Below, one piece after another: positions 1-64,000 of a stretch of 64,000 nt of DNA. Below the pieces are notes generated by a model. That model searched no databases and had not been told where the DNA came from. It saw nothing but the letters and a program-made list of their open reading frames with translations. The DNA is from Agelas oroides (taxonomy: Eukaryota > Porifera > Demospongiae > Agelasida > Agelasidae): positions 3,141,313 through 3,205,312 of the forward strand of contig OX422186.1 of the NCBI GenBank assembly GCA_949130485.1, in the 5' to 3' direction. Numbering within the stretch: the first letter of the stretch is position 1; each line of letters opens with the position of its first letter. The position numbers were made by a program, and so were the translations under genes.

Positions 1-370
1 TCCATATAACGGACATTTTTCGTGGTCCCAATTGTACGCAAACCATACTCAACGCGACCCCAATTTAGCAGACACTTATCAACCTTTTCAGCAAGATTGT
101 CCATCATCGCTGCTGTAGTTAACAACTTGACATTACATTAGTGCTGTTATTCGTAGTACTAGCCTCTGCTTAGCCTTCCCTGCCAGCGTACAGCAAAGGA
201 AAGCTCTGAAAATGCAGCTATGCTGTGCTCAACAGCCAATTACGCAACCATGCCTACCGGAAATATACCGGAAGCCCCTCAGTTAGGGACACCTCGCTAT
301 AAGGGACAAAATGTTGGTTCCCAATGGTGTCCGATATAGAGGGGTTCTTAACCAATGACATGTAATATTC
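1..370. repeat. Degenerate inverted-repeat (MITE-like) sequence
   Basis: No gene seen. The first bases and the stretch around 275-345 are variants of one motif (a 'tataacggacat' / 'tataagggacaa' core followed by a 'ggtcccaat'-like stretch, with the second copy ending in 'gatatagagggg'). This resembles the termini of a degenerate inverted-repeat transposon, but I cannot set its ends. Confidence 0.3.
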
Positions 371-810
371 ATGTTACCACAGGCCCATGGATTCTCTAGA
401 AGCAGGTTCTGTGTAGAAGGCCACTACCTGTTGACCTATTTGAGTTCCATAGTACCATCTATTATGGTAACTCTTCAGATCTCTGACATCTACCAGCAGG
501 ATCCTTCATTGCCAGATTGCCATCGTACACTGCTGACAGATGAACGTAGCAGCAACATCTATGGACACACCAGCTTACCTTGTACTCCTACTGTATTCAT
601 ACAAATAAAACGCATGATCCAATCTAGTCAAGAAATTCAATTCTGAGAAATTTGGGGTGGATCCAACTTAGCGCAAGCTGCCACTAATTAATTTTGGGTT
701 GATCTAATTTAGCGCAATGCCAGGAATGAAACCTCTCAGGTGTCTCAGTCAGTTTATTTTGTGACAACAAAAGGTGGTCAAGAACGGAAAACTATAAACA
801 CAGGACCCAG

Positions 811-870
811 GGACCTGAAGACCCGAGGACCTGAAGACCCGAGGACCTGAAGACCCGAGGACCTGAGCAC
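811..870. repeat. 16-bp tandem repeat, about 3.6 copies
   Basis: The unit ggacctgaagacccga is repeated head to tail at 811, 827, 843 and (partial) 859. A GC-rich sequence with related words (ggtcc, gggtcc) lies at 2115-2170. No coding role is apparent. Confidence 0.85.
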
Positions 871-1062
871 CCAGAGGCTGTTACATTTAGCTGTTACGTA
901 TAAGACATAAATCATGTTCTAAGCTCAAACTTATGTGGCCGTGTTGTTATATAGTCCACATTGCTATACATACAAAAGATACTCTTCACACCAGATTATA
1001 TGCCATTTCACATTATCCACTAGCTTCTTTCATTCTTTCATTCTTTCTTCACTCTGTAAAAC

Positions 1063-1094
1063 GGTCTCCTTTATTGCATGCAATAAAGGAGACC
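1063..1094. repeat. Perfect 32-bp palindrome
   Basis: The 16 bases from 1063 (ggtctcctttattgca) are followed immediately by their exact reverse complement, with no loop. The arms could form a cruciform. It may be the core of a very small palindromic transposon; no flanking duplication was recognised. Confidence 0.85.
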
Positions 1095-1259
1095 ATATAG
1101 TATCTGAGGTAAGAAACTTTGTGTAATATTTCACAGAAAGTTACTACAAGGCACCTTTGCATAGACTGACGTAGCTAATGTGGTGAGCACCGCGAGCTAC
1201 ACCATGCTCATGGTGACATGGTCTTGTGTAGCCAGACTCTCACCGGGAAGAGAGAGTCT

Positions 1260-1840
1260 GGTGAACTGCCCATATAAGACTTGCTCCAATACCCACCCCA
1301 ACTAGGGTGGGCGATAAGTGCCTTCATGGCCAGAGCGTTGCCACTGGTAAAAAAAATCTCTCACCCATTTCACTTACCCCTACATGAGGCACTGGTTATC
1401 GCTATTGCAAAAGCTCCCTCTATGCAATGGGGTGGGAAAACTGCGTAGGTAGAGTTAAACCACCTACGTACCAGCCCAGAACCTACCGTCATTATTCTAA
1501 TTGCATCTGCTGTTTTATTAGAATAATGACGATATTGAAGGCATCTTGTGTACAAATGCATGGAAGTTAGGGAAGTTGGGAATTATAACCAGCAGACTAA
1601 TGCAATCACCACTCAACATCAAGGTATGCTTGTATGGTTGCATGTCATGCTGAGGTAAATGAGTGAACTGAGACAAATCGTACCTGGCGCACCACTTTGC
1701 ATGCAAACACATGTTTTCTAATAACCTATAACCACACCGTCACACAAGACCAGCTGCAATTATCACAAAGCAATGTAAACTCTGTGGTACTCAGCTAGGT
1801 ATCGCCCACCCCAGTTGGGGTGGGTGTTGGAACAAGTGCC
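1260..1840. repeat. Inverted repeats around about 0.5 kb, MITE-like
   Basis: The sequence around 1284-1316 (caatacccaccccaac, then tagggtgggcgat) reappears in reverse complement at about 1802-1834. A second hairpin with 14-base arms (cgtcattattctaa and its complement) sits between them at 1487-1531. This looks like an old foldback element. No target duplication was found and no gene is visible. Confidence 0.45.
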
Positions 1841-2968
1841 GTTCAGAGGGTTGTGTGCCATCAGGACTGGACTTCGAAGCCGTGGGTGATTACGTTGTAC
1901 ATAATTGCTTGTCCAATTATTTGCTTCGAGGGCATCGAGTCACTGTAAACATGACATGGGCACTCTTTCATGGTTAAACGCGGAAACACTCAAAGAGCGC
2001 CCACTCTTTTGGCAGACTTGTAAGGTGCTCCGGCCATTGGTGCTCTTTCGTGAGACTACGGTAGTTGTATTTTCGCTTTAGCTAACTGCTTCAGTGGAGC
2101 ACAGCCCTTCAAGACTGTGGGTCCTTGGGTTCCCGGTCCTAGTGTCCTCAGGTCCTTTGGTCCCGGGTCCAGTGTTTATAGCCTCCCATCAAGAAAAATT
2201 TCCAGAAGAAAGAGCTATCCCATAAATGCAACTTTGGAATTTGTAAGACTTTTATTGCTGCAGCTACTACTGTCTATCAAGAACGTCACCGCTGGACAAG
2301 ACTGATACCTGAAGGCCAGCCAGGAACTCCTTGCATTTGTGTTTTGACCAAACATTTTTCACGTTTAAATCCATTGATTCAAATGAAATTTCATTACTTG
2401 AATTACTTGGTGAAGCTAAATTAACCATGCCCACTCAAATTTTTTCATTTGCCTGCGTTTTATTCAGTATTCTAATTCCGAAACATGTATAGTACGTCCA
2501 TGTTTCCCAATGTTAGACTTTTGATCAGCTTTTGTGTACAGTTACTAGTTGCTCAGCAGAAAGGTCTTTCAGTGAACTATGAAAGTTTGTAGCTGCCGGA
2601 TTGATTTAGTAGTGTGACTGACATCTTTATGTGAAAGGTAACTTCAGTAACTTGCTCGCCTAGCATAGTGGGCAGACATGTTAGAAAGAGGTTAAGGTCA
2701 CTAGCTATACCATCTGTTGTACACTATGCTAGCTATAGCTACATTTACACGTAACAATTTTTGCAAGCCGGTTTACGCTTAAGCTGGCTTGGAATACGCA
2801 TTCATGTGTATACACGAGAGCCTTGATTTTATTCATTGCGTAAACGCTAAGTGGTTTCTAATCCGATTAAAAGTCAGCGCTTTAAATAGAATTCTGTATG
2901 AGGAGAAAGAAGCCAAGTCGACGTCGACAGCGAGGGAGAACTTCACTTCCACTGCATCAGATGCAAAC

Positions 2969-3075
2969 TAGTCTCATTTCCAGGCCTTCCCACCGTCCAT
3001 GTTTGATTGCTTCCAGTTGTAACATACTGGAAGTGGTCAAAAACTGGACCATCGGAAGGCCTGGGAATGACACTA
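2969..3075. mobile_element. 107-bp MITE with TAGTSTC termini
   Basis: The left end reads TAGTCTCATTTCCAGGCC and the reverse complement of the right end reads TAGTGTCATTCCCAGGCC; the arms continue for about 45 bases with mismatches. The flanks (atgcaaac on the left, ctgcaaatc on the right) look like a decayed 9-base target duplication with one indel. The terminal TAGTSTC matches the DUF6589/RecQ transposon at 16150-22176. A half copy of the same arm lies near 22440-22475. Confidence 0.65.
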
Positions 3076-5440
3076 CTGCAAATCAGCCCTGTTCTAACCT
3101 CTTACCTCCTAATCTGACTGAATAGTTCCATAGATTCATTGCATCAAGTCGTTATACTGCAATTGCACAGACACAGAACCCACTCAGCTGCCACTTAGCG
3201 TTTACATGCATTGCGGTTGTGCCTAAACCGCATTGAAACCAGCTTCAAACCACATCCCAGAAGTGGTTTGCGAACCGGTTTCTAAATATCGGTTTAGCGT
3301 GTTTACACTCGGAGTTCCCAAGCCAGTTCAACAGAAACCAGCTTGGGGAACTGGCTTAAGTGTTATGTGTAACAAGTTGTCCATCAGTTTTCCTTCCTAC
3401 TTGGAAGCATTTGCTTGTAATTGACTTGGATAAATTCCATACACCCCCCGTTTCTAAAAATTTACACCCTAACCAATTCGTACACCTAAAATAAGTTTCT
3501 CTAATAAACTATTACAATATGCCAATTTGTCAAGGTATACAATGTATACTGTCAATGTATATAGCAACAGAATTTGTAGTCATGGAGTATCACTTACCAA
3601 GACAAGTTAATGTCATAAGTGGGTGCCTGATCGATCTGCACAGAGACTACCACTGTTTCAGTCTCTCTCTTTAAGAGTCTAAAAAGGGTAATAAACAAAA
3701 CTCAAACATAAACAACCTCAGATCTTCATCTTCAACTGGTGTAGTATTAGTGTAATGATCAAGCTGTGTACTTGAGAGATAATCAATTAATGATGGTCTA
3801 GATTTTTAAATTCCATGAGGATATAAGCGGCTACAATCGTCATGTTAGTGCTAAAGATACATGTCAGGAGGGTACTATATACTCAGGTGTATTAAGGCAT
3901 GACTTAATGGTTTTACGTATCGTGGAGAAGATCACAGAAGTGTATTATTGATTTGCAGAAGCTAGTTATGGGACGTAGCTAAGTTCAGTGCCAGTTTTGC
4001 CATCAAAAGTAACAGTGTGTTAGTTGCTAGTTGGTACCTACGACGGAAGGTATTTCAGTGTAGAAAAGAAATGTCTTCACCTACATTTCTGTTGCGTGTT
4101 AGTGCTATAAATTATCGAATTCGGTGCTGCCCTTTGTGAAAGTGATGCTTACCCAGAGCAGTTTCGTACCAAAAACCCATGTTTACTGTAATGGTTAGTT
4201 CCACCAACTGAAGTTCTTACAAAATCTCACGGGAATGCGAAGGATGACGATTTGAAAGAGCCATGGTGTGATTTTGTCATTGAAAACGACTGATGTCCTG
4301 AATTGGTAAGACACAAACTCGTACACTTTCTGCACTGGTAAAAATTTCTGGATCCCCAGTGAGATCTAGTCTCTACTGTTGTTGTTCTGGCAGTAACAAA
4401 AATAGAGACCCTAACACTAGGGGGAAATGCTCTGGGTTTTGCAATTTTTCTGACAGCATTTTTACTCTTCACTTATAAAAAGGATGTGGGCATGGTAAAT
4501 AATGATGTCATAATTAGATTTAGTTTGATGGCAAGTAAGTTTTCACAAAGTGTCAAGATCATAGTATGAATCTAGTGCAAGTTTTAAGGAAAGTAGTCAT
4601 GCCTTAAAGCACCTGAGTACACTCTAACTTTGTATCACTATATTTTACATGTTACCATTTTGCTTTGCAAAGATTTTATTCATAGACTTGTCCCACAAAG
4701 ACTTGGCAGCATACCACTACAAGGTGTGCCACAGGAGCCACCAAAAAAAATAAGAACATACCTACATGAACAATCAATGAATCACATATTTCTCCAGCCT
4801 AAACGTAATACAAAGTCACCTACTGTGAAGGACGTATTTCACCATACATATGTATAAGATTAAGCTGATTTTACTATGCAGTTACTTGCCTTGTGCTAAA
4901 GAAATCAGCAAGTATACATTTATAGGCAATCAGACTCATGAAATGAACACTGCAGAATTCTGTTACTGTAAATTCAAGATAATACACCCCCCTTTTTAGT
5001 ATGCTACTTTGAGTCAAAAGTGGGGAGGGGGCATTTAATTAAATATTCAATTTGTCTCAACCACACATCCCCTGGTACAATGTGAAGCATGAGATCAACA
5101 GTACTCACGATGACTACCCCGTGGCTACCTGGAAGAATGGCAGCATTGCTGGTCGTGTACAACGGAATCTCAGCAGCATCGAGTAGTACTAAGCCAAGAG
5201 GCATTGAATCAACTTGCATCGTCAGTACATAAGTTCATACAACAAGCGAAAGAAAATGTGGGCAGTGACCTATGAACAGCTCAGTGTGTGTACACTTTCA
5301 TGACAACTGGGCTGAACTAAAAGCTCACTATAATGCATGCCTAGAACACACTCATGACAGGGCATTTAAGCAAGTGAAAATTACCAACCAAGGAACTTGA
5401 GTGTTAAAGAGGAGAGGCAGTGGGCACATTATTGCAAGCT
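3076..5440. other. No gene recognised
   Basis: About 2.4 kb of AT-rich sequence. The short open frames have no recognisable domain and no convincing start context. A loose inverted-repeat relationship exists between about 2745-2800 and 3310-3375, enclosing the 2969 MITE, so the small element probably landed in an older foldback element. Confidence 0.5.
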
Positions 5441-5448
5441 TACAGTAT

Positions 5449-6850
5449 ATCTAAACCTACCCTTAATCAAAACCAACTAAATTTTTAACCTATGCCATGG
5501 GTATTTAATGCAGTAAATTTTGACTTTTACGGGGATCTAGTTTTGAAAGCCAATCCAAAGGTACTTTCAGTCATTCCCAGCAAATTTGTAGCTCTGAGCA
5601 CACCCACCCATTAGCAAATTTTCAAAGGCCAGGACCCTTGACCAGTGAATACTTGTTCAGACAAAAAAATTCCAGAAATGAAGCCCTGACAAGGTAAGAG
5701 GAGCATTTTCTAAGCCCATTTGAGTAAAAACTTATGTATATACTAGAGTAAGTTAGCAATTATCGGACGACAGGTACATTCACACGCTCAAACGCGGAGA
5801 TATCCATGTTTCTTTCCATAAAGTACGCTGGTTGATTTACTTGAATATGTGCAGTATAAACAGGTGAGTTCGAACGATATCATGCAATATCTCGAGAACT
5901 ACTCAACGCACAAACACCGGACAAGTACCAGCATGTAGCCAAGAGTCTGTAGATTCTACTGATGCTAATATTGTGGAGACTTCAACATGTTCAGCTGCGC
6001 CTCTGAGTGTTCAAAGCAGCTACCGCTACCAAAATATATTGTGAATTGGGGAGGTCTTGGGGCATCGTATCGATGCTAAAATCTCTCCAAAAGCAGCTTC
6101 AGAGAAGGCACAAACAACAGTGTCTGAAAATAGATACACTTTCCCGAAGATTGATGTTTTTCGGACGGCCATTTTATCGCTTCTAGCGCCAACAGGAAAC
6201 AATGCGCGGGTGTCATTTTTGTTACACCAGGTACTGCGTACCTCCGCTACAGTTTTGCGGTATCGCTGACAGTTTATGCAGTCTTCCCTCCACGTTTGAG
6301 CGTCCGATTATACCTGTTGTCCGATAATTGCTAACTTACTCTACTAAAGCTCAAAACATACTGTAGTACCTGGGTTATCTAGTTTTGTATATCTAAACCT
6401 ACCCTTAATCAAAACCAACTAAATTTTTAACCTATGGGTATTTAATGCAGTAAATTTTGACTTTTACGGGGATCTAGTTTTGAAAGCCAATCCAAAGGTA
6501 CTTTCAGTCATTCCCAGCAAATTTGTAGCTCTGAGCACACCCACCCATTAGCGAAAGCCAGGACCCTTGACCTGTGAATACTTGTTCAGACAAAAAAATT
6601 CCAGAAATGAAGCCCTGACAAGGTAAGAGGAGCATTTTCTAAGCCCATTTGAGTAAAAAGGAAGAATGGCCCACCTGCTACTGAGCAAGGCCTTACTACA
6701 GCCAAGCACAACAGCTACCAAAACTAAGTGGAATGATGTACCTAACCACATTCCTGTGCTAACAGGAACAAAAGTGTAATAATGTTGCCAACTCAAACTT
6801 ATGTATATACTACTAAATCTAAGCTCAAAACATACTGTAGTACCCGGGTT
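5449..6850. repeat. Direct duplication, one copy disrupted by a transposon
   Basis: The sequence starting tatatctaaacctaccctta at about 5449 is repeated at about 6389, and both copies run through the same roughly 250 bases up to gagtaaaaa. The first copy then lacks about 137 bases present in the second (6660-6796), after which both share cttatgtatatac and gctcaaaacatactgtagtac. The first copy carries the palindromic transposon 5744-6343 and the second does not, so 6800-6840 is a natural empty site. Confidence 0.75.
5744..6343. mobile_element. About 0.6 kb palindromic TA-target transposon (filled site)
   Basis: The termini are TA-GAGTAAGTTAGCAAT and its complement ATTGCTAACTTACTC-TA, with longer imperfect arms through the 'cgctcaaacg' motif. 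The paralogous sequence at 6801-6830 has a single TA at this point, giving direct support for a TA target duplication. The interior (6057-6250) contains the same peptide-like segment (GHRIDAKISPKAASEKAQTT) seen in the larger relative at 14279-15414. TA duplication suggests a Tc1/mariner-like mechanism, but no transposase is encoded. Confidence 0.8.
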
Positions 6851-7671
6851 ATCACACATCCAGTTTAGTAAATAGCTTGAGGAAAGATACAGATCTGACA
6901 ACTGGCACGTCAAGGTCTTCAAAGACAAGATGAATGGTCATTCTTACCTAGCAGTTGTTATCTTGCCAAACTCATTCGACACTTCAAGGGCAAGTTTAAC
7001 ACCACAACATCTGCATAATAGGGGAATGGCAATAATGAGCAATGCATAATGCCTACAAACACTGTTCACTCCAGTTCATCACATAAATCACTTGAGTCTA
7101 TGAAGCAATCCTTTCCTTTAGAGCCTATATTGCTAAATTTAACTCGTGTGTACGGGAGGGGGAGGGGGGTGAGTAGCCCCAAGAGCCATTTTGTAATGAT
7201 TACCATCCTAAGCTAGAAAAGAGTAAGATGGAGGGAGTATATAGAGAGATTACTGAAATAGTCATATGTTAAGTGTCCGTTTGTTGCTCTCTTGTTGAGT
7301 GATTTGCTGCTGGAGAATAGGGATCCATAGTCAGTCATACTAGAAACTTTACTCGGAGTAAATGTAAAGTGAAGGTATTCATTTCGTTTAATTGACATTA
7401 TCACTAAAGATCACCTGAACAGCTACTTGCTGCTTAGCCCATCTATATTACTACATCCACAGAGAGAAATAACAAATTACTATAAAGAATGTCTTTAAAA
7501 GTGTTCTGGAACCGTGAAAAACTACACCATTTCTGAACTTTTTCCAAAAAGCAACTCAAAAGTCACACTATACTTTGCTCAATTGGCTAGTCAGAAATGA
7601 CTACAGCTAGCATTTTATGCGAGAATTTCAAATTTTCAGTGTCAATTGTACTAAGCTTTGCTTGGTCAAAT

Positions 7672-8149
7672 CAAGGGTGCATTGAGCCGCCGAAGGCGGC
7701 AAGAGGGCAATGCAACTTCTCTTAGTCTACATATAGACATCGTAGTGCTGAGTGTTACTAAAATAACGTTTCCGGTTGAGCATGTGCAAAATCGTATATG
7801 GTAAGAATACTGACATTCAACGGAAAGCTTTACTGCAGCAAGATGACAATATCGGTAGTACTTAGGAAGGAAGTGCCATCCAAGCAGACCGTCTCTTCCC
7901 ACTCTCAACAACAGCTGAACGTATGCCACCTATAGCACCTTCTGTATCCTAGAAATCTTCGATTTCCAGTTTTCACACTAAGTCTTTGCCAAAGATGAGC
8001 GCTAGTGATGGTCATTCTAGTGAAATGCGTGGCACGAGAATTATGCATTTACATGTAGCGGAAATTCATTTGAAAGCCATATTTAGTAACACTTAGTATT
8101 TTGCCGTTTATGTACATTGCATGCCCTCTCGCAGCTCGATGCGCCCTTG
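7672..8149. mobile_element. 478-bp MITE with 7-bp target duplication
   Basis: The left end CAAGGGTGCATTGAGC and the right end (reverse complement CAAGGGCGCATCGAGC) form imperfect terminal inverted repeats that continue through an 'agagggca' block. The 7 bases gtcaaat occur immediately outside both ends (7665-7671 and 8150-8156). The duplication length and CAAGGG start would fit a hAT- or P-like non-autonomous element. The minus-strand open frame inside has no recognisable domain. Confidence 0.7.
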
Positions 8150-8156
8150 GTCAAAT

Positions 8157-11100
8157 ACAAATGAAAATCAAAGGGCTATCAAGGGAGCCCCATAGTCATA
8201 ACTGTGACCGCAGAGCAGTCAATAGTCAAATCTGGATAGAGCTATGTAGTGAGGTAAAAAGTCAGTGGCCGTAAACCAATAGAGTCAATGGTCAATCTGC
8301 TGAAAAGAACTTGTCAAAGATTGGACCCACTGTCATAGTGGTACATATAGTGTATATGCAAAGTGTCAGAGGAAATGATTCTCCCTTTCTGTAAGTTTCT
8401 ACAAAACAGAGACACAGACCTTGGTATGCCATAAATTCAAGTTGCAAAGTTTGTGTGATATGCATCATTAAGTGTGAAATGTATCCAAACCTGATCAACT
8501 CTACTGTGGAAATCGTTTGTAGAAGCTGCAGAATCCCTCCTCCTCTTTGGATGGCAATAAAATCCATGCTGTGGTAACAGACCAATACATAAAATATATG
8601 TCAAACATGCTTAAGTCACATGGAGTTGCCATATATATACTTACAAACATAACTTTGTACATATTTATCTCCATATGGGATCTCATTATGTGTAATTGTA
8701 AAGCATGATTTGCAGTTATATTTGGAATGAAAAACAAGAGCAATGCAGAAAGTAACTGTATGAGACAAGGACTGATCGCAATTACTGCACTATGATCCTA
8801 AATACCATAACAACTTCTATTGGAATACTGTAGTGGTACAAAAGCTTAAGCAACTATCAATCTGATAAATACACAGCATTGCTTTCAAACTGAAGGATGC
8901 ACAACACTTGAATACCACAGCTTCATTAAGACAGGTGTCAGAAGAGACAGTGCTTAGAGACCAGTCTTACTCACAAAATAAAGATTACTAATTTTCTGGT
9001 ACATATCTTCCACATCAACATATAGTAACACACCTTCAAACACCCTTCTTTTAGCTAGTTTTACATTTCAAATACAATAACAGGCTGAAAAGCAGTGGTA
9101 GTACGGCAAATGATCACTCAAACAGTATGCAACCACTTATAAAAGCTAGCCTCTGTCTCATACCCACCAACACCGAGTGATTAAAACTGTCACTTACATT
9201 ATCCATGCACTACATCTGCATGGCACTTTGCACTGACAAATTAGATAAGTATTAATAGTGTAGCTAATAGTAACATGGTTGGCCAAATTCATGGTCATAA
9301 ATGTTTACTTTTCTATAGTGTACACTGTATATCTCATATATGAAGTATTACATGTGCATGTGTCAGCTAGACTCAGAAGAATACTATTGGCTGACCAACC
9401 CCTACTACACCGCTTGCAGACAGGAGATCAAATATTCTATAATTAGGAGATGGCTTCTTCTTCTACATATGCACTTGCTCATGCATAGTGCAGCAGTGTA
9501 ATGAAGAGATGGAACTCTAAAATATGTTAAGAGTCATCTACAGAGTTTTCATAGTCATTTCTTCATCCTCCTGTTCCAGCTGTTCAGTGTCTTGAAGTAG
9601 ATCTCTAGCTAGCCTCCTTCATGGCCTTCGGACAAATCTCTTGACAGGTGGCAGTCTTTCATTGGTTGTATAGTTCAACAAGATCTGTACACAATACACG
9701 TACTTATAAGGTGCAGTCACTAATGTGTTGTCTGCAGAAGTGTTTGCAGCCAGGATGAAAATAGAATCAAGAGATCAACATATTTTGCAACAGTTGATCA
9801 CGAGAGGTAACCTCTGGATGGCAAAAGTCAATAAACCAACGTTACAAAGGAGGCATCCTACCATTTGTGATCGGAGCCACTGTAAATCAAGTGATCAAGA
9901 GCTATGAAAGGGGACCATCAAATGACCGAGATGGAGGACTGGAAGTTCTTGGTTGCTGTACCACAGTGATGAGGAAACAGGAGGAGAATAGCAATCCTTA
10001 CTGACCTTTGACCTCTGGTGACATGTATCCTCAGTAGTGCATAGCAACATAGTGTATGTTCACATTTCTTTACTTTTGCCCAGATGATGACGAAACATTT
10101 GACTAAAGTATCCCGATCTTAAGTTGGTATCAGAGAAAATCCCTTTCCATTCATGAGCCTTTGTAAGTTGTAGAATGATGTACGTGTTTGTCTGAGAATA
10201 GCTGGTAAGGGGTAAGTTAAACAACAACTGTTGAAAAGTGGGGGTGTAATGCCTGTAGGGATGTAGCTGGGATCTCTAAATATAGGGATGCGGCTAATAT
10301 GCTGGCATAGTTTCCGGAATAATCAGTAGCTCTGCGGAGCGAGCATAATCGGGAATCGGAAGGCAACATTGAGCGGAAATGAGCGTGCAAGGTGCTTCCG
10401 CTGCACGCATGGGTATTAAGCTGTTAGAGGTGTGCCTTTCTATTCATAAGGGATGTTTCATGTCTGACTCCTCCTTTGTGGTGAAGCTTGTTTTGACAAA
10501 GATCATGATAAAATCAGCTAAGTAGCACTACACTCTAAAAGGTGGATCAACAGCGCTAATTTTGTTGGTGTGAGCATCTTGGGGCGCAGTTTTAACTAAA
10601 TTCTATTAATTGATTAACTTGCTTCATGAGCATAATAGGGACACACCAAGAGCATAATCGGACATAGTTTGAAGCATTCTAGCATAGCATAAAGGGTGAA
10701 TTTTTGAGCATAATAGCCTCATCCCTATCTAAATATCAGTGAGAACTGGATAACACACTTTTCTCCTAATCACTGACCAAGTACAAGCGTGGCTGTGTTA
10801 GGTCTGCCCAGCTATTACATGCAAAGGTGCCTGGGAATGGTGGTTGTAAGTTGTCATCTAGGCTGCAATACGATGGGGAAACAATAAAACACGGAATATG
10901 GAATAACAGAATAACAGAACAATGGAATAACTTTTGTTGGCCAGAAATGGATTCACTTTGTAGTTTGCTGACACAGCATGTGCAACTGCCATCAAGCTGG
11001 CAATACTATCTGTGCCTGGAGTTGTAGAGGTGCTGCAAACACTGTGGGAGACCTTAAAGCTGTAAGAAGTGCCATGAGCAGGCCGCAGTAAGTTCGCTGA

Positions 11101-11300
11101 ATATTTAGGTAACTAGTCTCGCATAGTCAGACCTGGCCAAGCAAGACTAAAGCTAGACTGTCCCTTCGTAAGCTGGACTTTATCATTGATAGTAGAGTAG
11201 GAGTCAACTGTCTATGCCTCCATAAATGGAAGGCCCTTTGGTCATCCTCACACTGTGCAGATGGGAACTTTTGACTGAATTGTGAGACATGAAGGATCAT
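8157..11300. other. No gene recognised
   Basis: About 3.1 kb without a supportable gene. Short open frames are present but look random. Around 10290-10735 the word 'gagcataat' recurs several times in a loosely repeated low-complexity stretch, possibly a decayed repeat. Confidence 0.5.
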
Positions 11301-12125
11301 GGTAAGATCGCCACCCCCTAACATTAGGTGGGTAGTGCAAGATAATAGTTACAATTTTCCTGTAACCAGTTTCTCTCAGTCTACACATTTATTCTCAAAT
11401 GAATTGCAAATGAAATCTGTTCGTCCACAGGGTAAACAATAAAATACCCCATTGCATGTGCTGTGTTGGCAAAGTAAAAAGGAAATTCATTTCCCAGTCA
11501 ACAAAAGTTATTTTGTAATCCGTGTTTTGTTTGCCATTGAGATGCTGTAATTGGTAACATTTACGTACATGCAAACACTAATACATAGCAGCAGTACAAG
11601 ACTGACCGCAAGGAAGCTGTGTGCTCAAATTACTGTAAGTACAGCAAAACAGTACGTACATGTACTCACTACAACATGTATACCCTGTCACACCCACTTG
11701 TGGCTGTCAGCATTTTGGAGTGTGGTTTCACTTCCCTGTCAAACTTCCAATCACCTTCAAGTCAACACATATTCCCAGGTCCTACCCAGCTTTGTGTTGT
11801 TTGCAGTACCATGTACTATACTGGGAATGGGGCTAGTAAACACAAACATTTCAGGCCCGTAGGCAGGGGGGGTTCAAGGGGGTTCACTCGAACCCCCCTT
11901 TCGGCTTCCAAAAGATTTTATATGTACCGCTTAACTGTACATTTTAATTCCCCTACTGTTTGAAATTGGTCCACTATATAGCCTCGATGCTATTGAGAAT
12001 CACCGCCGTCCAAACAATAGGGATGCGGCTAGGACCGAAACCCGTGGTCATGCGAGGACCGGAAAGGGTACTCCCCTGAAGACCAGTATTTTTTTTTGAG
12101 CATACCCCAAAAACAGTAACTAACC

Positions 12126-12255
12126 GCCCCATCCATTTGAGCCATAAATGCCCCACCCATTTAAGTCATAAATGCCCCACCCATTTAAGCCATAAATGCC
12201 CCACCCATTTAAGCCATAAAATGCCCCATCCATTTAAGCCATAAATGCCCCATCC
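12126..12255. repeat. 26-bp tandem repeat, about 5 copies
   Basis: The unit ccatttaagccataaatg plus ccccaccc is repeated about five times with one-base variants. It is non-coding. Confidence 0.85.
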
Positions 12256-12768
12256 CCATCTCCCTTTATGTTTTAACTTCACACTTTATGTATGTGTGAA
12301 ATATTGAACATCGATGTGCCAGCGGTGTTGGTGCTCCCCCACTCAACACACAACTTCTGAACATGCAGGTACAGATAAAGTCTGTCGGCCTTGCCAAATG
12401 GGGAACCCGCAGCATCCTTCAATGGATCCACCCGAAGACACACGTGTTCTAACAACCATAATACCTCAGGCATGCCTTAGACCTAAATGCAGAGGATTGA
12501 ACTGGATGTTAGTCTCCTTAAGGTGCACATATGGTTTAGAATGCCATGTTACTGCTACATACAGCAACTGTTTAACCTGGTAAATACGCTGATAAACTGA
12601 CAGGCAGGCAGAAGGACAAAACTGATTGACCCCTTTGTACATCTGCAGACAGGGTAACAACCCCAATGACCAAATTGGATGAAAAGTAGGGAGATAATTA
12701 CAGGTGAAGTCCCTACCACAGCCACGGAATACTCTTGACTACACAATTCAAAACCAGTTATTATTACA

Positions 12769-12810
12769 GCTTTAGGTACATTACTACTGTCGTAATAATG
12801 TACCTAAAGC
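12769..12810. repeat. Short hairpin
   Basis: Arms of about 18 bases (gctttaggtacattact and its near complement) surround a small loop. It may be a solo palindrome or mini-element; the function is unknown. Confidence 0.6.
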
Positions 12811-14278
12811 CTTCATTAGAATTTTACATATACCATGTAGTTACCAGCACATAATGTTCAATCACTAGCCCATTGTGTTATTCCAATTCCAAAGTTTTCC
12901 TTGCGTTATGCCCCATCAACCACCAAAAGTACATAACAATGGGCAGCTAGAGGAAGAGCATGTAACTATGTAAAGTTGAAACCAGGTGGAATTTACCACC
13001 AGTACTACAAGTAGTAGCATGTACTGTGCATGCTTCCCGGGCTTTGCTACGCAGAGTTTTGGAGTACGAGTCAGCCTAGTATCCTGGCTCTTAGAGTCTG
13101 CCCGATCTGCACTTTGGGCCCATTTTCAAGCTACAATTTTTCATGTTTTCTCAACCCTATTTCATGTCTTCAAGTTTGTTCAAACAGACTGTGATGTCAT
13201 TGTGCTGTCCCATTTGCCTTTCAGACTCACTTATCAGTACATTGATGCTGGTTGAAGTACTCTGACTGACAAACTAAGACAAAACAAGAACACAGCTGCA
13301 TGGACAGAAGCCATTGCTGCTTCAACATGTGACCGAGTGTTGTATTTTCAGTAGTGTTCAAAAAATTCACCTGGACTACATACAGTCTTCTATTGGAGTT
13401 ACACACTCTTCCTCTAGCTGCCCATTCTTATGTGCTCTGACATCCACCCATGTTTGAAGCACCACTCATTACACTTGTAAACATGGGTAGGATCTGTGAG
13501 TGAGACTACAGAGAGCACAGTGTCGCCTCTCCAGGCACACCATCTGGCTCAAATACACCTTCTATGCTCAGCTTAGTTCACTCACTGCTGATGCCTTAGC
13601 TTTATCCCCCATGAAAATGATGCAGCATTGCATGTTACTGCTTAAGCTGATGGACCAATGCATATGGCTAGTCGCTGTACACTCCACCTCTGTAAAAATT
13701 TCCATGTGTGTTTTGTGCTTTTGTTGGGAAGGAGTGGGGGTGGGGGGCATTATGCTTCTGTGTCCGCAGACACTGATTACAGTCAAAAATACTACGCATC
13801 TTCCAAATATCCAACAGTGAATTTATGTAGAAACAATGACTCATGTGAAGGTAGAGGTCCACAAAATATGTAGCCAAATAGCAGTGATCAAACACACCCT
13901 GATATGGCAAGAATCCACATGGTGACGTATTTTATTGCAAGAGTATGAGGACACTGATACTTTCCAAGTGGTGAGCATACTAAGTAGTTTGCCATATTTG
14001 AAATGAACCCAACAAAGTAACTTCAGGTAGTTCTGAGTATCAGTGTATCTTTCAGGTGAACAAGTGTAGTGCTATTCTAAGTCTAAAACTTGCACTGTTT
14101 CACCTTACATCAGAGGTGACGTATCTAGATTAGATGTAAGAGGCATTGTATTTCAGACACAGTGTCTCTGATGTAGCAGATATAAATGCCTAAACATGGA
14201 ATGGCAAATACAGTGTGAAGTGGTACCTTGATCCACTCATGCAGTTTCCAGGAATTCTAGCCTCACTTCAATCACTAC

Positions 14279-15414
14279 TAGAGTAAGTTAGCAATCATCG
14301 GACGACAGGTATATTCGGACACTCAAACGCGGAGGGAAAACTGCGTAAACATTCGGCGATACCACAAGACTGTAGCTGAGGTACGTGGTACATGGTGTAC
14401 CAAAAATGACGCCCGCGCATTGTTTCCTGTTGGCGCTAGAAGCGATAAAATGGCCGTCCGAAAAACATCAATATTCGGAAAAGTGTATGTTTTTTCAGAC
14501 ACTGTTGTTTGTGCCTTCTCTGAAGCTGCTTTTGGAGAGATTTTAGCATCGATACGATGCCCCAAGACCTCCCCAATTCGCAATATATGTTGGTAGCGGT
14601 AGCTGCTTTGAACACTCAGGGGCGCAGCTGAACATGGACCAGTCCGATTCGATCGATATCGGACGGTGAAATTTGTCATTTCTTGCTGTGTTGTCTCCAA
14701 ACAAGTTGAAGTCTCCACCATATTAGCATCAGTAGAATCTACAGGCTCTTGGCTACATGCTGGTATTTGTCCGGTGTTTGTGCGTTGAGTAGTTCTCGAG
14801 ATATTGCACGATATCGTTTGAACTCACCTATTCATGCTGCACATAAATCAACCAGCGTAGTTTATGGAAAGAAACATGCAATATATTTATATCTCGAGAA
14901 CTGCTCAACGCACAAACTTCGGACAAGTACCAGCATGCAGCCAAGAGCCTGTAGATTCTACTGATGCTAATATGGTGGAGACTTCAACTTGTTTGGAGAC
15001 AACACAGCAAGAAATGACAAATTTCACCGTCCGATGTTGATCGAATCGGACTGGTCCATGTTCAGCTGCGCCCCTGAGTGTTCAAAGCAGCTACTGCTAC
15101 CAAAATATATTGCGAATTGGGGAGGTCTTGGGGCATCGTATCGATGCTAAAATCTCTCCAAAAGCAGCTTCAGAGAAGGCACAAACAACAGTGTCTGAAA
15201 ATACATACACTTTTCCAAATATTGATGTTTTTCGGACGGCCATTTTATCGCTTCTAGCGCCAACAGGAAACAATGCGCGGGCGTCATTTTTGGTACACTA
15301 GGTACCACGTACCTCAGCTACAGTCTTGTGGTATCGCCGAATGTTTACGCAGTTTTCCCTCCGCGTTTGAGTGTCCGAATATACCTGTCATCCGATGATT
15401 GCTAACTTACTCTA
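14279..15414. mobile_element. 1.1 kb foldback transposon, relative of 5744-6343
   Basis: The ends are TA-GAGTAAGTTAGCAATCATC and the exact complement at 15393-15414. The two halves (about 14281-14740 and 14950-15412) are long inverted copies of one another around a central segment of about 200 bases. Both arms, read outward-in on opposite strands, contain the same open segment (key words GEVLGHRIDAKISPK, EKAQTTVSE, LSLLAPTGNNARASF). No transposase is present. A TA sits at both ends, as in the smaller relative. Confidence 0.8.
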
Positions 15415-15864
15415 CCTTGAAGATTAGTATGTACAATGGCATAATTGTAGCTTGAATCATATTTTGTGCTATTTGTGTCTTTGTGCTATTTGTGTTTAGA
15501 TGCTGAGAGTTTCTTCAGGCAATCAGGTTGCTCAGGTTTTCCCCTCATTCCCCTCTTAAAGAGTATAGTGTCCTTCGCAAGGTGTGTGTTTGGCTGAAGC
15601 AAAAGGATGAAGTGAACCTCACAGAAGAGGGTGAAAAGGTTCAAGGTCTTTCCTCACAACAGCCATGATGTAACTGACTAAACATGTTCTATACACTAAC
15701 CTGGAAAATGTGTGTATGCACATGGAACCACTAACCTCATTGACAGGCTACTGATTTTTAGTTGCCCAAGTTGCAGTACAAAACTTATGTTTCAGCTACT
15801 GTCAGCACAGACATGAAAATTTGCCACGGTATATGACCAGTGTTTTGTGGATAGCTACCAGAAA

Positions 15865-15930
15865 AACAGGTAGGTACAAAATCTGGACTCTGGACTGGAC
15901 CGTGGACTGGACTCGATTTTGGACTTGATA
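15865..15930. repeat. TGGAC minisatellite, left copy
   Basis: Repeats of 'tggactctggactggac' type run from about 15881 to 15925. The reverse complement of the same array, with the same flank ('tacaaaa' then the array then 'ttttggacttga'), lies at about 22490-22575. The two arrays therefore face each other across the DUF6589/RecQ transposon. Confidence 0.6.
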
Positions 15931-16140
15931 GTGTTCCAATTCTGCCATTTAAAGAATGCTGGATTGCCCAATAGGCAGGGGATTGGCATAACAGTAGGAA
16001 CAGACATTTGTGCAGCCTTCAGCAAGACTAGCAGGTTGGTTTAAGCCATTACTCTGCTCATACACCCTTCCAGCCCAGCTGGTTGGCAAGGACTCATAGG
16101 AGTTACATTATGTAAGCTTTAGAAAATCCACAGAGATCCA

Positions 16141-16149
16141 GCTGGCAGT
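16141..16149. repeat. Target site duplication, left copy (9 bp)
   Basis: The bases gctggcagt lie directly outside the left terminal repeat. The right flank has gcttgcagt at 22177-22185, a match at 8 of 9 positions, consistent with a duplicated target that has since taken one substitution. Confidence 0.7.
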
Positions 16150-16221
16150 TAGTGTCGTGCCCAGACCCCACCCCTCACAGAGGAAAAGGGTCTGGTTACA
16201 ATACAACATCCCGCTCGACCC
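16150..16221 (+). repeat. Left 72-bp terminal inverted repeat
   Basis: It begins TAGTGTCGTGCCCAGACC and ends CGCTCGACCC. Within it, CCAGACCC (16161-16168) and its complement GGGTCTGG (16188-16195) form a subterminal hairpin that could be a protein-binding site. The transposase start codon lies 90 bp inside the repeat, so the promoter must overlap the end of the element. Confidence 0.9.
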
Positions 16222-16311
16222 TTGAGAGGCGTAGCCAAATACCATAGTCATAAATTGCAAGCGAGCGCATGGGAAAATTGCATAGTGAGAAGAGTGAGAA
16301 ATGGTTGTACC

Positions 16312-19300
16312 ATGGAGTGTAGCACGCCTTTTTGTACGCTGTGCGGAATATCTCTGCCGCTGTCATCCAAGCGAAGAACTATGTCTACTTCAGTTGAAGC
16401 GAACAAAGAAGCTGTCGAGTTCATGCTCAAGTTTGTTTCTGCGACGCTGAGTGACCATGATGGCAACCGATTTCGTTCCCAGTACGCATGCAGGCCTTGT
16501 TTTGCCAAGCTCGAGAAGGGAAGCAGACACTACAGAAACACTATTTCGCTCATCAGCAAACTTAGAGCTGCTGCACGAGCAACTGGAAGCATAGAAGTCG
16601 CCGTGAATGAACCATTTCCTTCACCAGCTGATTCATCTACTTGAGTTAGCCATGGCACTCAGACAGAGTCACCACAAGCGACTCAGAAGAGGACTCGGGA
16701 GTGTGAAGATGCGGAGCCTGCACCCAAAAGGCCAAGGGTTACACTCAGTGATGGAGACTCGGATATTGAGCACCAACAACCTGGGATTACAGTCATTGTA
16801 AAACCGGCTGTGAATGAACCAGATTCAACACCAGTAGCTCGGAAGAGGTTATTGGAGAGTCAAGATGCAGAATCTACTCCAAAAGCACTGAGGCTCACCC
16901 TTGGAGAAGGCAGTGAAACGCCCCCAGGACCAAGCAGAGCAAATTTGTCCCCAGCAAGTGTCCTCAAGGTTAGCAGAGCATTTTTTTGTAACTGTGGGTT
17001 TGCAACTATTAATCTTCTGTCTCTTTAAACTTGCACCATAAAGCAGAGGTTGCAGCAAGCATATTGTATGTGGTACAGCCAGCCCACTGGCCTGTAGGGG
17101 TCTCTAGGGGGATGTATACAACTTCACCAGTTGACAAGTTACATGTGTAAATTAATAGCATGTACTGATAACTTCCCATAAGTGCCTTTTTACCTATTTG
17201 CTGCATGTGACTTAGTAGTTTCTCTCATGGTGTAGGTCACCCATGTTCGACGGGGTAAAACAGTAAAGAGTTACACTGTACGAGAATCACCATTCAAGAG
17301 GATTGCAAAGACACTGCGATACAAGCAGCCTACGTACACAGCACGAACCTGTCTGGCACTACCAGCTGTAAAATCGGAGGCTTTGAAGCAGGTAGTTGCA
17401 GCAGTGAAATCAGAATGCAGACGCTTTTGTCAGCTAAAACCAAAACCTTCAGTTTTGCGCATGAAGTCTTCTGATGAGCTCAAGTCCTTCACATGGAAAG
17501 CAGTAATACTGGAGCTGAAACAAAGGGCACCGATTCTTCTAGCTGTTTTGCAAGCTGCAGCAGAGTCATATCGACAAAGGCTACCCCGTCAAACATTGGG
17601 CAGACGGAGAAAGAAGGGATCAAAACTCATGAAGATGGCAAGAGAGAGTGTTATCGGAATGGTTGCAGCAGTGCTCCTAAAAGAAAGAAATCAAAACATG
17701 CGCAAACCCCAGACTGTCATCAGTGCTCTATTGTATGCTGGACATGCTTCAAAGAAGGTGATTCACACTTTTTGCTGCATGGCTTCTATGTACCTCTTGA
17801 AAAACCTATACTGGTAGAAGGTCATAGTTCCCAGGTACTCAGTAATTACTGTTTTGTCATGGACTATAATTTCATCATGTCTTTTCAGGTGTACACCCGT
17901 CTGAGCAAGCTGGGAGTTTCAACTACCCACAAAACAGCTCTGCAAGCTGTAAAGAAACTAGGCAGAAACCATGATGCCCAAGTTATCTCATGGAAGAAAG
18001 TTGCTCAACCAGAACCTGATTACATCATTGTGGGTGATAACATTGACAAGAATGTGACACCACGAGACATGAGAGTGGGAAACCAGGTGAAGTCTCTGCA
18101 CTACTTTCATTCGTATGCAGTAAAGGATCGAGTTGACCCTGGCAGTCTTTCTGGTGACGGTCATGTCAGTGATGTCAACACCCTCGCAACATCGTCTGTT
18201 CTACCTACTGTTGATGACTGTGTTCGTATTCGCAACGATTACATCATCTTGGCCGCAAGAGTGATTGTTGAGAACATTTCCCACTTCAGCTTCCTACAGA
18301 AGTGTGTGGTAAAGCACATTCCACACAAGTTTTCCAAGGAAACTGCCAGAAAATCTGTGATAGTAAGTAAAATAGTAAGCCAAACATCAATTTTCTTAAT
18401 CCACGGGTTTTTGTTCTTGTTTTTATCACAACGTCTCCCTGCAAGTGTATACATTAAGTATTTTCATCACATGTAGGTGCCACTTGGGGTAGCACCAAAA
18501 AACGAGAACAAAAATGAAGAGATGGTGGAGATTGTGGAGCTACTACAACAGTACGTCCCAACAGACAAGGCTTTGAAGCATGTACACACAGTGGCACTTG
18601 GTGGTGACCAGCTAACAGTGGAAAGATGTAGGGGAAGCCAGAGTGCAAGAGTCACCTCTGATAATCAGATTGAAGCACTAGAAGGCCTTCATCCCTTTGC
18701 TGCAGACTGGCACGCCGAAGTTATTCTGCTACAGGTTGGATGTACAAGTATACATTGCACCTACACTCTCTAAAGTACAAAAATGTATTACTTAGTTTGT
18801 CATTCCGCTATATCATGCATATTTATTCACTCATTCCTTGTGTCATAGGCTTTTTTTGAGAGGCTATACCATGGGGGTTCAAACCTGGATGGGGGGGGTC
18901 TTCTGCAGCTCCGCAACCTATTGAATCGGCGAAATGTTGCAAAAGATGTAACTGGTCGTTTCAATGCAACAGTTAACTTCTTTGAGCTTGTTGTCCATTG
19001 CCACATCATTGCTGCTGCACTTCACTTTTTTGGCATGAAAGGGATTAATGATTCACCAACCTTCAATGCACTTCCTTCTCGCATGCCGAAATGGAATACT
19101 GAAAAGCAGTGGAGAGTTTTCTCTAACATTCTGGGCCGGCTTATTGACCGCTACGTCATCGTCAATAAATTTGCTGACCTTCATCCCCAACCAGCCATTC
19201 CAAGACCAGTCATGTCTTCGCTACTCACTACTCTCAGCGACAATCCACATGCTTTCCGTATTTCCACAGAGCATTGTTACATTGGCAGTTTGCCTACAAG

Positions 19301-20066
19301 GCAAATTTCAAAAAGACGACCTCTACCAACCTGGCTCCGTGCCCAATCCAGTCATCCTCAACCCTCACACGAAGTCATGCAGGCATCACCAGATGGTGTC
19401 TTTAATTATGCAAGTGCTGTTCTGAACGATGGTCTTCTTTTGATGGAATTTCGGGATGCCATTCATGAGGGAGATGGTGAGAGAATATTGTGGTGCTGGA
19501 AATTCATGCTCCCATACTTTTTTGCAACTGGCCACACAAAATATGCCCTGGAGGCATTCAATTTGTTGGTTCATGTTCATGCAGCAGCCTCACCTAGAGT
19601 TGCACACCAAATGATGTGGAGTCGTACAGTCAATACCCAAGGACACCAAGGCCAGAACATACCGATCGATTTACATATGGAGCATCTCAATCGATGCCTC
19701 AAAGAGAACATCAGCGGTCTTGTGGCGAACATCACAGAAAACACTGTTGTTCAAAACTCAAAGTCACTGAAGGGGGTTCTTGATGTTTGTTCAAACTTTG
19801 ATCAGGTTTGTGGGGTGACTCCCGACTCTATTTACCACACCAGAAAGGGATCACAGACAGATCGTGACATGGTACTGGCAGAGCTGACATCAAAGTCACG
19901 TGTGTTTGACTATGTACCTGGCCGACAACAGTACTCTGCTTCCTCCAGTAATCTCCCCTTAAATGTTGCCCAGGCAGTTGATGTAAAGGCCCTCTTTCAG
20001 TGGATTGATCAGCACAAAAAAAAACTGGCCAAGAAAATCAAGTTACGCAAAGTGCTTAGACGTTAA
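16312..20066 (+). CDS. DUF6589-family protein, putative transposase (5 exons, one in-frame stop)
   Basis: Exons 16312-16968, 17236-17757, 17889-18362, 18477-18734 and 18849-20066 join with all introns in phase 0 and GT-AG borders, giving about 1,042 codons. The ATG at 16312 sits in a good context (accATGg) and is followed by two Cys pairs (C8-x2-C11 and C60-x2-C63) resembling a zinc-binding N-terminal module. Two signature acidic motifs follow: GDNIDKN near residue 443 and GGDQLTVER near residue 595. The last exon has the conserved DLHMEHLNRCLKEN segment, and the C-terminus is basic. I recognise these as the DUF6589 pattern; reading the acidic residues as an RNase H-type catalytic centre is inference. 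An in-frame TGA at 16642-16644 (codon 111) interrupts an otherwise open first exon and could be a decayed CGA. The convergent RecQ gene lies on the other strand. Confidence 0.8.
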
Positions 20067-20097
20067 AAGACTGCTGCATGCAAGACATACATTGTGT

Positions 20098-20103
20098 TTA
20101 TTA
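20098..20103 (-). promoter_or_regulatory. Polyadenylation signal of the RecQ gene
   Basis: AATAAA on the minus strand, about 40 bases past the helicase stop and inside the short gap between the two convergent genes. The 3' ends of the two transcripts therefore probably overlap or nearly abut. Confidence 0.4.
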
Positions 20104-20139
20104 TTCAAAAATTGATAAATGATGCAATGCACAGGTAAC

Positions 20140-21963
20140 TTATCTGCATGACATAATGATACCAAAAAAAACATCTGCATGCTCATGTGAAGTAACACCC
20201 AACTTGATAAGGTCTTCTGTACACTGTACTAGTGTATAGTCTTGAACAATACTCTCTATCAAGCTGTGAGTGATGCCAGTAGAAATTTCAATTCCAACCA
20301 TTAATGATGCACTTGGAACTGCTGCCCTTTCACAGAGCTGCCTCCTGTATTCCAGCAACTGAGCCCTAATGCATCCCTGCTTATCTGTCAGTAATCTGGT
20401 GGTTGTTGTACGGCATGTGGGTTTCTTCACAAGTTTATCGGCTAACTCCTTGAAGTACACATAAGATTCTGGAAGATGGCAAGATCCACAGGAGCATGTG
20501 ATTGCACACGTCACAACACAGGCACTTTGTTGCTGGGTACCTGATACGACCTGTGATGCCAAAGTCTCTCATCAGTACCTTTCTTCTGCACTCAGATTTA
20601 TTAATGCAGTACTCTTTCATTGACGATGATACACCTGGTCTTCCACAAAAATCAACTGGTGTATAAAACAACATGGCAGTAGCAGGTTTTCCATCCCGAC
20701 CACTTCTACCAACTTCTTGAATATAAGTTTCAATGTCAGCAGGGGGACCCCAATGCATAACATGGCGAATATTTGGAGAATCCAATCCCATTGCAAATGC
20801 AATGGTTGCAAAAAACAGTTCGAACAGTTCCATTTGGGTCTGTGAATGATGTTACAATGTGCCTCTTCATATTCTCAGCAGTACAAGCATCATACTTTTC
20901 GCATATCCTACAATATGACTGTGGCAAAGCTTCTAAGGATGTAGCAGGAACATACAGTGCATTTAGATCATTTAATTGCAATGCTGCTTCTTGAAAAAGT
21001 TCAATTGTTTCTGCATATGAGCGGCAAAATACCAGATATCTATCCGCAGAAACCCCACTGATAGTGATGGATTGTACGATTGGTTTCACAACCAATGTTG
21101 TATCGCAACTGGTCGGTTTGGGAAGAACTGCTAGAAAAAGATTTGGGTTGTTAGGTATCTCAGAAATGATGTAGGGATGTGCCATTTCAAGGCACTTCAG
21201 CACATTTGCTTGTGTTGCTACATTCGCAGTGGCAGTCAGGGCCATAATGTTCGTTTTGTGAGGAAGTAGAGAACGAATCTCAGCAATGTTGGAAAATTCT
21301 TGCCGAAATTTGACACCCCTGTAGAAAAGTGAATTACTGTATCTTTGAAAACTCAAATAATGTACCAATTCCTCATCATTATGGGTGGTGTTTAAATAGA
21401 GGCACTACATGCGCATCATAAACATTTCTGTCATGGTCCACTACATGGCCACCCTAGTGCATATACTAGCCAAACACTACTGGAACTTGCCACTTCTCCA
21501 CGCAATGGGATTCATCAACAGCAAGACACACAACATGTCTCTGGTAGATGTCAGAACGAAACATCTCTCTCCATCTCAGGTTCAGTAGCATTGCTTCAGG
21601 GCTCATGTACACTAGCTGATACTTACCACTAGCTACACCTTCCCTAACAACTTCGTCCTTTTGTGCTATTCCAATATAAGCTGCCTGCAATCCCCTAGCC
21701 AAATATTTTCTAACTTGGTCTTCCATTATGGACTGGAGCGGGCAAACTACTACCACGATCGACGGAAAGCCAGTTTCTGCTCTCAGTATGTCAAATACAT
21801 AGGGAAGAGCAGCATAGCAGAGCGACTTGCCAGAGCCAGTTGGCAAAATGACAAACACATCTCTCCCAACCATGAATTCTCTAATTGCGTTGACTTGGTT
21901 CTCAGTCGCCTGGCTGTAATCAAGTCTTCGAACTGCTTCACCAATCGCCTTGTTGATGGTCAT
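20140..21963 (-). CDS. RecQ-family DNA helicase (2 exons, two frame breaks)
   Basis: The first exon (21963-21491) has the Q-type motif (ATENQVNAIREF), Walker A PTGSGKSLCY and the DESHC box. A GC-AG intron (21490-21319) joins EKW to GVKFRQEF, which restores the usual RecQ sequence after DExH. The second exon carries motif III (ALTATA), then FATIAFAMGLDSPNIRH and QEVGRSGRDG (motif VI), followed by Cys pairs of a RecQ zinc-binding domain (CLCCDVC, CSCGSC). The frame changes twice: in an A6 run at 20810-20815, and near 20495-20505 inside the zinc-binding domain. Each is explained by one extra base. The protein would be about 550 residues, with little beyond the helicase core and zinc domain. It lies inside the DUF6589 transposon and probably assists transposition or repair of the donor site (inference). 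Confidence 0.85.
21319..21490 (-). other. GC-AG intron in the RecQ gene
   Basis: The donor reads GTG|GCAAGT and the acceptor CTACAG|GGGTG. Splicing at these points rebuilds a tryptophan-glycine at the place where RecQ helicases have WGHDFR-like sequence. GC donors are a minority class, and GCAAGT is their typical form. Confidence 0.7.
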
Positions 21964-22104
21964 CTCCGTAAAGGACGCGTTGAGTCTTGGAAAGCACCAT
22001 CGTCATTTATAAACCGCACTATTTCTGACACGTGGAGCTTCGAGTAATTATTACTCTAACTGTGCTCTGATTGGTCATTTCATATGCCAGACGGCTACGT
22101 CACT

Positions 22105-22176
22105 GGGTCGAGCGGGATGTCGTATTGTAACCAGACCCTTTTCCTCCGTGAGGGGTGGGGTCTGGGCACGAGACTA
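22105..22176 (-). repeat. Right 72-bp terminal inverted repeat
   Basis: In reverse complement it begins TAGTCTCGTGCCCAGACC and ends CGCTCGACCC, matching the left repeat without gaps at about 69 of 72 positions. The subterminal CCAGACCC hairpin is kept. The helicase start lies about 140 bp inside. Confidence 0.9.
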
Positions 22177-22245
22177 GCTTGCAGTCAAACCTGGGACCTT
22201 GTGAATACTAGTCAGATGCTCTTACCACTGAGCCACTGGACTCAT
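22177..22245 (-). repeat. tRNA-derived SINE head
   Basis: On the minus strand the sequence has a box A (TGGCTCAGTGG) followed about 35 bases later by a box B-like GGTTTGACTGC, as in a tRNA-derived SINE promoter. It abuts the right end of the transposon, and the 9-bp target duplication lies within it, so the transposon may have inserted into the SINE. It is not a functional tRNA: no acceptor stem forms. Confidence 0.55.
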
Positions 22246-22489
22246 GGCGGAGGAGTAGAAGCAAGCCTTGCAACAGCCAGGCTGGAGGCCTCAGTGACTT
22301 CAGTTGTCGGGTACACCACCTCAGCCTCTTGCTCTATCTTCCAACGCATTGCCTAGACCTTAAACGCTCACAAAAAATGCATAGAAATCCGTATAATCAC
22401 CACCTTTGGCACAGCACAAGACTGCAAGTAATCAAAAAATGGACAGTGGGAAGGCCTGGAAATGTGAGGTTAGTTCGCAGATTCTGCTT

Positions 22490-22575
22490 TCCAGTCTAAA
22501 ATCAAGTCCAAAATTGAGTCCATAATCCAGTCCATAGTCCAGTCCACTGTCCAGTCCAGAGTCCAGGTTTTGTAG
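22490..22575 (-). repeat. TGGAC minisatellite, right copy (inverted)
   Basis: Repeats of 'agtccactgtccagtcc' type are the reverse complement of the array at 15865-15930, including the flanking sequence. It lies about 310 bp outside the right end of the DUF6589 transposon. Confidence 0.6.
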
Positions 22576-22606
22576 CTACCCCAGATAAACTCACTTTGAA
22601 CCAAGA

Positions 22607-22692
22607 TAGTCTTGTTCCCAGGCCACTCCCAGATTTTATCTCATCGCCATGGCTGCATGATAAAATCTGGGAGTGGCCTGGGAACAAGACTA
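22607..22692. mobile_element. 86-bp MITE with TAGTCTTG termini
   Basis: The first 34 bases (starting TAGTCTTGTTCCCAGGCC) are repeated as an exact inverted copy at the right end, around a short loop. The 9-base flanks gaaccaaga and gaaactagg match at 6 of 9 positions, a possible decayed duplication. A half copy (gggagtggcctgggaacgag) lies near 40857-40876. Confidence 0.7.
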
Positions 22693-22699
22693 GAAACTA

Positions 22700-23500
22700 G
22701 GAGTGTATAGTTCTGACTGTGTGAATATTTCCTACTCTCAGGTTGGTTAAGGCAGTCCCCAAATGTATGATTCGTAACATGCAAAAGTATTGCCCTAGTT
22801 TGTGGAGATTGAATGGCGGCCGCGTGTACGCTTCTTAGCTTTGCTAGTGTTATTCTGGCTGTTCTCAGCTTTGTGTTATCGCTGGTTGTGAAGTAGATAG
22901 ATCTGACTTACCGAAGGGATGCCATTGAGACTGAGCGCTGCTGTTTCTGGGAGCAGGAGAGGGTAATATGGCTTGAGCTACTGGAACGATGATGACCTAT
23001 CGTCTTTAGTGGTTGATGTAGATGGATAGATGGCTAGATTCGTGGCTAAAACTTTGAGAGTGTGTAGTGGACTAGTTGTACTAACGTACTGGAGTTGGGG
23101 ACAGAGGCTGCTGTTGCTGCCACTGGAGAGGTGAGCTTTGATGATAGAAATAAATGCCGAATTGAGACGTAAAAACACCTATATTTGCTTCTTGTAGTTT
23201 CAGGTTGTATCTGGTACAGTATCCCTACCCAGATTCAGATAGCTAAAGCAAACAGCTGTCGCTCGATATCCATTGCATCAGGATTGATGTTCCGCATGGA
23301 GCAAAATATAATTAAGGCAATTAAACTGTGATCCCCACGAGATTGTTAGCATGTTGCCATGGTAATACCTGTTTATAATAAACTACAATCAATTTGCCAT
23401 TTGGTTGATCAATGATTGTTTAGTGACAGCAGTACTTTGTCTTCAGTACTTGCTCAAATTATGAAGGGCAAAGTAAAAATTGAGCTAAAATCAAAAATGA
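22700..23500. other. No gene recognised
   Basis: The stretch 22830-22970 resembles 25145-25285 (a 'ctggttgtgaagtag' core followed by 'gagactgag' and 'tttctgg'), so both are copies of an old interspersed repeat. Nothing coding is recognised. Confidence 0.45.
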
Positions 23501-23539
23501 CCACTTAATTAACCACTCTGAGCTACCATGGATTCTTAA

Positions 23540-24180
23540 AAATGGGGAGTATTAGTGAGTAAATTTGGTACATGCTTGTAATCTTGTACATACATTCTCA
23601 TGCTTTGATCTTGTAATGTTGTACACTTGTACATGTAAATGTGCAAGCCTAACCTCACAGAAGAGAAATGGTTTGAGCTCATAAACAACAGTAGCCATGG
23701 TGTGACTAAGTTGTTTCATATTAGGAAAATCCCATATAGTTAGCAGTGGTTGCTAGACAACACTAAAACAATGGTGCTACTTTAAGCTCATTACTACACC
23801 TACATGTACATGTGTGGCAGTGCCAAGTAAATCTCATACAAGTTAGTCTTTTAACCTGAAAATCACATGCATGTAACTGTACTCTCACAGCTACTAGCAA
23901 CCAACCTATCATTCTATCAGATGTACAGTCTACCTCACACACAAATATTCCATTTCTTGATACATTACTATTAGATATATACAGTCATCCATTTCACACT
24001 TACTGGAGTTCTTTAAGCTCTTGACACTCTTTGAGGCCACTCGCAAGTTCAGAGAGTCCTTCATCACCAATAGAATTACCTGCAAGGCTGTGCAAAGAGA
24101 TATTATTCTCAGTCACCATCCACTAGGCAACACAAAACAATGGCAATACACACAATCATTTGTAGTGATTGTTGAGAACT
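23540..24180. repeat. LRR-exon duplication unit, copy 1
   Basis: This block (an intron segment with 'gtttgagctcataaacaaca', followed by the 84-base LRR exon at 24004-24087) is repeated at 39480-40090, 40100-40740 and 40890-41195 plus 43919-44290. The exon and its flanking intron were evidently duplicated together. Confidence 0.8.
24004..24087 (-). CDS. LRR exon of an NLR-like gene (84 bp)
   Basis: An 84-base exon with AG before and GTAAGT after encodes one 28-residue leucine-rich repeat of the ribonuclease-inhibitor type (LAGNSIGDEGLSELASGL then KECQELKEL). It starts and ends in the same phase as the five other LRR exons in this window, so exons can be added or lost without breaking the frame. 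It is the most downstream LRR exon I find; the 3' end of the gene is not identified. Confidence 0.75.
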
Positions 24181-25930
24181 GACTTAAGCTAATTAGCACA
24201 TATCAACTAATCTTGTGTGGCATGAGAAATATGATGCTAGTGTCATGACATTTTGTGAAAATAGCACAACTGTCTCCAACTGGAAGCACATCTCATATGA
24301 TCTCCCAGTAGTAAATGCACACCTCCCCCCACCCTTGTAAATAAGCCCACTCCTCCTTGTTGAAGATGCAAGTAAGCTATCAACACAACATAATTATCAA
24401 CATGAAACTAAGAACTTTCAATAAATCGTATCCAAGTAACAGCAAAACCTCCATGGAACACACCATCTCTAATTGTTACAAGTTGGTGTGTTAGGTTTCA
24501 ATCACGTATCTCAGGTTCTTGAAAAGGTATGGGACATAGCTTAATTAACCCTTTACCTACTGACGACATGCATATTCATCATGATGCTGCATGTTATCAG
24601 TTGGCACATTCCTTTTGAAGACACTAGCAATAACGGTGTGATGGGGGAGGCGGGTATAGTCACAAAGCGCTGTGCACATGGCAGCTGTCTTGGCTTGCTG
24701 TACAAAATCCTTGGTCGGCACTGGCTAGGCCGTTTCTCTCCTTACTGTAGAAACCACTGCTCTGCCCTTGTAAGGGCTCCATTTTTGGCACTGTAGGTGG
24801 TTTTAATCAGAAGGAGCATTCACTGGTCAGAGAGCTCTGATAATTGAACATGGTCAAGGTTGCAAACCCCAACGAATTGATAAATAAACGTGTGGGTCAA
24901 GTTTCCAGTTTTAGCTCCCAGCAGAAGTGAAAATAAAGATCAAAGAAGAGTTTTTCTAGAGAATGGAACTTTGTAATTAGTAGGTTAGCAAGCAGACACT
25001 AGGTCACAGCACTGAGTATGGGATGCAGCTCTCAGAACGATTAAGGCAGTCTTAAAAGTGCTTTATGTGACATGCAAGTACAAGAAGGTATTGCAATAAT
25101 TCACAAAAGTTAATTCACAACTTATGGAAATTAAATGATGTGTTGAGTGTAGGTTTGATCTCCTTATTCTGGCCCTTAGTCTTTGATGTTCAGCTTTGAT
25201 GTATATGCTGGTTGTGAAGTAGGTACGTCCAAATGACAGAAAGAATATCATCGAGACTGAGATTGTTTCTGGCAGCAGGTAAGGCTCAAGTCACTTTGAG
25301 TGATGATGGACCTATTAGTCTTTGGCAGTTGATGTGGAACACTGGTCAACCTTATGATGCCATTTCTGTGAGCAGGAAAGTTTGAAATATCAAAAACCAG
25401 GTGGAATATATGCCCTTAATGTTGTACCAAGGCAATATGGATGACCCACTGATCACCCTGATTTTACTTCTTTTCTTCTATTTGCTCTTATATAGCAGTG
25501 GTACAGTAGATTATTGTTTCATGTCACCTGGTTATCTTTAGAACATGATCTATAGTAATATGGCTATCATCTCAGGCTACATCTTCAGTTCCGCATTTTA
25601 CAGTGTTTATTGCTAGTAAAGTTTGTTACACAAACTACACAGCACTAATTAGTTGCCATGGCAACACCTTGTCTTTAGAATAAGAAAGCATCGTTTTCAT
25701 TGTTGGTACGAAGTTGGGTTGTCGGGAGCGCCAACACTGCTAAGCACATCGTAGCTCCTTAGCGCCAACACTAGCCTAACATGCCAGAATGAACAATTAA
25801 TATCTGATATATATAGGCAACCGTGGGTCTATTGGGAAGAGTCTGGAAAGTAGCGGGGATTTCTCAATGAGGTGCCAGTACTTAACAAGCAATCTCCTAA
25901 GGCAGTGTGTTGGTAAATGTGGTAAATATG
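24100..25930. other. No gene recognised
   Basis: Probably intron or 3' flank of the LRR gene. The segment near 24555-24650 resembles 46840-46930 (a 'ttatcagttggcaca' core), another dispersed repeat. No coding exon is convincing. Confidence 0.4.
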
Positions 25931-26703
25931 TACCGTAGTGTCCCGCTAATACGCCCCCTTTGAAAATACGCCCCCCCCCCTCTTTTCCGCCAAAGTTCCT
26001 GCACAGGGTAGTTTGACTCGTTATAACGCCCCCCGGTGAGCGTCTTCTGGAACATCAAAACTACACGTGCTTACTATACGTTGCAAGTGCGTTCAGTAAG
26101 ACTATAGTAGTCGGTGAATCTTTTGTAAGTTTTGTGGCTTTTAGAAAAGCCGGTTAGATGTTCCAAGTTTTAAGCTGCTAGTTTAGAAAACAGGTTTATC
26201 AGTCTGTCAAGGTGTTTTTGTTTCCCTCTGAAGATGTACACGCACGGAACCACAAGTCCTTTCCCATCAACTTCAGAACGTCTTCTGTCACCATTGACGA
26301 TGCAAGTCATCTCGCTGCCACTCTTGTGCAAGAAATACCAGCAGACTCTGGAAGTTTCCCGTGGTACATGACCGACAGTGTTGCCGTTCTTGAGGACAGC
26401 TACAGCGAAGTCGTCGTGAATGTTATTGACCTCGCGTTGAACTGGCAGCTCTTCTCCGATGTAGGGAGACCACGCAGCTTTGTAAACGTGATGTCCGCGA
26501 ACAGTATACTCTCGATCCTGAAAGTCGTCGCCATAGTTAGTTGGAAGTGTCCTAATTGCGTACATAGCACTTGCGTAAAATCTTTTGGGGGGGGGGGGCT
26601 TATAGTCGAGACTAATTGCATCCTCGAATATAAGCCCCCCCCCCTACTTTAGGCGGGATGTAGTGTACAAAATGGGGGGGCGTATTAACGGGACACTACG
26701 GTA
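25931..26703. mobile_element. Inverted-repeat element carrying a HIRAN ORF
   Basis: The ends are TACCGTAGTGTCCCGCTAAT and, in reverse complement, TACCGTAGTGTCCCGTTAAT, each followed by a C-rich run (ACGCCCCC). TA flanks both sides and may be the target duplication. The 773-bp interior is largely one minus-strand open frame for a HIRAN-like domain (26170-26565). The right end abuts a Penelope-like fragment. A separate element with TACCGTA ends lies at 33901-34474. Confidence 0.75.
26170..26565 (-). CDS. HIRAN-like domain protein (131 aa) inside a MITE-like element
   Basis: A single uninterrupted frame from ATG to stop. The core VRGHHVYKAAWSPYIGEEL, then REVNNIHDDFAVAVLKNG and TVGHVPRE, followed by a short C-terminal part with CVYIFRG, matches the pattern of HIRAN domains. 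In HLTF/Rad5 proteins HIRAN domains bind single-stranded 3' DNA ends. Here the domain is alone, without helicase or ring domains. It lies wholly between the terminal inverted repeats, so it looks like element-borne coding sequence rather than a host gene. Whether it is expressed cannot be seen; no upstream exon is evident. Confidence 0.6.
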   Translation of the reverse strand: MYAIRTLPTNYGDDFQDREYTVRGHHVYKAAWSPYIGEELPVQREVNNIHDDFAVAVLKNGNTVGHVPRETSRVCWYFLHKSGSEMTCIVNGDRRRSEVDGKGLVVPCVYIFRGKQKHLDRLINLFSKLAA

Positions 26704-27570
26704 GTTGTGAAAGTTTGGCGTTCACCTGCATAGTGTGGTTTGTTTGCTAGCGTTTTTTGTCTGCCAGAGTATTTAATCCCTCTAATGCTCCTGTCTATGG
26801 TCTCTTGTCTGCATCCTATTCTTTTCATATTTTTGGATATGCTTCTATTTGTACATTTGGAACATAGCTTTGCTTGAGTTCGTTCGGAGGTATCTAAGTA
26901 GTTCTCCTTTGATGATACCCCGGCCTGTTCCAGGGGGGTGGGCGGATGAGGCATGTACATACTGTTGGGTATTGGTGGGCTTGATATGGGTTTTGATGTC
27001 CAGAATGCCTTCCTTGGCAAATCTCTCCCCTTTGTAGGTCTAGGAACGTGATTTCATCTGCTGAAAATTCTGCAGTGAAACTAATGCGTGGGTGTAGGTT
27101 ATTGATGCTCTTGATGAACTGTTCTAGGCTCTCTTTTGTGTTAGTCCATACTAAAAATATACCATCTATCTCTTCCAATGTATGGAGGAGGGATTTGTTT
27201 CAGAAAGGATTCTGGATTCCAGTGCACCCATGAAAATGTTAGCATAGGCAGGTGTCATCTTTGTAACCATGGCTGTGCCCTGTTTCTGGATGTACAATTA
27301 ATCATTAAATTTGAAAACATTTTTTGTAGAGATTTGAGTTCCAAAAGCTTTTTGAGCCAACTGGTTGGAGGACACAAAGGGTCCTTGTTCTCCCAGTCTT
27401 CAATTGCCTGAAGCACAGCATGAATGTGATCTTCCTTCAGGATGTTGGTGTATTGTGAGGAAACATCCAGGGTACAAAAAATGCAGTCCTTGGGTAATTT
27501 AGTGGATACTGGAAGGGAGTGACTTCGCCACAGGCTGAAGCCAGTGGTCTAAGTAAGCTGAAATCCTTTC
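26704..27570 (-). pseudogene. Penelope-like retroelement fragment (reverse transcriptase)
   Basis: Read on the minus strand from about 27510 downward, the frames spell successive parts of a Penelope-type reverse transcriptase: CTLDVSSQYTNI, then PPTSWLKKLLEL, then DGIFLVWTNTKESLEQFI and NNLHPRISFTAEFS, then (in another frame) THIKPTNTQQYVHASS and YLRTNS. At least two frame changes and a damaged catalytic segment (DGIF where DDIF is usual) mark it as dead. Its 3' side stops at the edge of the HIRAN-carrying element. Confidence 0.75.
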
Positions 27571-27929
27571 AGTTAGACCATCACAACCGGAAACTAGTAA
27601 ACCCCATGTTCATACTGCCACATATTCATGAGAGAATAACTGTTAAGCTACCATGTAGTCACATACGGCTGCCTTAACTGTTCTGAACTGCTGTAAACAT
27701 TTTGTTACCCACTACCGTCATACCACAAATGGCAGTAAAGCTAACTTGGTTGTTGTTGTCTGACTCAATGGAATTTAACAGGTGGGCATGAAATAATTAC
27801 TTCATCACTTCTGTTTGTAATATGTGGAGATTATGGCACATAATTATGTAGGTTGTCCTAATTTTACATCATTTGAGACAACGGCCAAATGTTGCTTGTG
27901 TATACGTACATACAGAATGAAATAGCAGT

Positions 27930-27957
27930 TTATTATTATTATTATTATTATTATTAT
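27930..27957. repeat. (TTA)n microsatellite
   Basis: About nine head-to-tail copies of the trinucleotide, downstream of the CCCH gene. Confidence 0.9.
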
Positions 27958-28005
27958 GAGAAAGACGCCAACAATAGGCGCAGATACTACAGTTAGTGTT
28001 ATTAA

Positions 28006-29019
28006 TTAATTAAGACTCTTCAAAACTTCAGAAACAGTTTGTCCATTCTCAACCTGATATGGTCCTAGTTGGATATACTTCAGGATATGCTCCCATTTCA
28101 TATCATATTCAATCTTGTCATCCTTTGTGCAAATCGGACAAATCCATTCAAGGCGTTCATCCCAATAATGGGTATATGTGCACCTTGCACCACGTCTACA
28201 GGAGCCTTGAAGATGATAGCAACACAGATCACATTTGTGCACACCACATGCAATAGCACCACGGTGCAAGACTGGGATAAGCACATCGGTATATTCAGGC
28301 ATGAAAGAAGGTGGTTGCCTAGTCTGGCCTTCTCTTTCCTCATAGCGCACAAAATGATGAGTGTCTATTACTCTCTTGATCACTCCTAAATGTGGATGAC
28401 AGCCGGCTGAAGGATCTATGTCGAGTGAGACCACATTGTCTTCTTGCCATGCAGTAGCAGAGTTGTCCTTGGGAGAAATAGATGGTCTATCCAGAATAGT
28501 AGAAGCATTGTCCTGAATAGCCTGGTCGGGAGATTCCTCAGGACTTGGATGAGGACAGTTTTTGGAACTGGTTTCTCCAGTGCCAATATTGCTGTTAAGA
28601 TTTCCCATGGGAGAACTAGCTAGTTTATCCTGAACAGCCTGACAAGACTCAACAGGGTCTGGTCTAGGGCAGTCTCTGCATCTGATTTCTCCAGAATCCA
28701 TAGCTGATGACTTGTCTACTTCAGTAACAACCTGGGGCTCCAAGGAGTTACTATGCTTTGAAAGAATGAATTTCTTTAGGTAAATGGCATCTCTGCATTT
28801 CGTAGAAGGGTTATTTCTCTGCTTCTGGCCAGAGGTATCCGAATTAAAGAGCACCTTTGAGTTCAAGAGGCCTCCAATGGTCACTGATGTGACAGGCTTC
28901 CATCTCAGTTGCACAAGCAGTCCCTTTTCAACTTCCTGTACTTTCCAGGATAGTGTTTTGGTACTAGCTAAACCAGCTTCAATAATAGCTGCTACAACCA
29001 AGTCAGGAAGCTGATCCAT
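28006..29019 (-). CDS. CCCH zinc-finger protein, single exon, 337 aa
   Basis: A complete uninterrupted frame, far longer than chance frames here. The N-terminus (residues 1-45, DLVVAAIIEAG, then TLSWKVQEVEKGLLVQLRW) looks folded; the middle is acidic, Ser/Pro-rich and probably disordered. The C-terminal third carries CDLCCYHLQGSC and RRGARCTYTH, a CCCH-type zinc finger, followed by a further CPIC pair. CCCH fingers usually bind RNA, so an RNA-associated role is inferred, not shown. The start was chosen as the first ATG (context tctATGg). It lies among introns of the LRR gene on the same strand, or in a neighbouring interval; the absence of introns hints at retroposition. Confidence 0.7.
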   Translation of the reverse strand: MDQLPDLVVAAIIEAGLASTKTLSWKVQEVEKGLLVQLRWKPVTSVTIGGLLNSKVLFNSDTSGQKQRNNPSTKCRDAIYLKKFILSKHSNSLEPQVVTEVDKSSAMDSGEIRCRDCPRPDPVESCQAVQDKLASSPMGNLNSNIGTGETSSKNCPHPSPEESPDQAIQDNASTILDRPSISPKDNSATAWQEDNVVSLDIDPSAGCHPHLGVIKRVIDTHHFVRYEEREGQTRQPPSFMPEYTDVLIPVLHRGAIACGVHKCDLCCYHLQGSCRRGARCTYTHYWDERLEWICPICTKDDKIEYDMKWEHILKYIQLGPYQVENGQTVSEVLKSLN

Positions 29020-30980
29020 AGACTAGGTTCATTTATATGCATACACAATAGTATTCAAGATAGCTGTACAATTGATATGGGCTGTAGGAAAATTTGCTTC
29101 AAACGAAAATGAGTGATTCCACCCTAGTAGTACAGGATCTAATTACAGCAAACTGCTAACTTACTACTTTGCCATGGCACACAGCAGGATTTGTCACTGA
29201 CGACTGTGCCAAATTTGATAACGCATAAGTAGCTAAGTCCTCACCAGAGATATATATAAGCATCACATATGCCAGCCATTTCTCCAGCCAGGGCAGCTAA
29301 CGTGGCTACACATGCATGGACTAAGCTTTACACTGAAATCGTGAGGTAAATTCTGGCATTTATGAGTGCCGTTTATGCATGGCCCTACCTGTAGCGACCC
29401 AGTCAACCACTGTCCATATTAAATTTGTACCGCCTGTGAGCGGCCTACCGTCGTCGGTATAGAAGCAAAAACAAAGAATTATGTTTCCACATGTGCTTCA
29501 ACTTCAGTTGTCTTCGCTCCAGGTCCCCGACGCTGCACTCTGGCCTTCACATGCGTCACAATATTGATCTTCGTGAAATATTAAAATTTTGAATGCGCTC
29601 ATTTAAAAGTTATGGTAAGTGGTCAGTCCATAGATAGACACACGCATGCGCAATGCAGTCACCTAGTGTGGGGCTCGCTCAGGCTCGTCCAATTACACAA
29701 CAAAAACTTCATTGATGTAAAATGACTACAATATGATTCACTTATGAAAATTGCATATGCACTCTTACTGTCAGTAACTTCAGGCAGTTTTGGGTGTCTT
29801 TTTCATGGAGACAAATCACAAATAGTAATTCTAAGTCTACATTTTCACTGTTTTCACTTAATGTCAGTGGTGAAGTATTCAGATTAGATGTAAGAGGCAT
29901 TGTAATTTCTGATAATGTGCCTTTGATGTAGCTTAACAAATACGGCATGAAGGCGTCTTTAATCCACTCATACAACATGTCATATGTCTTCAAACATGTT
30001 GATGAACAGGACAAGTAAATGTAAGTTTCCAAAAAAATTTATCTTCTGCATCAGATGTTAATTGGACATGGCTGCTGTAATTACAACAGAGAAATTAAGA
30101 AAATACGGTAATAAAAAAAAATCATTCCAGTGGAGGTAGGACATGGTTGACCTTTGCTAATCAAAATACCTGGGGTAATCACTAATTGAGCGCAGTATTT
30201 CAACAGACAAACTCACTTCACTTTCACTGGGAGAGCTCCCACTTTCAAATCAAGATTCAAAGCTTGGTCTACCCATAATAAAGGCCAAACAAATTTTTAT
30301 CCTGCAGTATCCAAGATCAATTAGTGATGACCCCAGTTACTTTAATTATGAAAGGTCAACCATGTCCTACCTCCTCTGCAATCATTCTGTGCCAAGCATA
30401 TGCTGTTGATGATTACTTCAGTAAAGTAAAAAGTACAACAGAGTGTAACCTAATGCTAAAATACTTCTACAGTGGAACCACCTTTCTGGGACCATGCTGT
30501 GTGCTACTTTAGAGACATTTCGGGGATTCCAGTATATTTTCGGAATGCACGCTAATGTATACTTGGGCTGTTGAGCACAACATTGCTGCATTCTATTGTT
30601 TTACACGTGATTAACAACACCAACAAAGAGTCCTGTCATTAAATCCAGCAGCGATGGTGGACAACCCTGCAAGTGAGATAGATAAGTCTGCCTATGGAGG
30701 TCATAAAGCATACAACTTAAACTGTCCATTATACAGAACAGAGGGTGTCTACTTTGCTTGTGTTACTCAAGTATTCAAACAGTTGAGACTTTCATAAGTG
30801 TCTGTTGTACAATAGATGTGCACTACTGAGGGGTATATATTAAGAAGGGTTCCATTTTAGTCATGTGACCTTCAAACGATCACTTTCTTGAATCCAGTTA
30901 CTGTATAGTGCTACTAGTTAATTCATAAAACTGCATGACATCATTGCTAGCCATCAGGGATTATCCCAAAAGCCATCAAC
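29020..30980. other. No gene recognised; contains dispersed repeats
   Basis: The block 29780-29950 resembles 14100-14180, 38640-38710 and 47535-47640 (shared core 'agatgtaagaggcattgt'). These are four copies of one old interspersed repeat. No coding sequence is recognised. Confidence 0.5.
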
Positions 30981-30984
30981 CGGG

Positions 30985-31500
30985 CAAGTGGAGACTCATT
31001 TTAGATCTATCCTCACCAAAGGGTGGAAGTGTAAATTCCCAGACAAGACGCCAAAAATGAATGCCTACATGCTCACAATTTTGCAGGCAAGGAAGGAATT
31101 TGAGGGTCCTGCCTGGCGGATCTATGATCACAACTACAGACTCAGGGCAGCAGCTTCTGGCAATCAAAACTGGGAAGAGTTGGACCTCCATCTACACAGT
31201 CAGGTATTTCACAGGTCGGGCAAAGGAGGTCCCAGCCTGTGCTAAGTGCAAATTGTTCAGGAATGACTAATGGACTGCCCACATGCCAGTCCATTAGTTA
31301 TTCAAGGGCAACAGATCTCTGAGCCACCAGAACCAACAGAGAGTTCATCCATCAACCAGAGGACCTCCAAGTATTGGCATGGGTAGAGTCCGAAGTGGCA
31401 TAATTATGCTTTGTATTTGACCAGGATGGCTTATGCCCCTATAAGGTGTGTCAGTTCAGGCACATGTGCTCAAAGTACCTTGCCCACTAAAGGATGCAAG
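30985..31500 (+). pseudogene. Gag-like retroelement fragment
   Basis: The frame from 30988 reads MNAYMLTILQARKEFEGPAW and NYRLRAAASGNQNWEEL. The next frame continues as YFTGRAKEVPACAKC, and further on CFVFDQDGLCPYKVCQF leads into RHMCSKYLAH. The order (helical region, FTGRA, Cys-x2-Cys, then a C-x7-8-C-x4-C-x3-H-type cluster) resembles gag proteins of retroelements, possibly DIRS-like, that I associate with sponges and corals. It contains a frameshift and stops, so it is a relic; no reverse transcriptase was recognised next to it. Confidence 0.5.
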
Positions 31501-31599
31501 GAGGCCAAGGGTGTCACCAGAACACATGGAGAAAGCCCTAGGGCGATAGTGCCAGGACTAGTACATCACATGTTCAGCTGTGGCTCTCATATATTAACC

Positions 31600-32820
31600 A
31601 CATTTTCAGTATCACCAGACATGAATTCCGCTCATTAACTCATACCCTGTTGGCTATGGTCCCAGGGGCAGCCATGACTCCACAGTGTGGCTCATCAAGA
31701 GAGTTATGATTGTGTGTACTTGTGGTAAAGGTAGGGACAGTTTGGTTGAAAAGAGCATGTTCCACTGACGTGAGGTTAGTGTGATCTCAAGTCCTCGCCT
31801 GGAGAACATAGCTTGCACCAACTAGGTGGTCACTTTTCATATGTAGTTCAAAAATACTTGCTGCACTGAGGGATTAGGATAGACCCACTCATTATGGGCA
31901 TTCACACTAGTTGCTGTGTATGTAACTAAAGCTCTGTCATAAACCAATCAAGTAAGTCATTTATGGCTCCCATTCTCTTTGGCACATCAATACTCTTCCA
32001 TAGACAACAAGCAAGAGCATTCCTAGCAACCCCAGGAGTTGGACAGCTGGGATCACTAACAGGAATTCCCCAGGAACGCAGGCAACCAGCAGTCCAACAA
32101 GCACACCTCAGATCTGCTTGCATTAGTCAAATGTACACCACAGAGGTCAAGTCTTCTACCATATCACCTTGCAAGGGCCACAACACCACTAAAGCTCTAG
32201 GCATGGGGAGAAGCCCTCATGAGGCACCCACATGCACAGGGAATACGTGGAGCACATGTCGCAAGGAACTCAGGAAGGTTTTCACATTGAGTTTAACTAC
32301 ATACAAGGAGCATGTCTGTAAATTACCAGTAGGGAATATGAAGTCAGCCAGTGGAATGGTGGAAACAAATGGGAAGGAGTCAAGCCATTTATCAAAATAA
32401 GCCACCAACCGGGCAAGTGATTGCACATTATGTAGCCCATCAGTTTCTATGTGAAATATTTGTAAAACGACAATTTATTTCATGAAATGTTTTAACTCTA
32501 ATATTTCCTGATTTATGGTACATGGCAATATACACACACTGGCAGTCACAAAAGTACACTGCATAGTTATTAGACCAAGTTATCAAACAGTAGACACCAT
32601 GTGTAACCAAACACAAAAAGTGACAACAAGAGACTGGAGCAGAGGGTCCATAGTATTGTGCACTGAAAAAACTTGATCAAGCAACCCAGATTATACGTAG
32701 CTTTAACCAATCCAGCTATAATTCATTCCCCTGGATTCCTAGCTTACACTGCCATCAATAATATGAGTTCCAGATTCTTGCCTCATGCTGAAAATAAAGG
32801 GATGTTAGATGTTGTGAGGT
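31600..32820. other. No gene recognised
   Basis: Possibly further remains of the gag-bearing retroelement. The 31926-32426 stretch is open in several frames on both strands without a recognisable domain. Confidence 0.35.
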
Positions 32821-32844
32821 GAAATAAAGGAAAATGAAAACACC

Positions 32845-32922
32845 AGCAGTCACCGGGAATCAAACCCAGGATATCTACCTGGCTTGTGCAGCCAGTGCTC
32901 TGCCACTGAGCTACAACAACCG
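32845..32922 (-). repeat. tRNA-derived SINE head
   Basis: On the minus strand, TAGCTCAGTGGCAGAGC (box A region, 32897-32913) is followed by GGGTTTGATTCCC (box B, 32855-32867) at tRNA-like spacing. A 5-bp anticodon stem and a T arm can be drawn, but no acceptor stem forms and base 33 is not T, so it is a SINE, not a tRNA gene. The upstream body (32930-32990) is shared with the copy near 59755-59880. Confidence 0.65.
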
Positions 32923-33900
32923 GATACCTACCAGCCCTCACAATCCTCTATATGTACTGCACAGATGATACTGAAATGCCTCAGTCACACACCAACCAGC
33001 CACTCAGTACGTCGGTGTGAGGCAAGAATTTAAGCAAGAGTTCTAAGCATTTAGACTGAGAAAACCACTCAGCATGGGTTTTCTCCTGATGGAGAGAATT
33101 TTGGGGTCAACCGCTAACAGAAATCCGATGGCACATACTGAGTGGCTGCTAGTTGTGTGACTGAGACATTTCAGGACCACCTATTCCTTTATGCTCATGG
33201 TTTATGTCTATATGCTTTGAAAGTTGCCCTACTATTCTCAGTTATGTTTTTAATGTTGTGTATTGTTCTTACACATGTAACAGTTTACAATGGTTGTACT
33301 GCAGTATTATAGAAAGAGAAATGGAATCTTCTAGAGGTGATCATTGCTGATGCATGGGTAAAGACTTTTGCAACAGGGAAATACTCGCTCTGCAGCTGTA
33401 GATGATGGGTGAACCAGAAGATTGATTAGGACCAACCTGAATTAGCTATGGTGAGGACTTGGAATGAGGCTACACACTGACCACATTGAGTAATCAGGCG
33501 ACCTAACTGGGAGCAAATATGTACAGCAACCAGTGATTAACGTGAGGCTAATTGTGATAGCATAATTTGTCAATCACGCCACTGAAAATCGATTTAGACG
33601 TTGCTATATAGGTTCTACATTCAAAGCTTTTAATTTTATGTTGTTGAAGAGGTTGCTAATATTTGCTAGATTGGGGATGGATCCAATAGGCACACTGGTG
33701 TGCTTAAGGCAAACACATTAGAAGTCTCAAAGGGTACAGTGCCTTTTGGTATAGGAAGCCTCGTGAGAAAACTGCTAATCACTAAATGGGGTCGACAGAA
33801 TAGAATAGTATAGCATTTTCAGTACATAAATACTGTCAACCTAGATATGTACATACATATACAAACTATACATGTAGTTGTGGTGGTGGACAAATCACAA

Positions 33901-34474
33901 TACCGTAAACTCCGGTTGTTAGGCGCACCTTGCTATTAGGCGCACATTATTTATTAGGCGCATGCCTCCTTTCTGGTAAACGGCATCATTTACTAAGCGC
34001 ATGTGCATTAAATAGAGTACACCATGGCGGCGGAGATCGAGTCATGTCGAATGAAACCATGGCATCAACAGTCAATAACACGCAGCACACTCGATGTCAT
34101 CCTGAAGTTAAAGAAAGAGCTACACAGATTTTTCCTGCTACTGGCTAACACAAAGTCACATCCTTTGCAGCTTACGACTGGACTAGCTATATACTTAGCC
34201 TAGTAAAATTTCTCCCGTACGACGCGTACAGCCCCGCATAAATACACAATGGCTGGGAATCATAGCCTCTTCAAGGAGAATGGAACCTTCTGATTTTACG
34301 TCGATACTTGCCAGATGAACGCGTCTAACGATCTATTGCGCACTCATGCGTGGTCCACCTGTAGGGCGTGGCTTTCATTGCATCCGTTATTTAGCGCATA
34401 TCCTCTATTGGGCGCATACTTGCTTACCACTTACACTTATAAGCGCATGCGCTTATTAACCAGAGTCTACGGTA
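33901..34474. mobile_element. 574-bp inverted-repeat element with TACCGTA ends
   Basis: The left end TACCGTAAACTCCGGTTGTT and the right end (reverse complement TACCGTAGACTCTGGTTAAT) are imperfect inverted repeats followed by repeated 'taggcgca' / 'taagcgca' words. The interior has a GC-rich, CpG-containing part with a short frame from 33930 without a recognised domain. The first seven bases match the HIRAN-carrying element, so both may use related transposases. Confidence 0.7.
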
Positions 34475-34494
34475 GTTGATCACTTCATACTCAC

Positions 34495-34578
34495 CTCAGT
34501 ACTTGAAGCTGTTTACACTCCTCCAGGGCTGCAGTAAGAGCAACAGCCCCACCTTTTCCTATCTTGTTTCCATCAAGA
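34495..34578 (-). CDS. LRR exon of an NLR-like gene (84 bp)
   Basis: An exon between CTCAG and GTGAGT encoding one LRR (LDGNKIGKGGAVALTAAL then EECKQLQVLR). It has the same length and phase as the other LRR exons but a divergent sequence, so it is not part of the recently duplicated set. Confidence 0.75.
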
Positions 34579-34599
34579 CTGAGGAAAGAAAGATAATAG

Positions 34600-36690
34600 T
34601 CACTCTCAATACATAACGTACTGAACAGGGACCGAGACTGCTACACACATGACAATTCATGAACAATCAAGCCTAAAAAATAGGCCTAGATGTTATGCAA
34701 AATCACCCACTGTGCAGGGTGCATTACACATGGTTCAATTTTCCTATATACCATAGGAGAAATATTTACACTGAATGAAGACCACTGTACATGTTTTCTT
34801 AAGACAAGGAGCAAAACAGTCTACATTCAACCACAATCATTAATGCGCATACCTTCACCTCCATACCACGAAAAATTATTCAAATTCAATACCAGCCACA
34901 CAACAAGTTAACTTGAGAATTTTCGCACATACTGTAAATTGGGAAAAGTTCGGTGTTAAATATTTCGTTGGTCCAGTTGATGAAATTTAACTCACTAAAA
35001 ATGTTTGACAGTGATCTATAAAACAGCACAAATTTACAGTACAAAAATAACACATCCAATGTACTGAAAGACAGCTGTTTTCACTGCTCTGCTTTTGGCT
35101 CACTTCACTACTATTCTGCATTCGTGATGTTAATTCGAAGCTACTTGAAGCTGAAGGGTTGTTGTCAACATGTTTGCCAACGCAAGCGATTGCACTTGCA
35201 AACATGGTGGTGGAGAAGGTTATCGTGGACAAAGGCCTCTTAGCAAGAAGCACAGTCAGTACTTAATATACATGGTAGTCTTTTGATGCAGCAAGCTCCT
35301 TCGTACTCTTCCATGCCACTAAAATAGCACAAACAACTAATCCATTAACCTAATGGGTATGTTGCTGGGCCCAACTGACCCAAATTTTGGCAGATGCTAC
35401 TCAAAAAATGATAACTGTCTACTGCTCGCGCATGAATCTGCAAGCTGACTCTGTCGGAGTGATGTCATCTTTTGCATGGATAATTACAAGCATACTCACC
35501 AAAACAGGGTATGGAGGTCAAAGAAGAAGCCCAAGATCATCAACTGTAGATCAGTTGACTTTTTGTAGAGAGCTGTGAGTGGGTACATCTTGGAGCGAAA
35601 CTGATCATGACTATTATTAGCAATTTTAAGCCTACCTATTGACCCTCTTCAAAAAGTCATCTGGCCTGAGCAACATAAAATTAGATTGGTACACCACACA
35701 ATGCCAGATCAGGCAAGGTAGAACTTGCAATATGAACAAATTCATTACAAGACCTGCAAATCTGCTTTTTCCTTACAATATAATTTCCTATTCTACTCCA
35801 TTCCTGAACCTACACCTTTTACCACTACTGATGTATGATGAGCAATACTGTCATATCTGTACCAAGCTATTTGACCTCAAAGTGTTACATAGCTCATGCA
35901 CATCATCATCATGTCAGGTCTTTCACATCTCACCTTCTTAATCTGCAATAGTTTCACTACCTACTCTTCTAGTCCAGAAGAAGATGTCTCAATCTTTTGA
36001 GATTATGATGTAGATATTCCAGTTGGAGAACTCCTGGAAGAAGTTACACTTAAACACCTTTTCTATAGAAAGGCAGCGCTCTAAGTCAAGCCTTCCAATG
36101 CCAAAGTCTATTTCTTCAACTGAAGTGCAGTCAACAGAGGCACAAACTAACAAGATACATTAGTGGTTATGTTCTGAATCAGTATGTCGTTGTCCAGGGC
36201 ACAACAAACATTCAAGTTCAGAGAGAAAGATGTAACTGTTTCGTCATTTTTGTACTCTGTGGTATGGCAGTTTGTTAGTGATTGATTGAAAGAGCTGACA
36301 CTCTTTCAATAATACGCAAGTATTAGTGGGATCTGATCAGTGCATAGTGAAGAGACTCGTTGAGGCACTTGTACAGCCACCTAGCTAAATTCATGGAAAA
36401 AATCAGAAAATCCCTTTCTACAAATGATTAGCCACCTGAGGGCTTAAATGAAACTGAGAGACAGGCCTGGCTTCAGTGAATTATACACTCCTAAGCATGC
36501 TCCTTCTCTTTGTCCCTTCTTACAGATAGGCTTCAATTCTAACTGACACATTGTGTACTAGTGTCACTTAGTAGCCATCACCATGGTAACAAAGTATTTG
36601 TCGTTCATTATTTAAACTCATGAAGGGTTTGGGAGCTAATTAGTGGATAGGGGAGACAGCTACTAAGTATGTCAGATCTTTTTTCACACT
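34600..36690. other. No gene recognised; probable intron
   Basis: AT-rich sequence between LRR exons. The longest frames have no domain and no splice-consistent pattern. Confidence 0.4.
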
Positions 36691-36698
36691 TGCTGTAA

Positions 36699-39005
36699 GA
36701 TCGCCACCCCCTAACATTAGCTGTGTAGTGCAAGTTAATACACTGTAAAAACATTTGGGTTATTTCAACCATATTATGGTCATCTCAATTGCATGCCTCA
36801 GTGTTGTGTACGTGACACATTACAAACTTCAAGGGATGCTTCCAATTTGATTGAAAGCTTAAGTGTAGTTGAGACACTTCTCCTTTTAGGAACTTCTTGC
36901 AGAAAGCCTAGCTATTTGGCTACATTCCTGGCATTTCTACCATAACCATGCAACCAAGGAACTCCTCCAGGGGCGGATGTGTAGGATCTAAGAAACACCA
37001 GACCTTACCAGAAATGCTGATTTATAGGCTTTCTGCAAGATGATCCTAATTTAACAAAAGGGAGAAGCTTCTCAACTACACTTTGATTCAAATTGTAAGC
37101 ATCCCTTGATGAAGTTCATAGCTAATGTTTCACTTACACAACAGGCATGCAACTCAGATGACCAAAATATGGTTGAAGTAACCCAAATGTTTTTACAGTG
37201 TAGTTACAAGTTTCCTGTAATCAGTTTCTCTCAGTCTGCACATTTATTCTCAAATGAAATGGAACCAAATCTGTTCATCCACAGGGTGAACAATGAAATA
37301 GCCCATTGCATGTGCTGTGTTGGCAAAATAAAAAGGAAACTCCATTTCCCAGTCAACAAACATTATCTTGTAATCCGTATTTTGTTTGAATGGGGCTAGT
37401 AAACATGAATATTTGCTTGGAGTCTGCAGTCACCGTCTAGATTATGGGCCACTATTGGAGTTACACACTCTTCCTCTAGCTGCCCATTCTTATGCGCTCT
37501 GACATACACCCATTATGCTTAAAGCACCACTCATTAAACTTATAAACATAGTTGACATCTGTGAGTGAGAGTACAGAGAGCATAGTGTCGCTTCTCCAGG
37601 CACAGCATCTGGCTTCAAATACACCTTCTATGGTTAGTTTAGTTCACTCACTGCTGAAACTTTAGCTTTATCCACCCTCAAAATGATGCAGCATTGCATG
37701 TTAATGCACACACTTAGTTGCTGCACAGTCCACTTCTTTACTACAGTGGCATAGGAACTGTAGCGGCTTTGGCCGCTCCACTTTTTAGCCCAAAAATTAA
37801 TATTCATAACCTGCTATAAGTTACTTATAGCTCAGCAGCCTCTTCGTTGCAGCAGTCTCGTATGCAGTAACATGCGTACATTTACGCTTAAAGAACACTG
37901 TCAAAATCTTGCCGGTGGAGTGGCCTTAGCATGCGAGGCTAATGAACATTGACCACTACTGCAAGCAACGAAAAACTGGGTGGTCTCCAGGGACAACAAT
38001 GATTTTATGATCTTACTGATTTCCATTGAGTCTTAAGACAGTTGGGAAGGTCTGAGAACAAGGCTTATTTTGTAGTCTAAAGGTGCACACTTTCGGAAAA
38101 ATTTGCCGTGAAATCATCAGCTACAAATTTTTGCCAACACTTCGCACTAGTATTTTCGAATGTAATCAGTGTCTGTGGCCACAGGAGCATAATGCCCCTC
38201 CCCCCCCCCCCCTTCCCTTCCTTCCCAACAAAAGCACAAAACATACTTACATGGAAATTGATGTGGCTTCTGTGTGCTTGTTTTGTTTAAACATAGGTGT
38301 AGGAAGCAAAGTGGGAGTGTAGAGGCCATGTGCCGGGATACATCTCCCAAACATCCAACAGGGAATTCATGTAAAAACATGAGAAGGTAGAGGTCCACAA
38401 AATATGTAGCCAAATAGCAGTGATCAAACATACCCTGATATGGCAAGAATCCACATGGTACGTATTTTATTGTAAGAGTATGAGGACTCTGGTACTTTCC
38501 AAGTGGTGAGCATACTAACTAGTTTGCCATATTTGAAATGAACTTAACAAAGTAGCTTCAGGCAGTTCTGAGTATCAGTGTATCTTTCAGGTAAACAAGT
38601 GTAGTGCTATTCTAAGTCTAAAATTTGCTTTGTTCCACCTTACATCAGACGTGACGTATCTAGATTAGATGTAAGAGGCATTGTTTTCAGATACAGTGTC
38701 TCTGATGTATAATTGCCTCAACATGGAATGGCAAATAAAGTGTGAAGTGGTACCTTGATCCACTCATGCACTTTCCAGGAGTTCTAGCCTCACTTCAATT
38801 ATCTTGTACCTACTATGGCTTAAGATTGGTACATACCACAACCTAACTGTAGCTTGAAGCATATCTTGCACTATTTGTGTCCCCATCAAATTATACAATT
38901 ACATTAACATGTTATTTTTAGGTATATTTAGATCTCGAGCTTCTTCAGGTAATCAACTCTGTGCTGCTTTCTAGTTTTGGACATTGTAGGTTGCTCAGGC
39001 TTGCT
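36699..39005. repeat. Copy 2 of the interrupted segmental duplication
   Basis: Matches 11305-15560 in order and orientation. It contains the MITE 36741-37200, which copy 1 lacks. A C-rich run at 38198-38211 disrupts one block. No gene is recognised. Confidence 0.75.
36741..37200. mobile_element. 460-bp MITE with TA duplication and an empty-site paralogue
   Basis: The ends CACTGTAAAAACATTTGGGT and the complement form arms that extend, with mismatches, for over 150 bases on each side. TA lies outside each end (36739-36740, 37201-37202). In the paralogous copy near 11346 the same flanks meet at a single TA, confirming the boundaries. Its CACTGYAAAAAC end resembles the element at 50110-50558. 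Confidence 0.85.
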
Positions 39006-39991
39006 CAGGCTTGCCACTAGATGCTTGTGTATAGTGTCAGAAGGTGTGCGTTCAGCAAAAGTATGAAGTGAACCTGGTGAAGGGGCTGAAGGTCTTTCCA
39101 CACAGCAGCCGCATATACACTTAATCTAGAAAATGTGGGCAAGGGTTGCTAGGCAACACAAACATAATGAAAATCAAGCATATGTACGTAATTGCACGAA
39201 ACACTTGAATAACTGTAGATATGCCTCTTTGGAGTAAATGTCCCCCCCCCCCATTCTTTTACTCCCAGATTTTTACACAAATAAATACACATTTGAACGA
39301 TCTGTTGTGAGTCGCTTCTGCAGGCATGTTAGAAAAGCCTGTTTGTTTTAGCCTAGTGAACGCAGCTATCAAGTTTAACCCAGCTGCCTATGTGGCAACA
39401 TGTTGATGGCGTAAGTAAAGATGCCGAAAGCAAAGGGCTCAGCTAGCAAGAAAAAAAAAAAAGAAAAAAAAAGGGGTGTATAGTTCAAATATTTGAGTAA
39501 ATGCCTACCACCATCAGTAGACGAGTGTAAACAATGGGGAGGGTGCATTAGTGAGTACACAAATGGTACATGAACGTTCTCATGCTTTGATCTTCTAATC
39601 TTGTACACCTGTACTTGTAAATGTAGGAGCCCAACATCACAGAAGAGGGAGAGATGGTTTGAGCTCATAAACAACAATAGCCATGATGTGACTAACTTGT
39701 TTCATATTGGCCTGGAACATTCCATGTGGCTAGAAGTGGTTGCTAGGCAACACTAAACCGATGGTGCTACTTTAAGCTCATCACTACACCTACATGTACA
39801 TGTGTGACAGTCCCAAGTAAATCCCATACAAGTTAGTCTTCTAACCTGAAAATTACATGCATGTAACTGTACTCTCACAGTTACTAGCAACCAACCAGAG
39901 TCATTACATCATACAGTCTACCTCACACCCAAATATTCCATTTCTTGTCAGGGTACCATTAGATATATGCAGTGATCCATTTCATACTTAC

Positions 39992-40075
39992 TTGAGTTCT
40001 TTAAGCTCTTGACACTCTTTGAGGCCACTCGCTAGTTCAGAGAGTCCTTCATCACCAATCTGATTGTTTGCAAGG
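39992..40075 (-). CDS. LRR exon of an NLR-like gene (84 bp)
   Basis: Flanked by CACAG and GTAAGT; encodes LANNQIGDEGLSELASGL then KECQELKEL. Almost identical to the exon at 44139-44222, indicating recent exon duplication. Confidence 0.8.
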
Positions 40076-40632
40076 CTGTGGAAAGAGACAAAATTCTCTA
40101 AATGTCTACTACCATCACTAGATGAGTGTAAGCAAATGGGGGGAGGGGAATATTAGTTAGTACATGTAGTAACGTACATATATTCTTATGCTTTGATCTT
40201 GTACTCTTGTTTTGAATAACTGAGAAAATGCCTACTACCATACATCATTAGACGAGTGTGGTTTGGTACACCTGTACTTGTAAATGTGTGAGTCTAACCT
40301 CATAGAAGAGGGAGAGATGGTCTGAGCTCATAAAACAACAGTAGCCAAGGTGTGACATTTTGGGCCAGAAAAATTCCATGTGGCTAGCAATGGTAACGCA
40401 AAAACAATGGCACTACTTGCTTATTACAGTACATTGCAATACATGTACCTGTGTGGCAGTCCCAAATAAATCTTGGACAAGTGTTAAGTCTTCTAACCTG
40501 AAAATTACACACATGTAACTGTACTTTCACAGCTACCAACCGGAATCATTCCATCATACAGTCTACCTCACATCCAACATTACATTTCTTGAGAGGTTAC
40601 TAGATATATACAGTGATCCATTTCATACTTAC

Positions 40633-40716
40633 TTGAGATCTTTAAGCTCTTGACACTCTTTGAGGCCACTTGCAAGTTCAGAGAGTCCTTCACCACAAAT
40701 GTTATTACCTGCAAGG
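40633..40716 (-). CDS. LRR exon of an NLR-like gene (84 bp)
   Basis: Flanked by CACAG and GTAAGT; encodes LAGNNICGEGLSELASGL then KECQELKDL. Same phase and length as the others. Confidence 0.8.
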
Positions 40717-41196
40717 CTGTGGAAGGAGATATAATTCTCAGTCACCATCCTCTAGGCAACACAAAACAATGGCAATACACACAATATTTAATGCAGTGAT
40801 TGTTGAGAACTGACTAATTGTAAGACAGCCATGGTATATAAAAACTGATAAAATCTGGGAGTGGCCTGGGAACGAGACAAGAATTAGAACCAAGGGGTGT
40901 ATAGTTTGAATATTTGAGTAAATGCCTACCACCATCAGTAGACGAGTGTAAACAATGGGGAGGGGGCATTAGTGAGTACACAAATGGTACATGAACGTTC
41001 TCATGCTTTGATCTTCTAATCTTGTACACCTGTACTTGTAAATGTAGGAGCCTAACCTCACAGAAGAGGGAGAGATGGTTTGAGCTCATAAACAACAATA
41101 GCCATGATGTGACTAACTTGTTTCATATTGGCCTGGAACATTCCATGTGGCTAGAAGTGGTTGCTAGGCAACACTAAACCGATGGTGCTACTTTAA

Positions 41197-41919
41197 GGTG
41201 GCACGGTCGTCCCTCGGCGGAGGTTAACGAAAACATAAACTTGGGTTACAGTCAGGACCAGGGTTACTCCTAGTTTCAGGGTTAGGGTTTGGTTTAGGGC
41301 AATCTTGCTTTGCCTAATTTTAAAAAGGGTTTTAGTAGCTCATTAATATATTCATGAACCCAAAATTGCCACTCGATGGACGCATCTACACACTCACTGT
41401 AGGTAGCGTCCCAACCACCAATGTATCTCAAATCAATCTATGCCAGCTTTTGTTCAAAGCTACTCTCAAAGTCAGGCTAGACTCATGTTTGTCACTACTC
41501 TTGGAATGGACAACTTTGACTGCACCAAAATGAATGCACATTTCGAAAAATTCACAGCTTGTCTACGGGAGGGGCTCATTCACGAGTGGAAGCAAGCATT
41601 ACTAGCCCCACCTCTCCCCCTTATGTCGCTAAACAACTCACGGCTCTGTTCCACACACAGCCACCGTTCAGCTCCCTTGTCTGTCAGACTGTAGCACAAA
41701 CGATAAATTGCGTATTCTAGTTAAAGCCCAGCCCAGCACTCGAAGCACCTGGCCACGGTCACCAACTAGACTAGGCATACGGCCGCGAGACCTGGGCCTA
41801 CTCAACAAATACAGTCTTGGCCACTGTGGCCTTTCTGCTGCTTCTAGACACAAGTTTGCTTTCACAAGCAGGCATCACACACTACTCACAGCTACTGACA
41901 CTACAGCACTCTACTAAAC

Positions 41920-41955
<36 letters not shown>

Positions 41956-42211
41956 TCGATCTAAGCTTATCTTCAAAGTTCCGAGCACCACATGAAGGGT
42001 GCCGCCAGGCCACATCTTAACTAACTTAATTATAAACTGATTATTGGATGGCAATGCCGACAGGAAATGGGGAAAATCCCCAATTTTACGGACCGTGAAC
42101 GGTTTGAGACTCCCAAAACGGACTGTGCGCTAAAATTTTAACAAGAAAAAGAAGACTATCAACTTGGATTCCAGGTTTGTTGACCTTGAAAATACAGGGT
42201 ACCGTGCCACC
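41197..42211. mobile_element. TTAA element, copy A (1,015 bp)
   Basis: Terminal inverted repeats GGTGGCACGGT and ACCGTGCCACC, with TTAA outside both ends (41193-41196, 42212-42215). Inside are a telomere-like stretch (gggttagggtttggttta, near 41280) and a pure T run near 41926-41953. TTAA targets are typical of piggyBac and Kolobok elements; no transposase is encoded. The open frames in it are also open on the opposite strand and are probably incidental. Confidence 0.85.
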
Positions 42212-42215
42212 TTAA

Positions 42216-42896
42216 GATGCTACACATAACTTATTCAACATGTCACATTTGTCAAGTCAACCCAATCCAGTGCTACTACAGAACAAACATGACACCACTA
42301 ATCATATTCTTGAGGACCAATGAACGGAATGTTGCCTAGGGGTGCCTCACAGAGCTAGCTAAATTCAACCTATTAATATGCATGAGGGGAGAGATTGCCT
42401 GACTTCCACCCGGAATTACACGCCTTTAATGAGATTCATTGATCTCAATTCGGACATTAACAACATCCACAAGTATCCACAGAGGGTTAATGAGATTCAT
42501 AGCCATGTTCTGTTCGGGTTTGGGTCCACGAAAGGCTTAGGTCATACTCATGAATATTCAACATCATTTACCCATTCCTTTCAACCCCAAGCCAAGCTGC
42601 CAATACTTCAACAGAAGTTCAATAATGAGGTTCATGAGAGTCAACATACTCTAACCCTCCCATTGGACAGTTGACTGAACCCAGGGTTGTTCATGGGTAA
42701 TGCTGAGGTCTAGTTAAAGCCAACTCATTAATATTCATGAGGTGGACAGAAACACCCCAGATTGTAGAGCTCTGTCGGGCTTTAATTAGATTCATAGGCT
42801 CAATTAGGGTTAGGGGGGTTCGGGTTAATGAGATTAGGGTTAGGGATTTTAGGGTTAAGGCAAACTAGGGTTAGGGCTAGGGCTAGGCTTAGGGTT
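42216..42896. other. Passenger sequence with TTAGGG-like repeats
   Basis: No gene recognised. The right part (about 42805-42896) is made of degenerate ttaggg words (gggttaggg, tagggttaggg), resembling interstitial telomeric sequence. The word 'ttaatgagattcat' and 'attaatattcatgag' variants recur in the rest. Confidence 0.6.
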
Positions 42897-42900
42897 TTAA

Positions 42901-43918
42901 GGTGGCACGGTCGTCCCTCGGCGGAGGTTAACGAAAACATAAACTTGGGTTACAGTCAGGACCAGGGTTACTCCTAGTTTCAGGGTTAGGGTTTGGTTTA
43001 GGGCAATCTTGCTTTGCCTAATTTTAAAAAGGGTTTTAGTAGCTCATTAATATATTCATGAACCCAAAATTGCCACTCGATGGACGCATCTACACACTCA
43101 CTGTAGGTAGCGTCCCAACCACCAATGTATCTCAAATCAATCTATGCCAGCTTTTGTTCAAAGCTACTCTCAAAGTCAGGCTAGACTCATGTTTGTCACT
43201 ACTCTTGGAATGGACAACTTTGACTGCACCAAAATGAATGCACATTTCGAAAAATTCACAGCTTGTCTACGGGAGGGGCTCATTCACGAGTGGAAGCAAG
43301 CATTACTAGCCCCACCTCTCCCCCTTATGTCGCTAAACAACTCACGGCTCTGTTCCACACACAGCCACCGTTCAGCTCCCTTGTCTGTCAGACTGTAGCA
43401 CAAACGATAAATTGCGTATTCTAGTTAAAGCCCAGCCCAGCACTCGAAGCACCTGGCCACGGTCACCAACTAGACTAGGCATACGGCCGCGAGACCTGGG
43501 CCTACTCAACAAATACAGTCTTGGCCACTGTGGCCTTTCTGCTGCTTCTAGACACAAGCTTGCTTTCACAAGCAGGCATCACACACTACTCACAGCTACT
43601 GACACTACAGCACTCTACTAAACTCCTTCTCTTTTTTTTTTTTTTTTTTTTTTCTTTTTAAGTCGATCTAAGCTTATCTTCAAAGTTCCGAGCACCACAT
43701 GAAGGGTGCCGCCAGGCCACATCTTAACTAACTTAATTATAAACTGATTATTGGATGGCAATGCCGACAGGAAATGGGGAAAATCCCCAATTTTACGGAC
43801 CGTGAACGGTTTGAGACTCCCAAAATGGACTGTGCGCTAAAATTTTAACAAGAAAAAGAAGACTATCAACTTGGATTCCAGGTTTGTTGACCTTGAAAAT
43901 ACAGGGTACCGTGCCACC
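42901..43918. mobile_element. TTAA element, copy B (1,018 bp)
   Basis: Differs from copy A by only a handful of substitutions and the length and purity of the T run (about 43630-43660). TTAA lies at both ends (42897-42900, 43919-43922). Confidence 0.85.
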
Positions 43919-44138
43919 TTAAGCTCATCACTACACCTACATGTACATGTGTGACAGTCCCAAGTAAATCCCATACAAGTTAGTCTTCTAACCTGAAAAT
44001 TACATGCATGTAACTGTACTCTCACAGTTACTAGAAACCAACCAGAGTCATTACATCATACAGTCTACCTCACACCCAAATATTCCATTTCTTGTCAGGG
44101 TACTATTAGATATATGCAGTGATCCATTTCATACTTAC

Positions 44139-44222
44139 TTGAGTTCCTTAAGCTCTTGACACTCTTTGAGGCCACTCGCTAGTTCAGAGAGTCCTTCATC
44201 ACCAATCTGATTGTTTGCAAGG
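44139..44222 (-). CDS. LRR exon of an NLR-like gene (84 bp)
   Basis: Flanked by CACAG and GTAAGT; one LRR (LANNQIGDEGLSELASGL then KECQELKEL). The composite TTAA insertion lies in the adjoining downstream intron. Confidence 0.8.
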
Positions 44223-44301
44223 CTGTGGAAAGAGACAAAATTCTCAGTCAGCATCCTCTAGGCAACACAAAACAATGGCAATACACACAATATGTAGTAT
44301 C

Positions 44302-44323
44302 ATGGCGTACGGTAGTACGCCAT
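44302..44323. repeat. Short palindrome (22 bp)
   Basis: atggcgtac and its complement around a four-base centre; a sharp rise in CpG content begins just after it. Confidence 0.6.
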
Positions 44324-44820
44324 ATGTAGGGATGACCCCGAAAAAAAATGGCCGCCACATTAAAAGTGCACAAATAACACGTTCGAAATGTCTTCGTTAG
44401 AGTAGTCAAAGGCCTGTATGAGTCATATCAGGCATTATCGAGTGTTTTCATGAGCAAAAAGACTGTTAAGTTTGCTGGAAAGTATCGCTAAGCACCAGAC
44501 CGGCAAGTCACCAAAACGGACAAATCGTCTATCTTCTGACTTTCTTTCTTCTTCTTCTTCTGCCTTTCACCGCGATAGCACGATAACGGCTGGAGCTTTT
44601 ACAACGATTCAAACGCAAAACAACAGGATAAATCACTAGGCATTGCACCTGCCACTTATCGGTCTAAAAGAAAGAACTCAAACTTATCGGCGATTCTCAG
44701 GTAATCTCACACTTACGCTAGCTGCTACACGCCATTTTGCTCGAATTAAATATTACTCATAATTACGTCACCAGGGTTCAACTGAGCACGTGGTTCAGTA
44801 CTTCGTAGAGAAGGTGAGAA

Positions 44821-45234
44821 TTGAGCGTTGCAGTTTGCAACCACGAAATCAGATTGTCCTCCTATGCCTGTTATTGGAAGGACCCTGAGACGAAAAGGGC
44901 GTCCTCCCATGCCTGTTATTGGAAGGACCCTGAGACGAAAAGGGCGTCCTCCCATACCCGTTATTGGGAGGACCCTGAGACGAAAAGGGCATCTTCCAGG
45001 GCATCCTCCCATACCCGTTATTGGAAGGACCCTGAGAAAGGAAGGGCAGCTTCCCGCATATCCTCCCATACCCGCTATTGGGAGGACCATGAGAAAGGAA
45101 GGGCAGCTTCCCGCGTATCCTCCCATAGTAGTTATTGGAGGAACCCTGACAAAAAAAGGGCAGCAGCTCATATGACTAATTTGAAGGCTGCAAAAGCCAA
45201 GCTCAAGTGGTATAGACGGTACTATGCCAGCTAG
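44821..45234 (+). pseudogene. Repeat-rich exon (SSHxRYWxDPExKRA units)
   Basis: The frame encodes six to seven copies of a 14-18-residue unit with consensus SSHTRYWEDPETKRA, then a basic tail (KAAKAKLKWYRRYY). The DNA repeats (cctcccatacccgttattgg) are evident. Similar arginine/lysine-rich arrays form the N-termini of large repeat proteins, often Helitron- or DUF6570-linked, in sponges and cnidarians (memory-based). No ATG starts this frame before the array; an AG at 44834 could be a splice acceptor. Without a downstream helicase it looks like an isolated exon or relic. Confidence 0.45.
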
Positions 45235-45239
45235 TGTTT

Positions 45240-46000
45240 TAACCATCAAGTACTTCATATGACTTAGAACACTAGCCACTGATATTCAATTTCAAGTTTT
45301 ATTGTCAACTTTCACATTTCAAATTTGCTTGTTATAGTCATTTACATGCATATAGTACACATACAATGTTTACTGCGAGTTGATGGTAGCACTTTGGCTG
45401 GTGTCTTCTTAACATCCTCCTTTTGTGTTGTGCCTGAGTCTTCATATTCCTCCAACGAAGCAAGTGGCAGCCTATTGGTAGCTTGGTATACTCAAACTCA
45501 AGTAGCACCGAGTCAACAGTGCATGGCTTCATTCCAAACTTCTGCACTAGAGGTGGCCACAGAACTGGCGGTTGTTCAGCTCCACAGACCTCTATGCGTT
45601 CGTTTCAAACCGATTTAGACTATAGCTACCCACCATGCATCAAACAGTTCTGTAATGGGGTCTTACGACTCAATACTCTGGTGACAGTCTATGGAGGGTT
45701 TTTCGGTGAACCCATTAGTAGTCCATGTGAAATGAGCACAGGATTTATAAGCTTGCATGCAAAGCCTTATTAAACTCATCTGCTTTTCACTTGGTTTTTA
45801 TGAGGCTTTGCTTGGACTGTACTTCTAAACCCCCCGAAGTTTGATGTTTGGATTGACGATTTCACTTCAGAGCGTTTGAATTTATGACAATTCTTAGCTC
45901 TTTCTACTATTATACTGTACACACCATGCATCTTCCCCTCGGCCTACCCTCCTATGTCACTTCTCTCTTACCATTCCTAAAAAGCAATACAAAAAAAAAG
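45240..46000. other. No gene recognised
   Basis: The longest frames (45325-45773 region) overlap each other in several phases and show no known domain. Confidence 0.35.
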
Positions 46001-46005
46001 AGCAG

Positions 46006-46835
46006 GAACAAGTCACAAAAAAGTTTTCTGAATGAAAACAAGTGCATGTAGGGATGGAACCCTCAAAAACCAACCAAACTAGATGGGAATGACACCACAA
46101 CAATTTCACACCATCCCTACATCTTGTGCCATTTTGCCAACTATGCGCACCAGTAAACTCTCTAGCCTATTCACACCCACTAAATGAATACTAGCTGTAG
46201 TTAGCGCTGCTCATTCCACAGCCTTTTACATAAAGACAATCCATATCTGCCATGTTCAGCAGCAATAAAATTTCACAACATAACTTACTCCAACAGACCC
46301 AGTTCATGCACTCGACAGTTTCTGCATTCAAGACTAGTCTCACAAGCCAGACCCTTTCCGTTCCACAGTGCAGATCGCTTTTTCAGTATCGGCACGCAGA
46401 GGAAGGCACTAAGAATCGTCATAAATGCTTTGAAGTGAAATTGTAAATCCAAACATCAAACTTCTTCCCTCTGTGTGCCGCATACTGAAAGTGATCGGTG
46501 CTGCGCAGAAAGGGTCTGGCTTGCAAGACTAATTCAAGACAGACCATACCTGCCATTCTCAGCATAGCAACTACATCACAACCACCCACAACATAACTCA
46601 CCCCCCATGCACATCAACATGCACTCCACACCCAGCACTACCCATCCCACTGCCTTCCACAACCCTCCTATGAACACAACTAACAAACACAAAGCATAGT
46701 TGGCAAAATGGTACAAGATGTAGGGATGGTGTGAAATTGTTGTGGTGTCATTCCCATCTAGTTTGGTTGGTTTTTGAGGGTTCCATCCCTACATGCACTT
46801 GTTTTCATTCAGAAAACGTTTTTGTGACTTTTTAA
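46006..46835. mobile_element. About 0.8 kb foldback element
   Basis: The left arm (46010-46150, with tgtagggatggaaccctc, ccaaccaaactagatgggaa) is almost perfectly repeated in inverted form at 46690-46832. Target duplication was not identified. The interior contains the nested MITE 46335-46531 and imperfect direct repeats (ccatatctgccat.ttcagca-type words). Confidence 0.75.
46335..46531. mobile_element. 197-bp MITE, TAGTCTC ends, perfect 9-bp duplication
   Basis: The left arm starts TAGTCTCACAAGCCAGACCC and the right arm (reverse complement) TAGTCTTGCAAGCCAGACCC; arms run about 70 bases with mismatches. The 9 bases attcaagac lie immediately outside both ends (46326-46334, 46532-46540). The CCAGACCC box is at position 13 of the terminus, against position 12 in the 72-bp repeat of the DUF6589/RecQ transposon, which makes this a likely non-autonomous partner. 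Confidence 0.85.
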
Positions 46836-47049
46836 CTACTGATGACGACGTGCGTACTCATCATGCCATATTATCAGTTGGCACAATTTATTTTGAAGAC
46901 ATTAGCATTAAGGGGGGAATAGGGGGAGGGGGGTGGTCATAAGCCACGCAATTACTCAGTTATGCCATGGAAAGGAAGGCAGAGTCCACCGTATCCGGCG
47001 GCTGAAAAATGGAGCTCGAGCGTCAATCCCCACTTGTGCTAGGGGCGAT

Positions 47050-47290
47050 TAGCATACCAGTCTGAAACATTCCATAATCGGCTAAAATGATGTATTTTCA
47101 GATGCTGTTTCCTGTTCCTTTTCTGAAGCAACTCTCGGCAAGATTTCTGCACTGTAGGAGAGCTGCAAGACCCTGCTGCTGCACACCTGATATTCTTCAC
47201 CGTAGCTGCCTTGGGCACTGAAGGGTGTTGCCGAAAATCGAGTGGGTCGCTCCCTCAATGATCGGACAGTGGATTTTCAATTTTTTTCGC
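47050..47290 (-). pseudogene. Diverged relative of the palindromic elements' peptide segment
   Basis: In one minus-strand frame: SATPFSAQGSY, then AEILPRVASEKEQETASENT and F. The elements at 5744 and 14279 read SAAPLSVQSSY, then AKISPKAASEKAQTTVSENT in the same spacing. The bases have diverged far more than the amino acids and no frame change has occurred between these words, suggesting the segment was once under protein-level constraint. Confidence 0.4.
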
Positions 47291-47299
47291 CCTGGACAC

Positions 47300-48890
47300 C
47301 CCCAGCTATGCAATAGGCCAACAATACTAGTATTAGCAATCTGGTTATCCAATGCAGTCATATCACAGAATGACTGTAGACCAAATTCAATGGAACTATG
47401 TGTGGGTATAAAATAAAAGTTCATCTAAATTTACTTCCTCACTTCTGTGTGTAATATCAGCTGCAGAAGAATTTGAATTAAAACGAGTGATTCCACACTG
47501 GTAGTACAGGATCTCATTATTACACAACAAAACCTTCACTTAATGTCAGTGGTGAAGTATTTAGACTAGATGTAAGAGGCATTGTAATTTCTGATAAAGT
47601 ACCTTAGCATCGTAAATACAGCATGAAGGTGGGACCTGCTACTTAGAGACATTTCAGGGCTATAGTGTACAACCTTGCAAGTGAAATAGATAAGTCTGCC
47701 AATGGAGGTCATTAACTATTGCTTGCATACAACTGGGACCACTTAAAGTGTATGTTATACAGAACAGTGGCTGTCTACTATGCTTGTGTTGCTCCAGTAT
47801 TCAAATGGCAGGACAGCTATAACTTGTCTGTTGTACAGTTTATGTCCACTACTGAGGGGTGTCCATCAGAGGAGGTTGGAAGCTAGTAAATATTGACACA
47901 CGCGATGTAGCAACTAGTGCTACATGAATGACCTACGTACCTGTACCGTTGGCATCTTCGGAAGGCTTCTTCAGAAGAAGCCTACATGTTTGTGTACCGT
48001 ACGTAACCATACAAACTGCCATAGAGGCCCATAGTTAAGATGAACTCAATTTACACAAACAGCTTTTGTTTGTTTGGGATGAAACTCGCTCAGCGGATAC
48101 TGCCAGGTGAGCTCTAGAAGATCTGGGGACAAGATCATCTGATTGTGTACTGATGGTTTCCTATTTACACGTACTTGGGATGGAGTCTTGCTTTTTCTAT
48201 GCTACAATGGTGATTGATGTTACATGAGGGGTTATAACCATATCCTAGCTAGGACAGCCTTTGTCGTTAAATGAAAGACTACCTATCAGCTTCCATGGTC
48301 TTGTGTGGGAGGCAACAGTGAATGATCATTACTTGGTGTGGTAATTGGCTCAGCAAGCACACTTGTCTGTTGCTTAGCAACCATAACAAAAATAAGGGTA
48401 GGTGAAGGTGAAAATGGCCTTTGCTTAGCAGTTAGAACTGTAGTGAAAAGAAAGTGGGGTGTGTCAATCAATGTGTTGGCTAACAACTAATAAGAGTTGC
48501 ATTCCCCAGATGAAACAGCATGAGCCCAAACAGTGTGGAGAATAAACTGTTACTGACTGTATGTACAAGTGATGTAAAGTATATTGTCAGTCACTAGGGG
48601 TGCGCTTATACTGAAGCAAACCACAACTCATTAGAACAAAAAGGTTCAATCTCATACAGTCACCATGATGCAACTGACCTCACGATTGCTAAGCAACACA
48701 CAAAACATGGTAAATGGCAATGTTGCACATCACTAGTAACTGTATATCAGCTATATACAAATCAGCCTTGTGAATACTTACATAAGTGACATAATGATGC
48801 CACTTGTGAATAGCTCTAAACCTGATCTGAATCTTTCTTATACATGGTATATATAGCTAACTACTTGTGAACCAACCAAACAGAACACTT
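47300..48890. other. No gene recognised; probable intron or upstream region
   Basis: Contains another copy of the 'agatgtaagaggcattgt' repeat (47535-47640), a short hairpin at 47964-47984 (aggcttcttcagaagaagcct) and a stretch (48380-48490) resembling 62815-62890. Confidence 0.45.
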
Positions 48891-48899
48891 CATACTCAC

Positions 48900-48983
48900 T
48901 TTAATGCTTGAAGCTCCTTGTACTCTTTCAGGGCTGCACCAAGACCAATGCAGCCTGCATTTCCAATCTTTTCTCCCCGAAGG
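48900..48983 (-). CDS. LRR exon of an NLR-like gene (84 bp)
   Basis: Flanked by CACAG and GTGAGT; encodes LRGEKIGNAGCIGLGAAL then KEYKELQALK. It is the most upstream LRR exon found on this strand. NACHT or other upstream exons are not in view, and the LINE begins about 390 bp further upstream. Confidence 0.7.
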
Positions 48984-49546
48984 CTGTGGAAAAAAAACAC
49001 AAAGTGTTCAGTTTCTTCCTACATAAGGCAACAGTCTACACTGGCACTTTCTGGTAATTATTCTCCACTACTGAAATCTTACTGATACAGTTAAACCACA
49101 TTAATATAGTCTGGGAAAAACACACAACACAAATGTAAAGCACTAGCGAGGAAAGAACAGCAGCTTACATGAGTGAGACCGGAGGACTCAAAAGTGTCGT
49201 ACAAAATTGATAAAGACCCCAATTTCCTTGGGAACCTCCAGTTCACCTCATGCAGCTAATAACTACAATAGCTGTCTAAAATGTAAAGCCGTCATCACCA
49301 AATTCTATATCAGCAGTAACTCAAATGATAAACACCACGACTTAGAAAGTGGAAAATCCAATTGGCTGTTTCTTCTTCTTCTTTATAACCTCCACTTAAG
49401 GAAAGTATCCCTGTTTGGGCAAATTTCTGCAGTCAATTGTGGGGGCCTAGTCCAAACGGAGAATCAGGGAGCTGCGGGCGCTCTTTAGTTGGGTCAGGAA
49501 ATCGACGTTTGAGTGGGTGTGTCTTTAATCCATTCCAGGCCTAGTA

Positions 49547-49589
49547 TAGTCTCGTGACCAGCCGGATTTTCCGGCTGGTCACGAGACTA
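49547..49589. mobile_element. 43-bp mini-MITE inserted in the LINE
   Basis: TAGTCTCGTGACCAGCCGG, a five-base centre, then the exact complement: a 43-bp hairpin. GGCCTAGTA flanks it on both sides (49538-49546 and 49590-49598), a perfect 9-bp target duplication. Removing the insert and one duplicate restores the LINE C-terminus (VVLGLEWIKDTPTQTSIS then stop). Its first ten bases equal the right terminus of the DUF6589/RecQ transposon. Confidence 0.8.
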
Positions 49590-50109
49590 GGCCTAGTACA
49601 ACCTCGGCGAATCGCAATGGGTCTGCTTCCAGGTCTGGGAGATGCGGTTTTATCGTTTTGGGGGTAGCACTTAGAAGGCGAGATCGGACAGGTGAGAGGG
49701 CCGGGCACTTGGCTATGAAGTGGAGGGGGTCTTCGGGCTCGGAGTGGCAGAGTTTGCAGGTAGGGTTATTAGGTTGGCTGCGATCTTCCCTCCATCGAAA
49801 GCGACTGGCATCTGCTTCTAGCCCATCGCACCCTACTAGAAGGTGGATCCGAAAGTTGCTCCTGCAGGTTGCGAGGGTGTCCTGGAGGGTGATGGTCCAG
49901 TGTGGGGCGGGTCTTCCAATCGGTAAATCACAGTCACCTAGGGGATATTCCTCGCATTGATCTAGCATGGTGATGTATGCTCGGATGTTCAGGAGCCATT
50001 TGATTGATCGTTTCCAGGTGTCTTTGTTGCGGGGTGTACTACGAAGCTGTTTGATAGAGGGGAGGCAGAGCTCGTCAAGGAGGTTCCCCCAGGTGACAGT
50101 GATTCCTTT

Positions 50110-50558
50110 CACTGCAAAAACAACTTGGTTAAAATAACCTAAGAGTGTTTACTCCAGTTTCAGGGATCATTGAACTGGTGGGTATTATACTATGAAGAGA
50201 ATTTTAAAATTATAAACACCATCCATCACCCACTCAAAATTCCATCAAGCTTCATTGAGTAGCGAAGAGCTAGCACAGACACTTGTCTGCTTCCTAATGC
50301 ACATGCATACCACTTCTTATGGTCCATCTGCTAGCTATTATCTGGTTCCATAACTATCCACCATCCCCCTCACAATTCCACAGCTATGCAGTATGTACCA
50401 CAGTCAAGTACTCTTTGCTTCTTTATGGAGCCTGATGGAATTGTGAGGGGATAGTGGATGGTAAAATGATAGTGAATTCTCTTCATATATAGTACTCACC
50501 AACCCTGAAACTGGAGTAACCACTCAGAGGTTATTTTAACTGAGTAGTTTTTGCAGTG
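50110..50558. mobile_element. 449-bp MITE nested in the LINE
   Basis: Ends CACTGCAAAAACAACTTGGT and CACTGCAAAAACTACTCAGT (reverse complement), with long imperfect arms (about 150 bases, e.g. agtgtttactccagtttcag). TT occurs on both sides; removing the element with one TT rejoins the LINE codons as SRA-KGITVTW in frame. It shares its end with the TA-flanked element at 36741-37200. Confidence 0.8.
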
Positions 50559-52230
50559 TTAGCTCTGGAGTTTATAACTTTGGCTTCAAGCAGCTGCTTG
50601 GGGAGGTCACTGGCTTGCATGTTGATGATGGAATTTATGAAAGCCAGCTGTCATTGGGAGATGTAGGATGAAATGGAATGGGAACCAATCAGGCTCTGGA
50701 GAGCTGCCGCTGGACATCTGAAAGGGAGGCCTTGGAGGTACGGAGGATCTTACAGTGGGTGCGTTCAAGAACGTTTAGTTCGGTACTGGTGAGTGACCAC
50801 AATTCTGAGCCATAGAGCATGATTGGGATGGATAAAGTCAAGTAGAGCTTGTACGATGTGATAGGGTGTAGACATCCAAACCTGGATCCTACAGCGTTAA
50901 GTGTGAAGAATGCACTTCTCCCTGCTGTGCTCCGCTCTGTGGTGGTGCGTGCGTGGTGGAGAAGGAGACTGATTGGAGGATCCCAAAATGGTGCACCTCA
51001 TCTGCTTCTTGCACTTTCTCACTCCCTAGGTGCCATTCCCGTATCTTGCTTGAGTCCGTGAACGGGGAGACTCTCCAAAGACCATGATGAATGACTTGCT
51101 TGCGTTTAGGTTGTACCGCCATTTCCCTGCATAGGAGTGTACGATGTTTAGCATGGCTTGGAGCTCTTGAGGAGATTCTGCAATTAAGGCAAGGTCGTCA
51201 GCGTACATAGGTGCTCCGATGTAAATGGAATTCACTCTCACTCCAAGTCCTGAGGTGGAGAGGAGGTCGAGGAGCTCGTCAACGAAGATGGAGTAGAGAA
51301 GAGGTGAGAGGATGGCACCCTGTCTGACACCTTGGTGAATGGGGAAGCTGGCAGAGGTGGCGTTGTTCCAGGCAACGGAGCAGGAAGAGTTCTTGTACCA
51401 TGTATAGAGTAGATGCCATATGCGCATGGGGAGTCCCTTGTTGTGAAGCTTAACAAAGAGACCTTCATGCCACACAGTATCAAAGGCTTTCCTGGCATCT
51501 AGAAAGGCAACATATGCCTTCTTGTTTCGTTCTCTTGTGTGTTGGATGGCCTCTTGTAATTGTAAAATGTAGGTGGTGTGAAGACAGCTGTATCCAGACC
51601 TGAAGCCACCTTGCAGTGGATTTAGTGATATATCTGGTGAGATGATATTGATGAGCACCTTCTCAAGGACCTAGCTTACTGATGGATGACAGCAGAGATA
51701 TGTCTCTGTAGTTGGATGGATCATGTAGGTCCCTGTCATGGCCTTTGGGGATGGGTATTACATGGCCGTGCAAGAAGGATGCAGGGATGTGTCCAGCGGC
51801 AAGTATGGCATTAAAGGTGTTGGTCAAATGTATAATGAGGGAGGGCCTTCCAAAATGCAGGTCCTCAGCCTCGACCTCATCTGGGCCAGGTGCTTTGTTG
51901 GAGGCAAGTGTTTCAACGGCCCTGGCTACTTCACCTGGAGATACTGTGATGTCTTCACCAGGTGGGATGGTGAGTAGGTGTTGAAATTCCTCAGTGATGG
52001 TGGGGTGGAAGGTGTCATCAAAGGAGGAGGATGGAGTTGGGGAAGCAAGATCTTGGAAGTGAGTTTTCCAGCCGTCCATGACCTCAGGGCCTTCATAGGT
52101 CTTTCCTCTAGAGACTAGTTGAGTGGTGGGGACCATTTGGTGGCCATTCTTCTGTCGGATGGTACGAAAACGTTTCCAGGGGTCAGTGTTGTGAAGGTCT
52201 AGAGAAGCAAAGAAGTTCTCACGTTCTTCC

Positions 52231-52666
52231 CTTTTTTAATTTTAAAAAATTTTTTAATTTTATTTATACGAGTTTTGTACACACCAGGAGTGTATACAAG
52301 GGTGAAGCCACCTAGCCATGTGGCTAATATAAAGCAAAACAAAGAGTGAGAATACAGAAACAAGACAAACGAAGAATAATGTGCAAGCACCAACAGAGAT
52401 ACCAATTGAACAGTTACAGAAAATTAGAGAAATTTAGCCTCTTCTTGAAAGAGCACAAACTAGGGGCACAAACAATGTCCATAGGTAGACGATTCCACAA
52501 TGGTACAACACTAACTGAAAAAGAGGATAGGTGAGCAGTCGAACGGCAAGTAGGGTGGTACAGGGGAAGAGAGTGATTATGCCTGAGGTGTGGAAATGGA
52601 TGGGGGGTGAAAAAGCATGGTGGAAGTATCAAGTAGCCTTTCAAAATGCGGTTACACAACAACAGT
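52231..52666 (-). mobile_element. Second LINE fragment (3' end) inside the first LINE
   Basis: The minus strand encodes VSVVPLWNRLPMDIV then CAPSLCSFKKRL, the typical C-terminus of a different LINE reverse-transcriptase protein, followed by a 3' region ending in an A-rich tail (T-rich on the plus strand, 52231-52262). Rejoining the outer LINE across it gives RQSREERENFFASL in frame. Confidence 0.65.
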
Positions 52667-53249
52667 TTCTGCTTTGTCTTAGAAGAGAGCGGAATCTTCC
52701 CTTAGAGGATTTGTAATGATTGCGCACAGGATGGTCTGAGTTCCTGGGTTTGCCAGCAGCCCTCCACACTTTATAAGCCCGTTGGGAAGCTGGTTGTGCC
52801 TGGCAAAGTTCGTCATTCCAACCCTGCTTTTTGTGAGGGGAGTACTTTTTAAGTGGGATGGAGTTGTAAGCTGTCTGCAGCATCAGTGTTGTTAGGGTGG
52901 TGAGATGCTGATCGATAAGTGTTGGGTTTTTCAGACACTCTTCCAGGGTTGGGCACTTTATTTGGCTGAGTTGTACTGTGTAGAGAGCTTCTATCTCCAT
53001 AGATGAGAGTTTGTCCCAGTTTGGCTTAGAATGTGTCTGGTTCTGTGGCTCTACAGGGCTGGGTACTGCATATGCAAAGCTCCATCTGTGCCAGGATTGG
53101 AAGATGGTCCAAGGTGTTAATAGGGTCTTCTTCAGCCACTACACACTTGGAGATGGTTGACATGACCACACCAGGTCACGTAGTCAGGAGAACATAAAGC
53201 CAGCTGATTGGTCCTAGACATGCCCTCCATAGACATTTATAACAAAGAA

Positions 53250-53600
53250 GCTACAGTCTGCTCTCAACAAAAATGAGAGTTCTATGCAGCATTGTTCATG
53301 AAAAAAGTACTGAATAGCAGCAACTATGTGCATGTATTTTGAAGAGGGTATGGTTGCATTGCTGCATGAATCGACTCAACATCAATTCTTACTCACTCTT
53401 TGTATACTTTCATGAATCTTTTACTCAATGCACCAAGCACACCACAACACAGCTACTTCTTCACTACATGCAGTACTAGAAACATATTCATTAGCACCAT
53501 CATTGTTCCAATAGTGCTGTTGCATGTCCAAGCCATGTAAAATCTTATACATGCCATACACATTGTCAGGAACATTTTTAACTCTCGGCGCACATGCGCG
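53250..53600. other. No gene recognised
   Basis: Flank of the LINE. A possible LRR-like exon was looked for near 53395 but no 84-base frame is present. Confidence 0.4.
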
Positions 53601-53620
53601 AGAGGGTTACAGTAGTTGTG

Positions 53621-53654
53621 CTGTGTGTCTGTGTGTGTGTGTGTGTGTGTGTGC
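53621..53654. repeat. (TG)n microsatellite
   Basis: About 15 TG dinucleotides with one interruption near the start. Confidence 0.9.
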
Positions 53655-53937
53655 GTCCCCGTTTTCTCTATTCTGCCTTCTCGCACTTTTAGGCGTCCAA
53701 CGAGAGGTATCAGCGGCTACAGTGCGGGAAATGCAGTAAAATTAAAAAGCCGTTTTCTCTAAAACTGCTTAGTTCAAAAGTTAGAAGTGTTATAAACTTA
53801 CCGCAACTAAGTCAGCCATTTTCTTCACGTGCAATTTTTCCGTATACCTCTCCGTAACACGTACGTAACGGTAAATGTGTGATCACGTGAGTTGGAGCAC
53901 GCGGTATTGTGGTTTTTTCCGTCAAACTTAGACGTTT

Positions 53938-54444
53938 GTGACTGTCTTTTATGAGAGGTTCAGAAAGGTATGCCCACAGTGTAATACCGTAGTGCATGCA
54001 ACGAAGTGCAATAGGTCTATGCGTCTGAGAAAGGTATGCCCACAGTGTAATACCGTAGTGCACATGAAGAGGTCAGTTTGTGACTGTTGCCATGCCTTCG
54101 CATCGAAGAAAAGGAAATCACAGTGTACTACTGTTGGGGAGCCTGAGAACGCAATGAAATATAGTAAAGCCTTACTGTCTGAGGAAGAGTTATTAGTGAC
54201 GAAAGAGAGAGACAAAGTCCGCAAAGCGAGTAAGAGAGCTTCTAAAACACGTGAGCAGGCTTTGCACAGGCAAGAACAGAACCGAACACATCTAGCTTGC
54301 GCCGAGGGTTCTGCACTTCAGTGTTGTTCATTGATGTTGTTAACAGGTGGCACAATTTCAGAACTAGTACAGATGCAACTGATAGATTACCTTACTCAAA
54401 CAGTTCGTGCTATATTTATTGTTTTTACAAAGCTCAAGGAGTAA
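53938..54444 (+). CDS. Short Cys-rich/repeat protein fragment (KVCPQCNTVVH)
   Basis: The frame has two tandem copies of a 21-codon DNA repeat encoding RKVCPQCNTVVH, then MKRSVCDCCHAF and KKRK, giving a zinc-ribbon-like CxxC...CDCC arrangement. It is followed by a basic helical segment (KERDKVRKASKRASKTREQA, then LHRQEQNRTHLA). The combination resembles the N-terminal part of long 'SETPEQTLHRQ' repeat proteins I associate with sponges and cnidarians. The expected long repeat array and any helicase or DUF6570 part are missing. No in-frame ATG precedes the first Cys pair, so it is probably an exon or relic. Confidence 0.45.
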   Translation: MTVFYERFRKVCPQCNTVVHATKCNRSMRLRKVCPQCNTVVHMKRSVCDCCHAFASKKRKSQCTTVGEPENAMKYSKALLSEEELLVTKERDKVRKASKRASKTREQALHRQEQNRTHLACAEGSALQCCSLMLLTGGTISELVQMQLIDYLTQTVRAIFIVFTKLKE

Positions 54445-54449
54445 AATAA

Positions 54450-55960
54450 GAGCATTACTGTGGTAGAAGCTATGTACATCTACTACGTACGTTGACTTGA
54501 AATGAGTCACATGTCAATAGTTAATAGATAGTCTATGTGGTGATGTGTACTAGCATAAATTTTCCCTGTAAAATACTTGTGAATCACTTTTTCAGTGGTT
54601 AGAATGTGTAATTATTGCCGTTCAGCACATATACCTCACTGTTGTGTCAGACCTTTTCATAGATTATCAACAAAGATGCAAAGCAAGCATGATCTATTGC
54701 TACTTGGAACAATCTTTAAGCCCAAACAGTGGGAACTATTTGAACAAATGTGAAAATGTTCTCCTGTGAATGACCACTGTATGAGAATACTGTGTCACAA
54801 CACACATAAGGCTGCTAAACTCGTCATCAGGGACACCAGTGAAAGATTACACAACATCACAGCTACTTGCGTAGGCACCAACTAGCATCACTGACATACT
54901 AAAACTAGCTGTTTGCTGTGCAGACTGCCTTGAATATTTTATCTGAATTATGATCCAACACTAGCTTTACAAACATTATATAAATGTAGTACAGTGGTCA
55001 TGTTTGTGCAAGCAGTGGATACCAGGACACTTCCCCTGTACTATATATGTAACCTGCAAACAAGGCCATTTAAGGTAGAGTTTCAAACTGTGGAGTAATA
55101 CAAGCCTCAAGAAGGTAGTATTGGAATTAGAATTTCTTCAAACTGAGCTTGAGAGGAATGCCAGGTACCCTATATTTCTGGACATGATCACATTTGAGAG
55201 ACACCTTCTAGACACAGGATAGTCATTGAACAAGCTTTTACGTAAATGACGAACTTTATTAATCACTAATACATAAAAGTGCTCATCAGCATCTTAAACA
55301 ACAAAACTGCATCTGAATGCAATGACCATACACATGTATAGCAATGAAGCTGAACGGATTAGCTTACTTAATTTCTATCTTCACACTGTCTAGTGAATCG
55401 CTCTTCAAAGCTGCATCCACGTTCTTCTCTCTTTTAAACCTTGGAGCAGTTGTAAAATAGATACAGAAAAGTTATGCAGCTAAACACACATTAGTTCTAG
55501 GGTCTGAACGTATTACGTTCCTTTCTGAAGAGCTACCATCACTTTTACATTTGCTACTAGATTCCCTGCCCACTTCAACTTACTGCAGTCTTGAAAAGCC
55601 ACTTCTGTGTAGTACTACACCCAGCCCAGGTAAATGCATAGAACCATCTGGTTGAGTGACTTCACACATCCTACACAAGTGAATAGAGGCGGTAACTGTA
55701 ATGAGATCTTAGACTTGTCCTTAGACTTGTCCTTATTAGACTTGAAATGTTAGTAGTACTATCTGTCAGTTGTACTAGTTGTCAGTTGCTTGTTGGGGCG
55801 AACCTGAACGAGCCCCACACTAGTGGGACTGCATTGCCGAAGTGTGTTTTTAACGTACGTGCTTGGTTGCTTTCAGCCACTTATCGGAAATGAATGGAAA
55901 GGAAGGTTACATGTGCATTTCAATTTTGTCCACGTGTACTTTAATTTGAAATCTGAATGT
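54450..55960. other. No gene recognised
   Basis: AT-rich; no coding pattern or clear repeat. Confidence 0.45.
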
Positions 55961-55971
55961 AAGTTCACATA

Positions 55972-56367
55972 ATGGACTCCTCACTACCTAACTCAACGCC
56001 GATGGATCTACTGAGTGCGAGAGAGAGATTGTGCCAGGAGCGAGAGGAAAGGGCTACCGCCAGACTGCACCATCGGCGCCAAAGAGATCGGGAGTGATGG
56101 CGATCAGAGCAGGCCAAGGTAAGACATGCCTGGGTAGATAGACAATGCGTACGCGACCACGAATGCAGAACAGTGGAGCAGCCTGAGGCTAGGCAGGGCA
56201 GGCTAGATAGGGAACGTGAGAGCATCCACGAGTGCAGAGCAGCAGAGCACCCTGAGGCTAGGCGGACCAGGCTAGATAGACAGTGCGTGCGCAATGACAA
56301 ATGCAGAGCAGGAGAACATCCCGAGGCTAGGCAACTAAGGCTAGAAAGACGACACCCTGAGAGCTGA
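55972..56367 (+). pseudogene. Arg-rich repeat protein relic (AAEHPEARxxRLDRQ)
   Basis: From an ATG at 55972 the frame reads MDLLSARERLCQEREERATA, reaches a TGA at 56095-56097, then continues open to 56367 with three to four copies of a roughly 20-residue unit (CRAAEHPEARRTRLDRQ). Such arrays form the N-termini of Helitron-associated proteins in many invertebrates (memory-based). No Rep/helicase sequence follows, so this is a truncated relic. Confidence 0.5.
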
Positions 56368-56399
56368 ATGTGGTTGAAGCTGTGATCAGTGGATCATTC

Positions 56400-57225
56400 C
56401 TGGCCGTTTGAAGCTCCTTGCTAAGAGCATGTGGCTAACAGAACGTAAGGTTGAAGACACTAGGCTTTGCTCAATGGAACGCACCAGCTTCCCTGCTTAA
56501 GCTTCATCAGCATGTCATGACCCCACCACAATGCCAATACTGCAGCCAGTTCGTAGCCCTTCCCTCTCTCCGCACCTCCACTACCAGATGAACTACAGGC
56601 TGGACGATATCTCTGCTGGGTCTACTGCTGCATCCCTTCCTGGTTATACTACTGGTTGACTACATAATATATATGCAACAAGTGCATACTTACATGATAT
56701 CCATTGCCTGTTCAGACTGGTTGTGTTAAGCAAATAATGAAAGCTCAACAGCCACTAAGCAGCCACCTCCACCAGTTGGGAGGTACATGTATAACTCTGC
56801 TTGAACTACTGTCCTACCACCCCAACACATGTATTGTTCCTTACCAAAGAACAGATAAACACTTCAAAGACCTGGAATGATGCTGAAGAACAGAACGGAC
56901 TCTCTTTAATGTTGTAGAAATGTGCCAGTTTTCATTTAGGTTTTTTCCCACGAGCTTTTTTCTCTCCGAAAGGGTTTTTGCTCTGGGTTTTTTTCCCTTG
57001 ATTCATGTCCAGCCGGCATGAATCTAAATCAAACCTTTATCTTGGCTCCTGCCACTGTTGTGCATTTGTGTATAAATAGCACGTATTTTCATTTGCACAC
57101 ATTTGACATTTAAAGCAAAGCAAAAACACTTTTAAAGCCCCCTGTGAATGGTAAATGGATGCATAAATGTCCAGGACTGCCACGGACTTTCCTAGCTGTC
57201 CTAGATATACAGAAATGTAGTGTAC
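56400..57225. other. No gene recognised
   Basis: Between the Arg-rich relic and the minisatellite; no frame with a known domain. Confidence 0.45.
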
Positions 57226-57229
57226 TGCT

Positions 57230-58185
57230 TCTGAATATCCCGGAACGTCCTAACTTGTCCTACCTAGAACAATGCCTAAAGTCCCAGGTCTCAAATTTCC
57301 CCTCAGGTCCCGAGATATCCTGGTATGTCCTGAATTGTCCATCCTAAGACGATGGCCAAGTCCCAGGTCTCAAATATCCCTTCACATCCCAGGATATCCC
57401 AGGATGTCCTGAATTGTCCATCCTAAGGCGATGGCCAAGTCCCAGGTCTCAAATGTCCCTTCACATCCCGGGATATCCCAGGATGTCCTGAATTGTCCAA
57501 CAAGTCCCAGGTCTCAAATGTCCCCTCAGGTCCCGGGATATCCCAGGATGTCCTGAATTGTCCATCCTAAGACGATGGCCAAGTCCCAGGTCTCAAATAT
57601 CCCTTCACATCCCGGGATATCCCAGGATGTCCGGAATTGTCCATCCTAAGGCGATGGCCAAGTCCCAGGTCTCAAATGTCCCTTCACATCCCGGGATATC
57701 CCAGGATGTCCCGAATTGTCCAACCTAAGACAATGCCCAAAGTCCCAGGTCTCAAATGTCCCTTCACATCCCGGGATATCCCAGGATGTCCCGAATTGTC
57801 CAACCTAAGACAATGCCCAAAGTCCCAGGTCTCAAATGTCCCTTCACATCCCGGGATATCCCAGGATGTCCCGAATTGTCCAACCTAAGACAATGCCCAA
57901 AGTCCCAGGTCTCAAATGTCCCCTCAGGTCCCGCGAGGTCCCAGGATATCCCAGGATGTCCTGAATTGTCCATCCTAAGGCGATGGCCAAGTCCCAGGTC
58001 TCAAATGTCCCTTCAGGTCCCGGGATATCCCAGGATGTCCTGAATTGTCCATCCTAAGACGATGGCCAAGTCCCAGGTCTCAAATGTCCCTTCACATCCC
58101 GGGATATCCCAGGATGTCCTGAATTGTCCATCCTAAGACGATGGCCAAGTCCCAGGTCTCAAATGTCCCTTCAGGTCCTGGAATG
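57230..58185. repeat. 79-bp minisatellite, about 12 copies
   Basis: Unit: gatgtcctgaattgtcc, then atcctaagacgatggccaag, then tcccaggtctcaaatgtccc, then ttcacatcccgggatatcccag. Spacing between successive 'gatgtcc' words is mostly 79 bases, with one 66-base copy. Because 79 is not a multiple of three, the open frames over it rotate through all phases and are not genes. Copies differ at a few sites (a/g in 'caaatatccc', 'ttcacatccc' versus 'ctcaggtccc'). Confidence 0.9.
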
Positions 58186-58308
58186 ATGCAGTACATGCTC
58201 AGACACTCATGTAATGCATACAGAAGTATACATAAAAGAGGCTAGTGATGCCATATATAAAGGAGGCTAAACACTGTGTAGGTGAGTTCCGCACTCTGTA
58301 ACGCAATT

Positions 58309-61300
58309 TCAGAGCTGTTAAAGAAAAAAGAGACAATTTAACATTCCATGGCTAACAATCTAAATATAAATACATATAAACCTGGGCCTTATTATGCAAT
58401 GCAAAATCACCTATACCCGCCCACTTTACTAGTATAATGATCTTAAGGAGATATATGTGACCATCTTACCTGTTCATCACTTGAAGGTGGAAATAGCTTC
58501 CTGGGTGAACGCCTGGGGGACCTAGGGAGCCGGGGTGACTTGGAGTGAGGAGGGGACTTGTCCTTCAATGAAGCAGTTGGGTTGCTTCGTTTTATTCCAG
58601 TCATTCTATGGAGGTCACGAACAGAACACCATTAGTGGGTATCTTTGTCAGGATGTGTATGCACATAACCTTTTGCCTTGCAGTAAGGGTAGGTACATGT
58701 ATGTAGGTGCCTATCCTCCCTGTACAGATGTGTGTTTTCTTGGTAAGTGTGTTGAAACAAGAAGGGTACCCCCAATGTTGTTACAAGACACATGAAAACT
58801 TACGGCTTAATTTCCCTCTGAGCGAGTGTGCTTTCATACTGGGCCAGTGTTATGTTGTACTTTAACAGCTTCTTTGAAAAGTCAATTTTGTCCTCCTTAG
58901 AATCAGGGAGAGGTGCCTTGGTAAACTCAAATTGCCATAAGACAAAAGAGATGTGAGATGTGATCTGTGGTACAAAAACAGTGGCGCATTTGTAACACCC
59001 AAGCACAAGCTCATAATCATTCTTGTAAATTGTTACTTGGTCCACATGAAATTGCTTGCTAATGCAACATCTACTTACAGATGATGTTCCTTTACTTCCA
59101 GTCACCTCCAACACTTTCCCCAGGCCTTCCTCGTGTAAATGGTAGAATGCTCTGACTGCATCATCTTTGTTTCCCCGTTTTCAAAATTTTTTCAATGCCA
59201 AAAGTGGAGTGAGGTAGAGTGTTTTTCCAGGAAGGGACAGGCAGAACGCTGCCGTTTCGTCATCTTTGGAGACAGGGTCTGCTTCAAAACCCACTGAGGA
59301 CAAACAGAATTCACATTAACAACATACACAAGTACATATGAGTGGATTAATGATAAGCTGTATATTTTATTTCATGTGCTTTAATTGACATTCCTAAGGC
59401 AACGTACCTATCTTGTGTGTCTGCAACTCCTCTTCAATCAGCCCCTTGCCTGCAACAAAGGCTGTTTGCTGGCATGCTGTCTGAACAAAGTTTACTGCTG
59501 CTTTCACAGCTATCTCCAACACCTCGCTACAGAGAGGATCTTCACTGTTGATGCTAAACAGCATGTGTAGAATGGTAGCAATTCGGAGGACATGGCCACG
59601 ACTCTTGCTTAGCATTCCTGTGAGTAGAGTTGATTTCATGTTGCTCAAAATGTCTATGTAGATTCAACCACTAGCTACATAAATGGTTAGGACGTCTTGC
59701 CTCATGGTGCGAATGAAGAAATTCGATGTTTGAGGGCAAAACAAGGGAAACTGAAAGGCCGGCAGTCACCAGGAATTGAACCCCTGGCCTGAGCCACCAG
59801 TGCTCTGCACAATCCTATGTATGTACTGCACTGGTGTTACAAAATGCTTCAGTAGCACATCATTTAAACAAAACTTTTCTGAAACATACTAACTTTTGAT
59901 TTCATGCACATATGGGCTCTCCAATTAAGGTGGCGGTGGAAGTCTCTCGGCGGAGGTTAACGAAAACATAAACCTGGGTTACAGTCAGGACCAGTGTTAC
60001 TCCTAGTTTCAGGGTTAGGGTTTGGTTTCGGGTAATCTTGCTTTGCCTAATTTTAAAAAAGGGTTTTAGTAGCTCATTAATATATTCATGACCCAAAATT
60101 GCCACTCGATGGACGCATCTACACGCTCACTGTAGGTAGCGTCCTAACCACCAATGTATCTCAAATCAGTCTGTGCCAGCTTTTGTTCAGAGCTACTCCC
60201 AAAGTCAGGCTAGACTCATGTTTGTCACTACTCTTGGAATGAACAACTTTGACTGCACCAAAATGAATGCATATTTCAAAAAATTCACAGCTTGTCTACG
60301 GGAGGGGCTCATTCACGAGTGCAAGCAAGCATTACTAGCCCCACCTCTCCCCCTTATGTCGCTAAACAACTCACGGCTCCGTTCCACACACAACCACCGT
60401 TCAGCTCCCTTGGGTACCAGAGTGTAGCACCAACGATAAATTGCGTATTCTAGTTAAAGCCCAGCCCAGCACTCGAAGCACCTGGCCACGGTCACCAACT
60501 AGGCTAGGCATACGATCGCAAGACCTGGGCCTGCCCAATGAGTACAGTCTTGGCCACTGTGGCCTTTCTGCTGCTTCTAGACACAAGCAGGCACTACGTA
60601 CTACTCACAGCTACTGACACTACAGCACTCTACTAAACTCCTTCTTTTTTTTTTTTTTTTTTTTTTTAAGTCGATCTAAGCTTATCTTCAAAGTTCCGAC
60701 CACCACATGAGGGGTTCCGCCAGGCCACATCTTAACTAACTTAATTATAAACTGATTATTGGATGGCAATGCCGACAGGAAACGGGGAAAATCCCCAATT
60801 CTACGGACAGTGACAAAGAAGTCTATCAGCTTGGATTCCAGGTTTGTTGACCTTGAAAGTAACAGGGTTCTCTGCCACCTTAATGCAAATTCCCACAGAA
60901 ATTAGGCCACAAGAGGTTAATTTCCTGTTTCAGGTCTGGGCTAGGTTACCTGACTTATGTAATCAGATGTAATCAGTATTCAGCCTGCAACCACAGTGTT
61001 TACACAACCTGCACTCAGTGGCTTCACCATCCAAGCTTCTATATTTTTTAGATGCAAAGTGTCATAGTCTTATGCCTAGACCTCACCCTCCATGATGCAT
61101 TTTGATGTTTGTACACCACTTTCTTTCCACTTTTGTCTCAAAAATAACAACAACAACAAAAACGCTTGGTGGCCTGGCCATTTAGTGACTTGTAGGACCG
61201 AAACAGGAAAATATCTTTGTGTGACCTTAATCACATGGTTTGATTGGGTATATAATCATATAGGTATTTAAAGTATGTATTGTAAGGCTACGTATATACC

Positions 61301-63438
61301 AACTGTGCAGATTTATCCCAAATTGCACGGCTATCGACCAATCAAATGCGGATTTCACTTTTTGCACTGCTCAGCTGTGCAAAAAGTGAAGTCCGCATCT
61401 GATTGTAGTACCGCAGGCGCCTGGATAGATGTAGCAATGGCGTTGTAAACAATTGGGAGAATTCAAATGCGAAAGAAAGCAACGGCAGAAGGTTGTATTA
61501 GCTGCTTTCCTGTGAATTGTTGACAAAAATCACTACTCCTTCGACTTCGAAGCTGCAATAAAACAGCCATTACCACGCCTTCGAATCTTTCGGGTCACCA
61601 GAGCCTGGTGGAGAATTGCCTGTAGGTGGCCTGTTCTGGTAGCCGATTGCTCTGTTTTTCTTGGTGAACGAGATCGAGTAGAGCATCATTCAGGTTTACT
61701 ATGCCGCTTCGCATGCTTCGTGGCCTGGTACCCGTGCCGAATACGAGGCTATATGCTTTGTGGAGCGAACGGTCATTTGCCACACCTTCTATACTCTTCC
61801 GACGGCTGCACTAGCGCTAACTAGTCGCTCTGCCCTCCTCTTGAACTCACTGGGAAGTTGTTTCAGTTCGTTTTCTCATGCAGTAGTACATGTAACTATC
61901 ATAGTGTGAAGAAACAAAGAGAACCTATATGATTAATATGTGATACCATGACTAACAGTGCAATTTGAGGATTAATTACACTCATAAGATTAGTAATTTC
62001 ACTCGGCTTCACCTCGTGAAATTACAAAACTTTTTGTGCAATTAATCCCAAATTGCACTGCTAGCCATGGTATTACATATACATACACGAACACAATGTC
62101 AAGTGTTTTGACCTCAAATATGGAAGGTCATTACAACTTGATGTATGTGCCAAGCTAACGTATACCTGGTAGCAGTTGATCCATTCCTGCCATTGATTTC
62201 AGGCATTTCTGAACCTCATCATAGTACTGGCTGAACGTAGTTGAAGTACTTGACATTTGAACACTCTTGGGGGTAACTCCTGACCAGGTTCATCTGGTTT
62301 CCTCCACTGTCTTGCCAAGAGATTCGCTGCAGATGCAAATTTAGGTAGTGACAAGTATGAAGTAGTGCTAACTATTGATTACTACATACAATCACGTTAC
62401 CGCAAAATTTAAAAACCATACCAAAGTTTTATAGTTTTCTCTTATAAGGTATTCATTGAAATTTTCACCCAATGAAAATAACCAGCTGTAGGTTGTGCAC
62501 TTATATTCTGGACGAAGTCCCGATCCACTTCCCCTAGACTTGAAAAGTCCTCAAATAGTGGATTGGGGAAAAACCAAAGGAATCGATGGGAGAATCCCTT
62601 TTCTGCAGTTGCCGGCATCTCAATCAATCCCCTGGCTACTCCTGGCTGCGTAAATCCACCCACAGTCAATTGCGTTGAAGACATCACAAAGTTGGCATCA
62701 CCACTGACTGTACATGTGTGAGAAACAGGTTATAGCATTACTTGGTTGTCAATATTATGTAGTCATACTTACTGTTCCCATGCAACCATATCAGCTTCAA
62801 ATCTATTGTTGGATGTTGCTTAGCAACCAAATGTTTGAATGTGAATAACACTAAGTAGAATGGGTAGAGGTGTGTCAGTGGGTTGCTAAATAACATTCCC
62901 CAGACAGAACAGAATTTCACCCTTTGGTCTGCAAAACCTAATTGCAAGTGGCACATACACATGTATCATACTCATCAAGTGACTGACCTGTATCCCTTCT
63001 CCATGGATGTGCATTGTAGAGCTGTAGGAATAGTGACAGCTCGTGAGAATCTGACAATCCGCGTCCACGATAGAGATTGATCTGAGTCAAAAATGCAGAC
63101 ATTTCATCGTAAAAACCAAGCAGTCGGCAGCAATTCTCGCTCATCAAGGCACCCATTTTCTCAAATGTGGCGTCATCAAAAACCCACGTTGGTTCTTCAT
63201 CAGTTACGCCACACATCACATGTATCTCTTGCATCATAGAGTACAGGTGTCGAAAGAGGGTTGATTTCCCACTCCCAGTTGGCATAGATACGGTCAACCA
63301 TGCAAGAACTGGTTCAGTCCAGTCGGTGCCAGGGACTTTCACAACTGATGGGGATAGCACAAAGCTGCCAAGTACAACATATCCACAAAGGACAGCTGTG
63401 GGTGGCAGGTTCAGTGCACTTCCGACTCTTTCACATCC
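58309..63438 (-). CDS. DUF3987-type P-loop ATPase gene, 3' part (7 exons)
   Basis: Exons 63438-62988, 62707-62501, 62279-62166, 59617-59408, 59293-58804, 58605-58470 and 58314-58309 keep one frame for 537 residues, ending SSDEQL-stop. The first seen exon follows a splice acceptor, so the 5' end lies outside the window. Exon 1 has Walker A PTGSGKST (residues 53-60), then WVFDDATFEKMGALMSEN and GFYDEMSAFL, the acidic pattern of DUF3987. Exons 3-4 join as MDQLLPGMLSKSRGH then VLRIATILHML, the conserved end of that domain. The tail is Ser/Pro/Arg-rich (SPRLPRSPRRSPRK), probably disordered and nuclear-directing. A TGA at 59182-59180 (after LALKKF) breaks exon 5, although the frame stays open beyond it. 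The long fourth-to-third exon intron holds a SINE and a TTAA element. The function in animals is unknown; bacterial and phage homologues are helicase/primase-like. Confidence 0.7.
59755..59850 (-). repeat. tRNA-derived SINE, second copy (box A deleted)
   Basis: Shares with the 32845 copy the box B region (GGTTCAATTCC-type, 59772-59783) and the body near 'acaatcct...tatgtactgcac', but has lost about 38 bases that include box A. It is therefore an inactive copy. Confidence 0.6.
59929..60879. mobile_element. TTAA element, copy C (951 bp)
   Basis: Same family as 41197-42211 and 42901-43918 but older: scattered substitutions, a small deletion near 60810, and ends decayed to GGTGGCGGTGG and GCCACC. 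TTAA flanks both sides (59925-59928, 60880-60883). It lies alone in an intron of the DUF3987 gene. Confidence 0.85.
61340..61404. repeat. Hairpin with 28-bp arms
   Basis: aatcaaatgcggatttcact and its near-perfect complement face each other around a nine-base loop. The neighbouring words (atcccaaattgcac) recur in the palindrome at 61936-62082, so both belong to one repeat family. Confidence 0.65.
61595..61783 (-). CDS. Unrecognised small ORF in CpG-richer stretch
   Basis: A 62-residue frame from ATG (context caaATGa) to stop, in a locally GC- and CpG-richer segment (61480-61860) that could be a first exon or promoter region. No domain recognised (words: SLVFGTGTRPRSMRSG, NLNDALLDLVHQEKQ). It is inside an intron of the DUF3987 gene on the same strand. 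It may be incidental. Confidence 0.2.
   Translation of the reverse strand: MANDRSLHKAYSLVFGTGTRPRSMRSGIVNLNDALLDLVHQEKQSNRLPEQATYRQFSTRLW
61936..62082. repeat. Nested palindrome, about 147 bp
   Basis: Outer arms of about 40 bases (accatgactaacagtgcaat and its complement near 62055-62075) enclose a second hairpin (gtaatttcac...gtgaaattac). Probably a small inverted-repeat transposon. Confidence 0.65.
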
Positions 63439-63449
63439 CTATTGTAAGA

Positions 63450-64000
63450 AGTAGACTTCAGTAGTTTCACTGTGTACGTAATTGCCGCTAAACTGCACCC
63501 CCAATGAACTAAACATGGTCTTAGTTCTTTTCTGGTTAGAGCAAGACACAAATTGATGTTTGTAAGCATTCTATATTTCATTGAAGTTTTAAGTATACAC
63601 AGAGGTGTATTTTCTGCTGTGCATTATGTAAAAAGCAATGGAAAGAAGTGTATTAAAGTGAAATTGCTGATAGTACACTAGTGAGACTGGGAAAAAAACT
63701 TAACTTAGCCTCCTTGTGATGGCAAAAACATCAGTTTGTACCCTTAGTTTGTCTGCTCCTGTTTTATCTACTCTTGTTTTGTCAATTCAATTTCTTGAAG
63801 GAATACTCTTAAGTTAGGTAAAACAAAGTTTAATAACAAATACTACAAAGAAGCAAAAGGAAGGGAAAAATATTGAGTAGGCAAAACAGCAGTGGACAAA
63901 ACAGGAGCAAAAGTTCCAGTGCAGAGTACAGTCATTAAGGTATAGTAGTCATGCTTGCTAAAAGTGCTGTACTGTGCTGGAATATGTTTCTGGAAATGAA
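63450..64000. other. Probable intron of the DUF3987 gene
   Basis: No exon recognised upstream of the acceptor at 63439; AT-rich sequence runs to the window edge. Confidence 0.4.

Follow-up and report, generated by a model that had tools for sequence, protein, structure and literature searches.

We identified a 6027-bp DNA transposon at positions 16150-22176 of a 64-kb window (the whole stretch of Agelas oroides DNA that was analysed). Two convergent genes lie between its terminal inverted repeats (TIRs), a DUF6589 gene on the plus strand and a RecQ-family helicase gene on the minus strand. We consider it roughly 85% probable that this is an AcademH-like, helicase-encoding cut-and-paste DNA transposon, an assignment drawn from the helicase and the target site duplication (TSD) rather than from a comparison of transposases. 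The gene content was read from Pfam and NCBIfam matches; the Pfam scan covered nine stretches picked as likely exons, and 15 open reading frames (ORFs) of at least 90 aa exist at 15500-23000. Pfam matches within these nine stretches, together with TIGR00614 matches, confirmed the two convergent genes, DUF6589 and RecQ, that had been predicted. The TIRs, the TSD and the domain matches support the broader original prediction, a DNA transposon that combines a DUF6589 gene and a RecQ helicase. The features are as follows.

16141-16149: left TSD, GCTGGCAGT; 8/9 identical to the right copy
16150-16221, plus strand: left TIR; 69/72 identical to the right arm, ungapped
16312-16968, plus strand: proposed exon 1 of the DUF6589 gene, from the ORFs; N-terminal CxxC...CxxC (by eye) and an in-frame TGA at 16642-16644
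17236-17757, plus strand: proposed exon 2; GT-AG intron at 16969-17235, frame open
17889-18362, plus strand: proposed exon 3 with VGDN, the proposed first catalytic Asp (by eye); GT-AG intron at 17758-17888, frame open
18477-18734, plus strand: proposed exon 4, DUF6589, with GGDQLT, the proposed second Asp; PF20231 at 1.7e-10 on ORF 18477-18773, GT-AG introns
18849-20066, plus strand: proposed exon 5, DUF6589, with KYALEAF, the proposed last Glu, and a stop codon at its end; PF20231 at 5e-32 alone
20140-20568, minus strand: an ORF in another frame that may encode the C-terminal end of the helicase (by eye, uncertain)
20435-20851, minus strand: C-terminal half of the helicase, Helicase_C and RecQ zinc-binding region; PF00271 at 8.2e-9, PF16124 at 2.1e-5, TIGR00614 at 2.7e-23
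20736-21318, minus strand: middle part of the helicase with the ALTATA motif, its final part in a frame differing from that of the next RecQ match; TIGR00614 at 1.1e-11, best PDB matches WRN and BLM
21319-21493, minus strand: proposed GT-AG intron of the helicase, joining DESHCVEK to GVKFRQEF; the 260 residues checked are free of stops
21494-22002, minus strand: N-terminal half of the helicase, Walker A GSGKS and DESH box; PF00270 at 8e-16, TIGR00614 at 2.5e-29, best PDB matches RecQ (4tmu, 8.2e-18; 1oyw) and BLM
22105-22176, minus strand: right TIR; 69/72 identical to the left arm
22177-22185: right TSD, GCTTGCAGT; 8/9 identical to the left copy

Direct comparison of the two arms gave 69 identities over 72 ungapped positions, whereas the best of 20,000 random 72-mer pairs drawn from the window had 33 matches, which bears out the predicted 72-bp TIRs. 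A wider repeat detection returned arms of 80 nt at 93% identity (16142-16221 and 22105-22184). Identity falls abruptly on the inner side and is lower over the outer 8 nt. The flanks themselves show partial pairing, so the outer end was placed with the help of the TSD and not from the TIR alone. At these ends the 9-bp TSD carries one mismatch, and the alternative offsets and lengths tried gave only shorter or nested matches. A pair matching at 8/9 or better was found in 23 of 200,000 random intervals of equal length, and the 9-bp duplication of the original prediction thus stands as well. The ends of the element and the target duplication are real and come from one insertion. When the window was scanned with the first 15 bases of the conserved end, allowing at most three mismatches, these were found at both termini only, and self-comparison of the window revealed no second match to the element in the remainder.

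Several other features were seen in the window. A 1.1-kb foldback at 14279-15414 is 93% identical to its own reverse complement, and segments within 5741-6346 resemble it at 90-93% identity; this pattern suggests a family of foldback elements. A dispersed repeat is found at 41192-42216, 42896-43923 and 59925-60813, the first two copies being 99.4% identical and the third about 92%. Minus-strand ORFs encode a reverse transcriptase (51026-51670, RVT_1 at 3.3e-30), probably of a LINE, a HIRAN domain (26170-26643, 2.1e-7) and, close to the window end, DUF3987 (62938-63438, 5.3e-12). At 57235-58184 lies a tandem array whose repeat unit measures about 79 bp, with a higher-order periodicity of 223 bp.

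A five-exon structure with GT-AG introns fits the DUF6589 gene and keeps the frame open at each join; for the third intron, a donor at 18357 would also be in frame. The joins are supported by the PF20231 match, which reaches 4e-54 (Pfam) on joined exons 3-5 compared with 1.7e-10 and 5e-32 for the pieces taken singly. Read from 16315, the spliced frame comprises 1042 codons, with a single internal stop besides the terminal one; the other two frames contain 45 and 55 stops. DUF6589 is the sole Pfam match above cut-off in this gene. Exons 1 and 2, the CxxC...CxxC segment included, had no Pfam match above cut-off, and the sub-cut-off matches to At4g08330, FANCF, GumK_N and GAP1-N2 in these exons were taken as chance. 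The match on joined exons 3-5 starts after VGDN. Read by eye, VGDN, GGDQLT and KYALEAF could supply the first Asp, the second Asp and the Glu of a DDD/E catalytic triad, and DUF6589 probably represents the catalytic region of this kind of transposase. A single-sequence fold model of the DUF6589 part had a mean pLDDT of 35.9, too poor to judge an RNase H fold. Three weak PDB sequence matches to exon 5 (E 0.15-0.16) were taken as chance. In the openly licensed literature we found no paper naming DUF6589 (PF20231) as a transposase domain or linking it to Academ.

Searches for relatives of the element returned nothing from viral contigs, either with exons 3, 4 and 5 in single-protein scans or with the exact TIR pattern, nor did exon 5 find a relative in prokaryotic genome contigs or, by tblastn, in phages. 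These results tell little about eukaryotes, since the collections are viral or prokaryotic and single-protein scans reach close relatives only.

The identity of the second gene as a RecQ-family helicase is indicated by TIGR00614, which matched three of the four helicase pieces, each piece under the model's full-length cut-off. PF00270 and PF00271 both exceed their Pfam cut-offs; RecQ_Zn_bind (PF16124) barely passes, at 25.6 bits against a cut-off of 25, and ResIII passes over the same stretch as PF00270. An alternative intron of 157 bp (21475-21319) likewise leaves the frame open. A tblastn search of plasmids with the N-terminal exon gave 212 records, all below 60% identity; the ten listed of the 212 are all less than 39% identical, and eight of them are annotated as RecQ. 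These plasmid matches tell only that the N-terminal exon is RecQ-like. No family in Pfam or NCBIfam matched the ORF at 20140-20568.

Two features absent from the original prediction bear on the state of this copy. One is the in-frame TGA at 16642-16644 in proposed exon 1 of the DUF6589 gene. The other lies in the helicase, where the RecQ matches shift from one frame to another between about 21.0 and 20.8 kb; we read this as a broken frame, though it could instead reflect an additional intron or an error in the sequencing. A second loss of frame near 20.5 kb is only a guess, as the ORF at 20140-20568 matches no family. Given the stop in the DUF6589 gene, the helicase frame change and the three differences between the TIRs, an old, decayed copy is the simplest reading, and the element is probably a decayed copy.

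How such an element might move can be proposed from its parts. The DUF6589 protein would act as a DDD/E transposase using the Asp in VGDN, the Asp in GGDQLT and the Glu in KYALEAF, and by analogy with its class it would bind the element ends and cut the element out. Joining to target DNA would then take place at positions staggered by 9 bp, and repair of the gaps would produce the 9-bp duplication. The RecQ-family helicase would be an accessory enzyme that may, as a guess, unwind the ends or process junctions. Kojima has suggested that the helicase is related to long TSDs (available text of PMC10045372). Participation of the helicase in transposition is plausible, and its role, and whether it sets TSD length, are questions common to AcademH elements.

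Here DUF6589, a Pfam family without known function, is linked to a transposon that carries a helicase, has complete ends and is flanked by a TSD. This link raises the possibility that DUF6589 genes elsewhere encode transposases, and it could be of use to annotators to the extent that our reading of DUF6589 holds. Apart from this link, the element is a further copy of a lineage already described.

A first alternative is a separate, undescribed superfamily, with a DUF6589 transposase unrelated to Academ and a RecQ helicase acquired independently, as in KolobokH. RecQ does occur in at least one other superfamily, in KolobokH and, on the complementary strand, in Kolobok-1_CCri (excerpts of PMC9587614), and the comparison with Academ was made here on described traits. 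Against this, the helicase, the 9-bp TSD, the length and the eukaryotic host all fit reports of AcademH or Academ. We therefore regard a separate superfamily as improbable, and the same low odds apply to its corollary, that DUF6589 provides the catalytic region in a transposase lineage outside Academ, one that acts together with a RecQ-type helicase and in which helicase and long TSDs arose independently. The original prediction of an undescribed or under-described superfamily is not supported, since the helicase and the 9-bp TSD match AcademH.

Less probable still is that the element merely captured a host RecQ gene, whose helicase plays no part in transposition. The helicase does appear broken here, and a single copy was seen; however, the DUF6589 gene carries a stop as well, so the damage is not confined to the helicase. 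An internal helicase is moreover the naming trait of AcademH, which, going by the title of Kojima 2020 (Mob DNA 11:15), reportedly encodes a helicase and is present in animals and fungi.

A KolobokH-like element, which would share the combination of transposase and RecQ helicase and, in one rhodophyte Kolobok, a helicase on the opposite strand as here, is very unlikely and was rejected on the TSD, because Kolobok TSDs are TTAA (4 bp; 3-5 bp in KolobokP), whereas GCTGGCAGT/GCTTGCAGT is 9 bp long and not TTAA. KolobokH is, moreover, stated to be restricted to fungi (all on Kolobok from excerpts of PMC9587614).

The AcademH-like assignment is judged by descriptions of AcademH, and within these no difference from the present element was established. 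The original prediction had set Academ aside on account of short TSDs. According to the available text of PMC10045372, short TSDs belong to AcademX (3 or 4 bp), whereas those of AcademH are 9 or 10 bp, and this difference within Academ is seemingly related to the encoded helicase and nuclease. AcademX, a member of the same superfamily with a nuclease in place of the helicase (PMC10045372, same text), was rejected for the 9-bp TSD; the nine stretches scanned with Pfam gave no nuclease match, the ResIII match belonging to the helicase. Zisupton, of the KDZ group, has TSDs of similar length (8 bp in the available text of PMC12730594, compared with 9 bp here), and the transposase-like exons had no Pfam match to KDZ. 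As for the anatomy of AcademH, the accessible parts of the papers cited do not place its helicase in the RecQ family or on the opposite strand, and those of PMC8290104, PMC9970103, PMC9143410 and PMC12210899 hold nothing further. As in AcademH, a helicase lies inside the element, here of the RecQ family, on the minus strand and between the TIRs. The single insertion seen here has a TSD of 9 bp, 8/9 identical, within the 9-10 bp of AcademH, and both have terminal inverted repeats (69/72 here). DEAD (PF00270) and Helicase_C (PF00271), both found here, are reported for AcademH in a passage of PMC10799480 that attributes fungal proteins with these domains to AcademH, KolobokH or Helitron and notes low copy numbers of AcademH in Basidiomycota, Ascomycota and Mucoromycota. 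In bivalves, curated Academ consensus elements average 5565 bp, compared with 6027 bp here; the excerpt of PMC10294476 does not assign them to the H or X lineage. AcademH is found in eukaryotic hosts (animals and fungi), and the host here is eukaryotic too, in keeping with genes that are best read with GT-AG introns and with the reverse transcriptase ORF at 51026-51670. Overall the element looks like a further example of the kind described in 2020 as AcademH, and not a new class.
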